Part shown: piece by piece, positions 1 to 64,000 of the stretch
How positions within the stretch are numbered: position 1 is the first letter of the stretch
Layout of the letters: each line of letters starts with the position of its first letter
Assembly (NCBI GenBank): GCA_002898215.1
Contig: BEIF01000001.1
Coordinates: 1,215,602 to 1,279,601 of the forward strand
Length of the DNA: 64,000 bases
Origin: a bacterium HR29
GTDB taxonomy: Bacteria > Chloroflexota > Dehalococcoidia > Tepidiformales > Tepidiformaceae
Reading direction: 5' to 3'
The notes under the pieces: generated by a model
Databases searched by the model: none
The model's input: only the letters and a program-made list of their open reading frames with translations
Told to the model about the DNA's origin: nothing
Made by a program: the position numbers and the translations under genes

Positions 1-764
1 AGGAGGTGAGCGTGCGTACGCTCGTCCCGCTCGGTGCCGACATCCACACCTTCACCCTCTCGCCGGACGACCTGCGTGCCGTAGGCGAGGCCGACCTCGT
101 CGTGCTGGTGGGCGCAGGCCTCGAGGCTCCCTTCGAGGAGGCCGTGCGCCAGAGCGTACGCGGCCGGCTCCTCGTCCTCGCCGATGTCATCGAGTTCGAG
201 CCGTTCCCGGACGCCGCCCATGGGGACGGCGACGGCCATCCCGACGAAGAGGGCCACGGACCCCTCGACCCTCACATCTGGCTCGACCCCGACCGCTCGG
301 CGGCAGCGGCGCGAGCCATCGCCCAGGTCCTGGGCGAGCTCCGCCCCGAACGGCGCGAGCAGTTCGCAGCCAACGCGGAGGCGTACGCCGCGAAATTGGC
401 CGAAGCCGATGTCGAGGTACGCTCCCTCCTCGCGAACCTGCCCGAAGAACGTCGGTACCTCGTCACGTTCCACGACGCCTACGGCTACTTCGCCCGACGG
501 TACGGGCTGGAGATCCTCGGCTTCGTGGTGGAGAACCCCGACGAGGAGCCGAGCGCGGCGCAGGTCGCCGCCCTCATCGGCCGTATCCGCGAGCTCGGGG
601 TGACCCGCATCTACCGCGAGCCTCAGTTCTCCGCCCGGGTCATCGACCAGATCGCACGGGAGACGGGCGCGGAAGTGCGCGAACTCCCTTCGCACCCGAC
701 TCCGGAGCATCGGTCGCTCCCCGACCTTTGGCGGGCGATGGCACGGGCGATCGCCGGCGACTAG
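1..764 (+). CDS. Metal (zinc/manganese) ABC transporter substrate-binding protein, 5' partial
   Basis: This is the C-terminal part of a ZnuA/TroA-family solute-binding protein that captures Zn2+ or Mn2+ outside the membrane for an ABC importer. The reading frame is open to the window edge, and the first visible residues already lie inside the mature domain, so the signal peptide and start are upstream. Counting from the GTG at 6, the family's metal ligands are visible as His14 (GADIHTF), His90 (DPHIWLDP), His156 (TFHDAY) and Glu205 (REPQFS). A His/Asp-rich loop at about 72-84 precedes the second ligand, as is usual in zinc-type members. Substrate identity between Zn and Mn is not settled by sequence. 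The permease and ATPase genes would lie upstream, outside the window. Confidence 0.85.
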   Translation, partial: EVSVRTLVPLGADIHTFTLSPDDLRAVGEADLVVLVGAGLEAPFEEAVRQSVRGRLLVLADVIEFEPFPDAAHGDGDGHPDEEGHGPLDPHIWLDPDRSAAAARAIAQVLGELRPERREQFAANAEAYAAKLAEADVEVRSLLANLPEERRYLVTFHDAYGYFARRYGLEILGFVVENPDEEPSAAQVAALIGRIRELGVTRIYREPQFSARVIDQIARETGAEVRELPSHPTPEHRSLPDLWRAMARAIAGD

Positions 765-800
765 CGCCTCCGGTGCCGGGCTGCTGGTACGATGAGCGCA

Positions 801-825
801 GGCCCGCCTGCGCTGCAGGCGGGCC
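801..825 (+). promoter_or_regulatory. Perfect 11-bp hairpin just upstream of mfd, at the predicted mRNA 5' end
   Basis: Positions 801-811 and 815-825 are exact reverse complements (GGCCCGCCTGC / GCAGGCGGGCC) with a 3-nt loop. A TACGAT -10-like hexamer lies at 788-793, so transcription would begin near 800 and the hairpin would be the very 5' end of the mfd mRNA. No T tract follows, so it is a poor intrinsic terminator. It ends directly against an ATG at 826; a second in-frame ATG at 838 has GAGG at 828-831 as a ribosome-binding site. Role (mRNA stability or start selection) is inference. Confidence 0.6.
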
Positions 826-837
826 ATGAGGCGTTCG

Positions 838-3800
838 ATGGCAGGACCGCTCTTCGGCATCGCGTCGCATCTCCTTGCCCACGCCGGCGAGCGACTGCGC
901 GTCGAGCGGAGGCGAGCCTTCGGCGTGCCGGACGCCGCCCGGCCCATCGTCGCCGCTGCTCTGGCCGAGCTCGAAGACGGCCCCGTGCTCTGGGTCGTCC
1001 CCACACCGGCCGCCGCGCACGCCATGGAGGACGAGGTTGCCCTCTACGTGGAGCGCGTTCCCGTGGTGCGTCTGCCGGAGAGCGAGCGCCTCCCGTACGA
1101 GCTGTCGGGCGACGACCCCGCATCCGTCGAACGCCGCGACCGGGCGCTCGCCGTCCTCGGCGAAGGCCACCGCGCCATCGTCATCGCTTCGTGGGCGGCG
1201 CTCGCGGAGCACTGCCCCGGGCCGGAGACGCGGTCCGAACCGGTGCGAATCCGCGTCGGCCAGCGGTGCTCGCCGCCGGAGCTGGCACAGCGGCTCGAGG
1301 CAGCGGGCTATCGCATCGGTCCCCTGGCCGAGCGCCCCGGCGAAGCCGCCCGTCACGGCGGCGTGGTGGATGTCTTCCCCGTTGGCGGGGAGCGGCCCGT
1401 GCGCATCGAGTTCTTCGGCGATGAAGTCGAGAGCATCCGCGCCGTCGACCTTGCCACCCAGCGGAGCGTGGGGAGGCTGGAGGTGGCTGAATTTCCCCCC
1501 GCAGGCCTGGCGACGCGGTCCGTCCAGGAGGCGGCGCGCGAGCTGGCCAACCGCCTCGCCCAAGCCGGACCTGCAGCGGAGACAATCCTCCACGAGCTCG
1601 AGCTCATCGCCGAAGGCGGCCGAAGCCGCTATCCGGGCTTCTTCACCGCACTCCTTTCGCGTTCGACCGCTCTCGACTTCGTGCCCGATAGCGCCCTGGT
1701 CATCGTCGACGACGAGCGCGAAGGGTACGAGGCCCTGGCGCGGACCACGGAGTACTTCGCGCGCGTCCGGGAGGAGCGAGTCCGCCGAGGTCAGCTGCCT
1801 CCGGGACTGCCGGACCTCCTCGCTGGCGCCGAGGCCCTCCGGGAGCGACTGGCGGCCTTCGCCCGGCGGGCCGACTTGCTCCGCTTCGGTACGGAAGAGC
1901 TCGGCGTGGAGCGCCTTCCGGTCCGGCCCGCGCCCACCTTCGGGGGGCATGTGCAGCGCGCGGTCGCGGAGGCCGCCCGGCTGGCTCGGTCGGGAAGCCG
2001 CGTGGTCATCGCCTCGCAGCAGGCGGTCCGGCTGGCCGAGCTGCTGGAGGAGGAACGCGTCCCGGTGGCGCTGGTGCGGGCCGTGGACGACCCATCCCCT
2101 GGAGTCGTCACGGCGACGGCAGCGGTCGCCTCCGCCGGCGTCGTCGTCGGCGAGGACCTGTGGCTCTTCACCGACAGCGAGCTCTTCGGCTTCCGGAAGC
2201 AACGGCGAACGGTCCGCCGGCGGGAGGCGATTCGGCCGGAGCTGCTGGCCGACCTGGAGGTGGGCTGTTACCTCGTGCACGCGGAACACGGGATCGCCCG
2301 CTTCGGGGGGCTCGTCCGGCGCACGATCGGCGGAGTGGAGCGGGAGTACCTCGAGCTCCAGTACGCCGAGGGCGACCGCCTCTACGTCCCCACCGACCAG
2401 CTCGATGCGGTCTCGCGTTACATCGGGCCGAGCGACCGACCGCCGACGGTGACGCGGCTGGGCACGGGCGAATGGGCGCACACGAAACGTCGCGTCCAGC
2501 GGGCGGTCGCCACCATGGCGCGCGACCTCCTGGAGCTGTATGCCAAGCGCCAACTGGCCCAGGGGTTCGCGTACCCGCCCGACACGCCGTGGCAGCTCGA
2601 GATGGAGGCGGCCTTCCCGTATGTCGAAACGCCGGACCAGTTGGCGGCGATCGAGGACGTGAAGCGGGACATGGAGTCGCCGCGGCCGATGGACCGCCTC
2701 ATCTGCGGCGATGTCGGTTTCGGGAAAACGGAGGTGGCGATTCGCGCCGCCTTCAAGGCGGTGATGGCGGGGAAGCAGGTGGCCGTGCTCGTCCCGACCA
2801 CCGTCCTGGCCGAGCAGCACGGGCGCACCTTCCGCGAGCGCCTGGCCGGATTCCCCGTGCGCATCGAGGTGCTCTCGCGGTTCCGCAGCGAAGCGGAGCA
2901 GCGCGCCATCGTCGAAGCCACCGCGAGAGGGGACGTGGACATCCTCATCGGGACCCACCGCATCCTGCAGAAGGACGTGCAGTTTCGCGACCTGGGCCTG
3001 CTCATCGTCGACGAGGAGCAGCGGTTCGGCGTGGCCCAGAAGGAGCATCTGAAGAAGCTCCGGACCGAGATTGATGTCCTTTCCCTTTCGGCCACGCCCA
3101 TTCCCAGAACGTTGCAGATGTCGCTTTCCGGTATCCGCGACATGAGCACGATCATGACGCCCCCGGAGGACCGCCAGCCGGTGCGGACGTACGTCACCGC
3201 TTGGGACGACGAGATCGTGCGGGAGGCGATCATGCGGGAGCTGCAGCGGGGCGGGCAGGTGTACTTCGTCCACAACCGCGTGCAGAGCATCGGCAAGGTG
3301 TACGAGCGGCTGCGGCAGCTCGTGCCGGAAGCGCGCATCGCAGTTGGCCACGGTCGGATGCCGGAGGAGAAGCTGGAGCGGGTGATGGCCGAATTCGCCG
3401 CCGGCGAGCACGATGTCCTGCTCTGCACGACGATCATCGAGAGCGGCCTCGACATCCCGAACGTGAACACCATCATCATCGACCAGGCCGACAAGCTTGG
3501 CCTGGCCCAGCTCTACCAGCTCCGCGGACGGGTAGGACGGAGCGACCGGCAGGCGTACGCCTACCTCCTCTACAGCCCCGACCGGGCCCTCTCGGAGACG
3601 GCGCAGCGGCGGCTGGAGGCGATCTTCGAATCGCAGGAGCTGGGAGCCGGGCTCCAGATCGCCCTCCGCGACCTGGAAATCCGCGGAGCGGGCAACCTGC
3701 TGGGGACGGAGCAAAGCGGCTACATCGCCGCGGTGGGGTTCGAGCTGTATTCGAAGCTCCTGGCGGAGGCGGTGGAGGCCCTCCGGAGCGCATACGCGGG

Positions 3801-4281
3801 AGCGCCCGCTCCTCCGCGGGAGCAGCCTCCTCGACCGACGGTCGACCTCCCCCTCAGCGCCTTCGTTCCCGAAAGCTACGTTCCCGACCCGCACCAGCGG
3901 CTCGCGATCTACCAGCGGCTGGCCCGGGCCGAGACGGCGGCCGACATCGCCCAGCTCCGGGAGGAGGTTCGGGACCGCTACGGCCCCTTGCCCGAGCCCG
4001 TGGAGCATCTCCTGCTCCTAGCCCTGGTGCGCGTGCTCGCCGCCCGCGCCGGCGTGGAGAGCGTCACCGCCGACGAGGAGATGGTGCACGTCCGCGTGCG
4101 CGGGGGCGTCCGGCCGGAGCAAGCGGCGAGGGTGAAGGCGCTGGGTGCGCGCTGCCTGCTCGTGGGTCCGAACCAGGTGCGCATCGATCTCGGCCTCGCC
4201 GGGCGGGAGTGGACAACCTGGCTCGTGCGAGCGCTTCGAGCCCTGGCGCCGGAGCCGCGCCCGTCACCGGTTCCAGCCTGA
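838..4281 (+). CDS. mfd: Transcription-repair coupling factor Mfd
   Basis: Mfd removes RNA polymerase stalled at DNA lesions and recruits UvrA to the site. The protein is about 1147 residues, normal for the family. In order it shows an N-terminal UvrB-like region, the CarD-like RNA-polymerase-interacting domain near residues 470-540 (CYLVHAEHGIARFGG and the following YLELQYAEGDRLYVP), a RecG-like translocase with Walker A GDVGFGKTE near 623, DEEQ, the SATPIPRTLQ motif and the QLRGRVGRSDR motif VI, and a C-terminal TRCF domain. The start at 838 is chosen because GAGG at 828-831 is well spaced. The ATG at 826 would add four residues but touches the base of a perfect hairpin. uvrA, its partner, lies about 3.4 kb downstream on the other strand. 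Confidence 0.97.
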   Translation: MAGPLFGIASHLLAHAGERLRVERRRAFGVPDAARPIVAAALAELEDGPVLWVVPTPAAAHAMEDEVALYVERVPVVRLPESERLPYELSGDDPASVERRDRALAVLGEGHRAIVIASWAALAEHCPGPETRSEPVRIRVGQRCSPPELAQRLEAAGYRIGPLAERPGEAARHGGVVDVFPVGGERPVRIEFFGDEVESIRAVDLATQRSVGRLEVAEFPPAGLATRSVQEAARELANRLAQAGPAAETILHELELIAEGGRSRYPGFFTALLSRSTALDFVPDSALVIVDDEREGYEALARTTEYFARVREERVRRGQLPPGLPDLLAGAEALRERLAAFARRADLLRFGTEELGVERLPVRPAPTFGGHVQRAVAEAARLARSGSRVVIASQQAVRLAELLEEERVPVALVRAVDDPSPGVVTATAAVASAGVVVGEDLWLFTDSELFGFRKQRRTVRRREAIRPELLADLEVGCYLVHAEHGIARFGGLVRRTIGGVEREYLELQYAEGDRLYVPTDQLDAVSRYIGPSDRPPTVTRLGTGEWAHTKRRVQRAVATMARDLLELYAKRQLAQGFAYPPDTPWQLEMEAAFPYVETPDQLAAIEDVKRDMESPRPMDRLICGDVGFGKTEVAIRAAFKAVMAGKQVAVLVPTTVLAEQHGRTFRERLAGFPVRIEVLSRFRSEAEQRAIVEATARGDVDILIGTHRILQKDVQFRDLGLLIVDEEQRFGVAQKEHLKKLRTEIDVLSLSATPIPRTLQMSLSGIRDMSTIMTPPEDRQPVRTYVTAWDDEIVREAIMRELQRGGQVYFVHNRVQSIGKVYERLRQLVPEARIAVGHGRMPEEKLERVMAEFAAGEHDVLLCTTIIESGLDIPNVNTIIIDQADKLGLAQLYQLRGRVGRSDRQAYAYLLYSPDRALSETAQRRLEAIFESQELGAGLQIALRDLEIRGAGNLLGTEQSGYIAAVGFELYSKLLAEAVEALRSAYAGAPAPPREQPPRPTVDLPLSAFVPESYVPDPHQRLAIYQRLARAETAADIAQLREEVRDRYGPLPEPVEHLLLLALVRVLAARAGVESVTADEEMVHVRVRGGVRPEQAARVKALGARCLLVGPNQVRIDLGLAGREWTTWLVRALRALAPEPRPSPVPA

Positions 4282-4630
4282 GCCATGCCGCAGCCGCCTC
4301 CGGGACGGGCGAGGGAGTGGGCGGCCGAGACAGCAGCGAGGCCCCATCGCCACCGCACTCGACGACCAGGGGGCCCATGCTGGGAGCGCCGAGCCTCCAG
4401 CGGAAGTCGGCAAGTGGTACCCGGCTCGGGCGAGCGACCTGTCGGACTCCGCGCCCCGGGAGCGCAGCCGGGGGGAGCTGCCCCCTCGCGGCGAGGGCGG
4501 CGGCCACCTCCGCAGCCGAGAGCGTGTGTCGGACCTGCGCGAAGGCTCGCCGAACGGGTGGAAAAACCGCGGCGGCCGCTGGGCGGCTCGCCGATGGCGC
4601 CCCCTCCCAGCCGGGGCCCATACTGGAAGC
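4282..4630. other. Intergenic stretch after mfd with no convincing gene
   Basis: About 350 bp without a supportable gene. A minus-strand frame stays open across it and into the mfd 3' end, and some of its translation looks protein-like (alanine-rich helix followed by a Pro/Ser/Thr stretch), but it has no start signal or recognisable domain. The right edge holds a CATACT hexamer at 4619-4624, six bases before the next gene's ATG, compatible with a leaderless promoter. Confidence 0.4.
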
Positions 4631-5503
4631 ATGCGGCGCGCGAACCTCTTCACGATGCTCTCGGCGTACAAGCCTGGCGGCCCGGCCACTCCCTTCGAGA
4701 ACTACTGCACGAGCGCGCTGGCCTACCTCCTCATGCGCGGCCACCGGATGCTACGGGCGTTGTTCGCCCAGGCGGCGGGCGCCGGCAGCGAGCCGCTAGC
4801 CGATGTCGAGGTCCAGCCGCGCCTGGGCGACGCCGGCATGGCCGACCTCCTCCTCACCTACGAAGGCGGCAAGCGCGCCGTGGTGGAGGTCCACCTGGAG
4901 GCGTCCGGCCCGACGGCGCATCTGGTGGCGTTCGAGGAGGTGGGGAAGGGTTGGTACGTCCCGCCGGCGTTCATCCTCCTGGGATTGGGGCTCGAACCCC
5001 CTCCCCCGCCCTGGCGCCCGCTCACTTGGTGGGAGGTGGTCGACGCCCTCGAGGACGACCCGGACCCGCTGGCCCAGGAGTTCGCGGAGTTCCTGCTGCA
5101 GGATGTCCTCGGTCAGGGTCCCGTGCCGCTGGAGCAGGCCCTTTCGACGAACCGGCTGTACGCCCTCGGTGCGGCAGCTATCCGCCGCCGGTTCGGAGCG
5201 AAGGCGAGGTGCGTCAACAGCGCTTCGCCGCCCATGCAAGGACGGTACCGGTACTTGGGCACGACCTTCTCCCTCGGCGACGGCGACCCCACCTTCTGGA
5301 TCGGCATCGTCAACGAGCAGTTGCCCCTCAGCGAGCACTACCACCTGATGCTCGCGAGCAAGGAACGGCCGCTCGAATCGCCAGCGCCCAAGCCCAGAGC
5401 GGCTGGCAACTGGAATTGGCCCTACTGGACCGGGCTCGGGCGAGTCGTCCGTCCGCTGACCATCGAGGCGTACGACGAGCTGCTTCGACGCATCCCCACG
5501 TGA
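4631..5503 (+). CDS. Hypothetical protein with a PD-(D/E)XK nuclease-like core
   Basis: A 290-residue protein I cannot assign to a named family. Its N-terminal 100 residues resemble the PD-(D/E)XK fold: Glu23 in PFENYCTSALAYLL on a first helix, Asp72 in GMADLLLTY at the start of a strand, then a strand with VVEVHLE. The usual E-x-K appears as Glu86-x-His88, so the catalytic lysine may be replaced. The C-terminal half is rich in Trp and Pro and matches nothing I know. The ATG at 4631 lies 6 nt after a CATACT hexamer. It could be a defence or repair nuclease, or an inactive relative; function is unknown. Confidence 0.6.
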   Translation: MRRANLFTMLSAYKPGGPATPFENYCTSALAYLLMRGHRMLRALFAQAAGAGSEPLADVEVQPRLGDAGMADLLLTYEGGKRAVVEVHLEASGPTAHLVAFEEVGKGWYVPPAFILLGLGLEPPPPPWRPLTWWEVVDALEDDPDPLAQEFAEFLLQDVLGQGPVPLEQALSTNRLYALGAAAIRRRFGAKARCVNSASPPMQGRYRYLGTTFSLGDGDPTFWIGIVNEQLPLSEHYHLMLASKERPLESPAPKPRAAGNWNWPYWTGLGRVVRPLTIEAYDELLRRIPT

Positions 5504-5506
5504 CGG

Positions 5507-6508
5507 TCAGAGGTCGTCGCCGGCGAGCCGGACGAGCGTCCGTCCGCGGACCTGCCCCTTCAGGATGGCCGAGAGCACCTGAGGCAGACCCTCGAGGTCG
5601 GTTTCGTGGGCGATGGATTCCAGCAGCTTCGGCGGCTTCAGGTCGGTGGCGCAGCGCTGCCAGACGCGGATGCGTGTCTCGCGCGGGCACCACACCGATT
5701 CGATGCCGAGCAGGTTCACCGCGCGGAGGATGAACGGGATGACAGTCGTGTGAAGCTCGCGTCCGCCCGTGAGACCGGAAATCGCGATGGAGGCGCCGTA
5801 CTTCATCGTCCGCAAGAGGTAGGCCGTCGTGTCGCCCCCGACGGGGTCGACGGCGCCAGCCCAGCGCTCCGACTCCAGGGGCCGGTTCGAAGGCGCGCTC
5901 ACCTCCTCGCGCGAGAGGATTTCCGACGCCCCCAGCTCCCGCAGGTAGGCATGCTCGGAGGCCTTGCCCGTGCTCGCCGCCACCGTGTAGCCGCGCTTCG
6001 CCAACATGGCGACCGCAATGCTGCCCACTCCGCCGGTCGCGCCGGTGACGATGACCGGCCCGTTTTCGGGTCGAAGTCCGTGCTGTTCGAGCGCCTCGAT
6101 GGACAGGGCAGCGGTGAACCCCGCCGTGCCCAGGGCCATCGCCTCCTTGGCGGTTAGGCCCTCGGGGAGGTGCACCACCCAGTCGCCGGGCACGCGGGCG
6201 AGCTCGGCGAACCCGCCCGGGTGGGCAACTCCGAGGTCGTAGCCGATGACCACGACGCCGTCGCCGGGGCGGAAGCGCGGGTCCGCCGATTCGATGACCA
6301 CCCCGGCCAGGTCGACCCCCGGGACCATCGGGTAGGTGCGCACAACCCGCCCGTCGGGGATGGAGGCGAGCCCATCCTTGTAGTTCACGCTCGACCACTG
6401 AACTCGGATGGTGACATCGCCCGGCGGAAGCTGAGACTCGTCGAGCGTGCGGATGCCGGCGGTGAACTCGTCCCCGCGCTTGTCGACGACGAAGGCACGA
6501 TACGGCAT
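5507..6508 (-). CDS. Acrylyl-CoA reductase / YhdH-type zinc-free quinone oxidoreductase
   Basis: A medium-chain dehydrogenase of 333 residues in the YhdH/YhfP (AcuI) branch, which reduces activated double bonds such as acryloyl-CoA with NADPH. Diagnostic stretches are VNYKDGLA near residue 40, the VPGVDLAGVV strand-turn, the glycine-rich nucleotide site VTGATGGVGS near 150, and the C-terminal ESVWCP segment. No zinc-binding cysteine set is present, as expected. It stands alone, convergent with the preceding gene with only 3 bp between stops. The physiological substrate is not evident from context. Confidence 0.88.
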   Translation of the reverse strand: MPYRAFVVDKRGDEFTAGIRTLDESQLPPGDVTIRVQWSSVNYKDGLASIPDGRVVRTYPMVPGVDLAGVVIESADPRFRPGDGVVVIGYDLGVAHPGGFAELARVPGDWVVHLPEGLTAKEAMALGTAGFTAALSIEALEQHGLRPENGPVIVTGATGGVGSIAVAMLAKRGYTVAASTGKASEHAYLRELGASEILSREEVSAPSNRPLESERWAGAVDPVGGDTTAYLLRTMKYGASIAISGLTGGRELHTTVIPFILRAVNLLGIESVWCPRETRIRVWQRCATDLKPPKLLESIAHETDLEGLPQVLSAILKGQVRGRTLVRLAGDDL

Positions 6509-6662
6509 GGAGCCTCTCCCATCTCGATAGGTTCCAGCGAAGGATGCGCAGAGGATTCAGGTGCGAGCAAGGCTGGCCGATACCGGTCGGCCTAACCCGA
6601 CTGCCCGCGCAGCGCCGACTGCTCGGTGACGGCTCACGCTTCGCGGCCCGGCCCCATGGTGC

Positions 6663-7633
6663 TCACCAGCCCCGGTACAAGTCCAGCCGCAATGGCGAGG
6701 AGACACCACGACGCATGCCGACCTCACCACCCCCTACGGGATTCGCCACCTTCGGCAACGGCCCGAACGAAACCTCGCCTTCGATAACCGTCGGGATGCC
6801 GTCCTGGCACGTGGCCAGCGGAGCGGTGCCGGCCCCGTGTTCCGGAACGATGGGCAGAGCCGCGATTGCCGGCCCGCCGGCAACCTCCGTGTCGCACACC
6901 CGTGGCGGCGGAAGTGAGAAGTGACACGGGAAGCGTGGGCACCTCGACCGTCGGCGCGACCCGCGTCCTGTCGACCGTGCGAGGGCCGCCGAGACGGCCT
7001 CCCGCGGAGAAGCACCGAACGCATACGAGGCCAGCGCGTCGAGCGCGGGGTTGTCGTCCCCGTGAACGAGGGCCCGAAGGCCGTGCGACGCCTGGAAGGC
7101 CGCCATCGCCGCCCCGCGGGGAGCTTCAGCGGCGTCCCGGCCGCCTTCCCCAGCGTGCCACGGGATGTCCTGGCGCACATCGGCGGCGGCTCGTCGGCCG
7201 CCCGATCCGGCCCGGCTCCGATGCGCGAGCCGGCGATCACCCTCTCGAGCGGTGGGAGCCCCCGGTCCTTCGGCCAGGAGTGACGAACGAGGAGGGCTTG
7301 GGCGAACGTATCGCGCTGGAGGCTGGGCTCGGTAGAGGGGTCCACCTCCGGAGCAGCCGACAATGCCCGTGGCGACGGGGGTGCTCGCAGCCGGCGACAC
7401 CGGTGTGGGCGCGCTGGCGCCGCCGGAGGCACCGCCTCCTCGCACCCCCAAACTCGCACCCCGATGGTGAAGCCGACCGCCCCCAAGGAGCACCGCGGCC
7501 AGAGCCGCCCCAGCTTCGCGACGGAAACCGCGGTGTTTCGCTCATACCGTCCCAAAACCCGATACGAGCTGGACGCGAGCACACTGGGGTGGGATTCACA
7601 TCCAGCTTCCCGCCCCCACTGAAGCCAACGCAC
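6663..7633 (-). pseudogene. Possible decayed secreted/lipoprotein gene
   Basis: The roughly 1.2 kb between the reductase and uvrA (6509-7708) contains no intact gene. On the minus strand two overlapping frames together look like the wreck of an exported protein: a hydrophobic Gly/Val stretch ending near a Cys, a Pro/Ser/Thr-rich linker (APTPVSPAASTPVAT), then short plausible stretches such as SHGLRALVHGDDNPALDAL and CQDGIPTVIEGEVSFGPLP that fall in one frame while the other frame reads better elsewhere. This pattern suggests several frameshifts. Base use is less codon-like than in the flanking genes. I cannot name the ancestor, and the region could simply be non-coding. Confidence 0.35.
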
Positions 7634-7708
7634 GCCAGGCCGTCGGTCTTCCTCACGGCCAAGCGCGCGACAGGCCGGGCCGCCGACGTGCCGAGCAGCG
7701 ACGCCCTC

Positions 7709-10700
7709 CTACTCGGGCAGTTCCCGGTCGCCGGTTGTCTCGGAGCTGGGAAGAGTGGACCGTGGGGCAGACCAGTCACCCTCGGGCGAGCCAGCGCTAG
7801 GGGGTTTCCCGGCCGCGCGTGAGGTGATGCCGCCGGCCGCAGCCGCTGCCCTCTCCACGGCCGCGCCGTCGCGGCCGTTCGGCGATGCCTCGACCGGACC
7901 AGCCGGTTCACGGCGGGCATTCGCGCGCACCCTTCGGGCGGGGGTCGGCTCGCCCGAACCTACCGGGCCGGGCGAATCGCCGAGCGTTCCGGCCGCTTCG
8001 AGGATCGGACGGAGGTATCGCCCGGTGAGGCTGGACTCGTTCCTCGCGACCTCCTCGGGGGTGCCGACGGCGACCACCTCTCCGCCGCGGTCGCCGCCAA
8101 GGGGGCCGAGGTCGATGATGTGGTCGGCGCACTTGATGACCTCGAGGTTATGTTCAATGACGACGACCGTGTTCCCGGCGTCGACCAAGCGATTGAGTAC
8201 GTCGAGCAGATGGCGGACATCCTCGAAGGAGAGGCCCGTGGTCGGCTCGTCAAGGACGTAGAGCGTGCGGCCGGTGGAGCGCCGGGAGAGCTCGGCGGCG
8301 AGCTTGACGCGCTGCGCTTCGCCGCCGGAGAGCGTCGTCGCCGGCTGGCCGAGTTTGATGTAGCCGAGCCCGGTCGCTTCGAGCGTGTCGAGGATACGGC
8401 GGATGCGCGGGAAGCGTTCGAAGAATTCGCACGCCTCGGAGACGGTCATGTCGAGAACTTCGGCGATGTTCTTCCCCCGGAAGGTGATCTCGAGGGCCTC
8501 ACGGTTGTACCGTTTGCCGTGGCAGGCCTCGCAGGGGACCGTCACGTCGGGCAGGAACTGCATTTCGACGACCTTGTAGCCTTCGCCCGTGCACTCTTCG
8601 CAGCGGCCGCCCTTCACGTTGAAGCTGAAGCGACCGGGACGGTAGCCGCGCGCCTTCGCCTCCGGCACCGAGGCGAAGAGGTCGCGAATCAGCGTGAAAA
8701 CCCCGGTGTAGGTTGCGGGGTTCGAACGGGGCGTGCGACCGATGGGCGATTGGTCGATGTCGACGATCTTGTCGAGGTGCTCCAAGCCCTCGATGCGGTC
8801 GTGGGCTCCGGGGCGCGTACGGGCACCATGGAGGACCTGCGCCGCCTTCTTCACCAGGATCTCCGTGACAAGGGAGGACTTCCCCGACCCGGAGACGCCG
8901 GTCACCGCCACGAACTTGCCGAGGGGGATTTCGACGTCGATGTTCTTCAGGTTGTTCTCGCGCGCCCCGCGAATCCACAGGCTCTTGCCGTTGCCCGGGC
9001 GCCGCGCCCGCGGAACGGGGATCTGCCGGCGACCGGAGAGGTAAGCGCCCGTGATGCTCTCGGGGCACGCCTCGATGACCTCGATGGGACCCGCGGCCAC
9101 CACCCTACCGCCGTGAACGCCGGCACCCGGCCCCATATCGATGATCCAGTCGGCGGCACGCATCATCGCCTCGTCGTGTTCGACGACGAGCACGGTATTG
9201 CCGAGGTCGCGGAGCCGCTCGAGGGTGCGGATGAGCCGCTCGCCGTCCGCCGGATGGAGCCCGATGGAGGGCTCGTCGCAGATGTACAGGACTCCCATGA
9301 GCGCGGAGCCGATTTGGGTAGCGAGCCGGATGCGCTGCGCCTCGCCGCCCGAAAGAGTGCCGGCCATGCGGTCGAGCGTGAGGTAGTCGAGGCCGACATC
9401 GACCAAAAACTCCAGGCGTGAGCAGATCTCCTTCAGGATCTGCCGAGCGATCGTTTGGTCACGGACCGAGAGGGGTGTGGATTCGGGGTCGGCGAGCCGC
9501 CCGAACCAGTCGCGCGCTTCCGCGATGCTCATCCGGGTGACATCGATGATGGAGCGGCCGTCGACGAGCACCGCCAGCGCTTCGGGACGGAGGCGTTGCC
9601 CCTTGCAGGACGCGCAGGGAATCGAGGCCATGTACTTCTCGATCTCCGTCCGCACGTAATCCGAGTCGGTCTCGCGGTACCGACGTTGAAGGTTGTTGAC
9701 CACCCCCTCCCAGCGCGTCTCGTAGATCTGGGTTCGTCCGAACTCGTTTTCGTAGCGGACGCGCACGCGGCGCTCGCCCGTCCCGTAGAGAACGGCATCG
9801 AGCTGCTCCTCGGTCAGCTCGGCCACGGGCTGGTCGATGCTGAACCCGTACTCCCGCCCGACCGCCTCCAAGACGCGGAGGTACCACAGCCCCACCGCAG
9901 GGGAGCGAGTGAGGGGCTCGATGGCGCCTTCGCGGATGGATCGCGTCCGGTCGGGGATGACGAGCGCGGGGTCGATCTGCAGCTCGAAGCCGAGGCCGGT
10001 GCATTGGGGGCAGGCGCCGTGCGGGCTGTTGAAGCTGAACGTCCGCGGCTCCAGCTCGCCGATGGAGTACCCGTCGTACGGACAGGCGAAGTGCTCCGAA
10101 AACACCCGCTCCGCTTCGACGCCGTCCATGGGCGCGGCGAGCGCAACGATCATCACCCCCGCACCGACCTTCAGCGCCGTCTCGACCGAATCCGCGATAC
10201 GGGAAGTGGCGTCGGCATCGCTACCCGGCTCGGGGACGACGAGCCGGTCGACCACGATGTCGATGTCGTGGCGCTTGTTCTTATCCAGCCGAATTTCGTC
10301 GTCGAGGTCGACGATGCGCCCGTCGACCCGGGCGCGGACGAACCCGGCCCGGCGCGCCTCTTCGAAGATGTGGACGTGCTCGCCCTTCTTCGCCCGCACC
10401 ACCGGCGCGAGGAGCATGAGCCGCGCGCCGGGCGGATACGCCAAGGTGGCATCGACGATCTGTTGGACCGTCTGCCGCTCGATAGGCCGGCCACACTTCG
10501 GACAATGCGGCTTGCCGACGCGCGCCCACAGGAGACGCATGTAATCGTAGATCTCGGTGACGGTGCCGACGGTCGACCGAGGATTGTTCGAGGTCGACTT
10601 CTGGTCGATGGAAATGGCGGGCGAGAGTCCGTCGATGTGGTCGACGTCCGGCTTCTCCATCAGCCCGAGGAATTGGCGGGCGTAGGCCGAGAGCGATTCG

Positions 10701-10867
10701 ACGTAGCGGCGCTGACCTTCCGCATAGATGGTGTCGAAAGCGAGCGACGACTTCCCCGAACCGGAAAGGCCGGTGATGACGACGAGCTTGTCGCGCGGGA
10801 TGACGACGTCGATGTTCTTTAGGTTGTGTTCGCGTGCCCCGCGGACGTAGATGTGGTCGAGCGGCAT
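7709..10867 (-). CDS. uvrA: Excinuclease ABC subunit A
   Basis: UvrA is the damage-sensing ATPase dimer of nucleotide excision repair. Both ABC modules are complete: Walker [12 protein letters not shown] near residue 35 and [11 protein letters not shown] near 650; signatures TLSGGEAQR twice; Walker B with [10 protein letters not shown] and LDEPTTGLS. The zinc modules are visible as [17 protein letters not shown] and CEECTGEGY...[10 protein letters not shown]. At 1052 residues it is longer than most UvrA; the extra is a low-complexity Ala/Arg/Gly/Pro tail of nearly 100 residues after the usual end near residue 955. The ATG lies 8 nt after a TACACT -10 element, with no ribosome-binding site, so the mRNA may be leaderless. 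No SOS box is visible upstream. Confidence 0.97.
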
Positions 10868-10875
10868 CGAAAACC

Positions 10876-10881
10876 AGTGTA
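10876..10881 (-). promoter_or_regulatory. uvrA -10 element (TACACT)
   Basis: TACACT read on the minus strand, with only 8 nt between it and the uvrA ATG. Spacing implies a transcription start within one or two bases of the start codon. Confidence 0.5.
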
Positions 10882-10911
10882 CCGCCGCAGGGAGTGCCGG
10901 GCCGGCTGCCT

Positions 10912-11664
10912 CTAGGCGGGATAGGAAACCCGGTACCGACAGTACACCTCGCCCGTCTCCGGATTCGCCACGGCGGAAAGCAGCGTGAGGCGCGGAGCGC
11001 GCTCCGGGGAGAAGGGCCGCGGAGTCCGCACCGGCGTGAGCTGGTCGGCTCCCCCCACGATGACGGGGCCGATGGTCACGAAGTACTCGTCGACGGCGCG
11101 GTGGGCGAAGAACTGCCCGTTCAGCGAAGGCCCCCCCTCGACAAGCAGCACACCGCAGCCCATGACGACGCGCAGGTAGCGGAGAAGGGCCCTGATGGTC
11201 TCGCCGGGCGGCAGCTCCACGACCTTGCGGCCGGTGGCCTCGAGCGCGCGCCGCTTCGCCTCGGGCGTGGTCTCGAGGACGAAGACGACTCCTTCGAAAT
11301 CCCGCGCGGTGAAGAAGAGCCGGGAGGTATCGAGCTCGCCGGAGCCGGTGAGGAGGGCGCCGACGGGAACGGGGGGCTTCCCCCGGGCACGGCGAAGCTC
11401 CTCGAGGGCAGGGTCGCCGAGTCGGGGGCTCGAGCCGGAGACCCGAAACGTCTCGGCACCGTTGAGAACCACATCGGCATTGGCGCGCAGCTCGCGCATC
11501 AGTCGCTGGTCGACGGGGGAGCCGAGCCCTCGTTCCGAGCCTTCGAAGACGGCCCGGCCATCGGCCGACATCACCATGTTCACGAGGACGTACGGCCGGT
11601 CGGGCGGCGGTGGGGGCAGGTCGAGGGAGGAGTAATCGGGCTTGCCGACGGCGTGCGCGGTCAC
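10912..11664 (-). CDS. RibD C-terminal-domain / dihydrofolate-reductase-like pyrimidine reductase
   Basis: A stand-alone 250-residue protein of the RibD C-terminal (DHFR-like) fold, which in riboflavin synthesis reduces the ribosyl group of 5-amino-6-(5-phosphoribosylamino)uracil with NADPH. Visible family marks are the N-terminal [16 protein letters not shown] strand, the [11 protein letters not shown] motif, and the [18 protein letters not shown] segment near residue 170. The GTG start at 11664 has GGAGG five bases upstream. No deaminase half is attached, so a separate deaminase would be needed if it acts in riboflavin synthesis; some relatives have other substrates. It ends the his gene string, 13 bp after the DUF2905 gene. 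Confidence 0.8.
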
Positions 11665-11677
11665 ACGACCTCCGTAT

Positions 11678-11917
11678 TCAGCGCAGGCGGCTGAGGAGCG
11701 AGAGGAGCACGGTCATCACGAGGGAGAGGATGATCATCGTGGTGAAGGGGATGTAGACGCGGACGTTGTCGGTGCCGAAGCGGAGGTCGCCCGGCAGCCG
11801 GCCGAACCAGGAAAGCGCCCCCAGCCACACGAGGCCACCGAGAGCGGCGAGCGCCAGCCCCAGCCCGATAAGCAGCAAGCCGAAAGCCCGCGCATCCACG
11901 GTAGCCCCCCTCGTCAT
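11678..11917 (-). CDS. DUF2905 small membrane protein
   Basis: A 79-residue protein with two transmembrane helices (about 12-35 and 54-76) separated by the family's conserved short loop WFGRLPGDLRF. The function of DUF2905 is unknown. Its ATG overlaps the hisI stop as ATGA, so it is translated as part of the his operon, although nothing ties it to histidine synthesis. Confidence 0.85.
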   Translation of the reverse strand: MTRGATVDARAFGLLLIGLGLALAALGGLVWLGALSWFGRLPGDLRFGTDNVRVYIPFTTMIILSLVMTVLLSLLSRLR

Positions 11918-12267
11918 CCAGCGCTCTCAGGAGGGAGGTCGGTGGCCGGGTCGAACCGGCGGTAGTAGCAGGAGACGTTGCCCGTGTGGCAGGTAGGCCC
12001 CTTTGGCCGCGCCTTCACGAGGAAGGAGTTCGCCTCGCAGTTCTTGTAGATGCCCACGAGCTCGAGGTAGTTGCCGCTGGTGGCGCCCTTCTCCCACAGC
12101 TCGTTCCGGCTGCGGCTCCAGAAGGTGACGCGGCCCGTGCGATAGGTGTGCTCGATCGACTGCCGGTTCATCCAGGCCAGGACGAGCACTTCGCCCGTAT
12201 CGGCGTCCTGGACGACGGCCGGGATGAGCCCCTTCTCGTCGAAGCGGATGACGTCGTATTCGGCCAT
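11914..12267 (-). CDS. hisI: Phosphoribosyl-AMP cyclohydrolase
   Basis: HisI opens the adenine ring of phosphoribosyl-AMP, the third step of histidine synthesis. The 117-residue protein has the whole family core: VLVLAWMN, TFWSRSRNELWEKGATSGN, the metal-binding CEAN, and the zinc cysteines in PTCHTGNVSCYY. It is the short monofunctional form with no HisE domain. It sits 30 bp after hisF in the same direction. Confidence 0.97.
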   Translation of the reverse strand: MAEYDVIRFDEKGLIPAVVQDADTGEVLVLAWMNRQSIEHTYRTGRVTFWSRSRNELWEKGATSGNYLELVGIYKNCEANSFLVKARPKGPTCHTGNVSCYYRRFDPATDLPPESAG

Positions 12268-12297
12268 GCGACCCCCGTCTGGTGGAGGCTTCGATCC

Positions 12298-13107
12298 TTA
12301 GGGTAGGCGAGGTCCGGGACCCGGGCGAGGCTCAGCCTCGGGCACCGGACGCACGGGGATGCCTCTCGCCGCGAGCGCTTCCTTCACCTGGCGGATGCTG
12401 TACGTGCCGAAGTGGAAGATGGAGGCCGCGAGCACGGCGTCGGCACCGCCCTCGGTGAGCGCCTCGGCCATGTGGTCGGGGTTACCGGCTCCGCCGGATG
12501 CGATCACCGGCACGGTGACCGCCGAAGTCACCGCCCGGAGGAGGGCGATGTCGTAGCCGCGCTGGTGGCCGTCGGTGTCCATGCTGGTGAGGAGCAGCTC
12601 ACCGGCACCCCGCTCCACGACCTCCTTCGCCCAGGCAACGGCATCGAGGCCGGTGGGCGTCCTCCCGCCGTGGATGTACACCTCCCACTTCGGAACCGGG
12701 CCTGGCACTCGGCGGGCGTCGATGGCGACGACGATGCATTGGCTGCCGAACCGGCGGGCACCTTCATCGATGAGGGCCGGATTCCGCACGGCCGCCGTGT
12801 TGATGCTGACCTTGTCGGCCCCGAGCTCCAGCAGCCGGCGCATGTCCTCCACCGACCGCACACCGCCTCCTACGGTGAAGGGAATGAACACCTGGTCGGC
12901 GGTGGCCGCAACCATGTCGTAGACGGTCTGACGCGCTTCGGCCGAGGCGGTGATGTCGAGGAACACGAGCTCGTCGGCCCCCTCGCGGTCGTAGACCTGG
13001 GCGAGCTCGACCGGGTCTCCGGCGTCGCGGAGCTGGACGAAGGAGACCCCCTTCACGACCCGGCCGCGGTCGACGTCGAAACAGGGTATCACGCGTTTCG
13101 TCAACAT
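12298..13107 (-). CDS. hisF: Imidazole glycerol phosphate synthase cyclase subunit HisF
   Basis: HisF is a TIM barrel that accepts ammonia from HisH to make imidazole glycerol phosphate and AICAR. The catalytic aspartates are visible: Asp11 in VIPCFDVD and the second in VVAIDARR near residue 130. Phosphate-binding loops GGGVRS and [11 protein letters not shown] are present. The 269-residue length is slightly above usual because of a Pro-rich C-terminal tail. Its ATG lies inside the last codons of hisA (7-bp overlap), so translation is probably coupled. Confidence 0.97.
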
Positions 13108-13822
13108 CGGGCTACCGCCTCCAAGGCGTCACGGAGATCGAGCACTCCCTCATAGAGCGCTTTTCCGACCACGGCCCCCTCGCAGCCCACCTCGGCCAGG
13201 GCCAAGAGGTCAGCGACCGTTCGCACCCCTCCCGAGGCCACGACGGGGACGGGAAGCTGGCGGACGAGCTGCCGGTAGAGTTCGAGGTTCGGGCCCGCGA
13301 GCGCTCCATCCCGTTCGATGTCGGTGACCATGAGCCGGGGGACACCGAGCGCGGCGAGCCTCTCGGCCAGCTCGATGAGGGAGCCGTCCGCTTCGGCCTG
13401 CCAGCCGTCGACGGCGATTCGCCCCCCGCGGGTATCGAGCGCGACGACCACTCGCCCCGGCCAGCGCCGAGCCGCTTCTCCAGCGAACTCGGGACTCCGC
13501 ACCGCCGCGCTGCCCAACTGCACGCGGTCGGCCCCCGCGTCGAAGGCAGCCGCGACGGCGTCGAGCGAACGCAGGCCTCCGGAGACCTCCACGGGAACCG
13601 CGACCGAACGGCAGATGCGACCGATGAGTTCGAGGTTGACCGGCCTGCCGGCACGGGCGCCGTCGAGGTCGACCACGTGCAACCGGGGCGCCCCGAGGGA
13701 AGCCCAACGCACGGCAACGGCGACGGGATCGTCCCCGTAGACGGTCTCGGCGGCGTAGTCGCCGCGAAGGAGGCGCACGGCCCTCCCCTCGCGGATGTCG
13801 ACCGCCGGGATGACCTCGAACG

Positions 13823-13826
<4 letters not shown>
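13101..13826 (-). CDS. hisA: Phosphoribosylformimino-5-aminoimidazole carboxamide ribotide isomerase HisA
   Basis: HisA isomerises ProFAR to PRFAR in histidine synthesis. The TIM-barrel marks are clear: [16 protein letters not shown] with the catalytic Asp at the N terminus, [30 protein letters not shown] with the second Asp, and [13 protein letters not shown]. The most natural start is a CTG at 13826 that overlaps the hisH stop as CTGA and has GGGAGGGG a few bases upstream, giving 241 residues and the usual N terminus. The alternative is an in-frame GTG at 13856 inside hisH, which would add ten Arg/Ser/Gly residues. Confidence 0.92.
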
Positions 13827-16568
<2,742 letters not shown>

Positions 16569-16629
16569 CGATTCGGAAAAGAGGATGCACGTTTCCGAAA
16601 CGGCAAATCGCGCCGCGAAGGCGCGAGCG

Positions 16630-16635
16630 TATAAT
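16630..16635 (+). promoter_or_regulatory. mreB operon -10 element (TATAAT)
   Basis: A perfect consensus TATAAT about 53 nt before the mreB TTG start. It is the best -10 hexamer in the 120-bp gap after ligA and probably drives the five-gene elongation operon. Unlike most promoters here it leaves a normal leader. Confidence 0.6.
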
Positions 16636-16688
16636 GGTGATGCCGACGGAATAGCCATCCCGGCGAGCCTTCCCCGCAGGTTCGGCGC

Positions 16689-17750
16689 TTGGGTCTCTTC
16701 AGTCCACTTGCTAGCCTCTTCGGGCTGTTCTCCCACGACATTGCCATCGACCTCGGCACGGCGAACACCCTGGTGATGGTGCGGGGGAAGGGTATCGTCA
16801 TCGACGAGCCCTCCGTCGTCGCCATCGACCGGGTGACGAAGCGCATCCTCGCCATCGGCGAGGAGGCGAAGCGGATGGTGGGCCGCACGCCGGCGAACAT
16901 CGTGGCCGTGCGGCCGCTGCGCGACGGAGTTATCTCCGACTTCGAAGTGACCGAGAAGATGCTGAGCTACTTCATCCGCGCCGTGCACGAGCGAAGCTTC
17001 TTCGCACAGCCGCGCGTCGTCATCGGCATTCCCAGCGGGGTCACCGAGGTGGAGAAGCGAGCCGTCCACGACGCGGCGCTGAACGCGGGAGCGCGGGAGT
17101 GCTACCTCATCGAAGAGCCGATGGCCGCGGCGATCGGGGCTGGCCTCCCGGTGATGGAGCCGTCCGGCTGCATGATCGTCGACATCGGCGGTGGAACGAC
17201 GGAGGTCGCCGTCATCTCCCTCGGCGGCATGGTGGTAAGCACCTCCATCCGCGTCGGCGGCGACGAGATGGACCAGGACATCATCAACTACGCCCGGCAG
17301 GTGCACAACCTCCTCATCGGCGAGCGGACGGCGGAGGAGATCAAGAAGATCGCCGGCTCGGCGGCGCCTCTGGAACAGGAGGAGACCGTCCAGATCCGCG
17401 GCCGCGACCTCGCGACCGGCCTGCCGAAGGCCGTCGAGGTGAGCACGGTCGAGATTCGCGATGCGCTGGCCGGCTCCATCGGCGCGATCGTCGACGCCGT
17501 CCGGTCCACCATCGAGGTCACGCCGCCGGAGCTGGTGAGCGACCTCATGGCTCACGGGATCGCCCTGGCCGGCGGCGGGGCCCTCCTCCGCGGCCTCGAC
17601 CGTCGGCTCAGCCAGGAGACGCGCTTCCCGGTGTACGTGGCGGAAGACCCCCTCCTCTGCGTGGTGCGCGGATGCGGGGAGGTGCTCGAAGAGCACGAAC
17701 TGTTAGCGAAGGTTCACTCGCGGCTGGCTTCGAGGCGCGGTGGGCGGTAG
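16689..17750 (+). CDS. mreB: Rod shape-determining protein MreB
   Basis: MreB is the bacterial actin that guides lateral cell-wall synthesis. The 353-residue protein shows the actin-fold phosphate loops: IAIDLGTANTLV near residue 18, IVDIGGGTTEVAV near 165, and the adenosine motif IALAGGGALLRG near 297. The proposed start is a TTG; the N terminus then reads GLFSPLASLFGLF, a short amphipathic stretch like the membrane-binding helix of other MreB proteins. First gene of mreB-mreC-mreD-PBP2-rodA. Confidence 0.97.
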   Translation: MGLFSPLASLFGLFSHDIAIDLGTANTLVMVRGKGIVIDEPSVVAIDRVTKRILAIGEEAKRMVGRTPANIVAVRPLRDGVISDFEVTEKMLSYFIRAVHERSFFAQPRVVIGIPSGVTEVEKRAVHDAALNAGARECYLIEEPMAAAIGAGLPVMEPSGCMIVDIGGGTTEVAVISLGGMVVSTSIRVGGDEMDQDIINYARQVHNLLIGERTAEEIKKIAGSAAPLEQEETVQIRGRDLATGLPKAVEVSTVEIRDALAGSIGAIVDAVRSTIEVTPPELVSDLMAHGIALAGGGALLRGLDRRLSQETRFPVYVAEDPLLCVVRGCGEVLEEHELLAKVHSRLASRRGGR

Positions 17751-17783
17751 CATCCGCTCCAGCAATGGAGGCAGCGCCAGCCG

Positions 17784-18608
17784 ATGGTAGCTGTGGCGCG
17801 GTATCGGTGGTGGCTCGCGACCATGGCCGGCCTGGCCCTCTTCCTCACGATCGCCGGGCGGGTCGGAGCCCTGACCCCGCTCCAGAGCGCCCTCCTCTGG
17901 TTGGTCGAGCCGGTGGGAGAGGGCCTTCACGCCATCTTCGCGCCGGCGGCGGCTGTCCTTTCCGATATCGGTGAGCTCCGCCGCCTACAGGAGGAGAACC
18001 GCCAGCTCCGGCTCGAGAACGAGCGTCTGAAAGCACAGGTGGCCGAGCTACGCCAAGACACGACCCGCCTCCAGGAGCTCGAGTCCGCCCTGGGCGTGAT
18101 CCCGTCCGGCGGTGGCCAGCGGCTCCTCGCCGCCAACGTGCTCGCGCACGACGTCTCCGTGCTCACCCACACCGTCCTCATCGATCGCGGCAGCGCCGAC
18201 GGCATCCGCGAAGGGATGGTGGTGCTTTCCCCGGGCGGGTCGCTCGTGGGCAAGGTGATTCGAGCCTTGCCCCAGCAGGCGTTCGTGCGGCTTATCGACG
18301 ATTCGCGCAGCGTCGTCGCCGTCCGGATTCAGGAGACTGGCATCGACGGTTCGCTCCACGCCTCGGCCGACCGGCAGCTCGAAGTGAAGCTGGCGCGCGG
18401 CGAAGTCGCTGCCGGGGCCACGGTGGTCACCTCCGGGCTCGGCGGAGAGTACCCGCCCGGGCTGCCGGTGGGCAAGGTGGTCGAGGTCTCGGGCACGCCC
18501 CAGGACATGTTCCGAACGGTGCGTGTGGAGCCGTTCGCTCAGCTCGCCGCCGCGCAGACGCTGCTTGTGCTCACGAGCTTCACACCCCAAGCCCTGGCGG
18601 GGAACTGA
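17784..18608 (+). CDS. mreC: Rod shape-determining protein MreC
   Basis: MreC is a bitopic scaffold linking MreB to the PBP2/RodA synthase. The 274-residue protein has one N-terminal membrane helix (about 11-31), a coiled coil rich in Glu, Leu and Arg (about 60-95, RLQEENRQLRLENERLKAQ), then the beta-barrel domain with VLIDRGSADGIREGMVV and GLGGEYPPGLPVGKV. Length is typical. Confidence 0.94.
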   Translation: MVAVARYRWWLATMAGLALFLTIAGRVGALTPLQSALLWLVEPVGEGLHAIFAPAAAVLSDIGELRRLQEENRQLRLENERLKAQVAELRQDTTRLQELESALGVIPSGGGQRLLAANVLAHDVSVLTHTVLIDRGSADGIREGMVVLSPGGSLVGKVIRALPQQAFVRLIDDSRSVVAVRIQETGIDGSLHASADRQLEVKLARGEVAAGATVVTSGLGGEYPPGLPVGKVVEVSGTPQDMFRTVRVEPFAQLAAAQTLLVLTSFTPQALAGN

Positions 18609-18609
18609 G

Positions 18610-19140
18610 ATGCGAGCGATAGCGGGCGCGGCCGGTATTCTGCTCCTGGCGGCGGGCCAGGGAACGGTCGCGCCGCTCTTCCCCGTCGCGGGCGCAACGG
18701 CGGAGTTTCCGTTGGTCGCGGCGGCGCTCGTGGGCTGGCTCCGAGGGGTGCGCGCGACGCTCATCTTCGTCCCAGCCGCCGGGGCCCTCACAGCTGCCCT
18801 CGCGGGGCGCGACCTCGGCCTCTACGTGGTCGGCTACGCGGCGGTCGTGCCAGCCCTGGCGGCCGCGTCCGAGTACCGCTGGCCGATGGGCCGCTGGATG
18901 GGCGCCGCGGCCGCCCTCGCGGCAGCGGGCGCGTGGTTCCGGCTGCTCCTCGTGGGGGCGGCGGTTCTCGACGGCGCTGACATCGCTGCGGGCGATGTCC
19001 TCCGCCACGCCATCGCGCCCGGCGCCCTCGCCGACGCCACCTTCTTCGCTGGCGCCGCAGCGGTCGTGGCACTCATCCGCTCGCTGCACCGCCTGCCGCT
19101 CCGCGGCGCGAGGTCGCGGGAGGCGCTGCGATGGCCGTGA
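18610..19140 (+). CDS. mreD: Rod shape-determining protein MreD-like membrane protein
   Basis: A 176-residue, very hydrophobic protein with about five transmembrane helices. It is identified mainly by position between mreC and PBP2, by its size, and by its pattern of Gly/Ala-rich helices, since MreD sequences diverge strongly. Its ATG is one base after the mreC stop and its 3' end overlaps the PBP2 gene by 10 bp. Confidence in the MreD role comes from synteny rather than motifs. Confidence 0.8.
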   Translation: MRAIAGAAGILLLAAGQGTVAPLFPVAGATAEFPLVAAALVGWLRGVRATLIFVPAAGALTAALAGRDLGLYVVGYAAVVPALAAASEYRWPMGRWMGAAAALAAAGAWFRLLLVGAAVLDGADIAAGDVLRHAIAPGALADATFFAGAAAVVALIRSLHRLPLRGARSREALRWP

Positions 19141-21038
19141 CCGATCGCCGGCCGCAGCCGCTCCGCGGCCCGGCCCGAGCCCGCCCTCACTCCAACCTGC
19201 GAATCCTCCGGGCGGCGGTGCTCGTCGCGTTCGCGGTGCTCGCCGTACGCCTCGCGCAGTTGCAGATCATCCAGGGCGACGAGTATGCGGAGCGGGCACG
19301 GTCGAACCACCTCCGCGCCGAACAGGTGCTCCCGCCGCGGGGGCTCATCCTCGACCGGAATGGGACGCTCCTCGTGGAGAACGTGCCGGTCTACCGCGCC
19401 ACGCTCGTCCCTGCGCTGTTGCCTCGAGACCCGGAGGAGCGGTACCGGATCTACCTCCGGCTGGAGGAGATCACCGGCGTGCCGGCGGTGAACATCCGGC
19501 AGCTCGTGGAGGAGGCCGAGGCGGACGGGAAGGAGGACGCCGCAATCGAGGTCGCCGGCCACCTGACGCAGGAGCAGGCGATCGTGCTGGACCAGGCTGC
19601 ACCCTCCATGCCCGGCGTCTCCCTTTCCGTCACCCCCAGCCGGCATTACCTCGGCGGTCCGGCCTTCGGACCGCTGCTGGGGTACATCGGGCCCCAGTTC
19701 GCCGAAGACCGGGCGCTCTACCGCGCGCAGGGGTACCTGCCGAACCAGCCGGTGGGGAAGGACGGCGTCGAGTTCGCGTACGAGGCCGCCCTGCGCGGGT
19801 CGCCGGGGCTTCTCATCGCCGAGCAGAACGCGATGGGGGAGGTCCAGCGTGTGCTGGAAACCCACCCCCCTGCACCGGGCAGCAACGTTCAGCTCGCCAT
19901 CGACGCAGGGCTGCAGCAGTACGTGTACGACCTGCTCGTCCGTTCGTTGGGAGAGGCGACGACAGCGGCAGCGGTGGTGATGAACCCGAAGACAGGAGAG
20001 GTATACGCCCTCGTCTCGGTGCCGGGGTACGACAACAACATCTTCCAGAACCTGGAGCTCCGTGGGCATGAGTACGAAGCCCTCCTGCGGGACCCGCGGA
20101 AGCCGCTCCTGAACCACGCCCTCGTGCCGGCGGCGCCTGGCTCGACCTTCAAGCTGGTCACGGCGGCAGCAGCGCTCCAGGAGGGGCGGATCACCCCTTC
20201 GACGGGGAGGAACATCGACAGCCCGATCCTCGAAATCCGCGGCGAAAACGGGGTCATCTACCCTCTGAAGGATTGGCGGACCCACGGCTATCTCGACTTG
20301 CGCGGCGCGATCGCCTGGTCGTCGAACATCTACTTCTACATGGCTTCGTGCGGAATCCCGCAGGAGGGCATCCAAGGGCTTGGGAGAGACCCGCTCGAGT
20401 CGGCGAACATCCTCGGCTACTACGCCCGCGCCTTCGGCTTCGGGGAGCCATCGGGGATCGACATCGGGGGCGAGATGACCGGCGTTGTGCCGACGCCGGA
20501 GTGGAAGCGGCGCTCGCGGAGCGGGCCGATGTTCAACCCCGAAGACCGCGACTGGTACCTGGCCGATACCTGCTTCATGGGCATCGGGCAGGGGGACGTG
20601 ACGGCCACGCCGCTCCAGGTGGCCCGGATGACGGCCGCCATCGCCAACGGCGGTACGCTGGTCACGCCCCACGTGGTGAACGCGATTCTGGACAGCGACG
20701 GGAACGTCGTTCAGCGCATCGAGCCGAAGACGAAGCCAGTGCCCGTGGCGCCGGAGCATCTCCAGGTCATCCGCGAGGGGATGCTGCTCTCGGTACGCCA
20801 GGGCGCAGGCGCCGCGGCGGCCCAGCCGGGCATCGAGATCGCAGGAAAGACCGGAACAGCCGAATTCAAGACGCCCGACGGCCAGACGAAAGAGCACGCC
20901 TGGTTCACGGGCTTCGCCCCCTACCACGACCCGGAGGTCGTCGTGACCGTTTACTTCGACCTTGGCATGGGGGGCGCGAAGGCCGCGCCCGTCGCGGGGC
21001 AGATCATCCGCTACTTCATGGAGCACCGCCAGCCGTGA
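19131..21038 (+). CDS. mrdA: Penicillin-binding protein 2 (elongation transpeptidase)
   Basis: A class B PBP that cross-links peptidoglycan during elongation. The 635-residue protein has an N-terminal membrane helix (about 22-42), the pedestal domain, and a transpeptidase with the catalytic SxxK as Ser338-Thr-Phe-Lys, SxN as SSN near 397, and KTG in AGKTGTAEF near 573. It overlaps mreD by 10 bp, and its stop overlaps the rodA start. Confidence 0.96.
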   Translation: MAVTDRRPQPLRGPARARPHSNLRILRAAVLVAFAVLAVRLAQLQIIQGDEYAERARSNHLRAEQVLPPRGLILDRNGTLLVENVPVYRATLVPALLPRDPEERYRIYLRLEEITGVPAVNIRQLVEEAEADGKEDAAIEVAGHLTQEQAIVLDQAAPSMPGVSLSVTPSRHYLGGPAFGPLLGYIGPQFAEDRALYRAQGYLPNQPVGKDGVEFAYEAALRGSPGLLIAEQNAMGEVQRVLETHPPAPGSNVQLAIDAGLQQYVYDLLVRSLGEATTAAAVVMNPKTGEVYALVSVPGYDNNIFQNLELRGHEYEALLRDPRKPLLNHALVPAAPGSTFKLVTAAAALQEGRITPSTGRNIDSPILEIRGENGVIYPLKDWRTHGYLDLRGAIAWSSNIYFYMASCGIPQEGIQGLGRDPLESANILGYYARAFGFGEPSGIDIGGEMTGVVPTPEWKRRSRSGPMFNPEDRDWYLADTCFMGIGQGDVTATPLQVARMTAAIANGGTLVTPHVVNAILDSDGNVVQRIEPKTKPVPVAPEHLQVIREGMLLSVRQGAGAAAAQPGIEIAGKTGTAEFKTPDGQTKEHAWFTGFAPYHDPEVVVTVYFDLGMGGAKAAPVAGQIIRYFMEHRQP

Positions 21039-22195
21039 CTGCCGTCCTCCGCCGCTCCCGTCTCGACGCTCGAGCCGCGTTCCGCGGATGGGATCGCTTC
21101 GATGCCGTGATGACCCTGGCGGCGCTTGGACTGGTGGTGCTCGGCTTGCTCCTCATCCACAGCGGGTCGAGGAACGAGTACTCGGGGCCGGCTCTCAGCT
21201 TCGCGAACCCGGTCGTCAAGCAGCTGGTGTTCGCACTGGTGGGACTCGGGGCGATGCTGGTGATGTCCAGGGTCGATTACCACCGGCTTACCCACTACTG
21301 GTGGCTGTGGTACGGTCTGTCCCTCCTTGCGCTCGTGGCCGTCCTCATCGTCGGGCAGACGCAGTTCGGCTCGACGCGATGGTTCGACATCGGGCCCGTC
21401 CAGGTACAGCCCTCGGAATTCGCGAAGGTCGCGGTCATCGTGGCGCTCGCCCGCTTCTTCGCCGACTACGGCGGTGACGCGCGCGACCTGCGCGCGTTGC
21501 TCGTCTCGCTCGCGATCGTGGTGCCGGTCGCCCTCCTCATCTTCGTCGAGCCCGACCTGGGGACGGCTGCAGTGACCATCGCCATCTGGCTCGGCGTGGT
21601 CGTGGTCGCCGGCGTCAACCGCAGCCACCTCGCCCTTCTGGCGGCCGTTTGCTTGGCAGCGGCACCGTTCGTGTGGACGTTCGCCGTCGCCGACTACCAG
21701 GTGGAGCGGGTAAGCATCCTCGTCGACCCCTACCGCGACCAGGGGGGGCTCGGGGCCGGCTACAACGTCATCCAGGCCGAAACGGCGATCGGTTCCGGCG
21801 GGTTGCTGGGGAAGGGGCTGGGGAACGGAGAGCAAACGCAGCTCGAGTTCTTGAAGGTGCCGACGAAGGACTTCATCTTCAGCGTCCTGGGTGAAGAGCT
21901 TGGCTTCGCCGGGGCGATGGGCCTGTTCGCCCTTTACATCCTGCTGCTCTGGCGGGGAATCCGAGCGGCACAGATCGCCGGTGACGCCGCCGGTCAACTC
22001 ATTGCCGTCGGCATCGTGGTCCTCATCCTCACCCAGACGTTCATCAACATCGCCGTGAACGTCGGGCTCTTCCCCGTGACGGGCATCCCCCTACCGTTTG
22101 TCAGCCAGGGAGGGAGCTCCCTGGTGGCGCTGTTCGCGTCGCTCGGCATCCTGCAGAGCATCATCCTCCGGCACCGCTCGTACCGGCAGGTGTAG
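21035..22195 (+). CDS. rodA: Rod shape-determining protein RodA (SEDS glycosyltransferase)
   Basis: RodA polymerises glycan strands with PBP2. The 386-residue polytopic protein carries SEDS-family marks: QPSEFAKVAVI, the EPDLGTA loop with the essential acidic residue, GLGNGEQTQLEFLKVPTKDF, and the FVSQGGSSLV segment near the C terminus. The GTG start overlaps the PBP2 stop as GTGA. The last 35 bp overlap the convergent radA gene, so no terminator separates the two operons. Confidence 0.96.
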   Translation: MTAVLRRSRLDARAAFRGWDRFDAVMTLAALGLVVLGLLLIHSGSRNEYSGPALSFANPVVKQLVFALVGLGAMLVMSRVDYHRLTHYWWLWYGLSLLALVAVLIVGQTQFGSTRWFDIGPVQVQPSEFAKVAVIVALARFFADYGGDARDLRALLVSLAIVVPVALLIFVEPDLGTAAVTIAIWLGVVVVAGVNRSHLALLAAVCLAAAPFVWTFAVADYQVERVSILVDPYRDQGGLGAGYNVIQAETAIGSGGLLGKGLGNGEQTQLEFLKVPTKDFIFSVLGEELGFAGAMGLFALYILLLWRGIRAAQIAGDAAGQLIAVGIVVLILTQTFINIAVNVGLFPVTGIPLPFVSQGGSSLVALFASLGILQSIILRHRSYRQV

Positions 22196-23537
22196 CGCCG
22201 AACACGAGCCGCGCCGCGTGGCGAACCGTCGCCGCCGGAAGCAGTTCGAGCGCCCCCGGAGGGTGGTCGGCGCCCGCCGGGACCACGCATCGCCGCACCC
22301 CGAGGCGTTCGAGCTCGGCGAGGCGGCGCCCGAGCTGCGCCACGGGCCGAACGGCGCCCGAGAGCGCCACTTCGCCCACGGCGGCGAGGTCGGCGGGGAG
22401 CGGCTCGTCGCGCACGGCCGACACGATGGCGAGCGCCAGGGCGAGGTCGGCGGCGGAGTCGCGGATGCGGAGGCCACCCGAAGTGCTCACGACGACGTCG
22501 TAGGTGCCCGCGTTCACTCCGGCGCGCCGGGCCAGGACGGCCAGGAGGAGGTGCAGCCGCGCGCCTTCGATTCCAACCGCGATCCGGCGCGGGACCGCAA
22601 GGTGACTCGGCACCGCGAGCGCTTGGACCTCGACCGCGATGGGGCGGGTTCCCTCCATCACCGCGGCGATCGCCGAGCCCGATGCCTCGGGGTCGCGCCC
22701 GGCGAGGAAGAGGTGCGCCGGCTGTTCGACACTGCGAAGGCCGGTGCCGGTCATCTCGAAGACGCCGATCTCGTCGGTGGCACCGAAGCGGTTCTTGGCA
22801 GCCCGAAGCACGCGAACCAGCCCGGAATCGGTGCCTTCGAAGTAGAGCACCACATCGACCAGATGCTCCAGGAGGCGCGGGCCGGCAATGTCGCCTCCCT
22901 TCGTCACGTGACCCGTGAGGATGACTGCCGTGCCGGTCGCCTTCGCCCAGGCGACGACGGCCGCCGCTGCCTCAGTGAGCTGGGCGGGGCCACCAGTGCG
23001 CCCTTCGACCCCCTGCACCGCCACGGTCTGGATCGAATCGATGATGAGCACGTCGAGGCCGTCCGCCTCGGCCCGAGCGAGGACCGGCTCCAGCTCCGTG
23101 CTCGCCATGAGTCGCACGGGCGACCGGCTCAGCCCGAGGCGCTCGGCGCGCATCCGCACCTGGCGAGGCGATTCCTCGCCACAGAGGTAGCCCACACGCC
23201 ACCCTCGGCGCGCCAAGGCATCCGCGGCTTGGAGCACGAGGGTCGACTTCCCCACGCCGGGCTCACCGCCCACGAGCACGACGCTGGCCGCCACCAGGCC
23301 GCCGCCGAGCACCTGGTCCAGCTCGCCGATACCGGTCACCAGGCGCGTCTCGCCGTCCCCGGGGACGTCGCCGAGCAGGACCGCCTCGGCGGCTGCCGTG
23401 GGGGGCGTCTTCGCGGTCACCGTCTCCGCAACTTCGGCGAGGGTGTGCCACTGGGCGCAGTGGGGACAGCGGCCGACGTAGGCGACCGTCTGCCAGCCGC
23501 AGGAGGAGCAGACGTAGCGCTGGCGCGGCTTCGGCAC
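22161..23537 (-). CDS. radA: DNA repair protein RadA
   Basis: RadA is a RecA-like helicase acting on recombination branches. The 458-residue protein has the N-terminal zinc finger (Cys10, Cys13, Cys24, Cys27), Walker A GEPGVGKST, the RadA signature KNRFG near residue 246, and a C-terminal Lon-protease-like domain (DLALALAIVSAVRDEPLP). It lies 17 bp after recG in the same direction and ends inside rodA. Confidence 0.97.
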   Translation of the reverse strand: MPKPRQRYVCSSCGWQTVAYVGRCPHCAQWHTLAEVAETVTAKTPPTAAAEAVLLGDVPGDGETRLVTGIGELDQVLGGGLVAASVVLVGGEPGVGKSTLVLQAADALARRGWRVGYLCGEESPRQVRMRAERLGLSRSPVRLMASTELEPVLARAEADGLDVLIIDSIQTVAVQGVEGRTGGPAQLTEAAAAVVAWAKATGTAVILTGHVTKGGDIAGPRLLEHLVDVVLYFEGTDSGLVRVLRAAKNRFGATDEIGVFEMTGTGLRSVEQPAHLFLAGRDPEASGSAIAAVMEGTRPIAVEVQALAVPSHLAVPRRIAVGIEGARLHLLLAVLARRAGVNAGTYDVVVSTSGGLRIRDSAADLALALAIVSAVRDEPLPADLAAVGEVALSGAVRPVAQLGRRLAELERLGVRRCVVPAGADHPPGALELLPAATVRHAARLVFGATPAGTSGAGG

Positions 23538-23554
23538 GGCCGTATCCTACGCGC

Positions 23555-26035
23555 TCAGTTCGCCTCCGTCGCGCGGTCGAGGAACGGGCGAACCGCGTCG
23601 GCCAGGGCGCGGTGGTCGGAACGGGCGAGTTCGGGGTCCCGTTCGAGCACCTCGGTGGCCATCCGTCGGGCAAGGTCGAGCAGGTCCCGGTCGGAGAACC
23701 GGGCGACGCGCAGCATGCTGTTGGGGCCGGATTGGGCGCGCCCCCACACCTCGCCTTCGCCGCGCATTTCGAGGTCGATCTCCGCCAGGCGAAAGCCGTC
23801 GGTGGTTTCGACCATCGCCTGAAGGCGTTCGCGCGCTTCGGGCCCGGGGTCCTCGTCGGTGCTGAAGAGGAGGCAGTAGCTCTGCCGCTCGGACCGTCCC
23901 ACGCGACCTCGCAGCTGGTGGAGCTGGCTGAGACCGAACCGCTCCGCGCCCTCGATGATGATCACGGTGGCGTTGGGAACGTCGATCCCGACCTCGATGA
24001 CGCTCGTCGACACCAGAACGTCGGCCTCGCCGCGGGCGAAGCGCTGCATGACCTCGTCCTTCTGGCGGCCGGGCATCCGACCGTGCAGCAGCTCCACACG
24101 GTAGGCGCGGAAGGGGCCGCGCCGGAGCCGTTCGAACTCCTCCTCGGCCGAGCGTACGTCCAGGGCTTCCGACTCCTCCACCAGGGGGCAGATGACGTAC
24201 GCCTGCTCCCCGGCGTCGAGCCGCTCCCGGACGAAGGCGTACGCCTCTTCGCGCTCGTGGGGCTGAACCCACACCGTTTTCACGGGCTTCCGGCCCGGCG
24301 GGAGCTCGTCGATGGTCGACACATCGAGGTCGCCGTAGACCGTGAGGGCGAGCGTGCGTGGGATGGGCGTGGCCGTCATCACGAGAAGGTGGGGGTTGAC
24401 GCCCTTCTGCCGGAGCTTCGAACGCTGCATCACGCCGAAGCGGTGCTGCTCATCGATGACAGCGAGGCCGAGTCGGGGAATCTGCACGCCCTCCTCGATG
24501 AGCGCGTGGGTGCCGATGAGGATATCGGCTCCGCCGTGGGCAGCGTCGCGGCGGACCTGCTCCTTCTCCGCCTCGGAGAGCGAACCGGTGAGGAGGAGGA
24601 CGCGAATGGGCCGCCCGAACCAGGGAGGAACGTACACGCCCGCGAGGGCCGTCTCTCCCCCGCCGAGGAGCCGGGCGATGCTGCGTTCGTGCTGCTCGGC
24701 CAGGATCTCCGTGGGCGCCATGAGGGCGGCCTGCCAGCCGGAGTGCACCGCCGCCAGCATCGCCGCGAGGGCGACCACCGTCTTCCCGCTCCCCACATCC
24801 CCCTGGAGGAGGCGCAGCATCGGCTCCGGCTGGGCGATATCGGTGAGGATCTCGTCGAGCGCACGCCGCTGGCTCCCCGTCAGCGGGAAGGGTAGCGAGG
24901 CGAGGAAGGCGTCCAGCTTCGTCCCCAGGCTGAGGCGAGGAGCCTCCCGACCGCGCTGCCACTCGGCGCGGCGGCGCAGCACGGCGACCTGCACCGCGAG
25001 CAGTTCGCCGAGGGCGATGCGCCGCCGCGCCTCCTCCGCTTCGCCGAAGGATGCGGGCGCGTGGCAGGCTCGCACCGCCGCGGCCAGGGGAACGAGCCCC
25101 TCGCGCACCGCCAGCCACGAAGGGACCGGGTCCGGGAGGTGGTCGGCAACGGCCTCGACGGCCGCCCGCACGATGCGCCGGATGCTCTTCTGGCCGAGCC
25201 CCTGCGTCGCCGGGTAAATCGGCAGCAGCCGGCCGGGCGACATCGCCTCGGCATCGAAGGGTTCGTATTCGGGGTTCTCCATTTGGAGACGGCCGCGGAA
25301 GACCCGCACCTTTCCCGAAACGACGAGCTCGTCGCCGACCGTGAGCTGCTTGGCCACGTACGGCATGTTGAACCAGACGATGCGCAGCACACCGGTCCCG
25401 TCCGTGAGGAGGGCCTCGGTTCCGCGCAGCCGAGCTCCGAACCGCGCCTCGCCGATGGACGCGACCCTCGCCACCACCGTCACCGGATAGGCCGTTGGGC
25501 CCAGCTCCCGAATGGCGCGGACGTCGGTGAAATCGGCGTACCGGCGGGGGAAATGGAGAGCCGCCTCGCCCACCGTGCGCACACCGAGCCGTTCGAACTT
25601 CGCCGCCAGAGCACGACTGACGCCGGGGAGCGCTTCGAGCGGCGAATCGGGGCCGATGCCGGCCGCGCGGCCACTCGTCGCCGGCTGCCTCGGCCGGGGC
25701 GGGCGGACTCCGCGGGAGGCCGACCGCGACGGGGCGGAGCCAGGCGAGGGACCGGCAGTGGGCTCGAGAGGGGCTGCCAGGCGGAACGGGCGGCCTTCGA
25801 GCGCATCCAAGGCGGCGCGAAGCCACGCCCGCCTCCGTTCGGGGCTCAGGCTGCGGTAACCACCACGAGGCAGTGCGCGAACCGCCGTCGCCATCGGGTG
25901 GCCGGGGTTGCCGCCGACGGATGTTCGGAGGAGCGCATCCAGCCCCTCGATGACGACGGCGTCCCGGCAGCCACCCCGTAGCTCCAGCTCGAAGATGCGC
26001 CGCAGCCGCTCCGCATCGAGCGCCGGAACGCTCAT
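23555..26035 (-). CDS. recG: ATP-dependent DNA helicase RecG
   Basis: RecG remodels stalled forks and Holliday junctions. The 826-residue protein has an extra basic N-terminal segment of about 150 residues before the wedge OB domain (HFPRRYADFTD), then the helicase core with GDVGSGKTVVA, DEQHRFGV, TATPIPRTLAL and QLRGRVGRSERQSY. The ATG at 26035 overlaps the degV stop as ATGA and is preferred to an upstream in-frame start at 26053. Confidence 0.97.
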   Translation of the reverse strand: MSVPALDAERLRRIFELELRGGCRDAVVIEGLDALLRTSVGGNPGHPMATAVRALPRGGYRSLSPERRRAWLRAALDALEGRPFRLAAPLEPTAGPSPGSAPSRSASRGVRPPRPRQPATSGRAAGIGPDSPLEALPGVSRALAAKFERLGVRTVGEAALHFPRRYADFTDVRAIRELGPTAYPVTVVARVASIGEARFGARLRGTEALLTDGTGVLRIVWFNMPYVAKQLTVGDELVVSGKVRVFRGRLQMENPEYEPFDAEAMSPGRLLPIYPATQGLGQKSIRRIVRAAVEAVADHLPDPVPSWLAVREGLVPLAAAVRACHAPASFGEAEEARRRIALGELLAVQVAVLRRRAEWQRGREAPRLSLGTKLDAFLASLPFPLTGSQRRALDEILTDIAQPEPMLRLLQGDVGSGKTVVALAAMLAAVHSGWQAALMAPTEILAEQHERSIARLLGGGETALAGVYVPPWFGRPIRVLLLTGSLSEAEKEQVRRDAAHGGADILIGTHALIEEGVQIPRLGLAVIDEQHRFGVMQRSKLRQKGVNPHLLVMTATPIPRTLALTVYGDLDVSTIDELPPGRKPVKTVWVQPHEREEAYAFVRERLDAGEQAYVICPLVEESEALDVRSAEEEFERLRRGPFRAYRVELLHGRMPGRQKDEVMQRFARGEADVLVSTSVIEVGIDVPNATVIIIEGAERFGLSQLHQLRGRVGRSERQSYCLLFSTDEDPGPEARERLQAMVETTDGFRLAEIDLEMRGEGEVWGRAQSGPNSMLRVARFSDRDLLDLARRMATEVLERDPELARSDHRALADAVRPFLDRATEAN

Positions 26036-26880
26036 GTCGGCATCACCGGGCACACGCCCAAGGTGTTGGGGCCAGTGTAGACGCCCACGATCGGGCCGAT
26101 GTGGCCCCGGATGATCTCGGTGCCGGGAAGGTCAGGGCGGACGCGCTCGATGAAGGCATCGGCTTCGGCATCGTTGCCGGCACAAGCCACGAAGAGGCGG
26201 CGCGCGCCGCGGTGCTCGCGGACGAACTCCGCGAGGCGCTCGAGGGCGCGAGCGCGGGTTCGCACCCGGTCGAAGGGTGCCACCTCGCCATCCTCGACGT
26301 GCACCAGCGGCTTCACGTTGAGCAGCGTGCCGAGCATGGATCGCGCTCGGCCGATCCGCCCGCCCTTCTGCAGGTACTCGAGGGTGTCGAGGACACAGAC
26401 GACGTGCACGGCCCCGATGGTAGCGTTGGCGGCGGCGACCACGGATGCCAAGTCGGCACCTGCGGCCGCCTGCTCCGCTGCCGCCAATACCACGGCGCCC
26501 AGACCGAGGCTGACGTTCTTCGAGTCGATCAGTTCGATAGGCCGGCCCGCCTCCGCCGCGACCTCGGTGGCTGCCAGCCGGGCGGAGTTCAACGTCCCCG
26601 AAAGCTTCGCGGAGATGTGGACGGAAAGGATCGCATCGGCTCCGCTCCCCAACACGCGGCGGTACGCCGTCGCGAACTGCTCCACGCTGGGCTGGCTCGT
26701 GCGGGGAAGGACCTTGCTCGCTTCCAGACGCCGATAGAAGCGCTCGGCGTCGATGTCGACACCGTCGAGGAGGGCCTCGTCGCCGAAGAAGACCGTCAGG
26801 GGAACGACCTCGATCCCGTACCGTTCGACGAGCTCCCGGGGGAGGTCGCAGGTGGAGTCGGTGACGATGCGGACGTTCAT
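26032..26880 (-). CDS. DegV / FakB-type fatty acid-binding protein
   Basis: DegV-family proteins bind a fatty acid and, as FakB, present it to the kinase FakA to make acyl-phosphate. The 282-residue protein opens with VRIVTDSTCDLP and has the lipid-headgroup loop TSQPSVEQF and the VHISAKLSGTLNSAR motif. A FakA-like kinase gene lies 1.05 kb away beyond rpe and rpmB, supporting a fatty acid kinase pair. It is translationally coupled to recG downstream. Confidence 0.9.
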   Translation of the reverse strand: MNVRIVTDSTCDLPRELVERYGIEVVPLTVFFGDEALLDGVDIDAERFYRRLEASKVLPRTSQPSVEQFATAYRRVLGSGADAILSVHISAKLSGTLNSARLAATEVAAEAGRPIELIDSKNVSLGLGAVVLAAAEQAAAGADLASVVAAANATIGAVHVVCVLDTLEYLQKGGRIGRARSMLGTLLNVKPLVHVEDGEVAPFDRVRTRARALERLAEFVREHRGARRLFVACAGNDAEADAFIERVRPDLPGTEIIRGHIGPIVGVYTGPNTLGVCPVMPT

Positions 26881-26918
26881 CAGCCTGCCGATGAATTGAT
26901 CACGCGCCTATGCGGGGC

Positions 26919-26951
26919 AGTATAACGGCAGGGGCGAACCCCGGTTAGAAT
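26919..26951. promoter_or_regulatory. Divergent degV / rpe promoter region
   Basis: TATACT at 26919-26924 on the minus strand would give degV a leader of about 30 nt. On the plus strand TAGAAT at 26946-26951 is 6 nt before the rpe GTG, so rpe transcription could begin at its start codon. A TATAAC at 26921 is an alternative plus-strand -10. Confidence 0.5.
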
Positions 26952-26957
26952 GCGGAC

Positions 26958-27647
26958 GTGCGACCGGTGAAGCTCGCCCCGTCGATCCTGACAGCGGATT
27001 TCGGGCGGCTGGCCGACGAGGTGCGGGCGGCCGAAGCGGGAGGCGCCGATTACCTCCACCTCGACGTGATGGACGGCCGCTTCGTGCCGAACATCACCTT
27101 CGGACCGCTCGTCATCGAGGCGTTGCGCAAGGTGACGCGTCTCCCCTTCGACATCCACCTGATGATCGTGGAGCCTGAGCGTCATCTCGACGCCTTCGCC
27201 GAACTGGCAGACATCCTGAACGTGCACGTGGAGGTTTCGCCCCATATCCACCGCACTCTCGAGTCCATCCGGCGGCGCGGCGTCCGGGCCGGCGTCTGTC
27301 TGAACCCCGGCACTCCCGTCGCCGCCGTGGAAGAGGTGCTCGGCGAGGCGGACCAGGTGATGGTGATGGCGGTGAACCCTGGCTGGGGAGGGCAGGCGCT
27401 CATCCCCAGAGCGCTCGAAAAGGCGGAGCGGCTCCGGCGGCTCATCGACGAGCGGGGCTTGGCGACGGAGATCGAGATCGACGGCGGCGTGAAGGTGAGC
27501 AACGTGGCGGCGTGCGTGGCCGCCGGAGCCGACGTCCTCGTGTGTGGGAGCAGCGTCTACAACGCCGACGGCAGCGTTGCCGAGAATCTGGCGGCGCTCC
27601 GCGCGGCGGCCGAACAGGCGCGAGCGGAACTCGTCAGGAAACCTTGA
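26958..27647 (+). CDS. rpe: Ribulose-phosphate 3-epimerase
   Basis: Rpe interconverts ribulose 5-phosphate and xylulose 5-phosphate. The 229-residue TIM barrel has APSILTADF, HLDVMDGRFVPNITFG with metal-binding His and Asp, HLMIVEPERH, MAVNPGWGGQ and EIDGGV. The GTG start is only 6 nt after a TAGAAT hexamer. Its 3' end overlaps the convergent rpmB gene by 14 bp. Confidence 0.97.
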   Translation: MRPVKLAPSILTADFGRLADEVRAAEAGGADYLHLDVMDGRFVPNITFGPLVIEALRKVTRLPFDIHLMIVEPERHLDAFAELADILNVHVEVSPHIHRTLESIRRRGVRAGVCLNPGTPVAAVEEVLGEADQVMVMAVNPGWGGQALIPRALEKAERLRRLIDERGLATEIEIDGGVKVSNVAACVAAGADVLVCGSSVYNADGSVAENLAALRAAAEQARAELVRKP

Positions 27648-27846
27648 CCAGCGTGCGCAGACACCGGGTGCAGACGTTCAGCCGCACCCACTGGCCGTCC
27701 ACGAACAGCCGGTGCTTGTGGACGTTCGGGCGGAAGAACCGGCTCTTCTTCGGTGCCTTCCGCTCCCACCGGCCGCCGTGCTGGTGACGGATGTACCGTC
27801 CGAACTGGGTTGTCTTCCCGCAAACGTCGCAGGCGCCACTGGCCAT
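27634..27846 (-). CDS. rpmB: 50S ribosomal protein L28
   Basis: A 70-residue L28 of the zinc-binding type: Cys6-x2-Cys9 at the N terminus and Cys-x2-Cys in NVCTRCLRTL at the C terminus. The KSRFFRPNVHKHRL core is standard. It is divergent from fakA, a neighbour in many Gram-positive genomes. Confidence 0.97.
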   Translation of the reverse strand: MASGACDVCGKTTQFGRYIRHQHGGRWERKAPKKSRFFRPNVHKHRLFVDGQWVRLNVCTRCLRTLVKVS

Positions 27847-27934
27847 GCGGCATCATTCCCTTCGCAGAGTGCGTGGAACGTATGCTACCAACGAGCAGCC
27901 CCAAGGGCCAACCGAACCACGAGGTGCCGAACCT

Positions 27935-29563
27935 GTGACCATCCCCGCCACCGGCCAGGCGCTCGACGGAAGGCGAGTGCGGGAGCTTTTCCGGGCCGCC
28001 GCCGAACATCTCCGCGCCCGAGCCGCCGCCATCGACGCCATCAACGTCTACCCCGTCCCCGACGGCGACACCGGCAGCAACATGGCGGCGACGCTAGCGG
28101 AGGCGGTTTCCTTCGCCGAAGGCGAAGGGAGTGACCGTGCGGGGGAGGTCCTCCGTGCGGTCGCACGGGGAGCTCTGTACGGAGCCCGCGGGAACTCCGG
28201 CGTGATCCTTTCGCAGGCGCTGCGCGGGTTCGCCGAGGGCGTCGTCGGGTACGAGACCATCGATGCGAAAGCGCTCGCCGAGGCGTTCGCGCGGGCGGCC
28301 GCTTCCGCGTACGCCGCCGTCGCTGAACCGGTCGAGGGCACCATGCTCACGGTCCTCCGGGCGGCAGCCGACGCCGCCCGGGAGGCGTGCGCCAGGCTGC
28401 CGAACGAGGGCGCGGGCGCCGGGTGCGAGCTCGTGTTCGTTGCTGCGCTCACCGGCGCCGAGGAAGCGGAGGCCTCGACGCCCGACCTCCTTCCCGTACT
28501 GCGCGAGGCGGGCGTTCCGGACGCCGGAGGCGAGGGCATCTGCACGATGCTCCGCGCCTTCTACGCCGAACTGACGGGCAGGCCGATCGAACGGGAGCCC
28601 GAGCTGCCGCGGCTCGAGCTACGGCCCGGGGACCATGGGGGCGAGTTCGGCTTCTGCACCGAATTCCTCCTCCAGCGGGCCGAGGCCCCGCTCGATACCG
28701 CTGCCATCCGCGAGGCGCTCCGCGCCGCCGGCGGGCGCTCCATCGTCGTCGTGGGCGACGCGGACGCGGTCCACGTGCACGTCCACACCGACGACCCCAG
28801 TGCCGCCGTCGCCGTCTGCGAGCCCCTCGGCACCGTCTCACGCCTGAAGGCGGAAGACATGACGGCGCAGCACCGCCGCTTCGCCGAAGCAGGGAGCGGT
28901 GCCACCACGGCGGCGGCGCTCTTGGCATTCAGCCCGAGCCCGGCCTTCGACGAAATCTTCCGCAGCCTGGGAGCCGAGCCCATCCGACTCGAGCCCCTGA
29001 CCAAGCCCGCCGTGCGGGAGATCGTCGAGGCGGCCGAACGGCTGCAGCGACCGGATGTCATCGTGCTGCCGAACCACAAGAACGTGGTGATGGCGGCACA
29101 ACAAGCGGCGGAGCTGTCGCGCCGTGCGACGCTCCACGTCGTTCCGGCAAAGAGCGTGCCCCAGGGGATCGCCGCTGCCGTCGCCTTCGACCCGGCCTTG
29201 CCGGTCCGTGAGAGCCTCGAGCGGATGCGGGCGGCCACCGAAGCCGTGAGGACGGTGGAGGTCACGACCGCGACCCAGTCTCGGACCTTGGGGGGGATCG
29301 AAGTCCGTCCCAACGACGCGATCGTCCTCGTGGACGACGAGCTGGTGGCCACCGCGAGGGACCCTCTCGAGGCGCTCCTGGCCGGGCTCGAGGCAGCCGG
29401 TGCCTCGCAGGCGGAACTGGTAACCGTCTACGCCGGTGAGGGGATCGACGAGGGCACACTCGCCGCGTTGGCGGAGCGGATTCGCGAGCGCTTCCCCCAG
29501 GCGGAAAGCGAAGTGCACCGAACGGGGCAGCCGCTGTATCCGCTCATCGCGTCCGTGGAGTGA
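27935..29563 (+). CDS. fakA: Fatty acid kinase FakA / DAK2-domain protein
   Basis: A 542-residue DhaL/DegV-like protein matching FakA (YloV), which phosphorylates fatty acids held by FakB. The N-terminal DAK2 domain carries INVYPVPDGDTGSNM, the Mg-ATP aspartate loop, and GARGNSGVILSQALRG. A middle domain and a C-terminal DegV-like domain follow (VILPNHKNVVMAAQQA). The GTG at 27935 is chosen because it begins the conserved fold; the frame is open further upstream but that part lies in the rpmB-fakA promoter region. The 3' end overlaps the convergent MFS gene by 20 bp. Confidence 0.93.
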   Translation: MTIPATGQALDGRRVRELFRAAAEHLRARAAAIDAINVYPVPDGDTGSNMAATLAEAVSFAEGEGSDRAGEVLRAVARGALYGARGNSGVILSQALRGFAEGVVGYETIDAKALAEAFARAAASAYAAVAEPVEGTMLTVLRAAADAAREACARLPNEGAGAGCELVFVAALTGAEEAEASTPDLLPVLREAGVPDAGGEGICTMLRAFYAELTGRPIEREPELPRLELRPGDHGGEFGFCTEFLLQRAEAPLDTAAIREALRAAGGRSIVVVGDADAVHVHVHTDDPSAAVAVCEPLGTVSRLKAEDMTAQHRRFAEAGSGATTAAALLAFSPSPAFDEIFRSLGAEPIRLEPLTKPAVREIVEAAERLQRPDVIVLPNHKNVVMAAQQAAELSRRATLHVVPAKSVPQGIAAAVAFDPALPVRESLERMRAATEAVRTVEVTTATQSRTLGGIEVRPNDAIVLVDDELVATARDPLEALLAGLEAAGASQAELVTVYAGEGIDEGTLAALAERIRERFPQAESEVHRTGQPLYPLIASVE

Positions 29564-31235
29564 CGTCGGCGCTGCTGGGGATGGAGTCGGGCGCGGCGGG
29601 CGCGCGCGCCTCCGACGGGGGAGGAGAGCCTTCCGGGGCAGCGACCGGCGCGTGCGTGCGGCGCAGGGGCATGCCGCGGAGAGCCAGCGTCATCCCGAGG
29701 CAGAGCAGGGCGAACACCGCCGCGATGGAGAAGATGTGCCGGATCGCGACCGCGACCGCTTCCTGCTGCGCACCGACAGCGAGCTGAAGCAACGCTTCGC
29801 CGCCCGGGAGCTGGCGGAGCTGGTCGAGCACGAGGCCGTACCGACGCGCGTCGAGCGCGAGGGTTGGGTCGTCGAACTGGCCGAGGACCGGCGCCGGCAA
29901 CGCCGCCCTCGCGTCCGCGGGGAGCTCAGCCGCGAACGCGCTGCGGTAGCTCGTGGCGAGCACGGAGCCGAAGACGGCGGTCCCGATGACGCCCCCGATC
30001 TGACGGAAGAACTGGCTGGCACTGGTGGCCACCCCCAGGTAGCGGTAATCGACCGCGTTCTGGACGGCAACCGACATCGTCGGAAGGACGAGGCCGAACC
30101 CGAAGCCGGTGATGACCACGAAGGCGCTGACGTGCCAACGTGGCATCCCCACATCGACCGTCCGCAGCAACATGATGCCCGTAAACAGGAGCACGCCCCC
30201 GGCGACGGCGATGAACTTGTACCGCCCGACGCGGGCCATCACGTTCCCGCCGATGATGCTGGCCGTGAGCACGCCCAGCGACTGGGGGGTCGTGATCACC
30301 CCCGAAGCGGTGGCCGAGGCACCGAGGGACGTCTGCACGAAGGTGGGGAGGTAGGCGATGGAGCCGAACATCGACAAGCCGACGAAGAACACCACCAGGT
30401 TCGTGACCGTGAACTCCCGGTTCCGGAAGAGGTAGAGCGGCACCATCGGGTCGGGGTGCCGCAGCTCCTGGAGGACGAAGACACCGAGCAGCGCCGCCGA
30501 TGCGACGAGGAGCGAGACGATGGTCGCCGAATCCCACGCGTACTGGTCGCCCGCCCAGACGAAGGCGAGGAGCATCATCACCGAGGCGGCCGCAAGCAGG
30601 GCGGCGCCCACGTAGTCGATGGCGCGGCGCTCGCCGAGCCGCCCGCCAGGGAGGTTGCGCCAGATGGCCGGCAGGGCGACCAGACCCACCGGCACGTTCA
30701 CGTAGAAGATCCATCGCCAACCGACGTGGTCGGTGATGAGCCCCCCGAGGCTCGGCCCGACGATGCTCGCCAGCGAGAACGTGCCGGTGAAGAGCCCCAT
30801 GTACCGGCCGCGTTCGGCCGGCGCGAAGAGGTCGCCAGTGGTCGCGAAGATGGTGGCGAACATGATGCCGCCGCCGACCCCCTGGAGCGCACGAAAGGCG
30901 ATGAGGGAGAGCATGTCGGGAGCGGCACCGCAGGCTGCCGAGCCGCCCATGAAGAGCAGGATGCCCACCATGAGGAACTGCTTCCGTCCGTAGGTGTCGG
31001 AGAGCTTGCCGACCAACGGCACGACCACGGTGGAGGAGAGCATGTAGGCGGTGAAGACCCAGGCGAGGAGAGAGAAGCCGCCCAGCTCGGAGACGATGCG
31101 CGGAATGGCGGTGGAAACGATGGTCTGGTCGAGCGCCCCCATGAAGAGGGAGACCATCAGGGAGAAGATGAGCAGCCACTTCTCCCGGCGCCCGAGGGTT
31201 TGGGAGAGGGGCTGCCGAGGAAGGGCGTGCATCAT
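29544..31235 (-). CDS. DHA2-family (14-TM) drug efflux MFS transporter
   Basis: A 563-residue proton-driven multidrug exporter of the EmrB/QacA type. It has motif ALDQTIVSTAIPRI in helix 1, the motif A loop GKLSDTYGRKQ between helices 2 and 3, and FRALQGVGGGIMF in helix 4. There are about 14 helices and a Pro/Ala-rich cytoplasmic tail. The ATG at 31235 is preferred because CGGAGG lies seven bases upstream; substrates cannot be predicted. It stands alone downstream of rplS. Confidence 0.92.
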   Translation of the reverse strand: MMHALPRQPLSQTLGRREKWLLIFSLMVSLFMGALDQTIVSTAIPRIVSELGGFSLLAWVFTAYMLSSTVVVPLVGKLSDTYGRKQFLMVGILLFMGGSAACGAAPDMLSLIAFRALQGVGGGIMFATIFATTGDLFAPAERGRYMGLFTGTFSLASIVGPSLGGLITDHVGWRWIFYVNVPVGLVALPAIWRNLPGGRLGERRAIDYVGAALLAAASVMMLLAFVWAGDQYAWDSATIVSLLVASAALLGVFVLQELRHPDPMVPLYLFRNREFTVTNLVVFFVGLSMFGSIAYLPTFVQTSLGASATASGVITTPQSLGVLTASIIGGNVMARVGRYKFIAVAGGVLLFTGIMLLRTVDVGMPRWHVSAFVVITGFGFGLVLPTMSVAVQNAVDYRYLGVATSASQFFRQIGGVIGTAVFGSVLATSYRSAFAAELPADARAALPAPVLGQFDDPTLALDARRYGLVLDQLRQLPGGEALLQLAVGAQQEAVAVAIRHIFSIAAVFALLCLGMTLALRGMPLRRTHAPVAAPEGSPPPSEARAPAAPDSIPSSADVTPRTR

Positions 31236-31269
31236 CGAGGGCCTCCGTGGGGGCGTCAACTGGAACGAA

Positions 31270-31300
31270 CCGAGGCGGTGGCCGGCGAACTCCGCCTCGG
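31270..31300 (-). promoter_or_regulatory. 9-bp hairpin between rplS and the MFS gene
   Basis: Minus-strand CCGAGGCGG (31300-31292) pairs with CCGCCTCGG (31278-31270) across a 13-nt loop. Read from rplS it could act as a weak terminator, but only TTCGTT follows. Alternatively a TATCCT -10 at 31306-31311 would start the MFS transcript at about 31299, putting the hairpin at the 5' end of that mRNA, as seen upstream of mfd. Confidence 0.45.
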
Positions 31301-31346
31301 CTCGAAGGATACTCGATGATTAGCGCTTGGCAAACTGCTTCGCCGC

Positions 31347-31691
31347 CTACCGCTTCTCCTTGATGCGCGCGGCCCGTCCGGTGAGCTTCCGCAGGTAGTA
31401 CAGGTTCTTCCGCCGGACCTTCCCCTTGCGGACCACCTCGATCTTTTCGATACGCGGGCTGAAAAGGGGCCAGGTGCGTTCCACACCTACGCCGCTCGCG
31501 ATCTTCCGCACCGTGAAGGTCGAGGCGAGACCCTTGCGCCGCTTGCGGATGACGACGCCTTCGAAGACCTGAATGCGCTCCCGGTTGCCTTCGATAACTT
31601 TGGCGTGGACGCGCACCGTATCCCCGGTGGAGAAATCGGGGAGGTCGGGGCGAGGCGGCGATTCCACCAGCGCGTCGAGTTCGTAGGACAT
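31347..31691 (-). CDS. rplS: 50S ribosomal protein L19
   Basis: L19 sits at the 30S-50S interface. The 114-residue protein has [43 protein letters not shown] and the basic end [19 protein letters not shown]. The ATG at 31691 gives the usual length; an upstream start at 31718 would add nine residues. Confidence 0.97.
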
Positions 31692-31739
31692 GGCGGGAGT
31701 CCCTTCAGCGTGTGCCACCCATGCTAGAGCGCGGGCTGG

Positions 31740-32114
31740 CTACGTGCTATCGCCGTCGCCGGCCGCGCCGCCCCCGCCCTCGCTGCCGTGGCGATAGAAG
31801 TGCACTTCCACGCGCTCGAGCGTGGCGAGCCCCTGCGGCACCATCGCCTCCACCTCGGGGAGGAAGGCGCGGATCTTCTCGGCCGTGTCGACCAGCTCGA
31901 CGAGGATTGGAAGGTCGAGGGAGAGCCGTTCGATCCGTGCGGTGTGGATTCGGGAGGCCGCGCCGTACCCCGCCAGGCCGCGAATCACCGTGCAGCCGGC
32001 AAGGCCCAGCTCGCGCGCCCGGAGCATCAACGCCTCCCAGGTGGGGCGGCCGCGGAAGCGATCGCTCTCTCCGAGGAAGATGCGCAGCAGCAGCCCTTCG
32101 CCCGCAAGCTCCAT
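31740..32114 (-). CDS. DUF190 family protein
   Basis: A 124-residue ferredoxin-like-fold protein of the DUF190 family, related to PII-like regulators. It shows LLLRIFLGESDRFRG at the N terminus, CTVIRGLAGYG near residue 48, and DLPILVELVDTAEKI. DUF190 genes are commonly adjacent to crcB/fluC, as here, where fluC ends 10 bp upstream. The biochemical role is unknown. The last 15 residues are Gly/Asp-rich. Confidence 0.88.
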   Translation of the reverse strand: MELAGEGLLLRIFLGESDRFRGRPTWEALMLRARELGLAGCTVIRGLAGYGAASRIHTARIERLSLDLPILVELVDTAEKIRAFLPEVEAMVPQGLATLERVEVHFYRHGSEGGGGAAGDGDST

Positions 32115-32124
32115 CGCCCTCACC

Positions 32125-32496
32125 TTACAGCGATCTGGCGAGGGCAGAACCAAGCCAAACCCCCGCCAGGCCGAGCAAGACGCTGGCGAAGACGTTCGCA
32201 GCCGCGCGCACGAAATCGAGCTCCCTCGCCAGCTCGAAGGTTTCCCAACCGAAGGTGCTGAACGTGGTGTAACTGCCCAAGAATCCGACCATCAGGAAGG
32301 CGCGGGCTTCGCGGGAGAGCAGCTCCCGTTCGAAGGCGAGCGTGGCGATGAACCCGATGACGAGGCATCCGGAGAGGTTGACGACGAGCGTGCCCCAGGG
32401 AAATCCAGGGCCGGACAGCTCCTGCACCCTCCCTTGGAGGAAGTACCGCGCCGGGGCGCCGAGCACCGCCCCCGCCACGATGTAGACGTAGATCAC
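32125..32496 (-). CDS. fluC: Fluoride channel FluC (CrcB)
   Basis: A 123-residue, four-helix dual-topology fluoride exporter. Family marks are GAVLGAPARYFL in helix 1, WGTLVVNLSGCLVIG in helix 2, and GFLGSYTTFSTFGWE with the fluoride-track Phe/Ser/Thr residues in helix 3. The gene overlaps the end of dut by 4 bp, so there is no room for a fluoride riboswitch directly upstream. Confidence 0.95.
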   Translation of the reverse strand: MIYVYIVAGAVLGAPARYFLQGRVQELSGPGFPWGTLVVNLSGCLVIGFIATLAFERELLSREARAFLMVGFLGSYTTFSTFGWETFELARELDFVRAAANVFASVLLGLAGVWLGSALARSL

Positions 32497-32924
32497 CGCC
32501 CGGTGCTCCCGTGTCCCCCGCTCCCGCGATCCGTCGCAGCGAGCGCTTCGGCGACCTCGAACCGCACGTCGGCCAAGCGCGCGACGACGAGCTGTGCGAC
32601 CCGGTCTCCGTCGCGCACCGTGTAGCGGACGTCGGGCGACGTCGTGTACAGGGTGACGAGCACTTCGCCCCGGTAGTCCGCGTCGATGGTGCCGAAGGCC
32701 GCGATGACGCCCTGCCGGGCGAGGCCGCTACGGGGGCGCACCTGCACGTCGAACCCCGGAGGCGCCTCGATTGCGATACCCGTCGGCACCAGGACAGGCT
32801 CCTGGGAAATTTCAATTTCAGCGCCACCGGTACAGGCGAAGAGGTCGAACCCGCTGCTGCCTTCGGTCGCGCGGACCGGCAGCCGCGCACCGGGACGGAG
32901 AAGCTGGACACGGATCGTCTCCAC
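32493..32924 (-). CDS. dut: dUTP diphosphatase
   Basis: Dut hydrolyses dUTP to dUMP, keeping uracil out of DNA. The 143-residue trimeric-type protein has all five motifs: GFDLFA, RSGLA, GTIDADYRGEV with the base-pocket Asp and Tyr, DRVAQLVV, and a C-terminal RGSGGHGSTG, where His takes the usual Phe place in the arm that closes the active site. The GTG at 32924 is 9 nt after a TACGAT -10 element. Confidence 0.95.
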   Translation of the reverse strand: METIRVQLLRPGARLPVRATEGSSGFDLFACTGGAEIEISQEPVLVPTGIAIEAPPGFDVQVRPRSGLARQGVIAAFGTIDADYRGEVLVTLYTTSPDVRYTVRDGDRVAQLVVARLADVRFEVAEALAATDRGSGGHGSTGR

Positions 32925-32933
32925 GGCGGGACC

Positions 32934-32939
32934 ATCGTA
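32934..32939 (-). promoter_or_regulatory. dut-fluC-DUF190 -10 element (TACGAT)
   Basis: TACGAT on the minus strand with 9 nt to the dut GTG and no ribosome-binding site between, implying a leader of only about three bases. Confidence 0.4.
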
Positions 32940-33039
32940 CCCCGCTTGGGCGTGCAGGAAAGGCCAGCATCCCGGCCTTAAGCGTGCTCTCATCCAGAGG
33001 CGGCAGCCTCGCGTAGCATCACCTGAGAGGGGGCAACGC

Positions 33040-33927
33040 ATGGGCCAAGATTCGAACCGGGGCGAGAAAGACCTCCACGACCGCGGCTTGGAGGCGGACC
33101 TGGCGGCGATACGGGCTCAGCTCAGGCGCCGAGCGCTCCTGAAGCTGATGGGGGGAGCCGTCGCGCTCGTCCTCGTTGGCTGCGGCGACGAAGGTGAAGG
33201 AGCCTCCGACCCGACACCATCCCCGGAGGGGACGGTAGGCCTAGCGGCGACTCCCGCTGCCGTCACCGTGACGCCCCTCCCCACCGAGGCCACGCCGCGC
33301 TCCGCCTGCACGGACGCCATTCCCCCGGAGACGGCCGGGCCGTTCCCAGCGGACGGTTCGAACGGGCCCAACGTGCTCGCGCAAACGGGAATCGTCCGCC
33401 ACAACATCCGCTCCAGTTTCGGCATTTCGTCGACGGTTGCCGAGGGCGTGCCCCTCACGGTTCGCCTCCAGGTCGTCGATACGGCGAACGGCTGCCGTCC
33501 CCTCGCCAATGCAGCCGTGTACCTCTGGCACTGCGACGCCCGCGGTCGGTACTCGGTCTACGAGCTTCCGGGGGAGAACTACCTTCGCGGAGTCCAACCG
33601 ACCGATGGTGAGGGCTGGGTCACCTTCGAAACCGTCTTCCCCGGTTGTTATGCGGGGCGATGGCCGCACATCCACTTCGAGGTGTATCCCGACCTCGAAC
33701 GCGCCACTTCCTCCGCGAACAAGGTGCTCACGTCGCAGCTCGCCCTGCCCCGGGATGTCTGCGAGAGGGTCTACGCTCGCGGCGAGTACGGCAACAGCGC
33801 TCGCAACCTCGCCTCGCTTTCCTTGGAACGCGACACGATCTTCCGCGACGGTTGGCAGCGGCAGATGGCGACGGTCAGCGGCGATGCCGAGTCGGGCTAC
33901 CTGGCCACGCTCGTCGTCGGCGTGTAG
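33040..33927 (+). CDS. Secreted lipoprotein, intradiol ring-cleavage dioxygenase-like
   Basis: A 295-residue exported relative of protocatechuate 3,4-dioxygenase. The N terminus has a twin-arginine-like RRRALLKLMGGAVALVLVGC, ending at the lipobox Cys48, followed by a Pro/Thr-rich linker. The Fe(III) ligands of the family are visible as Tyr171 (DARGRYSVYE), Tyr204 (PGCYAGRW), His210 and His212 (WPHIHFEVY). GAGAGGGGG precedes the ATG. The predicted extracellular location and lack of an aromatic pathway nearby leave the substrate unknown. Confidence 0.85.
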   Translation: MGQDSNRGEKDLHDRGLEADLAAIRAQLRRRALLKLMGGAVALVLVGCGDEGEGASDPTPSPEGTVGLAATPAAVTVTPLPTEATPRSACTDAIPPETAGPFPADGSNGPNVLAQTGIVRHNIRSSFGISSTVAEGVPLTVRLQVVDTANGCRPLANAAVYLWHCDARGRYSVYELPGENYLRGVQPTDGEGWVTFETVFPGCYAGRWPHIHFEVYPDLERATSSANKVLTSQLALPRDVCERVYARGEYGNSARNLASLSLERDTIFRDGWQRQMATVSGDAESGYLATLVVGV

Positions 33928-33934
33928 GCAGACC

Positions 33935-34696
33935 TCAACGGAAGAGGTCGCGTTCGGGGTCGCGGACGATGCTGCGCATCGTCGCCGTCTCGTCCGGCGT
34001 CCAGGGGAAGCCACGGATGACCGCCGCGGGGACGCGACTGATGTTCCCCTTCACGAGCTCGGCAGCGCCCGCAAGCTCGTCGGCAACGCAAAGCGCCTGG
34101 ACCCGGAATTCGTGCCCATGGGGGTCCTTCTGGCCGATGTAGCTTACGACCGGCTGCATGCCGGCGATGCCGATGGCGACGTCGGTTTGGGCCTCGCGCC
34201 AGGGCCGTCCGAAGGTGTCGGAGATGATGACGGCGACGTCGAGGCCCCGCTCCCGAAGCCCCTCGCGAATGCGTCGTGCGCTCGCATCGGGGTCGAGGGG
34301 GAGGAGCACGGCCCGCCCGGCGGCTCCGGCGCTCGACTGGTCGACTCCGCTGTTGGCACAGACGAAGCCGTGGCGCGTCTCGGTGATGAGGACCGGACCC
34401 ACCTGGCGCACGACACGCTTCGCCTCGCGGAGGACGAGCTCCACCACGCGAGGGTCCTTATCCCAAGCCTCGGCGTACTGCCGGGCGAAGGGCGAAGGCT
34501 CGACGGTGTCCAGGTCGACGATGCGGCCCTCGGCCTTTGAGACGACCTTCGACGTCACCACCAGGATGTCACCGCTGCAGAGAGGGCGGTCGGCACGCCG
34601 CGCCGCCTCGAAGATGACGGCGGCGAGGTCCGTACCGGGCACGATCTCGGGGATGCCGGGGATGCCGAAGATGCGCAGCTCGTCGGCGACGCTCAT
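33935..34696 (-). CDS. cofE: Coenzyme F420-0:L-glutamate ligase
   Basis: CofE adds glutamate to F420-0 with GTP. The 253-residue protein starts with LRIFGIPGIPEIVPG and carries GDILVVTSKVVSKAEGR near residue 42, TRHGFVCANSGVDQS, and ISDTFGRPWREAQTDVAIG. It is the stand-alone form with no nitroreductase-like domain as in FbiB. Its ATG overlaps the stop of the hydrolase gene upstream. Together with npdG it shows the cell makes and uses F420; cofC, cofD, cofG and cofH are not in the window. Confidence 0.93.
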   Translation of the reverse strand: MSVADELRIFGIPGIPEIVPGTDLAAVIFEAARRADRPLCSGDILVVTSKVVSKAEGRIVDLDTVEPSPFARQYAEAWDKDPRVVELVLREAKRVVRQVGPVLITETRHGFVCANSGVDQSSAGAAGRAVLLPLDPDASARRIREGLRERGLDVAVIISDTFGRPWREAQTDVAIGIAGMQPVVSYIGQKDPHGHEFRVQALCVADELAGAAELVKGNISRVPAAVIRGFPWTPDETATMRSIVRDPERDLFR

Positions 34697-35517
34697 CGGT
34701 AGCGGACTCCTGCGGCGGCGTCGGCCCGGGCGAAGAAGTCGTTCAGCACGCTCGCGGATTCGTCCGGCGCGTGACACCAGAAGTTGTGCGAGGCGCCTTC
34801 GAGCCATACGACCTGGGCCCTGGGGATCGCCTTCGCAACCTCGATGGCGTTGGCCGGGGGCACAAGGCGATCGGCCGTGCCGTGGAGGACCAACACGGGC
34901 CACGCGTACCGGTTGACCGCCTCGTTCGCGAAACCGGCCGCCTGGGCGGCATCGAGTTGGAAGCGGAAGGTCCGGGCGGGGGTCGGCTCGCGCAAGCTCT
35001 CCTCGAACTTGCGGACAAGGAGCTCCTCGTTCGCCGCCACCCAGTCGGCGGGGTGGATGACCGGCCAACTCTTCCGCGCGGATTCGATGAGAGGCCGGGA
35101 GCGATCCCAGAAGAGGGCCGCGTTCCGGTCCTCCTCGCTCGCAGGCACCCCGTTGGGGGGACAGAGCAAGGCGAGCGACCGCAGGCGCTCCCCGCCCCAG
35201 TTGGCGACGTAGTGCCGGGCGATGATGCTCCCCAACGAGCACCCGGCGAGGTGGAAGCTCCCGAGAGCGAGGTCGCGCACTACCGCGTGGACATCGGCAG
35301 CCATGTCCGCCATCGTCCAGGGGCGCGCCGGCTTGCTGCTCTTCCCTGTCCCTCGGTTGTCGATGAGGACGACCTGGTGACGCCTGGCGAGCAGCTCCGG
35401 GAACCGCTCCCACCATGCGCGCCTGCTGCCACCGACGCCCATGAGCAGGATGACGGGCGTTCCTTCGCCGAAGACCTCGTACCAGATGTTCGTCTCGCCG
35501 TTCCGCGCGAAGGGCAT
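34693..35517 (-). CDS. Alpha/beta hydrolase in the F420 block
   Basis: A 274-residue alpha/beta hydrolase with the oxyanion motif GVGGSRRAW, the nucleophile Ser in AGCSLGSIIA near residue 95, the acid in HGTADRLVPP and the His in GASHNFW. It is close in form to 3-oxoadipate enol-lactonase and similar hydrolases. It sits between npdG (2 bp gap) and cofE (4 bp overlap), so the three genes are probably one operon. The substrate is not predictable. Confidence 0.85.
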   Translation of the reverse strand: MPFARNGETNIWYEVFGEGTPVILLMGVGGSRRAWWERFPELLARRHQVVLIDNRGTGKSSKPARPWTMADMAADVHAVVRDLALGSFHLAGCSLGSIIARHYVANWGGERLRSLALLCPPNGVPASEEDRNAALFWDRSRPLIESARKSWPVIHPADWVAANEELLVRKFEESLREPTPARTFRFQLDAAQAAGFANEAVNRYAWPVLVLHGTADRLVPPANAIEVAKAIPRAQVVWLEGASHNFWCHAPDESASVLNDFFARADAAAGVRYR

Positions 35518-35519
35518 GG

Positions 35520-36170
35520 TCAGATGCCGACGATGCGGATCGTCGTCTGCGTCTTGTGGCGCCGGTTCAGGTTGATGAGGAGGGCGGTGAGCATCTCGAC
35601 GTAGCGGCTGTTGAAGAGGGCGCCCCCGTCGATGCCGCGGACGCCCGGGATGGCGTTCGCCAGCCCGATCACGACCTGCTTCGCCTCGGCGTCGTCACCG
35701 CAGACGATGACGTCCGCCTCCAGCGGGTGCTCGAGCTCCATGAGCTTTTCGGCGGCAAGGTTCTGGAAGGCCGAGACGACGCGCGCACCCGGGAGCAAGG
35801 CGGCCGCCTCTTCGGCGGCGCTGTGGCCTGGGACGTCGACGGCCACCGCACCCTTTCCCTTCACGAACTGGAGGGGGGCGACCACGTCGCAGACGATCTT
35901 CCCTGCGAGGCGGTCGGCGATGGCCCGGAGGGTGGGCTCCTGACCTTCGTAGGGGAAGGTGAGGAACACCACGTCGGCGTCGGCCACGATGTCGGCGTTC
36001 TGGCCGCCGTCGGCCTGGGCGCCGGGGACGCGTTGTCGCACCTTTTCGGCCGCCTCTGCGCCCCGCTCGGGGGACCGGGAACCGATGGCCACTGCGTGGC
36101 CAGCTGCGGCGAAACGCATGGCCAGGCCCAGCCCTTCGGGACCCGTACCGCCGACGAACGCGAGACGCAT
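35520..36170 (-). CDS. npdG: F420-dependent NADP oxidoreductase (NADPH-dependent F420 reductase)
   Basis: This enzyme moves hydride between reduced F420 and NADP+. The 216-residue Rossmann protein opens MRLAFVGGTGPEGLGLAMRF, has IGSRSPERG that reads the NADP 2'-phosphate, the loop FLTFPYEGQ, and the SAFQNLAAEKLM helix of this family. The ATG at 36170 has GAGG eight bases upstream and is preferred to a GTG nine bases earlier. Confidence 0.9.
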   Translation of the reverse strand: MRLAFVGGTGPEGLGLAMRFAAAGHAVAIGSRSPERGAEAAEKVRQRVPGAQADGGQNADIVADADVVFLTFPYEGQEPTLRAIADRLAGKIVCDVVAPLQFVKGKGAVAVDVPGHSAAEEAAALLPGARVVSAFQNLAAEKLMELEHPLEADVIVCGDDAEAKQVVIGLANAIPGVRGIDGGALFNSRYVEMLTALLINLNRRHKTQTTIRIVGI

Positions 36171-36349
36171 GTGGGACACCTCGTAGGGGCAATGATGGTG
36201 CGAACGCGGGCGCGCCCGACGTCAGTCTAGAGGCCCAGGGGGCGGCACGCACCCTGCGCGAAGCTGGCGGCACGGCCGAAGATGGGAAAGGGCGGGGAAC
36301 GGGCGCCGCCTGTCGGCGCGCCGACCGAATCCGGCCCTCTTCTGTCTGG

Positions 36350-36355
36350 TATACT
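36350..36355 (+). promoter_or_regulatory. ftsH -10 element (TATACT)
   Basis: TATACT 37 nt before the ftsH TTG start; a GGAG ribosome-binding site follows in the short leader. Confidence 0.5.
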
Positions 36356-36392
36356 CGGGGCGAGACGCGCCCTCGGGCGATGGAGTAGTTCG

Positions 36393-38423
36393 TTGTACTC
36401 TCGCTGGCTGCGGAACAGCTTCGTCTACCTCCTCATCCTGGTCGCGGTCATCGCCATCGTGTTCGCCTTCTTCTCGGGGGGAGGCGACCACCCCACCATC
36501 GCCTTCGGCCAGGTGCTCGAAGACGCCTCCCAGAACCGCATCGAGCGGCTGGTGGTGGATGGTCGCGACCTGACGGCGTACTACCGCGAGGAGGTCAACG
36601 GGCAGCAGATCGTCCGGAAATCGAAGATGGGGGAGAACACCGACCTCGAGTCGCTCCTGACGGAGCGCGGCGTCTCCCTCAACGGTGAGCAGGTCGTCGA
36701 CGGCCAGGTGAAGCCCGGCCTCGTGTTGGAGTACAAGGAGAGCAGCGGATTCGGGCCATGGCTTGGGTTGCTGCTCAACATCCTGCCTTTCCTCCTCTTC
36801 GGTGCCTTCATCCTGCTCGTGATGCGGCAGGCCCAGGGCTCGAACTCCCAGGCGATGAGCTTCGGGAAGAGCCGTGCCCGCCTCTTCACGGGCAGCAAGG
36901 TGACGGTGACCTTCGCCGACGTCGCCGGCGTCGACGAAGCGAAAGAGGAGCTGCAAGAGGTCGTCGAGTTCCTGAAGTACCCCGAGAAGTTCGCCGCGCT
37001 GGGCGCGCGCATTCCCAAGGGAGTCCTGCTGGTTGGCCCGCCGGGTACGGGCAAGACGCTTCTCGCCCGCGCGGTGGCCGGCGAGGCGGGTGTGCCCTTC
37101 TTCAGCATCTCCGGTTCCGAATTCGTGGAGATGTTCGTCGGCGTGGGGGCCAGCCGCGTGCGCGACCTCTTCGACCAGGCGAAGAAGAACGCGCCCTGCA
37201 TCGTGTTCATCGACGAGATCGACGCCGTGGGCCGGCAGCGCGGTGCGGGGCTGGGCGGAAGCCACGACGAGCGTGAACAGACGCTGAACCAGATCCTCGT
37301 CGAGATGGACGGGTTCGATACGGGCACGAACGTCATCGTCATCGCTGCCACGAACCGACCCGACATCCTCGACCCGGCGCTGCTGCGTCCCGGCCGCTTC
37401 GACCGGAAGGTGGTGATCGATGGGCCGGATGTGAAGGGGCGCGAGGCCATCCTAGCCGTGCACCTGCGAGGGAAGCCGATCGCTGACGACGTGAAGATTC
37501 AAGAGCTGGCGAAGGCCACGCCCGGCTTCAGCGGCGCCGACCTCGCCAACCTGGTGAACGAGGCCGCCATCCTGGCTGCGCGGCGGAACAAGAAGATCAT
37601 CACCATGCAAGAGTTCCACGAGGCGGTGGACCGGGTGGTGGCCGGCCCTGAGCGGAAGAGCCGCGTGATGAGCGAGCGGGAGAAGCGGCTCACGGCCTAC
37701 CACGAGGCCGGGCACGCGGTGGTGGCGCACTTCCTCGAGCACCATGACCCGCCTCACAAGGTGACGATCGTGATGCGGGGGATGGCCGGCGGGTTCACAC
37801 GCTTCCTCCCCGAGGAGGAAGTGCACTACCGCACGAAGTCGATGTTCCGCGACCAGCTCTGCGCCGCCCTAGGCGGGCACGCCGCCGAGGAGCTCGTCTT
37901 CGGCGAGGCGTCGACCGGCCCCTCCAACGACATCGAACAGGTGACCCGCATCGCACGGGCGATGGTGACCCGCTGGGGTATGAGCGAGCGGCTCGGGCCG
38001 CGCACCTTCGGCCGGAGCGAAGAGCTCATCTTCCTCGGCCGGGAGATCTCCGAGACGCGGAACTACAGCGAGAAGGTGGCGGAGCAGATCGATGACGAGG
38101 TGCGGGCCATCATCGAGGAGGCGCAGGAGCGGGCACGGAAGATCCTGCGCGAGCACCGGGCACTGCTCGACAAGCTCGCCAACGTGCTGCTGGAGGTCGA
38201 AACCATCGAGGGCGAGGCGCTCCAGCGCCTGTTGAACAGCGACCCCAACGAGCCGTGGCCGCCTCCCGACCTGGCCGCGAAGGAGAAGGCGGAGGAGACC
38301 CCGGCGCCGAAGGTGTCCGAATCGCCGCGGCGGCCAGCCTTCGAGCCGAAACCCGCCCCTGGCCTCGCCTGGGAGGGCGGCCCGCAGGCGAACATCGAGG
38401 TCGACCGCACGGACACGCGTTGA
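36393..38423 (+). CDS. ftsH: ATP-dependent zinc metalloprotease FtsH
   Basis: FtsH is the membrane-anchored AAA+ protease. The proposed TTG start (with GGAG about eight bases upstream) gives 676 residues. Two membrane helices (about 9-27 and 119-143) flank the external domain. The AAA module has GPPGTGKT near 215, [13 protein letters not shown], and the pore loop [11 protein letters not shown]. The protease site is HEAGH near 436, with the third zinc ligand in [11 protein letters not shown]. The C-terminal tail is Pro/Glu-rich. The region 36180-36392 before it holds divergent promoters only. Confidence 0.97.
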
Positions 38424-38485
38424 CCGGCTTCGGCAGCCGTCCCTAGACTGAACTTTTGGTCGGCACGACCAGGAGAGGTTGTGAC

Positions 38486-38797
38486 GTGGAAGCCATCGTG
38501 CGTGCTGGCGGGCGCCAGCTCCGTCTGAAGGAAGGGCAGGAGTTCGAGATCAACCGCGTCGACGGCCAACCCGGCGACATGATCACCCTGCCTGTGCTCG
38601 CCCTCATCGACGAGAACGGGGCGGAGGTGGGTACGCCGGTCGTGCCCGGCGCCGCCGTCCGCGCTCGCATCACCGCCCACGGGCGGGCGCCGAAGCTGCT
38701 CTTCATGAAGTACAAGAACAAGGTGCGCTACCGGCGGAAGGTCGGTCACAAGCAGCCGATTTCCCGTCTGGTGGTCGAAGCCATCGAGCGGGGGTGA
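38486..38797 (+). CDS. rplU: 50S ribosomal protein L21
   Basis: A 103-residue L21 with [18 protein letters not shown] at the start and the [17 protein letters not shown] signature near the end. The GTG at 38486, with GGAGAGG upstream, gives normal length. First gene of rplU-rpmA-rpmE. Confidence 0.97.
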
Positions 38798-38803
38798 CCG
38801 AGG

Positions 38804-39067
38804 ATGGCCCACAAGAAAGGTGTCGGGAGTTCGAGGAACGGCCGCGATAGCAATGCGAAGCGGCTGGGCATCAAGAAGTTCGACGGCGAGCTGGTGAAGC
38901 CAGGGACGATCATCGTGCGGCAGCGCGGCACCCGCTTCCATCCCGGGGAAAACGTCGGGCTCGGGCGCGACTACACGATCTTCTCCCTCGTCGAGGGTCG
39001 CGTGAAGTTCGAGCCGTATGCGAAGGGACGGCGGAAGAAGGTCAGCGTTTACGCCGTGACGGCGTAA
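38804..39067 (+). CDS. rpmA: 50S ribosomal protein L27
   Basis: An 87-residue L27 starting [17 protein letters not shown]. The N-terminal arm is exposed without a propeptide, so it can reach the peptidyl transferase centre directly. [16 protein letters not shown] is the family signature. Six bases after rplU. Confidence 0.97.
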
Positions 39068-39080
39068 CGGAGGTACGGGA

Positions 39081-39284
39081 ATGAAGCCTGGCATTCACCC
39101 GAAGTACGGTCCGGCCATCATGCGCTGCTCCTGCGGGAACGAGGTGGAGACGCGGTCCACGAAACCGCAAATGCACCTCGAGGTTTGCAACGTCTGCCAT
39201 CCGTTCTTCACCGGCGAGCAGCGCATCGTCGACACCGCCGGTCGCGTCGAACGCTTCACGCGCCGGTACGCGGCGAAGAAGTAG
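39081..39284 (+). CDS. rpmE: 50S ribosomal protein L31 (zinc type)
   Basis: A 67-residue L31 of the zinc-binding (C+) type: Cys16, Cys18, Cys36 and Cys39 in MRCSCG and EVCNVCHPFFTGEQ. It is 13 bp after rpmA; a strong hairpin terminator follows 29 bp after the stop. Confidence 0.97.
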   Translation: MKPGIHPKYGPAIMRCSCGNEVETRSTKPQMHLEVCNVCHPFFTGEQRIVDTAGRVERFTRRYAAKK

Positions 39285-39313
39285 CCCCGGGACTCTGAAC
39301 GAATCGGACATCA

Positions 39314-39350
39314 GGACGGCGCCGCGAGCACGCGGCGCCGTCCGTTATTC
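39314..39350 (+). terminator. Intrinsic terminator after rpmE
   Basis: A perfect 13-bp G+C stem (39314-39326 with 39331-39343, 4-nt loop AGCA) followed by GTTATTC. It is the clearest terminator in the window and ends the ribosomal protein operon. Confidence 0.85.
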
Positions 39351-39381
39351 TTCGGGCAGGGATCGCTCCCTCGGAGGCCGG

Positions 39382-40311
39382 ATGAGCACGGGGACGGTGT
39401 ACTACGGCGGCCAAGCCGTCATCGAGGGCGTCATGATCCGCGGCCCGCGGCATATGGCGGTGGCGGTCCGCGACCCGCGAGGCCACATCGTCGTGCACAG
39501 CGAAGAGCTCGGCGGCGTGTACACAGGGCCCATCCGCCGCGTTCCTCTCCTGCGCGGGGTGGTCGTGCTGTGGGAGACCCTTGCGCTGGGGATGCGGGCG
39601 CTCTCCTTCTCCTCGCGGGTGGCAATGGAAGGCGAAACGAACGAACGCGGCGAGCCGGTGGAGTTTCCGCAGCACACGTTCTGGGGGATGATGGCCCTCG
39701 CCATCGTCCTGGCAGTGGCAGTCTTCTTCGCCCTGCCTATCGTCGCCGCCCACTGGATCGAGGCGGCGGGAGCGCATCGGCTGGCGGTGGTCGGGGCCGA
39801 AACCGTGCTCCGACTGGGGCTCTTCGTCGGGTACATCGCCGCCATCGGGCTCATGCCCGACATCCGCCGCGTCTTCCAGTACCACGGCGCCGAACACATG
39901 ACCATCCATGCCTACGAAGCGGGCGAGCCGCTCACCATCGAAGCGATCCGACGGTTCCCGAAGGAGCATACGCGCTGCGGGACGAGCTTCCTGCTGGTGG
40001 TGATCGTGGTCGCCCTGGCGGTGTTCGCCACGTTCGATGCCCTGGTCGACGCAGGGCTGCTCGTTCGGACCGCGTCACGCATCCTGCTGCTGCCAGCGGT
40101 CGCAGGGGTGAGCTACGAGATCCTGCGGTTGGGAGCGCGCTTCGAGCGGTACCGCATCGTGCGCTGGCTGTTCGCGCCGAACCTTGCCCTGCAGGGGCTC
40201 ACCACGCGCGTGCCCGACGAGAGCCAGATCGAGGTAGCACGGGCCGCGTTCGAGGCGACGCTGTCCGCGGCGGGCCTGCCCATTCCCGGCGCGGAGACCG
40301 CGGAGCGGTGA
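39382..40311 (+). CDS. DUF1385 membrane protein
   Basis: A 309-residue protein of the DUF1385 family, common in Firmicutes and Chloroflexota, often near prfA or rpmE. It begins YYGGQAVIEGVMIRGPRHMA, has the cytosolic VFQYHGAEHMTIHAYE motif near residue 172, and about four to five membrane helices. HTRCGTSFL follows. The conserved His/Glu cluster hints at metal binding or catalysis but no function is established. GGAGG precedes its ATG. Confidence 0.9.
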   Translation: MSTGTVYYGGQAVIEGVMIRGPRHMAVAVRDPRGHIVVHSEELGGVYTGPIRRVPLLRGVVVLWETLALGMRALSFSSRVAMEGETNERGEPVEFPQHTFWGMMALAIVLAVAVFFALPIVAAHWIEAAGAHRLAVVGAETVLRLGLFVGYIAAIGLMPDIRRVFQYHGAEHMTIHAYEAGEPLTIEAIRRFPKEHTRCGTSFLLVVIVVALAVFATFDALVDAGLLVRTASRILLLPAVAGVSYEILRLGARFERYRIVRWLFAPNLALQGLTTRVPDESQIEVARAAFEATLSAAGLPIPGAETAER

Positions 40312-40331
40312 CGGCTGCCCCTTGGCGTCGC

Positions 40332-40351
40332 TAGAACGTTTGTTCTACACT
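40332..40351 (+). promoter_or_regulatory. SOS (LexA-type) box and -10 of imuB
   Basis: A 16-bp palindrome, TAGAAC-GTTT-GTTCTA (40332-40347), fits the GAAC-N4-GTTC LexA operator of Gram-positive-type SOS systems. Its right end overlaps a TACACT -10 element (40346-40351), nine bases before the imuB ATG. LexA bound here would block polymerase directly. Confidence 0.8.
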
Positions 40352-40360
40352 GGCAGCCCC

Positions 40361-41584
40361 ATGAAGGTGGCGTGCTTGCTCATCCCCGATTTCGCAGTCG
40401 CGGTGGCTAGGCGCGACCACCCCGAAACCCGCGGGCGCCCGCTCATCGTGGCGGCTGCCGGGGAGGATGCCCCGCGCGTGCGAGCCTGCTGCCCGCAGGC
40501 TGTCCGGTCAGGGGTCAGCGAAGGGATGGTCCTGCGCCGGGCGCTCTCCCTCTGCCCGAAGGCAGCCGTCGTCCCGGCCGACGAGCGGGCGCTGGCCGAG
40601 ACGGCGGCGGCCCTGCGCACGCTCGCCGAGCGGCACAGCCCTGCTGTCGAGGAGGCAGCGCCCGGCCATCTGCACCTGGATGTCCGGGGGCTGGCGCAGC
40701 TCGCGGGGCTTGCCGACGAAGCCTACCTGGCCGACCTCCAGCGGGCAGCTTCGGCAGCGAGCGGGCTTCCGGTGTCCATCGGGGCGGGGCCGGGGGTATT
40801 CGCCGCCCACGCGGCTGCCGCAGCCGCCAGCGCGGAGCATGCCGGGAAAACGGGAGCCCCGCCGCCCGTGCTCGTGCCGGAGGAGGGCGTAGCGGAGTTC
40901 CTAGCGCCCCTCCCGGTGGAGGTGCTCCCCCTGCCGACGGCGATGCATCAGCGGCTCCGACTGCTCGGCATCGAACGGTTGGGCCAGCTGGCGGCCCTTC
41001 CCCGAAGCGCCGTGGCGGCGCAGTTCGGACCCGCTGGCGCTCGCGCATGGGACCTGGCCGCCGGAAAGGACACGAGCACCGTCGTTCCCCGGCGTCCGGA
41101 GCGGACGGCAGGGGCCGCGATGGAGCTTCCTGCACCGGCGAGTACGGCCGAGCAGCTTCTGGCGGCGACCAGCGCGCTGCTCCAGCAAGCGCTGGAAGCG
41201 CCGGCGCTCCGCGGAGCAGCCTGGCGGCGCTGCACGTGGCGGCTCGAACTGGAAAGCGGCGAGGCGGTGGTGCGGGTCGTGACCTTCCGCGAACCTACTT
41301 CCGATGGCGAGCGGATGCTTTTCGTGCTGCGCCAGAAGATCGCGCGGCTGACCCTGCCTTCTCCGGGAGTGCGCCTGTCCCTGAAGCTCTCGGGCCTGTG
41401 CGGCGAATACGGGCATCAAGCCGTGCTCTGGCCGAGCGGGCCGCGGCGGCGGCGCGAACTGCTGGAAGCGGCAGAACAGCTCAGCGCACGGTACGGCGAA
41501 CCCCAGATCTTCCGCGTGGTGGAGGTGGAGCCATGGTCGAGGATTCCGGAACGGCAGCTGGCGCTGGTGGCCTTCGGCCGCTGA
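40361..41584 (+). CDS. imuB: ImuB-type Y-family polymerase homologue (mutasome scaffold)
   Basis: A 407-residue Y-family protein that in other bacteria bridges DnaE2 to the sliding clamp and does not itself polymerise. The palm strand reads CLLIPDFAVAVA, and where active Y polymerases have SxDE this protein has VEEAAPGHLHLDV, so the paired acidic residues appear to be missing. The HhH region (LGIERLGQLAAL) and little-finger domain are present. The ATG at 40361 is used; a TTG further upstream falls inside the SOS box. It is followed by a DUF6504 gene and dnaE2. Confidence 0.9.
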   Translation: MKVACLLIPDFAVAVARRDHPETRGRPLIVAAAGEDAPRVRACCPQAVRSGVSEGMVLRRALSLCPKAAVVPADERALAETAAALRTLAERHSPAVEEAAPGHLHLDVRGLAQLAGLADEAYLADLQRAASAASGLPVSIGAGPGVFAAHAAAAAASAEHAGKTGAPPPVLVPEEGVAEFLAPLPVEVLPLPTAMHQRLRLLGIERLGQLAALPRSAVAAQFGPAGARAWDLAAGKDTSTVVPRRPERTAGAAMELPAPASTAEQLLAATSALLQQALEAPALRGAAWRRCTWRLELESGEAVVRVVTFREPTSDGERMLFVLRQKIARLTLPSPGVRLSLKLSGLCGEYGHQAVLWPSGPRRRRELLEAAEQLSARYGEPQIFRVVEVEPWSRIPERQLALVAFGR

Positions 41585-41853
41585 ACACACCAATCCCTAC
41601 CGCGGTCGACGCCACTCCTTCGGGGGTGCCACGAGCGGTGCTCCGACGGGGCAAGCTCGTGCCGGTGGCGAGGATCATCGACCGGTGGCGCATCGACGAC
41701 GAGTGGTGGCGAGCGCCCATCGTCCGGCGCTACTTCCTGGTGGAGCTGCGCGACGGCCATCAGCTCACCCTCTTCCACGACGCCGTGCACGACGCCTGGT
41801 ATCGGCAGCCCTACCCCGCGCCCGTCGAGCGGGTGCAGCGCCGAGGAGCGTAG
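41533..41853 (+). CDS. DUF6504-like small protein of the imuB-dnaE2 cassette
   Basis: A 106-residue protein starting inside the imuB 3' end (52-bp overlap) with GGAGGTGGAG before its ATG. Its C-terminal 65 residues (ARIIDRWRIDDEWWRAP, RRYFLVELRDGHQLTLFHD, WYRQPYP) resemble the DUF6504 proteins that accompany imuB and dnaE2 in actinobacteria. Rich in Trp, Arg and Asp, with no membrane part. Function unknown; the position suggests a role in the mutasome. Confidence 0.8.
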   Translation: MVEDSGTAAGAGGLRPLNTPIPTAVDATPSGVPRAVLRRGKLVPVARIIDRWRIDDEWWRAPIVRRYFLVELRDGHQLTLFHDAVHDAWYRQPYPAPVERVQRRGA

Positions 41854-41859
41854 CCGTTT

Positions 41860-41879
41860 TCGAACATATGTTCTATACT
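41860..41879 (+). promoter_or_regulatory. SOS (LexA-type) box and -10 of dnaE2
   Basis: TCGAACATATGTTCTA at 41860-41875 contains the perfect 12-bp palindrome GAACATATGTTC. Its right end overlaps TATACT (41874-41879), seven bases before the dnaE2 GTG. This is the same layout as at imuB, so both genes should be repressed by LexA and induced by DNA damage. Confidence 0.85.
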
Positions 41880-41886
41880 CGGGCCC

Positions 41887-44800
41887 GTGGCGGGGTACGT
41901 CGAACTCCACGCGCACTCCTGCTGGTCGCTGCGCGAAGGCGCCAGCACGCCCCACGAACTGGTGGCCCGGGCGCGGGCGCTGGGCTACGAGGCGCTCGCC
42001 CTCACCGACCACGACAATCTGTACGGGGCGATGGAGTTCGCCCGCGCCGCGCACGATGCGGGGATACGCCCCATCACCGGCTGCGAAGTGACGATGGCCC
42101 CCCGCGCGCCGGACGAAGCACCATCGCACCTGACGCTCCTGGCTGCCGATGCCGAGGGTTACCGGAACCTCTGCCGGCTGCTGACCCGCGCCCACTGCAC
42201 GCACGGGAAAGACGAGCCGCGGGTGGAGTGGTCCTGGCTCTTCGAGCTCCGTGACGGGCTGGGCGTGCTCAGTGGATGCCGCCGCGGCCCCTTGGCCAGG
42301 CTCCTCGACCCGGCGCAGGGAGACCTCCGCTGGCGCGAAGCGCGAGCCCTCGCCGGCGAGCTGCGCGACGCGCTAGGCGACGCGTTCTTCGTCGAGCTGC
42401 AGCACCACGACGTCTACGGCGACCGCCATCGGGCCGCTGCCCTGGTACGCATCGCCACCTCGGCCGGCATTCCCATCGTGGCCACGAACAACGTGCACTA
42501 CCACGTGCGGGAGCGGCATCGCCTCCACGACGTGCTGGTGGCCATCCGCCACCGGCTGACGCTGGATGCTTCCCACGCGGTACGGCGGCCGAACTCGGAG
42601 TTCTTCCTGAAGTCCCCCGAGGCCATGGTGCGCCGCTTCGCAGCCTACCCCGAAGCGGTGCGGAACACCCTGGCCATCGCCGAGCGGTGCACCTTCGACC
42701 TCGTCCGCGACATCCCCTACCGGCTGCCCGAGTACCCCGTTCCGGAGGGAGCAACTCCCGACGGCGTGCTGCGGGATATCTGTGAGCGAGCGTTCGCACG
42801 GAAGTACGGGACAGCCGACCCCGCGGTCCGCGCGGAAGCGCGGGAGCGGCTCGAGCGGGAACTGGCCCTCATCGCGAAGCACAAGCTCGCGGGCTTCTTC
42901 CTGGTGTACTGGGACATCCTGCAGCTTGTCGGCGAAATCGCCCACGAGCTGCACGGGCGGCCGCGGGAGCTTCCGCCGGACGAACGGCCGGTAGGGCGAG
43001 GACGTGGCTCCTCGGTGAGCTCCATCGTCTGCTACCTCATCGGGCTTTCGCACATCGACCCGGTGACGAACGAGCTCTACCTGGAGCGCTTTCTGAACGA
43101 CGAGCTGTATTCGCTGCCTGATATCGACCTCGACTTTCCGCGGGACATCCGCGACGAGCTGCTGAAACGTGTCTACGACCGGTACGGGCCGGAGCACGCG
43201 GCGATTGTGGCGGCCTTCCCCACCTACCGCTTCCGGAACGCCGTGCGGGACATCGGTAAGGCGCTGGGGTTGCCGGAGCCGCTGGTGGCGAAGCTGGCGA
43301 AGATGGGAGACGGCTTCGCCAGCGCCCGCCAGGTGGAGCAGGAGATGCGCCGCATCCCGGAGCTGCGCCCTCTTGCCGACCAGCCGCTGTGGCGGGACCT
43401 CATCGAGTTGGCCGAGCAGCTCGCAGGCTTCCCCCGGCACATCAGCCAGCACGTGGGCGGCGTGGTGATTTCCGCCGAGCCCCTTTCGAGCGTCGTGCCA
43501 CTGGAGCCCACGAGGATGGAGGGGCGGTTCGTCTGCCAGTGGGACAAGGATTCCGTCGACGATGCCCGCTTCGTGAAGTTCGATTTCCTCGCCCTCGGAA
43601 TGCTCTCCGCCGTCGAGGAATGTCTGGACATCATCGAGGACACGCATGGGGTTCGCGTCGACCTGGGACGCATCCCCCACGACAGCCCGGAGGTGTTCGC
43701 CGCCATCCGCGAAGGAGACACGATGGGCGTCTTCCAAATCGAGAGCCGGGCGCAGATTCAGACGCTTCCGCGCACCCAGCCGCGGAACCTGGCCGACCTG
43801 GCGGTACAGGTCGCCATCATCCGCCCCGGCCCGATCCTGGCGGGTGCGTTTCGGCCGTACATGGAGTACCGGGAGCGGCTGGCGCGGGGCGAGCCGGTGA
43901 CCATCGACTACGGCCACCCGGAGCTGGAGCCGCTGGTGAGTTGGTGCCTGGCGGAAACGCTGGGCCACGTCCTCTACCAGGACCAGGTCCTTCAGATCGC
44001 CACCTCGGTGGCCGGGTTCACCCCCGGGCAGGCGGATCGTCTGCGCCGGGCGATGAGCCGGAAACGCTCGGCCGAAGCGATGCAGGCGCTGGCCGAGGAG
44101 TTCTTCGCCGGCGCCCGTCGAAAGGGGGTGAGCGAGGAGGCAGCGAGGGTGGCCTTCGAGAAGATCGCGGCCTTCGCTGCCTACGGCTTCCCGAAGAGCC
44201 ACGCGGTGGCTTTCGCCCTGCTCTCGTACGAGTCGTGCTGGCTGCGGCTGCACTATCCCGTGGCCTACTACTGCGCCCTCATCAATGCCCAGCCCATGGG
44301 CTTCTACTCCGTCGAGAGCCTGCTGGAGGATGCCCGCCGGCACGGCATCGAGGTGCGCATGCCGTCGGTGAACGCCAGCCGAGCCTGCACCTGGCCGGAG
44401 GGCGATGCCATCCGCCTCGGCCTCGACCGGGTGGCCGGGCTGGGCGGCGGATGGCGCCGCCGGGGTATCCGCCGCAAGGGCGGACGGGACATCCTCGTAG
44501 GCCCGCTGAGCCCTGCGGAGCGCATCGAATGGGAGCGGACCTGCGGGGGGCCGTACCGCTCGCTCTCCGACTTGGTGACGCGGGCCCGGCTGGACCGCGG
44601 GCAGGCAGAAGCGCTCATCCGCGCAGGCGCGCTCGACGAGTTCGGACTTTCGCGGCGCGAGCTCCTCTGGCAGCTGGGGCTGCTGACGTTGGGGACGACG
44701 AACCGCGAAGGCACCGCCTTCCAGCCGCCGCTGCCGTTGCCCACGGACCAGGACATGGTGTTCCTCCCCGAACTGAGCCCCTGGCAGCGGATGGCGTGGG

Positions 44801-45213
44801 ATTGGGAACTGGTGGGTACCAGCCCCGTCGGCCACCCGATGGCCCTCATCCGTCCGCTCCTCCACGAGGGGATCCTCACGAGCCGACATGTAGGCGGGGT
44901 CGGGAACCCGAACCGGCTTCCCCAGGGGATGCGAGTCGAACTGGCAGGCATGGTGGTCACGCGGCAGCGGCCGGAATCGGCCGGAGGGGTGATGTTCATG
45001 CTGCTCGAAGACGAATTCGGCTGGGTGAACGTGGTCGTCCACCCGCAACTACAGGACGCCCAGCGGGAACTGGTGCGAGCGACACCCTTCGTCATCGTCC
45101 GGGGGAGGGTCGATAACGAACGGAGCGGCTTCCCGCACATCGTCGCGGAGCGATTCAGGCCCTGTCCTCTGCCCGGCCAGATCGCCCCGCCCGATTCCCA
45201 CGATTTCGGCTGA
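41887..45213 (+). CDS. dnaE2: Error-prone DNA polymerase DnaE2
   Basis: DnaE2 performs mutagenic bypass of lesions. The 1108-residue C-family polymerase has an N-terminal PHP domain (VELHAHSCWSLREGAS, LALTDHDNLYG), the catalytic aspartates in LPDIDLDFPRDIRDE near residue 411, the conserved GRGRGSSVSSIVCYLIG, and a C-terminal OB fold (VELAGMVVTRQRP). It is shorter than the replicative DnaE1 and sits in the imuB cassette, both supporting DnaE2. The GTG is 7 nt after the -10, so the mRNA is probably leaderless. Confidence 0.95.
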   Translation: MAGYVELHAHSCWSLREGASTPHELVARARALGYEALALTDHDNLYGAMEFARAAHDAGIRPITGCEVTMAPRAPDEAPSHLTLLAADAEGYRNLCRLLTRAHCTHGKDEPRVEWSWLFELRDGLGVLSGCRRGPLARLLDPAQGDLRWREARALAGELRDALGDAFFVELQHHDVYGDRHRAAALVRIATSAGIPIVATNNVHYHVRERHRLHDVLVAIRHRLTLDASHAVRRPNSEFFLKSPEAMVRRFAAYPEAVRNTLAIAERCTFDLVRDIPYRLPEYPVPEGATPDGVLRDICERAFARKYGTADPAVRAEARERLERELALIAKHKLAGFFLVYWDILQLVGEIAHELHGRPRELPPDERPVGRGRGSSVSSIVCYLIGLSHIDPVTNELYLERFLNDELYSLPDIDLDFPRDIRDELLKRVYDRYGPEHAAIVAAFPTYRFRNAVRDIGKALGLPEPLVAKLAKMGDGFASARQVEQEMRRIPELRPLADQPLWRDLIELAEQLAGFPRHISQHVGGVVISAEPLSSVVPLEPTRMEGRFVCQWDKDSVDDARFVKFDFLALGMLSAVEECLDIIEDTHGVRVDLGRIPHDSPEVFAAIREGDTMGVFQIESRAQIQTLPRTQPRNLADLAVQVAIIRPGPILAGAFRPYMEYRERLARGEPVTIDYGHPELEPLVSWCLAETLGHVLYQDQVLQIATSVAGFTPGQADRLRRAMSRKRSAEAMQALAEEFFAGARRKGVSEEAARVAFEKIAAFAAYGFPKSHAVAFALLSYESCWLRLHYPVAYYCALINAQPMGFYSVESLLEDARRHGIEVRMPSVNASRACTWPEGDAIRLGLDRVAGLGGGWRRRGIRRKGGRDILVGPLSPAERIEWERTCGGPYRSLSDLVTRARLDRGQAEALIRAGALDEFGLSRRELLWQLGLLTLGTTNREGTAFQPPLPLPTDQDMVFLPELSPWQRMAWDWELVGTSPVGHPMALIRPLLHEGILTSRHVGGVGNPNRLPQGMRVELAGMVVTRQRPESAGGVMFMLLEDEFGWVNVVVHPQLQDAQRELVRATPFVIVRGRVDNERSGFPHIVAERFRPCPLPGQIAPPDSHDFG

Positions 45214-45238
45214 CGTTGCCTGCGGCGCCGCGGCCCTC

Positions 45239-45244
45239 TACCTT
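45239..45244 (+). promoter_or_regulatory. Possible -10 (TACCTT) of the membrane protein gene
   Basis: TACCTT with nine bases to the GTG at 45254, in the same short-leader arrangement as neighbouring genes. Confidence 0.3.
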
Positions 45245-45253
45245 GCAGCCGAC

Positions 45254-45883
45254 GTGTACGAACCTGCTGCTGCCGTCACCGATTGGCTGCTGGCCGGGAT
45301 CTGCGCTCCGTTGGCCGCATGGTGCGCCTTCCGCCGACGGTTGGCCTGGGCGGGGGCCTTCGCCACACTCGCCTCGGGGGCCGCGGCGGGCGCGCTCTAC
45401 CACGGCCAGCTGAAGCCGACGCGCCACGGCTCCGCCGCCTGGACAGCCGTCTCGCTCCTGGTAGCGGGGGGTATGCTGGCACTCTACCTTGCGAGCGCAG
45501 CCGAACTCGGGGTGCTTCGCCGTCGGGGGTGGGCGGCGTTGGGCGCCCTCTCCGGGGCCGCACTCGCGGGCGGTTGCGCCGCCGGCCTCCGCACCCTGGA
45601 ACCCCTCCTCGCAACGCAGTCGGGGTCGATGGCAGGAATCGTGGCGCTGTGGGTGCGCGCCGGGCGAAGGAAAGAAGCCGGCGCCGGGTGGTTCCTCGGA
45701 GCCATCGGAGCGAGCGCCGCTGCCGCAGTGGTGCGGGCACTGCCCATCCAGTTCCGCCTCCACTGGGAATGGAACGGGGAGGCGCTGTACCACCTGGCCC
45801 AAATTCCCGGGCTCCTGCTCATCGTCGCCGGGGTGCGGAACCGCCTCCTGGCAGCGAAGCGCGCGCACGACGCCCGACGGTGA
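45254..45883 (+). CDS. Polytopic membrane protein, DUF6962-like
   Basis: A 209-residue protein with about six to seven membrane helices. It starts EPAAAVTDWLLAGICAPLA, has GALYHG after the second helix pair, and a C-terminal basic tail. The TD...LLA start and the lone His in a membrane loop resemble DUF6962 proteins, but I hold this only moderately. No function known. Confidence 0.65.
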   Translation: MYEPAAAVTDWLLAGICAPLAAWCAFRRRLAWAGAFATLASGAAAGALYHGQLKPTRHGSAAWTAVSLLVAGGMLALYLASAAELGVLRRRGWAALGALSGAALAGGCAAGLRTLEPLLATQSGSMAGIVALWVRAGRRKEAGAGWFLGAIGASAAAAVVRALPIQFRLHWEWNGEALYHLAQIPGLLLIVAGVRNRLLAAKRAHDARR

Positions 45884-45910
45884 CCCGGCACCCAGGAAAG
45901 GAGCACCACG

Positions 45911-46813
45911 ATGCCCAGTCAGGAGCTGCAATCGATCATCGCGATGCTGCGCAGCAGGCCGGCGACCGGCCCGGCTACGACCCCTCAGGAGCTGCGGGAG
46001 GAGTTCGAACGGTTGGCGAGCATGAACCCCGTGCCCCCGGATGTCCGCGTGGAGCGCGCCGAGATCGCGGGCGTCCCCTGCGAGTGGCTTTCCCCTCCCG
46101 ACACCGCGGAGGGCGCCGTTCTCCTCTACCTCCACGGCGGAGGCTACGTCATCGGCTCCGCATCCACGCACCGCGAGCTCGCAGCTCGGATCGGCCGGGC
46201 GGCGGGCATGAAGGCGCTGGTGCTCGATTACCGCCTGGCGCCCGAGCATCCCTTCCCGGCAGCGGTCGAAGATGCTTCGCAGGCGTACCGGTGGCTCATC
46301 GAGCACGGCTTCTCGCCGAACCGGCTGGCCATCGGCGGCGACTCGGCCGGGGGCGGGCTCGCCGTCGCCACGCTCGTGAAGGTCCGGGACGAGGGGCTGC
46401 CGATGCCTGCCGCCGTAGTGCTCCTCTCGCCCTGGACCGATCTCGCCTGCACGGGTGCTTCGCTGACCGAACGCGCCGCCCTGGACCCCCTCTTCGAGCG
46501 AGAGCCGTTGGCTCGGATGGCGGCGTTGTACCTGGCGGGCGCGGATGCGCGGAACCCGTTGGCTTCGCCGTTGTACGCCGACCTCCGCGGGCTGCCGCCC
46601 ATGCTCATCCAGGTGGGGACGTGGGAAGCGCTCTACGACGATTCCGCCCGACTGGCCGAGCGAGCGCAGGCGGCGGGGGTCGAAACGGCGTTCGAGCCGT
46701 GGGACGAAGCGATTCACGCGTGGCAGCTCTTCGCCGCCGTCCCCGAAGCCCGTGAGGCGACCGAACGCATCGGCGGCTTCCTCAGGGAGAGGCTCGCGGC
46801 CGCCCGTAGGTAA
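45911..46813 (+). CDS. HSL-family alpha/beta hydrolase (esterase)
   Basis: A 300-residue hormone-sensitive-lipase-type esterase acting on short acyl esters. The oxyanion motif HGGGYVIG is near residue 74, the nucleophile Ser is in IGGDSAGGG near 145, the Asp in WEALYDDS and the His in AIHAWQLF. No signal peptide, so cytoplasmic. AAGGAG precedes the ATG, unlike the leaderless neighbours. Confidence 0.93.
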   Translation: MPSQELQSIIAMLRSRPATGPATTPQELREEFERLASMNPVPPDVRVERAEIAGVPCEWLSPPDTAEGAVLLYLHGGGYVIGSASTHRELAARIGRAAGMKALVLDYRLAPEHPFPAAVEDASQAYRWLIEHGFSPNRLAIGGDSAGGGLAVATLVKVRDEGLPMPAAVVLLSPWTDLACTGASLTERAALDPLFEREPLARMAALYLAGADARNPLASPLYADLRGLPPMLIQVGTWEALYDDSARLAERAQAAGVETAFEPWDEAIHAWQLFAAVPEAREATERIGGFLRERLAAARR

Positions 46814-46839
46814 GGGTCGCCCGGAATCCCTCTCCGTCG

Positions 46840-46845
46840 TACAGT
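46840..46845 (+). promoter_or_regulatory. Possible -10 (TACAGT) of the 46.9-kb MFS gene
   Basis: TACAGT with nine bases to the ATG at 46855. A GGAGG abuts the ATG, too close to serve as a normal ribosome-binding site. Confidence 0.35.
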
Positions 46846-46854
46846 CGGCGGAGG

Positions 46855-48066
46855 ATGAGGGGGCGTCTCGCCGCAGCGTTTCCTTGGCCGCTGGGAGCCA
46901 CGGTCTTCCTCGTCCAGGTGGCCCTTGGGATGGTGATCTTCCCGGGGTTTCAGGAGTACGTGCCCACCTACCTGCGAACGAACGATGCCTGGCCGGGCTA
47001 TCTGCTGGGAGCTTATGGCTCGGCCCGCTTCCTCAGCGAAACGCCCACCGGCGCCCTCACCGACCGGGTCGAGCGGAAACTGGGGCTGCTCATCGGCTTC
47101 GCGTGCATGGCGCCCGCCATGGCGGTGATGGCAGCCGTCGATGAGCCCGCGGCGTTCCTTGCCTGCGCCGCCCTTCTTGGGTTGGCGACCGCGTTCCTCT
47201 GGCCGGCGACGTACGCCATTGCCGCCGACCTTTACCCTCCCGAACGCCGCGGGAGGGTTGTCGGGTTCCTGAACTTCGCCCAGCTCGCAGGGTTCGGAGT
47301 TGGCGCGTTGGGTGGCGCGTTCCTGCTGATGGCCGAGCCACGGGCCCTCTTTTTCGCCGCCGCCATCGCTGTGCTTGCCGCCTTTCTGGCGGCCCTGAGC
47401 CGCGTTCCTGCGTACCGTCACGGACGGTTGCTGGCCCTCGCCCCCAGCGTGTCCGGCCCAGGCCTCAGGGAGCTCGCGTCGCCACAGCTCGCTGTCGTGG
47501 CCTCGCTCATCTTTACCGGAACGGCAGCGCTGGGCACGGCCGTCCCGGCGATCCGGCCGTACGGGCAGCACCAGCTCGGTGTCAGCTTCGAAACGCTGAC
47601 GCTGGCGCTCATCCCCGCCATCGTCGTCGGGGCGTTCGCCTACGTCCCGGCCGGCCATCTCGCCGACCGGCTGGAGCGCTGGCAGCCCTTGGTGGCAGGC
47701 CAGTGTCTCGCCGCCGCCGGCCTGCTGGCCCTCGGCCCGCTGACCGACTTGTCGGCCGCGTCGGCGGTAGCTGTCGCCATCTTCCTGGGCAACGTCCTCT
47801 CCGTGCCGGCTTGGAACGCCTCGATGATGGACCTCGCTCCTCCCAGCCATCGCGGAGCGCTCATCGGGCTTGCGGTGGCGCTCTCCGGGCTCGGCCTCTC
47901 CGTGGGCCCGGTCCTGGGTGGACTCGCCGCCGAGACGATGGGCCCGACCGACGCCTTCCGAGTTGCAGCAGCGCTCAGCCTCCTGACGGCCGCAGGCGCT
48001 GCCGCATACGGCCTCTGGCTGGCACCGCGGGTGCGGCCGGCCATCGCGCGCGCCGACCGCGCGTGA
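46855..48066 (+). CDS. Major facilitator superfamily transporter (12 TM)
   Basis: A 403-residue MFS protein with about twelve helices. The loop between helices 2 and 3 reads SETPTGALTDRVERK, a variant of motif A, and helix 4-5 has AAYPPERRGRVVGF-like LYPPERRGRVVG. Its closest feel is the YfcJ/drug or sugar exporter group; substrate unknown. It is not clearly in an operon with the esterase. Confidence 0.85.
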   Translation: MRGRLAAAFPWPLGATVFLVQVALGMVIFPGFQEYVPTYLRTNDAWPGYLLGAYGSARFLSETPTGALTDRVERKLGLLIGFACMAPAMAVMAAVDEPAAFLACAALLGLATAFLWPATYAIAADLYPPERRGRVVGFLNFAQLAGFGVGALGGAFLLMAEPRALFFAAAIAVLAAFLAALSRVPAYRHGRLLALAPSVSGPGLRELASPQLAVVASLIFTGTAALGTAVPAIRPYGQHQLGVSFETLTLALIPAIVVGAFAYVPAGHLADRLERWQPLVAGQCLAAAGLLALGPLTDLSAASAVAVAIFLGNVLSVPAWNASMMDLAPPSHRGALIGLAVALSGLGLSVGPVLGGLAAETMGPTDAFRVAAALSLLTAAGAAAYGLWLAPRVRPAIARADRA

Positions 48067-48136
48067 GCTGGCGCGCGCTTCGGCGGCCGGGGCCGTATCC
48101 TCGTTGAGAACCCGAACGAACCGAGGAGTCGTGCAG

Positions 48137-48901
48137 GTGAGCAAACTCCAGAAGGCCATCGACCGCTTGCGGCGCCCGGAGGGCCGCCCGGTCGGCTTCG
48201 TGGCTACGCCTCGTGAGCGCCCGAAGGCGATGCTGCTGGGGACGCTCGTCCGTGACCCGAGCCAGCTCCGACCCGCGATCGAGGCGGGGGCTGATTTGGT
48301 GATCGCGCACGCCGCCGAGCCGGATGGTTTCGAGGCTGCGCTCGCGGCCTACCGCGACGACAAGGTGCCCATCGGCATCTGGCTTCCCCACGTGGACGAG
48401 CCGCTGGCGAACGCCCTGGCAGCGGCCGGATGGGACTTCGTCGTCAGCACACTGGAGGGCACCCGGGCCGGTGCCATCGACCCGGACAAGCTGGGGCACG
48501 TGGCGGCGTTTCTCGACACCGAGCAAGTTCCGGATGCCGTCCTGCGGGCACTTGGCCCCCTCGAGGTCGATGCCGTGCTGGTGAAGCGGACGGCTGGCGA
48601 TTTCACGCTCCGTCAGGAAGCGGAGCTCGTCCGCGTGACGACCCTCTCGGGTGCGCCCCTTCTGGTCGTCGTGGGGCACGAGCCGAGCGCGGCGGAGATC
48701 CGCGCGCTGCGGGACTGCGGCTCGGCGGCCGTGATCCTTCCCGAAGGAGCCACCGCCGAGCAGATCGCCTCTGGTCAGGCGTTGCTGCGGGCGGTAGGCC
48801 CCCGCAAGAGGAGCCGGCGCGAGGGTGCCGAGATCGCGCTGGTACCCTCCCTGGCATCCCTCCACCTGCACGAAGAAGAGGAAGAAGAGGAGGAGTTCTG
48901 A
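48137..48901 (+). CDS. Hypothetical TIM-barrel-like protein with poly-Glu tail
   Basis: A 254-residue protein with alternating strand/helix units, IEAGADLVIAHA, PIGIWLPHVD, GWDFVVSTLEGT, EVDAVLVKRT, LLVVVGHEP, SAAVILPEG, that suggest a TIM barrel like those of phosphate-binding synthases, but no catalytic signature is clear. It ends in a run of eight Glu before the final Phe. The GTG at 48137 has GAGGAG about eight bases upstream; another GTG at 48131 is possible. TATCCT at 48096-48101 may be its -10. Its stop overlaps the mutY start. Confidence 0.75.
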   Translation: MSKLQKAIDRLRRPEGRPVGFVATPRERPKAMLLGTLVRDPSQLRPAIEAGADLVIAHAAEPDGFEAALAAYRDDKVPIGIWLPHVDEPLANALAAAGWDFVVSTLEGTRAGAIDPDKLGHVAAFLDTEQVPDAVLRALGPLEVDAVLVKRTAGDFTLRQEAELVRVTTLSGAPLLVVVGHEPSAAEIRALRDCGSAAVILPEGATAEQIASGQALLRAVGPRKRSRREGAEIALVPSLASLHLHEEEEEEEEF

Positions 48902-49779
48902 CCGAGGCGACCCCGCTGCCACTGGACGCGCTCCTCGCCTGGCACAGCGCGCACGGCCGCCACTCCCTGCCCTGGCGCCAGACGCGCGACCCGTACGCGG
49001 TGCTCGTCGCGGAGGTCATGCTCCAGCAGACGCAGGTCGCGCGGGTGCTCCCCGCGTACGTGGCATGGGTTGCCCGCTGGCCGAGCGCGCAGGCCCTCGC
49101 AGCCGCAAGCCGCGCCGAGGTGCTGCGTGCGTGGGCCGGGCTCGGCTACAACCGCCGGGCGGTGGCCCTTCACGAGGCAGCACGGGCCATCGCGGCAGCG
49201 GGCACCTTCCCGGACCAGGTCGAGGCCCTGCAGCGTCTCCCCGGCGTGGGCCCCTACACCGCCCGTGCCGTCGCCTGCTTCGCCTTCGGAACGCCGGTAA
49301 TGCCCGTGGATACGAACGTCGGCCGCGTCCTCGCCCGGCACATCTTCGGGCACGAATCGGCTCGCGTCCTCGGGCGGCGGCCGTTCCTGCAGGCCGCCGA
49401 CGGCTGGCTCCGGTCAGCGGCCGAGCCACGCGAGGCAGCCCTGGCCGTGATGGACCTGGGAGCGCTCGTCTGCCGGCCGACCCCGCACTGCGACCTCTGC
49501 CCCGTATCCGCGCACTGCCGATGGCAGGCGGCCGGGTGCCCTCCCGAGCCGAACCGCGCGCGGTCCGAGCCCCCGTTCGAACGGACAGTCCGGTACGCCC
49601 GCGGCCGACTCCTCGCTCTCTTGCGGGAACGCGGGAGGGTGACCGCCGAAGAAGCATCGCTGACGCTCCCGCCGTGGCATCGTCCGAGGGCGAGCGCGTA
49701 CCTCGACGCGCTCGTGCGTGATGGGTTGGCCGAACCGGATGGAAGTGGCTGGCGCCTCCCCGAGCTTACGGAAGGATGA
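48898..49779 (+). CDS. mutY: A/G-specific adenine glycosylase MutY
   Basis: MutY removes adenine opposite 8-oxoguanine. The protein shows HSLPWRQTRDPY, the catalytic Glu in VAEVMLQQTQ, the HhH motif LPGVGPYTARAV, the Asp in PVDTNVGRVLAR and an iron-sulphur cluster loop CRPTPHCDLCPVSAHC. The first spacing is Cys-x5-Cys, one shorter than usual. No ATG, GTG or TTG exists before the conserved LPWR; a CTG at 48898 overlapping the previous stop as CTGA, behind GGAGGAG, is the evident start, giving 293 residues. The C-terminal domain is the short actinobacterial-like form. Confidence 0.92.
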   Translation: MTEATPLPLDALLAWHSAHGRHSLPWRQTRDPYAVLVAEVMLQQTQVARVLPAYVAWVARWPSAQALAAASRAEVLRAWAGLGYNRRAVALHEAARAIAAAGTFPDQVEALQRLPGVGPYTARAVACFAFGTPVMPVDTNVGRVLARHIFGHESARVLGRRPFLQAADGWLRSAAEPREAALAVMDLGALVCRPTPHCDLCPVSAHCRWQAAGCPPEPNRARSEPPFERTVRYARGRLLALLRERGRVTAEEASLTLPPWHRPRASAYLDALVRDGLAEPDGSGWRLPELTEG

Positions 49780-50800
49780 GCATGGCGTCACCGAAGCTGT
49801 AGAAGCGATAGCCCTCGGCGACGGCAATGCGGTACGCCTCGAGCACGAACTCCCGTCCGGCGAAGGCTGCCACGAGCATCAGCAGACTGGAGCGGGGAAG
49901 GTGGAAGTTCGTGATGAGGGCATCGATGGTTCGGAAGCGGTGCCCAGGCAGGATGAGAAGGCCGGTCCATCCCTCGTACGGCTTGACCTCGCCGCAATCG
50001 AGGGCCACGTGCTCGAGGGTGCGCACGACCGTGGTCCCCACGGCGACGACGCGGCCGCCCCGCGCCTTCGTGCGTGCGATCGCCTCCGCCGTCGACGCCG
50101 GCACCGTAACCCGCTCCACATCGAGTCGGTGCTGGCGCGGGTCCTCCGAGGTGACAGGGCGGAACGTCCCCGGCCCGACGTCGAGGGTTACGAAGGCGGT
50201 CTCGATACCGGCTGCCCGCACCCGCTCGAGGAGCTCAGGGGTGAAGTGAAGTCCGGCGGTCGGAGCGGCAGCGCTGCGGGCTTCGCGAGCGTACACCGTC
50301 TGGTAGCGCTCCGGGTCGCCCCGGAAGCGGCGGATGTAGGGCGGCAGCGGAACCTGGCCTTCGGCTGACGGGTCGACCTCCCTGTCGAATTCCAGCACCG
50401 CTTCATCGGGAAGGCGCTCGACGACGGTGGCGCCGAGGGGTCCGCCGCGCGCTTCGAACCGGAAGCGTCGTCCGGGGCGGGCGCTCCGCAACGGCCGCAT
50501 CAGGACGACCCAGCGTCGAGGGCCCGCCGGCCGGACGAGCAGGAGTTCCACCCGCCCGCCGGTGTCCTCCCGCACACCGAACAAGCGAGCCGCCATCACG
50601 CGTGTGTCGTTCATCACGAGGAGGTCGCCCGGCGAGAGCAGTTCCGGGAGGTCGCGGAAGATGCGGTGCTCGATTCGGCGCTCGCCGCGCCGCAGGACCA
50701 TCAGGCGGGCGGAGTCGCGCGGTTCCGCCGGCTCCTGGGCGATCCGGTCCGGCGGGAGCTGATAGTCGAAGTCGGACGTCCGCAGCGGTTCATTGCACAC
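49766..50800 (-). CDS. queA: tRNA preQ1(34) S-adenosylmethionine ribosyltransferase-isomerase QueA
   Basis: QueA makes epoxyqueuosine in tRNA from SAM. The 344-residue protein has FDYQLPPDRIAQEP, LLVMNDTRVMAARL, APTAGLHFTPELL, VGPGTFRPV and ALITNFHLPRSSLLMLV. The GTG at 50800 begins the fold and is 11 nt after TATCCT. It is convergent with mutY, overlapping by 14 bp. tgt and other queuosine genes are not in the window. Confidence 0.96.
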   Translation of the reverse strand: MCNEPLRTSDFDYQLPPDRIAQEPAEPRDSARLMVLRRGERRIEHRIFRDLPELLSPGDLLVMNDTRVMAARLFGVREDTGGRVELLLVRPAGPRRWVVLMRPLRSARPGRRFRFEARGGPLGATVVERLPDEAVLEFDREVDPSAEGQVPLPPYIRRFRGDPERYQTVYAREARSAAAPTAGLHFTPELLERVRAAGIETAFVTLDVGPGTFRPVTSEDPRQHRLDVERVTVPASTAEAIARTKARGGRVVAVGTTVVRTLEHVALDCGEVKPYEGWTGLLILPGHRFRTIDALITNFHLPRSSLLMLVAAFAGREFVLEAYRIAVAEGYRFYSFGDAMLILP

Positions 50801-50811
50801 CGTCGAAGGCC

Positions 50812-50817
50812 AGGATA
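50812..50817 (-). promoter_or_regulatory. Possible queA -10 (TATCCT)
   Basis: TATCCT on the minus strand, 11 nt before the queA GTG. Confidence 0.35.
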
Positions 50818-50841
50818 GGGTGAGCCGGTGGAGGAACGGAA

Positions 50842-51246
50842 ATGAGCACATACGAATGGGGCCCGGATGGGGCAAGCGGAAACGGCGCCGCCACGCAGCA
50901 GCGCTACGAACGGTCCGCCATCGGCGAGCTGGTGGCCGAACAGGCCCACGTGGAGCGTTCGGCCGTTCGCTCCCTGCACACGAAGCAGGCTGCCCTGGAG
51001 AAGAGCGTCGTGGCCTACGCGCGCATCGACCAGGGCACGCTGAAACGGACGGCGGCGGCCGCGGTGGTCGGCCGCTCCGTCGCCTGCGACGAGGTCCGAA
51101 CCGTCCTTCTGGCGGCGCCGGTCGTTCGGGGCGAGGTCCACACGTGGTTCGACCTGCGCAGCGCCGTGGCCGTCGGCTTCGGAATCGTGCTCGGACGGGC
51201 GTTCATCGCTGGGTTGAAGGCAGCGTGGCGACGGGTTCTGGGATGA
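50842..51246 (+). CDS. Hypothetical 15-residue-repeat protein with C-terminal membrane anchor
   Basis: A 134-residue protein. After a Gly/Ser-rich N terminus, residues about 25-99 divide into five 15-residue units beginning SAIGELV, SAVRSLH, SVVAYAR, TAAAAVV and VRTVLLA, each with alternating small and branched residues. This is the pattern of a short beta-solenoid. It ends in WFDLRSAVAVGFGIVLGRAFIAGL, a membrane helix preceded by an acidic-aromatic turn. I know of longer Chloroflexota proteins with similar ends but no function. GGAGG lies upstream of the ATG. The 3' end overlaps rlmN by 44 bp. Confidence 0.75.
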   Translation: MSTYEWGPDGASGNGAATQQRYERSAIGELVAEQAHVERSAVRSLHTKQAALEKSVVAYARIDQGTLKRTAAAAVVGRSVACDEVRTVLLAAPVVRGEVHTWFDLRSAVAVGFGIVLGRAFIAGLKAAWRRVLG

Positions 51247-52315
51247 CGGCGCTCCGCGCGGCGTCGGTACGCAACTGCCCGCACGCGGCCGAGATTTCGG
51301 TCCCCTTCTCGCGGCGAACCGTGCAGTTAATCCCCATGCGCCGCAGTGCGCGGGCGAAGGCGGAGACCCGAGAAGGAGCGGGACGGCGGTAGCCAGCAGC
51401 CGTCGGGTTCAGCGGGATGAGATTGACGTGGATGTCGGTGCCGCGCAGGAGGTGCGCGAGCTCTTCGGCGTCCCCGAGGCTGTCGTTCACGCCTTCGATG
51501 AGCACGTACTCCGCAGTCACCCGGCGGCCGGTACGTTCGCGATACCGTCTGGCCGCCGCAATGAGACGCTCGACCGACCCGGGGGCGGCCGTCGGCACGA
51601 GCTGGCGCCGAAGCGCGTCGTTCGGGGCGTGGAGGGAGATCGCGAGCCCCACTTGCAGGCCTTCCCCTGCCAGCTTTTCGATGCCGGAGAGGACGCCAAC
51701 CGTCGAGATGGTCACCGCGCGCTGGGCGAGCCCGAACGCGCGCGGGTGCGTGAGGATGCGCACGGCGCGGAGCGTTTCCGCGTAGTTGGCGAGTGGCTCG
51801 CCCATGCCCATGAACACGACATTCGTGACGTGCTGGCCGAGCGGGCGCAGCCAGCGAGCGAAATGGAGCACCTGGGCGACGATCTCCTCGGCGCGGAGAT
51901 TCCGTTCGAATCCCATCTGGCCCGTCGCGCAGAAGACGCAGCCCATCGCGCAGCCAGCCTGCGTCGACACGCAGACGGTCGCCCGCGGATGTCCCCGCCC
52001 CTCCCGGGGTGGATACCGCATCAACACCGTTTCGACCAGGGTGCCGTCGGCGAAACGGAGGAGGGCCTTCACGGTATCGGCTTCCGGCGTCGAGGCCGTG
52101 CGCACCTCCGCCGGCGGTCGCAAGGGCAGCTCGGCATCGAGGCGGCGGCGGAGGTCGAGCGGAAGCGTGGTGACCTCCTCCCATGAGCCGGCAAGCTGGC
52201 GGTACGCGCCTTCGAGGAGCTGGCGCGCCCGATAAGCCGGCAGGCCGAGGAGCCGCACACGCTCATCGACTTCTTCGGGCAAGAGGCGGTAGAACGAGCC
52301 GGAACCAGCGTTCAT
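51203..52315 (-). CDS. rlmN: 23S rRNA (adenine2503-C2)-methyltransferase RlmN
   Basis: RlmN is a radical-SAM enzyme methylating A2503 of 23S rRNA and A37 of some tRNAs. The 370-residue protein has the radical-SAM cysteines Cys122, Cys126 and Cys129 in GCAMGCVFCATG, FMGMGEPLANY, ISTVGVLSGI, ISLHAPND, and a C-terminal Cys in ISAACGQL for the methyl-carrier role. Its ATG overlaps the fmt stop. Confidence 0.96.
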   Translation of the reverse strand: MNAGSGSFYRLLPEEVDERVRLLGLPAYRARQLLEGAYRQLAGSWEEVTTLPLDLRRRLDAELPLRPPAEVRTASTPEADTVKALLRFADGTLVETVLMRYPPREGRGHPRATVCVSTQAGCAMGCVFCATGQMGFERNLRAEEIVAQVLHFARWLRPLGQHVTNVVFMGMGEPLANYAETLRAVRILTHPRAFGLAQRAVTISTVGVLSGIEKLAGEGLQVGLAISLHAPNDALRRQLVPTAAPGSVERLIAAARRYRERTGRRVTAEYVLIEGVNDSLGDAEELAHLLRGTDIHVNLIPLNPTAAGYRRPAPSRVSAFARALRRMGINCTVRREKGTEISAACGQLRTDAARSAVIPEPVATLPSTQR

Positions 52316-53253
52316 GCGAAGTTGGGGGCGAGTTGGCCTCGCTCTCCGTTCAAGAAGTCGCGTCCGGAGAGGCGGCGCCCCCCGGGACGCTGGACTACGT
52401 CCAAGACCAGGATACCGCCCCGGAAGGCGAGAGCCGGGGCGCGTTCCGCGACGAGGACGGCCCCGGGCGGAGGCAACGGCTGAGGCGGGTCGGCGGCGAT
52501 GTGGGCCTGCCAGATGGCCAGTCGCTCGCCTCGGTAAATCACGAACGCCCCGGGCCAGGGGTCGAAGGCACGCACCGCACGTTCAGCGGCCACGACCTCG
52601 AGCTCGGGAGAGAGGTGGCCGTCATCTTTGCGGAGCAAGGGGCAGTAGGTTGCCTGGGACTCGTCCTGGGGAACGCCCCGGAGCTCTCCGGAGAGCCACC
52701 CAGGTAGCACCTCGACCAGCAGTTCGGCGCCGACGGCCGCCAACCGGGGTTCGAGCGTCGCGGTGCGGTCGTCGGGAAGGATGGGAACCCGCCGCTGGGC
52801 GACGATGGGGCCGGCATCCATCTTCGCCGTGACCTCCATGATCGTGACGCCCGACTCGCGGTCCCCGGCGAGGATGGCGGCGGCCACCGGCGACGGACCG
52901 CGCCAGCGGGGAAGGAGCGACGCATGGACGTTGAGGGAGCCCCGCCGCGGAACGTCGAGGATTCGTTGGGGGAGGATTTTCCCGTACGCGGCGATCACGA
53001 AGGCGTCGGGCTCGGCGGCCCGCAGGCGCTCCGCTGCCTCCGCTTCCCGGAGCGTCTCGGGCTGGAACACGGGGAGACCGGCTTCGAGCGCGGCGCGCTT
53101 CACCGGCGGCGCTTGGAGCCGGCCACTGCGCCCCGCGGGACGGTCGGGCTGGGTGACCACCAAGACGACGCGGTAGCCGGCCTCGAGCAAGGCACGGAGG
53201 CTCGGAACGGCGAATTCGGGCGAACCGAAGAACACGAGCCGTGGTTCGCTCAT
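52312..53253 (-). CDS. fmt: Methionyl-tRNA formyltransferase
   Basis: Fmt formylates initiator Met-tRNA. The 313-residue protein has VFFGSPEFAVPSL, the TQPDRPAGRSGRLQ loop, NVHASLLPRWRGPSPV with the catalytic His, and TIMEVTAKMDAGPI. The ATG at 53253 overlaps the upstream stop as ATGA. Translationally chained with rlmN. Confidence 0.96.
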   Translation of the reverse strand: MSEPRLVFFGSPEFAVPSLRALLEAGYRVVLVVTQPDRPAGRSGRLQAPPVKRAALEAGLPVFQPETLREAEAAERLRAAEPDAFVIAAYGKILPQRILDVPRRGSLNVHASLLPRWRGPSPVAAAILAGDRESGVTIMEVTAKMDAGPIVAQRRVPILPDDRTATLEPRLAAVGAELLVEVLPGWLSGELRGVPQDESQATYCPLLRKDDGHLSPELEVVAAERAVRAFDPWPGAFVIYRGERLAIWQAHIAADPPQPLPPPGAVLVAERAPALAFRGGILVLDVVQRPGGRRLSGRDFLNGERGQLAPNFA

Positions 53254-54068
53254 GCTTCCTCCACCTCGACCGGCGCCCCCAGGCCGACGCCGAAGCGCTC
53301 GGCGGCGCTCCCGTCGCGCACGGCAATGGCGAGGAATCCGGAACTGTCGACATGGCAGAGCGGAGCGCCCGGCGCGACCTCGGCGAACGTCCGAGCGAAG
53401 GGTATCCGTTCGAAGGCTCCGACTCGCGCCTGGCAACGAGCGGGAAGCTGCTCGGCCCGGATGGTGGTGATGAGGTTGCCGAACCGGTCGACGTGGATAA
53501 CCTCGCCTTGCAACCGACCATCTTCGAGCCGGACCCCCTCGAAGGGCGGCAGCACGGAGACCTCCGCGAGCCGCGGGCCAATCCCTTGAAAGGGGACTCC
53601 GGAGGCGAGGTGTGCCGCGGCCGGAGCGAAGACATCCCGGCCGTGGAAGGTAGCCGACACGTTGGGCAGCGCGAAGCGAGCGAGGTCGATGCTCCTGACC
53701 TCGATCCCGGGAGGGACCGAGACGCGGGAACTGCCGGGTGACGCCCCCCGTCGCGCCTCGGGCGGGAAGGCTCCGGAGAGCAGTCCGTTATCGGGTCCGA
53801 CGAAGAAACGCCCCGCAGCTCGGACCACGATGGGCAGGCGCGCAGTGCCGACGCCGGGGTCGACCACTGCTACCACGACGGCGCCCTCGGGCAGAAAGGG
53901 AACAGCCGTTTCGAGGAGCCAGGCGCCCTCCCTTACCTGCTGAGGCTCGACACCGTGGCCCAGGTCCACGACAGGAACGCCGGGGGCGATGCCGGCGATC
54001 ACGAGCTTCATCTGGCCGACGTAGGTGTCGCGCAGGCCGAAATCGGTGAGCAGGGCGATCAGCGTCAT
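53250..54068 (-). CDS. SAM hydroxide adenosyltransferase (SAM hydrolase)
   Basis: A DUF62-family enzyme of 272 residues that cleaves S-adenosylmethionine with water to adenosine and methionine. The N terminus ALLTDFGLRDTYVGQMK carries the substrate Asp; VVDPGVGT and FVGPDNGLLS form the adenosine site; the C-terminal barrel has IHVDRFGNLITTI. The ATG at 54068 overlaps the preceding stop. Biological purpose is unclear in the family. Confidence 0.92.
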   Translation of the reverse strand: MTLIALLTDFGLRDTYVGQMKLVIAGIAPGVPVVDLGHGVEPQQVREGAWLLETAVPFLPEGAVVVAVVDPGVGTARLPIVVRAAGRFFVGPDNGLLSGAFPPEARRGASPGSSRVSVPPGIEVRSIDLARFALPNVSATFHGRDVFAPAAAHLASGVPFQGIGPRLAEVSVLPPFEGVRLEDGRLQGEVIHVDRFGNLITTIRAEQLPARCQARVGAFERIPFARTFAEVAPGAPLCHVDSSGFLAIAVRDGSAAERFGVGLGAPVEVEEA

Positions 54069-55723
54069 CGTGACCACTCGGCGATGGATGCGAAGCGCTG
54101 GGAAGGGCTAGCGAGGAGGTCGGGGACCTTCGCTTCGACCCCCGAGCGGAGCAGGTAGGTGTAGCGGGGATAGGCGATGATGGCGCTGGGCACCACGTCC
54201 TGCCAAACCTCCTGGAGCTGACGGTACATATCGCGGCGGACCTCTTCGTCGAGGGTGGTCCGGGCCGTCTCGATGAGCCGGTCGACGACCGCGTCGGAGA
54301 AGTTGGCGATGTTCAGGCCGGCGGTGCCCATCTGGGTGCTGTGCCAGGCGAAGTAGGGGTCAGGGTCCGGTCCCTGCTCCCAGCCAGCGAGAGCTATCTC
54401 GTATCGCCGCTGCTGGAGGAAGTCGCGCCGGAGGACGGCGAAGGTGGTGCTGGCAACGGTGGCGCGAATCCCCAGTTCGTCGAGCTGCCGAGCGACGGCA
54501 TCGGCCACTGCGATCCGCGTCGGGTCGTTATCGGTGCGAATGGTGACTCGGAACTCGGCGCCCTCCTTTACCAGCGTGCCCATGGTAGGGTGGGGCCGCC
54601 AGCCCGCCTCTTCGAGGAGGCGGCGCGCTCGCTCGAGGTCCCGCTCCCGACGGTCAAGTTCGGACACGTAGGCCCACGAGCCGGGTGCGATCGGCGAGGC
54701 CGAGGGTGTGCCGGCGCCACCGAGCGCTTCCGCGACGATCGCCTCGCGGTCGAGGGCGAGGGAGATCGCCTGCCGCACCCGGACATCGGCGAAGGTGTTC
54801 GCCTGCGCGTTGTTGAGGTAGAGGACGAGGTACGCAGCCCGCTGGGGCGTCAGGATTCGCACCCCGGACATCCGCTCCAGCTGCACCCGCTGGGATTCGG
54901 GGAGAGGGTCGCGAAGGAGCACGCCATCAACTCTGCCCGACTGGAAGAGCCGCACGCCCGCTCCGACATCGCTCACGAACACGAGCCGGATACGACCGAT
55001 CCGGGGCCGCCCGAGATGGTAGTCGGAATTCGCTTCGAGGACGGCTTCCGAGGACGAGAGGGAGACGAGACGGTAGGGCCCAGTTCCAACGGGAGCCGCG
55101 TTGAATGGCGCGTCGTACAGCTGGTCAGCCGTCAACCCGCGCAGGAGATGTTCGGGCAAGACCCCGATGGTGGCGTAGCGGGCAAGGAACGGCGCCGAAG
55201 GCGCATCCAGCTCGAAGACCACCGTGCGCTCGTCCGGCGTCTCCACTCGGACCGATTGCCACGCTTCGGCGAGGAGGGGATCGCCGCGGAAACCTGGGTC
55301 GACGACCTGGCGAATCGTGAAGGCGACGTCGTAGGAGGTAACCGGTTGGCCGTCGTGCCACTTCAGTCCCGGACGTAGCCGGAAGGTGTAGGTCCTACCG
55401 TCGGCCGAGACGGACGGGAGCGCTTCGGCGAGGTCCGGCTCGACCCGGCCGTCCGGGGCGAGGCGGACAAGCCCGGAGAAGAGGAGGGCGACGAGATCCT
55501 GGTCGGGCTCGTTCAGCGAGGCATAGATGGGGTTGATGCGTTGCCAGGTGCCGGGGACGGCCTCGGTGTATTCGCTCAGGCCCGGCAAGAGGCCGCCGTC
55601 ACCGTCTCGGGCTTGGAGCGCCAGGGCAGCGAGGGATGCAGCCGCCGCCAGGAAGAGGGCTGCACCGAGGACGAGCGCCGGAGAACCGTTGAGCCGCGAC
55701 CATCGCGCCGGCCGACGCGCCAT
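54065..55723 (-). CDS. ABC transporter substrate-binding protein, family 5 (peptide/nickel type)
   Basis: A 552-residue SBP_bac_5 protein. One N-terminal hydrophobic segment (about 17-37) without a lipobox Cys suggests a signal anchor. The family start YTEAVPGTWQRINPIYAS and the LRPGLKWHDGQPVTSYDVAFTI signature are present, with FAWHSTQMGT near the end. No permease or ATPase genes are adjacent; instead it is first in a string with SAM hydrolase, fmt and rlmN. Confidence 0.92.
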   Translation of the reverse strand: MARRPARWSRLNGSPALVLGAALFLAAAASLAALALQARDGDGGLLPGLSEYTEAVPGTWQRINPIYASLNEPDQDLVALLFSGLVRLAPDGRVEPDLAEALPSVSADGRTYTFRLRPGLKWHDGQPVTSYDVAFTIRQVVDPGFRGDPLLAEAWQSVRVETPDERTVVFELDAPSAPFLARYATIGVLPEHLLRGLTADQLYDAPFNAAPVGTGPYRLVSLSSSEAVLEANSDYHLGRPRIGRIRLVFVSDVGAGVRLFQSGRVDGVLLRDPLPESQRVQLERMSGVRILTPQRAAYLVLYLNNAQANTFADVRVRQAISLALDREAIVAEALGGAGTPSASPIAPGSWAYVSELDRRERDLERARRLLEEAGWRPHPTMGTLVKEGAEFRVTIRTDNDPTRIAVADAVARQLDELGIRATVASTTFAVLRRDFLQQRRYEIALAGWEQGPDPDPYFAWHSTQMGTAGLNIANFSDAVVDRLIETARTTLDEEVRRDMYRQLQEVWQDVVPSAIIAYPRYTYLLRSGVEAKVPDLLASPSQRFASIAEWSR

Positions 55724-55736
55724 CGACGGGAGCCGC

Positions 55737-55958
55737 CTACCGTTGAGCTTGCACGCTCAGGAACGAGACGAAGATGAAGACGATCACCAGGATGATGGTC
55801 GCTTGGAAGAGCGTCCGTTCAAGCCCGCGCTTCGTGCGGTAGACGGAGCCACCGGACATGCTCCCGAGGGCTGCCCCGAACCCGGAGCCCTTCACCTGGA
55901 GCAGGACGACGAGGATGAGGATGAGCGAGACGGCGATTTGGAGGAGGTTGAACCACAT
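55737..55958 (-). CDS. secG: Preprotein translocase subunit SecG
   Basis: A 73-residue two-helix SecG, part of the SecYEG channel. It has LLQIAVSLILILVVLLQ, the GSGFGAALGSMSGGSVYRTKRGLE loop characteristic of SecG, and a second helix. The ATG begins one base after the yvcK stop. Confidence 0.93.
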   Translation of the reverse strand: MWFNLLQIAVSLILILVVLLQVKGSGFGAALGSMSGGSVYRTKRGLERTLFQATIILVIVFIFVSFLSVQAQR

Positions 55959-55959
55959 C

Positions 55960-57357
55960 TTACTGCACCAGCGCCGCCGATTCGCGCTCCACGATGGCAC
56001 GGGCCTCGGCGAGCACCGCGTTTCTGCCATCGTACAAGCGCATCAGACAAGCGGCGAGCTTGGCGGGGTCGTGCCGGTACCGGTTCTCTTCGGCCACGAC
56101 ATCCGCCTCGACGACGCGGATGCCTCGCAGCGCGGGCGATGAGGCGTCGCGCAGGGCGACGGGCGCCGAGTGCCAGCTCTCGGGGAGCGGGGCAGCGATG
56201 TTGCTGTTCGCCACCACGACATCGAACAGGCCGGGGCCCGTGTGGCGGAGGATGGCCTCGACGTGGTCGGCAACGCTGAACCCATCCGTCTCGCCGTGCT
56301 GGGTGGCAACGTTGCAAACGAAGACACGGAGCGCCGTGGTGGCCTGGAGCGCCTTCCGGATGCCGGGGACAAGGAGGTTCGGCAGGACGGACGTGTAGAG
56401 GCTTCCGGGCCCCACGACGACCAGATCAGCCTCCATGATGGCTCGCACGGCGTCGGGGTGCGCCTCGGCGTTCGGCGGGTTGAGGAACACCTCTTTGATG
56501 CGCGAGCCCCGTTCCGTGATGTTATGTTCACCGTGGACCAACTCCCCGTCCTCGGTGCGGGCACTGAGGGTGACGTCCTCGAGTGTCGAGGGAAGGATGG
56601 CGCCGCGGACGTTCAGAACCCGGCTCGTTTCGTGGATGGCGGTCTCGAAGTTCCCGGTGATTTCGGACATCGCCACGATGAAGAGGTTGCCGAAGGAGTG
56701 TCCCTCCAGCCCGGTTCCCTCTTTGAAGCGGTACTGGAACAGCCGCGACATGAGGGGCTCGGCTTCGGCGAGGGCGGCGATGCACTGGCGGATATCCCCC
56801 GGAGCGATGACGCCGAACTCCTGCCTGAGGCGGCCCGTACTGCCGCCATCATCCGCCACCGTGACGATGGCGGTGATGTTCGAGGTGTAGTTCTTGATGC
56901 CTCGCAGGAGGTTGGAAAGCCCGGTACCGCCACCGATGGCCACGATGCGTGGGCCGCGGGAAAGAATCCGCTTGGCGTAGATGGCGTCGGTGATGCTCTG
57001 GTCCCGCCCGGGGCGTACGAAGGCGAAGAGGAGCGATTCGTTCAGCTTCCACACGGAGATGCCCACCGTAGCGAGGGAGAGGCCCATGAAGAGCACGCCG
57101 CGGGCCCAACGCGGAATGAACTGCAGCGTGATGTAGTAGAACGGGGCGGGGAAGGTGTAGGTGAGGTACGCCTCGCGGAGGACGTAGGCGATACCCAGCC
57201 CCATGAAGACGACGCCGAGGAGCAGCAGCAACAGCCACCGCTTGATGTGCATGCCCGGGTAGAGCCACTTCAGGGCGTTGTGGGCAAGGACGCGATCCCA
57301 CCAGCCGCTCCCTGGGGGTTTGCCGTTCCGAGCCCGCCACCGGGCGAGCAGGCTCAT
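55960..57357 (-). CDS. yvcK: YvcK/CofD-like protein with N-terminal membrane segments
   Basis: YvcK-family proteins bind UDP-sugars and link gluconeogenic growth to cell-wall synthesis. The core starts near residue 136 with IVAIGGGTGLSNLLRGIK, followed by VTVADDGGSTGRLR, GDIRQCI, GHSFGNLF and GPGSLYTSVLPNL. Unlike the short Bacillus form it has about 130 extra N-terminal residues containing two membrane helices (about 39-60 and 85-103), an arrangement seen in some Chloroflexota and other phyla. CofD shares the fold, but these motifs are YvcK-like. Its start overlaps the gatB stop. Confidence 0.92.
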   Translation of the reverse strand: MSLLARWRARNGKPPGSGWWDRVLAHNALKWLYPGMHIKRWLLLLLLGVVFMGLGIAYVLREAYLTYTFPAPFYYITLQFIPRWARGVLFMGLSLATVGISVWKLNESLLFAFVRPGRDQSITDAIYAKRILSRGPRIVAIGGGTGLSNLLRGIKNYTSNITAIVTVADDGGSTGRLRQEFGVIAPGDIRQCIAALAEAEPLMSRLFQYRFKEGTGLEGHSFGNLFIVAMSEITGNFETAIHETSRVLNVRGAILPSTLEDVTLSARTEDGELVHGEHNITERGSRIKEVFLNPPNAEAHPDAVRAIMEADLVVVGPGSLYTSVLPNLLVPGIRKALQATTALRVFVCNVATQHGETDGFSVADHVEAILRHTGPGLFDVVVANSNIAAPLPESWHSAPVALRDASSPALRGIRVVEADVVAEENRYRHDPAKLAACLMRLYDGRNAVLAEARAIVERESAALVQ

Positions 57358-58823
57358 TGCAGCTCCTCGGTGAGCAGCTCGTGGACGAGCTGGGGATTCG
57401 CGCGGCCCCGCGTTTCGCGCATCACTTGGCCGATGAGGAACTTCACCGCCGCCTCCTTCCCCGCGCGGTAATCCGCCACAGCCTTAGGGTTAGCCTCGAT
57501 CACCTTACGCACCAGCCCTCTGAGCTCATCGGCGGCGGAGATTTGGGCGAGGCCAGCTCGCTCCACGATGGCGGAGGCGGCTTCGCCCGTCGCAGTCATC
57601 TCGTCGAACACCTTCTTCGCTACCTGGCCAGTAATCGTTCCCCGCTCGACGAGCATGGCCAGCTCGGCGAGCCGCTCCGCCGGCACTGGGAACGCCTCCA
57701 TCTCCGCCTCGCGCTCGTTCAGCCAGCGGGCCACCTCGCCCAACATCCAGTTGGCTGCGACCTTCGCACGGCGCGACGGCTCGCCTTCCAGGGCGGCCAT
57801 CAAGCGCTCGAAGTAGTCGGCACGGGCGCGGTCCTCGCTCAGCAGCCCAGCTTCGTACTCCGAGAGGCCAAACGTGCGGAAGCGCTCTCGCTTCGCATCG
57901 GGAAGTTCCGGTAACCGCTGCCGAATGCGCTCCACCCACTCCCGGCTGAGGCGCAGGGGCGGAAGGTCGGGCTCGGGGAAGTATCGGTAGTCGGACGCCT
58001 CCTCCTTCGTTCGCTGGGGAACGGTGACCTTCCGCTCGTCATCCCAGCCGCGCGTCTCCTGGACGACCGCGCCACCGGATGAGAGCACCTCCGCCTGGCG
58101 GCGCTCCTCGAAGGAGAGCGCCTCGAAGACGGCGCGGAAGCTGTTCATGTTCTTGACCTCCACCTTGGGGCCGAGGACGTCGGTACCTCGCGGGCGGAGG
58201 CTGATGTTGGCGTCGCAGCGGAAATCGCCCTCCTCCATGTTCGCCCGCGAGACGCCGATGTACCGGAGGATTTGGCGCAACTTCACCAGGTACTCGCGGG
58301 CTTCGGCGGGAGAACGGATGTCCGGGTAGCTCACGATCTCCACCAGGGGCACGCCCGATCGGTTCACATCGATCAGGCTGTACCGCTCCCCCGTCACGGG
58401 GTCCTGGCGGTGGATGAGCTTCGCGGTGTCCTCCTCCATGTGCACGCGCTGGATGCGCACCCGGCGGCGTTCGCCGTTCACCTCGACATCGAGCCACCCG
58501 TTTCGGCAGATGGGGAGGTCGTACTGCGAGATCTGGTACCCCTTCATCAGGTCGGGATAGGGATAGTTCTTTCGGTCGAACTTGCTGTACTCGGCGATCT
58601 CGCAGTTGAGGGCGAGGCCGGCCATCACGATGTACTCGATGGCACGCTCGTTGATCACGGGGAGCGTCCCAGGCATCCCGAGGCAGACGGGACAGACGTG
58701 AGTGTTCGGCTCCGCGCCGGCGTAATCGGCGCTGCAGCCACAGAACATCTTGCTCGCCGTGGTGAGGTGGACGTGGACTTCGAGCCCGATGATCGTTTCG
58801 AAGTCCGTTGCGACTGTCGTCAC
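57354..58823 (-). CDS. gatB: Asp-tRNA(Asn)/Glu-tRNA(Gln) amidotransferase subunit B
   Basis: GatB activates and amidates misacylated Glu-tRNA(Gln) or Asp-tRNA(Asn). The 489-residue protein has ETIIGLEVHVHLTT, CGCS, VCPVCLGMPG, DRKNYPYPDLMKGYQIS and RTKEEASDYRYFPEPDLPPL, with the C-terminal YqeY domain. The GTG at 58823 is preferred; the frame is open far upstream without conserved sequence. gatA and gatC are elsewhere. The tRNA-Gln gene at 63.6 kb is a natural substrate. Confidence 0.96.
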   Translation of the reverse strand: MTTVATDFETIIGLEVHVHLTTASKMFCGCSADYAGAEPNTHVCPVCLGMPGTLPVINERAIEYIVMAGLALNCEIAEYSKFDRKNYPYPDLMKGYQISQYDLPICRNGWLDVEVNGERRRVRIQRVHMEEDTAKLIHRQDPVTGERYSLIDVNRSGVPLVEIVSYPDIRSPAEAREYLVKLRQILRYIGVSRANMEEGDFRCDANISLRPRGTDVLGPKVEVKNMNSFRAVFEALSFEERRQAEVLSSGGAVVQETRGWDDERKVTVPQRTKEEASDYRYFPEPDLPPLRLSREWVERIRQRLPELPDAKRERFRTFGLSEYEAGLLSEDRARADYFERLMAALEGEPSRRAKVAANWMLGEVARWLNEREAEMEAFPVPAERLAELAMLVERGTITGQVAKKVFDEMTATGEAASAIVERAGLAQISAADELRGLVRKVIEANPKAVADYRAGKEAAVKFLIGQVMRETRGRANPQLVHELLTEELQ

Positions 58824-58855
58824 GGCTACCCTCGGCCCGTTCGAGCGCCAGGCCG

Positions 58856-58948
58856 AGTATAGGCGCCGCCTCGGCCATGGAACAATCCAGCACATCCCCG
58901 ATACATGACGCTCCCACCGGGCGGAGAGTTCCTGGAGGGAGATAGAAT
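58856..58948. promoter_or_regulatory. Divergent gatB / flavoprotein promoters
   Basis: Minus-strand TATACT at 58856-58861 gives gatB a leader of about 25 nt. Plus-strand TAGAAT at 58943-58948 is 6 nt before the flavoprotein GTG, so that transcript should begin at its start codon. Confidence 0.5.
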
Positions 58949-58954
58949 CGCCTC

Positions 58955-60094
58955 GTGGCCGAGTGGGATGTGATTGTCGTAGGGGCAGGGCCGGCCGGCT
59001 CGACCACCGCGCGGGAGTTGGCGGCAGCCGGTGTACGCGTTCTCCTCCTCGAAGGCGAGCGCCTACCGCGGTACAAGGCTTGTGGCGGCGGCGTGCCGCT
59101 GCGAACGGCACGCATGCTTCCCTTCCCGTTGGGAACGGTCGCCGAAGCGGAGGTTCGGGAGCTGGAGCTCTCGCTCCTGGGCCGGCACCGGTTCGTCCGC
59201 AACGCCGGGCGTCCCTTCGCCCTCATGGTGATGCGGGACCGCTTCGATGCCCTGCTTGCGGAGCATGCGCAGCGGGCCGGCGCCGTGCTACGGGAAGCGG
59301 CCTTCGTGCGGTCGATCGAATTCGAGCCCGCTCGCATCCGCGTTCGGGCAGACGGCTTCCAGGCAGATGCTTCCTTCCTTGTGGGGGCAGACGGCGCGAG
59401 AAGCCTCACGGCGAGAGCCGCGAATCTCGGCGTCGGCCTTGCCGAGTGCGCCGCGTGGGAGGTGGAACTCCGTCCGCGGGCGAATGTGCACACCCACCGG
59501 GCGGCCATCGAACTTGGGTACTGCCCGTGGGGATACGCTTGGGCTTTCCCGAAGGCAGGCCGCATCTCGGCGGGAATCGTGCTGCCGCTGGAACAAGCGC
59601 GCGCCCTCAAGTCCGCGGCGCGCCGGTTCCTCGAGCGGCTGGGGCTCGGGGCAGCGGAGGTGGAACGAGCGCGCGGACACAAGCTCCGTTTCCGCCGCGG
59701 GCGCGAACCCATCGCGGACGAGCGGGTCCTTCTCGTGGGTGACGCCGCCGGGCTGGCGGACGAGTTCACTCAGGAGGGCATCGCCTACGCCGTGGCCTCG
59801 GGGCGCCTCGCCGCGAAGGCCCTCCTTGCCGCCCTGTCCGGCCAGGGCGACGCTCGCACCTACGAGCGCTTGGTCGACGAGGAGCTCATGCCAGAACTGC
59901 GTGCCGCCCGGAGGATCGCCCGCATCTTCTACGGCGGGCTGCGGCGGGCTCCACTCCCCTGGTTCGGAGCCGCCAGGTTCCTCCCCCCTCTCTGGTCGAG
60001 CTTCTTCGCGGTACAGCGGGGCGAATCGACGTACGCGCGCGAGACGGCCCGGCTCGAGCCGCTTGCCGCTGCCATGGAGCGGCTCCTGCGGTGA
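58955..60094 (+). CDS. FAD-dependent geranylgeranyl reductase-family protein
   Basis: A 379-residue flavoprotein of the group that saturates isoprenoid chains or oxidises aromatic rings. The FAD fold shows VIVVGAGPAGSTTARELA, KACGGGVPL (the CGGG typical of geranylgeranyl reductases), LVGADGARS, and LLVGDAAGLADEFTQEGI. Possible substrates include menaquinone side chains or carotenoid precursors. nth follows with a GTGA overlap, probably only by shared transcription. Confidence 0.88.
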   Translation: MAEWDVIVVGAGPAGSTTARELAAAGVRVLLLEGERLPRYKACGGGVPLRTARMLPFPLGTVAEAEVRELELSLLGRHRFVRNAGRPFALMVMRDRFDALLAEHAQRAGAVLREAAFVRSIEFEPARIRVRADGFQADASFLVGADGARSLTARAANLGVGLAECAAWEVELRPRANVHTHRAAIELGYCPWGYAWAFPKAGRISAGIVLPLEQARALKSAARRFLERLGLGAAEVERARGHKLRFRRGREPIADERVLLVGDAAGLADEFTQEGIAYAVASGRLAAKALLAALSGQGDARTYERLVDEELMPELRAARRIARIFYGGLRRAPLPWFGAARFLPPLWSSFFAVQRGESTYARETARLEPLAAAMERLLR

Positions 60095-60768
60095 GCACCA
60101 TCCTCACTCCCAGCGAAATCATCGACCGGCTTTCGGCGCTCTACGGGCGGCCGAAGCTCGTCCCATCGGGCGACCCCGTGGCGGAGCTGGTCCTGACGAT
60201 CCTCTCCCAGAACACGTCGGACCGGAATTCGGGGCGCGCGTTCGTGCAGCTTCTCCGTCGGTACCGGTCCTGGGGGGAGGTGATGGCCGCTCCGGAGGAT
60301 GAACTCACGGAGGTCATCGCCATCGGCGGCCTGGCGAAGCAGAAGGCGCCCCGAATCCAGGCCGCGCTGCGGGCCATCGCCGAACGCTCGCCCGACTGGG
60401 ACCTCTCGTTCCTGCAGGAGATGCCGCTGGAGGAAGCGCGGCAGTGGCTGAGGGCGTTGCCAGGGGTTGGACCGAAGACAGCGGCCTGCGTGCTCCTCTT
60501 CTCCCTCGGGCGGCCGGCCATGCCCGTGGATACCCACGTGGAGCGGGTGGCGAAGCGGCTCGGGCTCGTACCGGAGAAGGCGAGCGCCGAAGCGGCCCAC
60601 GACCTGCTGGAGGCGCTTGTCGAACCTGCGGATTACTACCCGTTCCACATGTGCCTCATCAAGCACGGGAGGCGCGTCTGCACGGCGCGTGCCCCGCGCT
60701 GTGAGGTCTGCCCGCTTGCCGATGGCTGCGCGGCGTACCAGCGCGGCACCGTTCTCACGGGTCGTTGA
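60091..60768 (+). CDS. nth: Endonuclease III-family DNA glycosylase
   Basis: A 225-residue glycosylase/AP lyase for oxidised pyrimidines. The catalytic Lys129 is in LPGVGPKTAAC and the Asp147 in PVDTHVERV. The iron-sulphur cysteines are 197, 204, 207 and 213 with standard Cys-x6-Cys-x2-Cys-x5-Cys spacing. The GTG overlaps the upstream stop. Confidence 0.93.
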   Translation: MSTILTPSEIIDRLSALYGRPKLVPSGDPVAELVLTILSQNTSDRNSGRAFVQLLRRYRSWGEVMAAPEDELTEVIAIGGLAKQKAPRIQAALRAIAERSPDWDLSFLQEMPLEEARQWLRALPGVGPKTAACVLLFSLGRPAMPVDTHVERVAKRLGLVPEKASAEAAHDLLEALVEPADYYPFHMCLIKHGRRVCTARAPRCEVCPLADGCAAYQRGTVLTGR

Positions 60769-61651
60769 CCGCGTCGCCTTCGCGCCCGAAGTCCGCCGGA
60801 GAAGACCGCTCCGTCGATTCCGATAGGTCGGATTCGGCCGCCGGTCCGCCCCTGGCAGCGGCCCAGACGAGGGCTCGGTTCACGGCCACCAGCGCTGCCC
60901 CGCCAGCGAGTATGGCGAGGCAGTCGTTGCGGCCGATTTCGAACACGTCGGCGGCGATGCTGGCGAGCATTCGGGAGAACGGGTCACTCCCCGCTCTGCC
61001 CAGCCAGAAGGCGATGGCACCGAAGAACACCGCTCCTGGAAGCGTCCCGGCGACGAATCCCCATCCGACGAGCGCGAGCCGCCGGGTGGGGGCCGCGCGG
61101 GCCGCGGTCGCGGCGGCGAGGAGCGCCGTCGCGGCGGCGAGGGCGAAGGCCGCGACGCCCGCCCACCGATGGAGCCGCTCGTCGCGGAGCACGTCGATGA
61201 ACCAGGCGAGCAACCCCGCGCGGGAGAACCGCGAGTACGACGCCTGGCCCTCCGGGTCGAACGCCTTCGGCCCGTGGACGACCACCGCATCCGCTGCACG
61301 CACGAGCAGGAGGTGTGCGAGCTCGTCATCGGAGGCGCCAGCGACCTCGGGTGCGGTCAACGCCACCGGCACGGCGAAACCGGGCGGCCGTACCACCTCG
61401 GCCTCCGCCGCCATGGCTCGCAGGTCGTCGCCCCGGTCGGCTACATACGCGGCGGGGTCGACGGCGGCCGCGACCGCGGCCCGGATTAGCCGCTCCGCCG
61501 TCGGGGGAGCCGTGACCTGCCAGACGACGAGGGCTCCGGAGAGGAGGAGGACCGCCACGGCCAAAAGCACCGTCCAGCCGTGCGCCTCCGCCGGTGCGGG
61601 GCCGCCACCCATTCGGGGGAAGCCCCCGTATTCCGACCAGCCCCGCTGCAC
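60755..61651 (-). CDS. Hypothetical membrane protein (about 4 TM)
   Basis: A 298-residue protein with one N-terminal helix (about 27-47), an external domain of about 110 residues rich in Ala, Asp and Val, then three to four helices (about 165-260) and a charged Ser/Glu tail. No family recognised. It starts 9 bp after the RDD gene stop, so the two are likely co-transcribed, and it ends overlapping nth by 14 bp. Confidence 0.65.
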   Translation of the reverse strand: MQRGWSEYGGFPRMGGGPAPAEAHGWTVLLAVAVLLLSGALVVWQVTAPPTAERLIRAAVAAAVDPAAYVADRGDDLRAMAAEAEVVRPPGFAVPVALTAPEVAGASDDELAHLLLVRAADAVVVHGPKAFDPEGQASYSRFSRAGLLAWFIDVLRDERLHRWAGVAAFALAAATALLAAATAARAAPTRRLALVGWGFVAGTLPGAVFFGAIAFWLGRAGSDPFSRMLASIAADVFEIGRNDCLAILAGGAALVAVNRALVWAAARGGPAAESDLSESTERSSPADFGREGDAVNDP

Positions 61652-61660
61652 CCCCGGACC

Positions 61661-62239
61661 TCAGGGGAGGCGGACGACGATGGTGCCGGCGATGCGGTCG
61701 TGCAACGCGCGGCGGTGCCCATCGAACGCCGACCAGATGAGTCCAACGACGCACAGCGCCAAGCCCGCTCCGATGGAGGCCGCCGCAGCGGCGAAGGATT
61801 CCCGCGTGAGATAGGCCGCCAGCACGCCAGCCGCGAGGAAGAGGGCGTACACCAGCACCGCGATCGTTCGCGCGAGCGCGCCGAGGATGCCCAGCGGCTG
61901 GCCGTCCGATCGCAGGACGACGATCTGCATCACCGCGTCACCGATGGTCTGGCCCTTCCACGCCCACGACACGAGCAAGTAGAGGATCCACGCCAGGGGA
62001 ATCGAGAGGATGCACACCCAGAAGGCGTTGATGGCGGTCGTCGTGGGGTCGACCCGCTCGAAATCGGAGGAGAAGAGGACGATGAGCGAGCCCAGCGTGA
62101 CGAGGAGCGAGGCGATGATGAGGAGGACGAGTCCATCGAGCATGGCTGCGGCGACCCGCGCCTCGAACGAGGCGTACCGATAGCGCACCTCCCGACGGGG
62201 CAGAGGCGCGCCGCTGAAGGCGGTGGTGCCAGCCGACAT
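61661..62239 (-). CDS. RDD family membrane protein
   Basis: A 192-residue RDD protein. Typical features are ASFEARVAAAMLDGLVL at the first helix (the Arg-Asp pair appears here as a variant RVAAAMLD), WAWKGQTIGDAVMQIVVLR between helices, and FDGHRRALHDRIAGTIVV at the end. RDD proteins are poorly understood; some affect ion transport. The ATG is 7 nt after TACAAT. Confidence 0.88.
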   Translation of the reverse strand: MSAGTTAFSGAPLPRREVRYRYASFEARVAAAMLDGLVLLIIASLLVTLGSLIVLFSSDFERVDPTTTAINAFWVCILSIPLAWILYLLVSWAWKGQTIGDAVMQIVVLRSDGQPLGILGALARTIAVLVYALFLAAGVLAAYLTRESFAAAAASIGAGLALCVVGLIWSAFDGHRRALHDRIAGTIVVRLP

Positions 62240-62246
62240 CGAGGCG

Positions 62247-62252
62247 ATTGTA
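62247..62252 (-). promoter_or_regulatory. RDD gene -10 (TACAAT)
   Basis: TACAAT on the minus strand with seven bases to the RDD ATG, placing the transcription start at the start codon. Confidence 0.45.
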
Positions 62253-62329
62253 CGCCGCGCCGAGGCTAGGGTCAGACGAACCCCCTTTCCGCGCCGTTCC
62301 TCGCCGGTGCGGTAGGCTTCATTGGCGCC

Positions 62330-63568
62330 ATGGCTGCGACTGGCGAAGCCTCGGTCGTCGAGCTCCGCCCCTGGCACCCGCACGCCTGGGGGCTCGCCGC
62401 CGTCGGCGCCGGCCTCGTCGGGGTGGTAGCTGGCTTGGTGATCGCGCTCTTCGTCCAGCGGGACGACCTGGGCCCATACCGCTACCACCTTTGGCGGTGG
62501 CAGGCGGAGACGCTCCCCACCATGCTCGTCCAGGTCACCGGTCTCGAACGGCGGCCCTCCGAGGAGGAGCAACGGCGAGCCATCGAGGCGTACTTCGCGC
62601 TCACCTCCCGCATCCGGGCCGAGCTCGACCGCCCCCAGCCCGACTTGACGCTCGTCGATGCTCTGGTCCGAGAGCGGGCAGCGTACGAAGGCACGGTCGA
62701 ATTCGCCATCCGAGAGCGGGTGACGAAGGCCATCGAGGCTTCAGGGCTCCCCGAGCCCCTTCCTCTCTTCCGCGACGTTCGGGTCGTGTGGCCGCCGGTC
62801 GCCTTCGAACTCACCTCACCTCCCCAGCTCCTGGTGGTCTCGCCCCGGGCGCGCATCGAACGGGAACGGAACGTGCTCCTCAAGGACGGGCTGACGCTGG
62901 GGGAGATCGAGGCGATCGAGGCGAAGACGGACACGGCGGACCGCGTGTCGATCGTTGTCCCCCTCGGGGGCGTCGCTGCCTATCCGGCTATCGTCCGGGA
63001 CGACCGCAGCTACGCGTCGATGCTCGAGACCGCCGCTCACGAATGGGTCCACCACTACCTCGCCTTCTACCCGCTCGGCCTGTCGTGGCTGCGCGGCGCG
63101 GAAGGGGAGATCCTCAACGAGACGACGGCGAACATCGCGGGCGCGAAGCTGGCTCAGGTGGCGACTCAGCTCTTTCCGACCGAGCTTCCCCCGGGAGCCG
63201 ACGGCAGCGCGCCGATGCGGCCGCCGCCGGCGATCGATTTCCGTGCGGAGATGCGCGCCCTCCGGCTCGAGGTGGACCGGCTGCTGGAGGAGGGACGTAT
63301 CTCTGAAGCCGAGGCGGCGATGGAGGCGAAGCGCCGGTACTTCGTCGAGCACGGCATCTTCATCCGAAAGATCAACCAGGCCTACTTCGCCTTCTACGGC
63401 ACCTACGCGGACCAGCCGGCAGCTTCGAGCCCGATCGGGCCGAAGGTCGAGCGCGTGGCGGAGCTGTCGGGCGACGTGGGCACCTTCCTCCGCCTGATGC
63501 GCACGGTGCGGAGCGAACGGGACCTCGACACCCTGTTGGCGAAGCTGGAACGCGCGGCCGGCAGGTAG
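62330..63568 (+). CDS. Membrane-anchored putative HEXXH metallopeptidase, unknown family
   Basis: A 412-residue protein with one N-terminal membrane helix (about 19-43) and a large extracellular domain. Residues 237-242 read HEWVHH, a zincin HExxH, on a predicted helix; about 22 residues on, LNETTANIAG gives Glu264 as a likely third zinc ligand, as in gluzincins. Before it is a strand with GGVAAYPAIV, plausible for an edge strand. The rest, including a Glu-rich helical C terminus, matches nothing I know. Peptidase activity is inference. Confidence 0.7.
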   Translation: MAATGEASVVELRPWHPHAWGLAAVGAGLVGVVAGLVIALFVQRDDLGPYRYHLWRWQAETLPTMLVQVTGLERRPSEEEQRRAIEAYFALTSRIRAELDRPQPDLTLVDALVRERAAYEGTVEFAIRERVTKAIEASGLPEPLPLFRDVRVVWPPVAFELTSPPQLLVVSPRARIERERNVLLKDGLTLGEIEAIEAKTDTADRVSIVVPLGGVAAYPAIVRDDRSYASMLETAAHEWVHHYLAFYPLGLSWLRGAEGEILNETTANIAGAKLAQVATQLFPTELPPGADGSAPMRPPPAIDFRAEMRALRLEVDRLLEEGRISEAEAAMEAKRRYFVEHGIFIRKINQAYFAFYGTYADQPAASSPIGPKVERVAELSGDVGTFLRLMRTVRSERDLDTLLAKLERAAGR

Positions 63569-63576
63569 AAAGCTGG

Positions 63577-63647
63577 CTGGGGACGGAGGATTCGAACCCC
63601 CACGTACGGATCCAGAGTCCGCTGTCCTACCGTTAGACGAGTCCCCA
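63577..63647 (-). tRNA. tRNA-Gln (anticodon CUG)
   Basis: A complete cloverleaf on the minus strand: acceptor TGGGGAC/GTCCCCA, D arm with CTAACGGTAGG, anticodon loop CTCTGGA giving CUG (complement at 63613-63615), and T arm GGGGGTTCGAATCCTCC. Discriminator base is G, as usual for glutamine. No CCA is encoded. It lies just after the HEXXH gene, in the opposite direction. Confidence 0.95.
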
Positions 63648-63729
63648 GCGCCCCTTCAAGGGTAGCATCGGCAGGTGCGAGCCTCCAGGGCGGGTTCGCC
63701 CCTGTCCGCGCAGATGCTACCGTGGTGGC

Positions 63730-64000
63730 GTGGGGGTCGTCTGGCTGGCGGAAGCCACGGCGGGTCGCGAGCTGCTCGGCGGGAAGGGAGCGAGCCTGGC
63801 TGCGCTGCGCCGTGCGGGGCTGCCCGTGCCCGATGGGTTCGTCGTCCCGCCCGAAGCCGCAGCGGCCGCGGCGGCAGGCGACCGCCCGACGAGGGCGGCC
63901 ATCGAGGTGGCGTGGAAGAAGCTCGCCCCCGCGGCCGAGCCGCTCGCCGTGCGCTCGTCGGCCATCGATGAGGACGGCGTCACGGCCTCCTTCGCGGGGC
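63730..64000 (+). CDS. PEP synthase / pyruvate phosphate dikinase-type protein, 3' partial
   Basis: The first 90 residues of a PEP/pyruvate-binding ATP-grasp enzyme. GGKGASLAALRRAGLPVPDGFVV is recognisable across about residues 17-39, and AVRSSAIDEDGVTASFAG near the window edge is the nucleotide-binding signature. The GTG at 63730 is the likely start. The window ends before domains that would tell PEP synthase, PPDK or a rifampicin phosphotransferase-like protein apart. Confidence 0.85.
   Translation, partial: MGVVWLAEATAGRELLGGKGASLAALRRAGLPVPDGFVVPPEAAAAAAAGDRPTRAAIEVAWKKLAPAAEPLAVRSSAIDEDGVTASFAG

Follow-up and report, generated by a model that had tools for sequence, protein, structure and literature searches.

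In B. subtilis and M. tuberculosis, LexA is well established to recognize the sequence GAAC-N4-GTTC (PMC3323433, PMC9578287). Translesion cassettes with a gene for a stand-alone ImuB-C protein have been described as well: the imuY-imuB-C-dnaE2 cassette of Deinococcus, in which this gene occupies the position of a 106-aa open reading frame (ORF) of the locus studied here (PMC8072749), and the DnaE2X-iPolY-ImuB-C-RecA module, in which ImuB is split (PMC12926913). In the open-access literature, we found no direct description of a Gram-positive type SOS regulon or LexA motif in Chloroflexota of the Dehalococcoidia type, the group in which the host is placed by named relatives of its DnaE2 at 69-72% identity. 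The DNA analyzed was a stretch of 64,000 nucleotides (the window) from a bacterial genome, referred to below as the host genome. The features of the cassette are as follows.

40334..40345, plus strand: predicted LexA operator GAACGTTTGTTC, 5' of the imuB-like gene (from the sequence, and with a box in 15/15 family imuB genes)
40346..40351, plus strand: TACACT, predicted -10 hexamer for imuB transcription (its TA common to the operator; TAnnnT follows GTTC in the family)
40361..41584, plus strand: imuB-like gene (imuY/iPolY type) for a 407-aa Y-family protein (PF00817, 9e-21)
41533..41853, plus strand: 106-aa ORF, DUF6504-like, overlapping the imuB 3' end (sub-threshold match to PF20114; dnaE2-adjacent homologues)
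41862..41873, plus strand: predicted LexA operator GAACATATGTTC, 5' of dnaE2 (exact in 19/22 family dnaE2 genes)
41874..41879, plus strand: TATACT, predicted -10 hexamer for dnaE2 transcription, directly adjacent to the operator
41887..45213, plus strand: dnaE2, error-prone DNA polymerase of 1108 aa with a GTG start (NCBIfam PRK05672)

A sequence-only reading of this DNA had described a palindrome upstream of each of the two genes, and both are present as claimed. The imuB palindrome (40332-40347) has 6-bp arms, TAGAAC at 40332-40337 and GTTCTA at 40342-40347, on either side of a GTTT spacer; its GAAC-N4-GTTC core is exact and lies 15 nt 5' of the imuB-like ATG at 40361. Read directly from the window, bases 40332-40351, from the palindrome through the -10 hexamer, are TAGAACGTTTGTTCTACACT. 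The dnaE2 palindrome, CGAAC-ATAT-GTTC, also contains an exact box, 13 nt 5' of the GTG at 41887, and bases 41861-41879, the box plus the -10 hexamer, read CGAACATATGTTCTATACT. The claim that the palindromes overlap the -10 elements holds for imuB, where two bases are shared, but the dnaE2 hexamer only abuts its box unless the flanking T is counted. The identification of GAAC-N4-GTTC as the Gram-positive LexA operator agrees with the B. subtilis and M. tuberculosis site (PMC3323433, PMC9578287).

The arrangement is conserved in relatives. Among 22 dnaE2 relatives (67% identity or more with readable upstream DNA, the host genome included), the box is exact in 19, has one mismatch at the same place in 2 and is absent from 1, G014; all 15 close imuB relatives have the box. 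The second copy in one genome and more distant loci were counted apart from these two sets. In the alignment of exact-box family promoters, TAnnnT directly follows GTTC in 34 of 34 rows, with T, A and T invariant and with about 0.2-0.3 bits per column in the flanks; the rows were selected for the box, so that the box columns are partly biased and only the -10 element and the spacing are unbiased, TAnnnT having played no part in the selection, and the relatives in this footprint are not independent of each other. The distance from the -10 element to the start codon is 6-10 nt in nearly all of these promoters. Since this spacing provides no room for a usual leader, the imuB and dnaE2 transcripts are probably leaderless, with 5' ends at or a few nucleotides from the start codon; the lexA transcript of M. 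tuberculosis is known to be leaderless (PMC3062782). A consensus scan of the window for sigma-70-type promoters turned up none that had a good -35 hexamer, a result that we counted against the LexA-promoter model and because of which we claim no -35 element.

The name imuB given in the earlier reading fits the Y-family assignment of the first product (PF00817) but not its extent, in that the protein ends before the ImuB-C domain, which is probably encoded by the separate DUF6504-like ORF that comes next. Because the catalytic Asp-Glu pair of Pol IV reads Gly-His in the imuB-like protein (alignment to 7yll), this protein is probably not a polymerase. The 106-aa ORF scored 17.8 bits against PF20114, below the cut-off of 24.2, and its homologues adjoin dnaE2 in relatives; this sub-threshold DUF6504 match together with its position makes it a probable stand-alone ImuB-C protein. 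The dnaE2 product scored 1001 bits against PRK05672 (cut-off, 939), and a separate DnaE1-type match is located at G000 C3:77635. The gene 5' of imuB is a DUF1385 gene, imuA is not adjacent, and the PF00154 profile, which is not specific for ImuA, matches only RecA in the host genome. The cassette thus appears closer to an imuY/iPolY - ImuB-C - DnaE2 arrangement than to the canonical imuA-imuB-dnaE2 one.

The host genome encodes one LexA (P0001), with S24 peptidase and LexA DNA-binding domains, which in an alignment to solved LexA chains retains the AAG cleavage motif (Ala-Gly site) as well as the Ser and Lys residues. A second PF01726 match (C1:682377), with a helix-turn-helix (HTH) but without a peptidase domain, was rejected as LexA. 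The expectation that the same box would be found near lexA and recA was borne out for lexA, with the exact box GAACATCCGTTC 16 nt 5' of the gene and a box 5' of lexA in 27 of 30 loci examined. The host recA has no exact box but only a one-mismatch site, GCACAAATGTTC, which we counted against the LexA model; in most family members, boxes that are exact or have one mismatch occupy the corresponding place at recA. Exact boxes near start codons in the host genome include those of lexA, imuB and dnaE2 as well as those of ribonucleotide reductase, HTH, MrfA-like (helicase) and MrfB-like (RNase_H_2 nuclease) genes. The relatives' MrfA-like and MrfB-like genes often have the variant boxes GAAC...GTGC or GCAC...GTTC near the start.

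Several further observations were made at these and other loci. The MrfA-like (L012:2452-4784) and MrfB-like (L007:1286-2536) genes are unlinked in the host and are divergent neighbours in G009. The ribonucleotide reductase gene (L005:2506-4855) has its box 22 nt upstream, and an exact or one-mismatch box is nearby in the five relatives in which the gene was detected. A 102-aa HTH protein (L008:2527-2887; G000 C3:54726-55086) contains a Cys-rich stretch, CDLYPSCLRCPLPRC, and its gene is preceded by a box and then a -10-like hexamer that are kept in nearly all family members having the gene, making it a candidate uncharacterised SOS gene. Another exact box (L009:2509-2520; C1:762008), with a partial copy alongside, is flanked by a relA-like gene on one side and a tRNA-like stretch on the other; the minus strand has a possible ORF for a small membrane peptide. 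In Actinomycetota-labelled and other MAG loci, LexA-type boxes occur as a tandem pair 5' of imuB, at a distance of 16-19 nt from each other (L052:1338-1366, L053:755-782, L055:453-481, L057:2233-2261, L061:979-1009 and L063:1793-1821), and some of these loci also carry a box 5' of dnaE2.

We consider it very probable that LexA represses separate imuB and dnaE2 promoters through the two palindromes and that DNA damage opens both. In the undamaged cell, a LexA dimer on GAAC-N4-GTTC would span the spacer, reach onto the 5' edge of the -10 element and so block RNA polymerase at both promoters, of which one would serve the imuB-like gene and the ImuB-C-like ORF and the other dnaE2. On damage, RecA on single-stranded DNA would trigger self-cleavage of LexA at the Ala-Gly site, both promoters would be freed, and the cell would make DnaE2, the ImuB-C protein and the inactive Y-family protein, which would act in translesion synthesis, possibly as a complex. 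LexA binding, damage induction, transcript start points and complex formation are what we infer from these data.

Chance occurrence of palindromes in a G+C-rich genome might be suggested by the window count, which is only mildly above that of shuffled sequences: three exact sites versus 0.69 expected, a count matched by 3 of 100 shuffles and therefore weak evidence. The host genome contains 49 exact sites, whereas the reversed control pattern occurs 10 times; sites inside genes, which make up most of the 49, were taken as background. It is the position of the boxes, not their count, that is telling. A 60-nt upstream stretch is expected to contain about 0.0004 exact sites, yet two neighbouring genes each have one, next to a -10 element, and the box is conserved in relatives against unconserved flanks; this conservation leaves no reasonable doubt, and we regard chance as vanishingly improbable. 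Binding of the same sites by another repressor or activator, such as a phage-type or XRE regulator, is conceivable given that LexA binding here is predicted from sequence, and the GCAC form of the half-site is seen repeatedly at mrfB and recA. However, the same box lies 5' of lexA itself across the family, the remaining targets are repair genes and the genome has just one LexA, so that we judge such a regulator very unlikely.

LexA control of two promoters must also be weighed against a single operon, in which the imuB promoter would drive imuB, the ImuB-C ORF and dnaE2 and the second box would be weak or vestigial. The three genes are indeed contiguous on the same strand, and dnaE2 lacks a box in nine other genomes with contiguous cassettes, including the family members G003, G014, G006 and G020. 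Against this, the host dnaE2 site has perfect dyad symmetry, with TATACT next and then the start codon at the conserved spacing, and all 12 of the 12 genomes with loosely linked or unlinked dnaE2 retain this box-(-10)-start unit. We consider the single operon unlikely. The persistence of the unit where dnaE2 is unlinked from imuB supports the earlier proposal that dnaE2 has its own promoter, and the reading as a whole, LexA on both promoters with a separate one for dnaE2, is well supported as a prediction.

With contiguous defined as an imuB-dnaE2 gap below about 420 nt, 9 of 10 contiguous genomes lack the dnaE2 box, the host genome being the sole exception, as against none of the 12 genomes with looser or no linkage (Fisher p 2e-5, relatedness ignored). 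The DnaE2 tree permits a single branch (support 70/89) to set off the contiguous state, with no resolution of the forks near the host genome. Pattern and tree together fit, but do not show, an internal promoter that arose before gene dispersal. It is possible, though in our judgment short of probable, that dnaE2 of this family gained its own LexA-controlled leaderless promoter inside a contiguous imuB-(ImuB-C)-dnaE2 cassette, making later dispersal tolerable. If so, the window would preserve an intermediate state. Contiguous cassettes with one predicted SOS promoter offer a natural comparison with dispersed genes with one each.

Our findings extend, by sequence, the Gram-positive type SOS regulon to a Dehalococcoidia-type Chloroflexota lineage and would place under LexA control a mutagenesis cassette that apparently lacks ImuA and probably has a split ImuB; this seems to be ordinary, well-understood regulation in a bacterial lineage where it is seemingly little described. 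The operator, the box at lexA and the repair and translesion targets are like those of the LexA/SOS regulon of B. subtilis and M. tuberculosis, whereas the Chloroflexota host, the boxes at MrfA-like and MrfB-like genes, and the joining of operator to -10 element with near-leaderless starts at imuB and dnaE2 differ. The cassette resembles the ImuA-ImuB-DnaE2 mutasome of Mycobacterium and Caulobacter in its dead Y-family protein and error-prone DnaE2, with SOS control here predicted, but it has no adjacent imuA, and its probable ImuB-C is not fused to ImuB. In order and sizes, and probably in composition, with a likely split ImuB beside DnaE2, it is like the DnaE2X-iPolY-ImuB-C-RecA module (PMC12926913). 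With the Deinococcus imuY-imuB-C-dnaE2 cassette it shares an inactive Y-family gene, probably a small stand-alone ImuB-C, dnaE2 and the lack of an adjacent imuA; LexA/RecA control has been shown for that cassette and is predicted for the host one, in which, unlike in Deinococcus, lexA lies elsewhere in the genome and dnaE2 has its own LexA box.

Follow-up and report, generated by a model that had tools for sequence, protein, structure and literature searches.

A small gene overlapping imuB in a Dehalococcoidia genome encodes a standalone ImuB-C domain in an ImuA-less DnaE2 cassette

What is the role of a small gene that starts inside imuB, ends just before dnaE2 and belongs to a cassette without imuA? 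M. tuberculosis and Caulobacter have a mutasome made up of ImuA, ImuB and DnaE2. The gene in question lies in the window, i.e. the whole stretch of 64,000 nucleotides that was analysed here, which comes from a 2.34 Mb, 97% complete genome of the Dehalococcoidia. An earlier note on this DNA had described the product as a DUF6504-like protein that may be part of the mutasome complex or may replace ImuA. It had placed the ORF at 41533-41853, starting within imuB and ending shortly 5′ of the box before dnaE2, and this is exactly where we find it.

The cassette consists of three genes on the + strand. The first, imuB or imuY-like (40361-41584), encodes an iPolY of 407 aa without an ImuB-C of its own. 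It is followed by the small gene, imuB-C (41533-41853; 106 aa, ATG start), which shares 52 nt with imuB in the -1 frame (41533-41584) and has its ATG 49 nt upstream of the imuB stop codon. The third gene, dnaE2 (41887-45213; 1108 aa, GTG start), encodes an error-prone C-family polymerase that scores 1001 bits with the NCBIfam error-prone DNA polymerase model NF004225 (cut-off 939); a separate DnaE1 is present in the genome. LexA-type boxes lie 5′ of imuB (GAACGTTTGTTC, 40334-40345) and 5′ of dnaE2 (GAACATATGTTC, 41862-41873), the latter 8 nt after the end of imuB-C. They were identified from the sequence and from a pattern search of the genome, which contains 49 perfect sites vs. 10 for the reversed pattern. 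The ORFs beside the other SOS sites of this genome were uninformative for a regulon. Directly 3′ of dnaE2 is a gene for a DUF6962 protein (45254-45883; E 1.5e-31).

The small ORF is conserved beyond chance, since 71 of the 148 class genomes have homologues (E ≤ 0.001), nearly always beside imuB. About 5 kb on each side of 75 such places was taken for locus analysis. In a Pfam search with the small protein, DUF6504 (PF20114) was the sole match (E = 0.004), at 17.8 bits vs. a curated cut-off of 24.2. Thus, the description as DUF6504-like was right, whereas membership by Pfam's own rule is not given, since the score lies below the cut-off. Beyond this sub-threshold match, single-protein sequence searches of Pfam, NCBIfam and PDB returned chance matches only.

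The 106-aa protein is a standalone ImuB-C, i.e. the C-terminal beta-barrel of ImuB, as indicated by profile homology, natural fusions in 11 loci and the predicted fold. The profile (HMM) was built from standalone Chloroflexota copies alone, so that fusions could not leak in. Four canonical ImuB proteins of alphaproteobacteria are matched at their C-termini (E 1e-10 to 8e-6); further matches are a Thermus fusion protein (E 3e-11), three Deinococcus ImuB-C proteins (E 5e-11 to 2e-13) and an actinobacterial ORF upstream of DnaE2. The search set behind these E-values comprised some tens of sequences. The best of 1500 shuffled C-termini reached 9.2 bits, compared to 18.5-42.6 bits for the real ones. 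In the 11 loci in which ImuB and the small domain share one open frame, the match to the ImuB profile extends to position 376-395 of 396, and that to the small-domain profile starts a few residues further on in ten of them and 34 residues further on in the other (L124).

The predicted structure of the small protein is a beta-barrel of six strands and no helix, with a core pLDDT mostly above 90. The ImuB-C superfamily was named by Aravind et al. 2013 and is described in passages of that paper (PMC3765255) as mainly beta with a conserved C-terminal tryptophan. The window's protein agrees with the superfamily in its homology to the domain that follows the Y-family part of ImuB, in its mainly beta, small-barrel fold and in the company of mutagenic polymerase genes. 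The C-terminal tryptophan is present as W89, which is invariant, as is R65, in an alignment of 36 sequences (A1); the expectation of at least two positively charged residues is matched in part, with one invariant. Another alignment (A3) was left out of this test because its loci had been fetched by the pattern WRIDDEW, and a profile of A3 found nothing useful among PDB sequences. A Foldseek search of the small barrel against the PDB gave no match at E ≤ 0.001. With VIA-align, the best hits were affimer/adhiron chains at Z 6.4, a value common by chance, and we claim neither kinship with that fold nor a new fold.

The domain follows imuB very closely across the class. At E ≤ 1e-30, imuB is found in 62 of the 148 genomes, and 60 of these have the domain; in the other two, the contig stops within imuB or 71 nt beyond it. 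Among 74 class loci with the domain (73 plus the window; L123 and L126 of the 75 had no domain match at 1e-6 and were left out), ImuB is adjacent in 58, fused in 11 and not close by in 5. A family found mostly outside mutasome loci, which had been named as the observation that would speak against a mutasome role, is not what the class loci contain. A collection of named relatives was scanned with the peptide pattern WRIDDEW, which is blind to the fused clade, and 80 of 189 relatives were kept. ImuB is adjacent in 77 of these 80 named loci; two of the other three are at contig edges, and in the third (L217) ImuB lies ~3.5 kb upstream.

Class loci without ImuB close by include one beside lexA (L110) and three beside dnaE2 (L097, L122 and L125). 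In L110 (4329-5234), lexA is followed within a few nt by a standalone ImuB-C, and the genome has one DnaE match, DnaE1-like, and no strong ImuB match. L078 (G113 contig C9) carries two tandem ImuB-C copies away from repair or mutasome genes; imuB and dnaE2 of that genome adjoin on another contig, with ~43 nt between the matches. Since these five loci hold copies that have no neighbouring ImuB, ImuB-C can work apart from an adjacent ImuB.

The LexA-type box is also common among the relatives. Of 136 ImuB starts, 87 have GAAC-N4-GTTC in the 260 nt upstream (reversed pattern, 3 of 136), and a box before DnaE2 is rarer (14 of 125 vs. 0 for the reversed pattern). In these counts, as in the reading-frame counts below, some named loci are from the same genomes as class loci and duplicates were kept.

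The partner of the small protein, the window's ImuB, belongs to the Y family according to both its sequence (IMS Pfam match, 9e-21) and its structure model. The catalytic carboxylates of DinB, which we take to be D8, D103 and E104, are all missing from it: the corresponding residues are L7, G102 and H103, the latter two taken directly from the DinB alignment and L7 by extending the count backwards from where it begins. Across 49 aligned ImuB rows, no D or E is found at position 7, and one row each has an acidic residue at 102 and at 103. Judged by these residues, the window's ImuB is predicted to be catalytically dead. A beta-clamp-type motif, Q353-A-V-L-W357 (41417-41431, + strand), is conserved, with Q353 in 49 of 49 rows and L356 in 47 of 49, and it matches the mycobacterial ImuB clamp motif QLPLWG at 352-357 that is reported in passages of PMC10421592.

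Residues 362-398 of ImuB (41444-41554, + strand) form a RecA-NT-like segment. When the C-termini of 64 ImuB proteins were combined in a profile, it aligned with residues 8-51 of RecA at a score of 21.6, which none of 100 column shuffles equalled; by hhalign the match is modest (P 0.006). The ImuB model places a helix at 361-378 and a strand at 384-388, at the protein's very end. ImuB stops after this segment, and the next domain is the separate small ORF.

Does the small protein, then, stand in for ImuA? The observation that the cassette lacks imuA was borne out and extends to the genome: an ImuA model matches RecA alone, so that an imuA elsewhere, which the earlier note had allowed for as counter-evidence, was not found by this search. 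The same model has a match in 138 of the 148 class genomes. In 137 of these the match is single and has a RecA-like score; these were taken as RecA by frame length and score, which was confirmed by position in the window's genome and by homology in nine others. The remaining genome (G136) has a second, stronger match of 246 aa directly 5′ of a fused ImuB. Its contig C24 (L124 / L136) carries a canonical imuA-imuB(fused)-dnaE2 cassette within the same class; the DnaE2 groups with alphaproteobacterial DnaE2 in the tree, and the cassette was perhaps acquired horizontally. No ImuA or RecA match was found in the 80 named loci. The ImuA model also matches, under its cut-off, the gene that precedes imuB in four alphaproteobacterial loci, which indicates that the ImuB-C domain coexists with ImuA there. 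What is lost with ImuA is a RecA-fold subunit, and RecA could supply it via the RecA-NT-like end of ImuB. With the DUF6504-like protein settled as ImuB-C, RecA, and not the small protein, becomes the candidate for ImuA's place.

The start of imuB-C is embedded in imuB codons. In the window the start codon reads CC-ATG-G within the Pro-Trp codons (CCATGG) of imuB, and 7 nt before it is a Shine-Dalgarno-like GGAGG (41521-41525, + strand) that lies in the imuB codons for V-E-V-E-P-W. We compared codon choice in split imuB genes with expectation from their own codon usage, leaving out ORFs without Pro-Trp near the end (105 kept, counted as 89 distinct codon strings); a minority of split pairs start elsewhere. 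The Pro codon is CCA in 48 of the 89 (10.4 expected) and is compatible with an ATG, GTG or TTG start in 83 (61.8 expected). When the set is thinned to 23 genes below 45% identity, CCA occurs in 14 vs. 3.5 expected (P about 3e-8). The Shine-Dalgarno-like run averages 5.4 bases in the 89 split relatives vs. 3.8 in synonymous randomisations. In nine fused genes, CCA is absent (0.7 expected), a compatible codon occurs in 4 (6.8 expected), and the run averages 3.4 bases vs. 3.3 in randomisations. These codon statistics show that the putative ribosome-binding site and start of imuB-C are under synonymous selection inside the V-E-V-E-P-W codons. A start embedded in this way explains how annotation can miss or mis-start imuB-C.

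An overlap in the -1 frame could also mean that programmed -1 frameshifting yields one ImuB protein, of which the small ORF would be the latter part. In favour of this, 116 of 133 split pairs in which ImuB is nearby have retained the -1 frame, and fused proteins exist. However, when the final 60 nt of split imuB were scanned for a slippery heptamer (X XXY YYZ), just 1 of 137 ORFs (chosen by a filter slightly unlike that of the codon test) had one, which is below the 5% of background windows that carry one. Furthermore, start codon and Shine-Dalgarno-like run are selected, and in some relatives imuB and imuB-C are separate and do not overlap. We therefore reject frameshifting, to which we assign a very low probability; because the start signals are selected and slippery sites are rarer than background, independent translation of the small protein is very likely. 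The least credible of all the readings, to the point of being negligible, is that a sequencing error or decay of imuB has caused the split: a small insertion or deletion would unite the two frames, but the same geometry recurs in tens of genomes of Chloroflexota and relatives and the start is under synonymous selection, so that conservation refutes it.

The two remaining alternatives concern function rather than expression. The proposal that the small protein replaces ImuA, as a RecA-like or RecA-contacting mutasome subunit, would account for a small gene within a cassette that lacks imuA. It is contradicted by the coexistence of ImuB-C, as the tail of ImuB, with ImuA in the alphaproteobacterial cassettes and in G136, by the all-beta model, which is not a RecA fold, and by the fact that RecA-NT, the part expected to contact RecA or ImuA, stays on ImuB. 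We regard it as highly improbable, and this half of the earlier suggestion is left unsupported; the other half, that the protein may be part of the complex, gains support from the ImuB fusions, the near-perfect co-occurrence with imuB and the homology to the C-terminal domain of canonical ImuB. A better, though still unlikely, alternative is that, instead of being a dedicated half of ImuB, the protein acts for several polymerases as a general DNA-binding or damage-sensing factor of the ImuB-C type. Such a role was proposed for ImuB-C by Aravind et al. 2013 (in passages of PMC3765255), and it would suit the two orphan copies and the standalone ones that have just lexA or dnaE2 beside them. In the class, however, the domain follows imuB almost without exception and the overlap with imuB is conserved; the lack of a clear fold match to a DNA-binding protein is weak evidence in the same direction.

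Taken as a whole, the data are best explained by a standalone ImuB-C that forms one half of a split ImuB, and we hold this reading with high confidence; the outcome would be a RecA-using, ImuA-less DnaE2 mutasome for SOS mutagenesis. Points that weigh against it are the modest RecA-NT match, the ImuB-C copies that lack a neighbouring ImuB and the separation of dnaE2 from imuB in Tepidiforma-like relatives. Upon DNA damage, LexA would be released from the imuB box and, in the window, also from the dnaE2 box, and ImuB and ImuB-C would be made by coupled translation from one message. The two halves of ImuB would then reassemble. The ImuB scaffold may bind the sliding clamp via Q-A-V-L-W and, through its RecA-NT-like end, RecA in ImuA's stead. 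ImuB-C would join ImuB, its beta-barrel bridging to the PHP domain of DnaE2 and so holding the polymerase; for the fused ImuB of M. tuberculosis, a bridge between barrel and DnaE2 PHP domain has been modelled (passages of PMC12926913).

The fused genes bear on the history of this arrangement. Nine fused rows of the DnaE2 tree (with G136 apart) and ten of the ImuB tree group as a single clade nested among split ones; these are quick trees with several open forks and unsure deep rooting, they include a selection of 19 or 20 from the 80 named loci, and the G136 ImuB is absent from the ImuB tree owing to a coverage filter. The genomes of the fused clade have a RecA-type match alone in the ImuA search. 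The simplest reading of the trees would be a single re-fusion within the split lineage, with ImuA still missing. More tentatively, and with slightly less than an even chance of being right, we propose that Chloroflexota have kept ImuB as two overlapping genes in which the V-E-V-E-P-W codons double as ribosome-binding site and start, that the coupling fixes the ratio of the halves and leaves the RecA-docking end free for RecA, and that one ImuA-less clade re-fused them, as an intermediate between split RecA-using and fused ImuA-using mutasomes. Mostly split lineages with a single ImuA-less re-fusion offer a natural series for testing RecA as a subunit of the DnaE2 mutasome, and a direct role of RecA in the mutasome is left open in passages of PMC8072749.

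The cassette itself is of a known ImuA-less type, iPolY + ImuB-C + DnaE2, which has been described as Kyrpidia-type (passages of PMC6511836). Timinskas and Venclovas use the name split ImuB for iPolY + ImuB-C and expect ImuA's place to be taken by RecA (passages of PMC6511836 and PMC12926913), and RecA is presumably a further component of the window's cassette. In comparison with their iPolY - ImuB-C - DnaE2X - RecA module, the window has the Y-family protein without carboxylates, the RecA-NT-like end and a genome in which no imuA was found; the parts correspond at the level of iPolY, ImuB-C and DnaE2. The window's DnaE2 falls outside the alphaproteobacterial and Deinococcus/Thermus clades. 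With the ImuA-ImuB-DnaE2 mutasome (for mycobacteria, PMC10421592), the window's cassette shares a Y-family hub that is predicted to be dead, a clamp motif, DnaE2 and SOS control. It differs from this canonical system in that imuA is absent and that ImuB-C is not carried by ImuB but is a separate polypeptide.

The closest parallel in gene order is the lexA-imuY-imuB-C-dnaE2 operon of Deinococcus plasmids, which shares imuY-imuB-C-dnaE2 with the window, as well as a predicted-inactive Y-family protein, a standalone ImuB-C (~80 aa), DnaE2, the lack of imuA and LexA control. The small Deinococcus gene is annotated as DUF6504 in two of three plasmid loci, and two Deinococcus ImuB-C proteins exceed the DUF6504 cut-off, whereas the window's protein is below it. 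In addition, lexA is part of the Deinococcus operon and not of the window's, the Deinococcus genes abut by a few nt compared to the 52-nt overlap with embedded start, and the DnaE2 and ImuB proteins of the two groups are in separate clades. Mutagenesis in D. deserti needs ImuY, DnaE2 and chromosomal RecA, and a direct role of RecA is open because RecA is also required for induction (passages of PMC8072749).

In our literature search, nothing was found under DUF6504 or for dnaE2 with Dehalococcoidia, and neither an embedded, selected imuB-C start site nor a fused ImuA-less clade was found described. Chloroflexi, Chloroflexota and Dehalococc- are not named in the main text of a 2026 paper (PMC12926913), and its supplements may include them. 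With the cassette type known, what is new is the near-universal presence of the domain in imuB-bearing genomes of the class, the embedded start under apparent selection and the re-fused clade without ImuA; the system is an ordinary one with informative detail.

The linkage to dnaE2 is looser than that to imuB, since 61 of the 74 class loci have a same-strand DnaE2 no more than 1500 nt away. Five genomes from the same family as the window have dnaE2 elsewhere in the genome, 73-74% identical. In Tepidiforma-like relatives (L152, L154, L155, L164, G033, G107, G118, G129 and G141), imuB and imuB-C are together and dnaE2 is inverted nearby or elsewhere. One single-contig genome of the family (G077) is without imuB, imuB-C and dnaE2 alike, a joint loss or non-gain that counts in favour of the split-ImuB reading. 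A dnaE2-like match in several pieces with stops (G044:C5:376985-380166) is found in a genome that retains imuB and imuB-C. Finally, a short IMS (Y-family) match above the Pfam cut-off, in an open frame of 125 aa (G000:C2:197938-198120; L036), is possibly a remnant of another Y-family gene.
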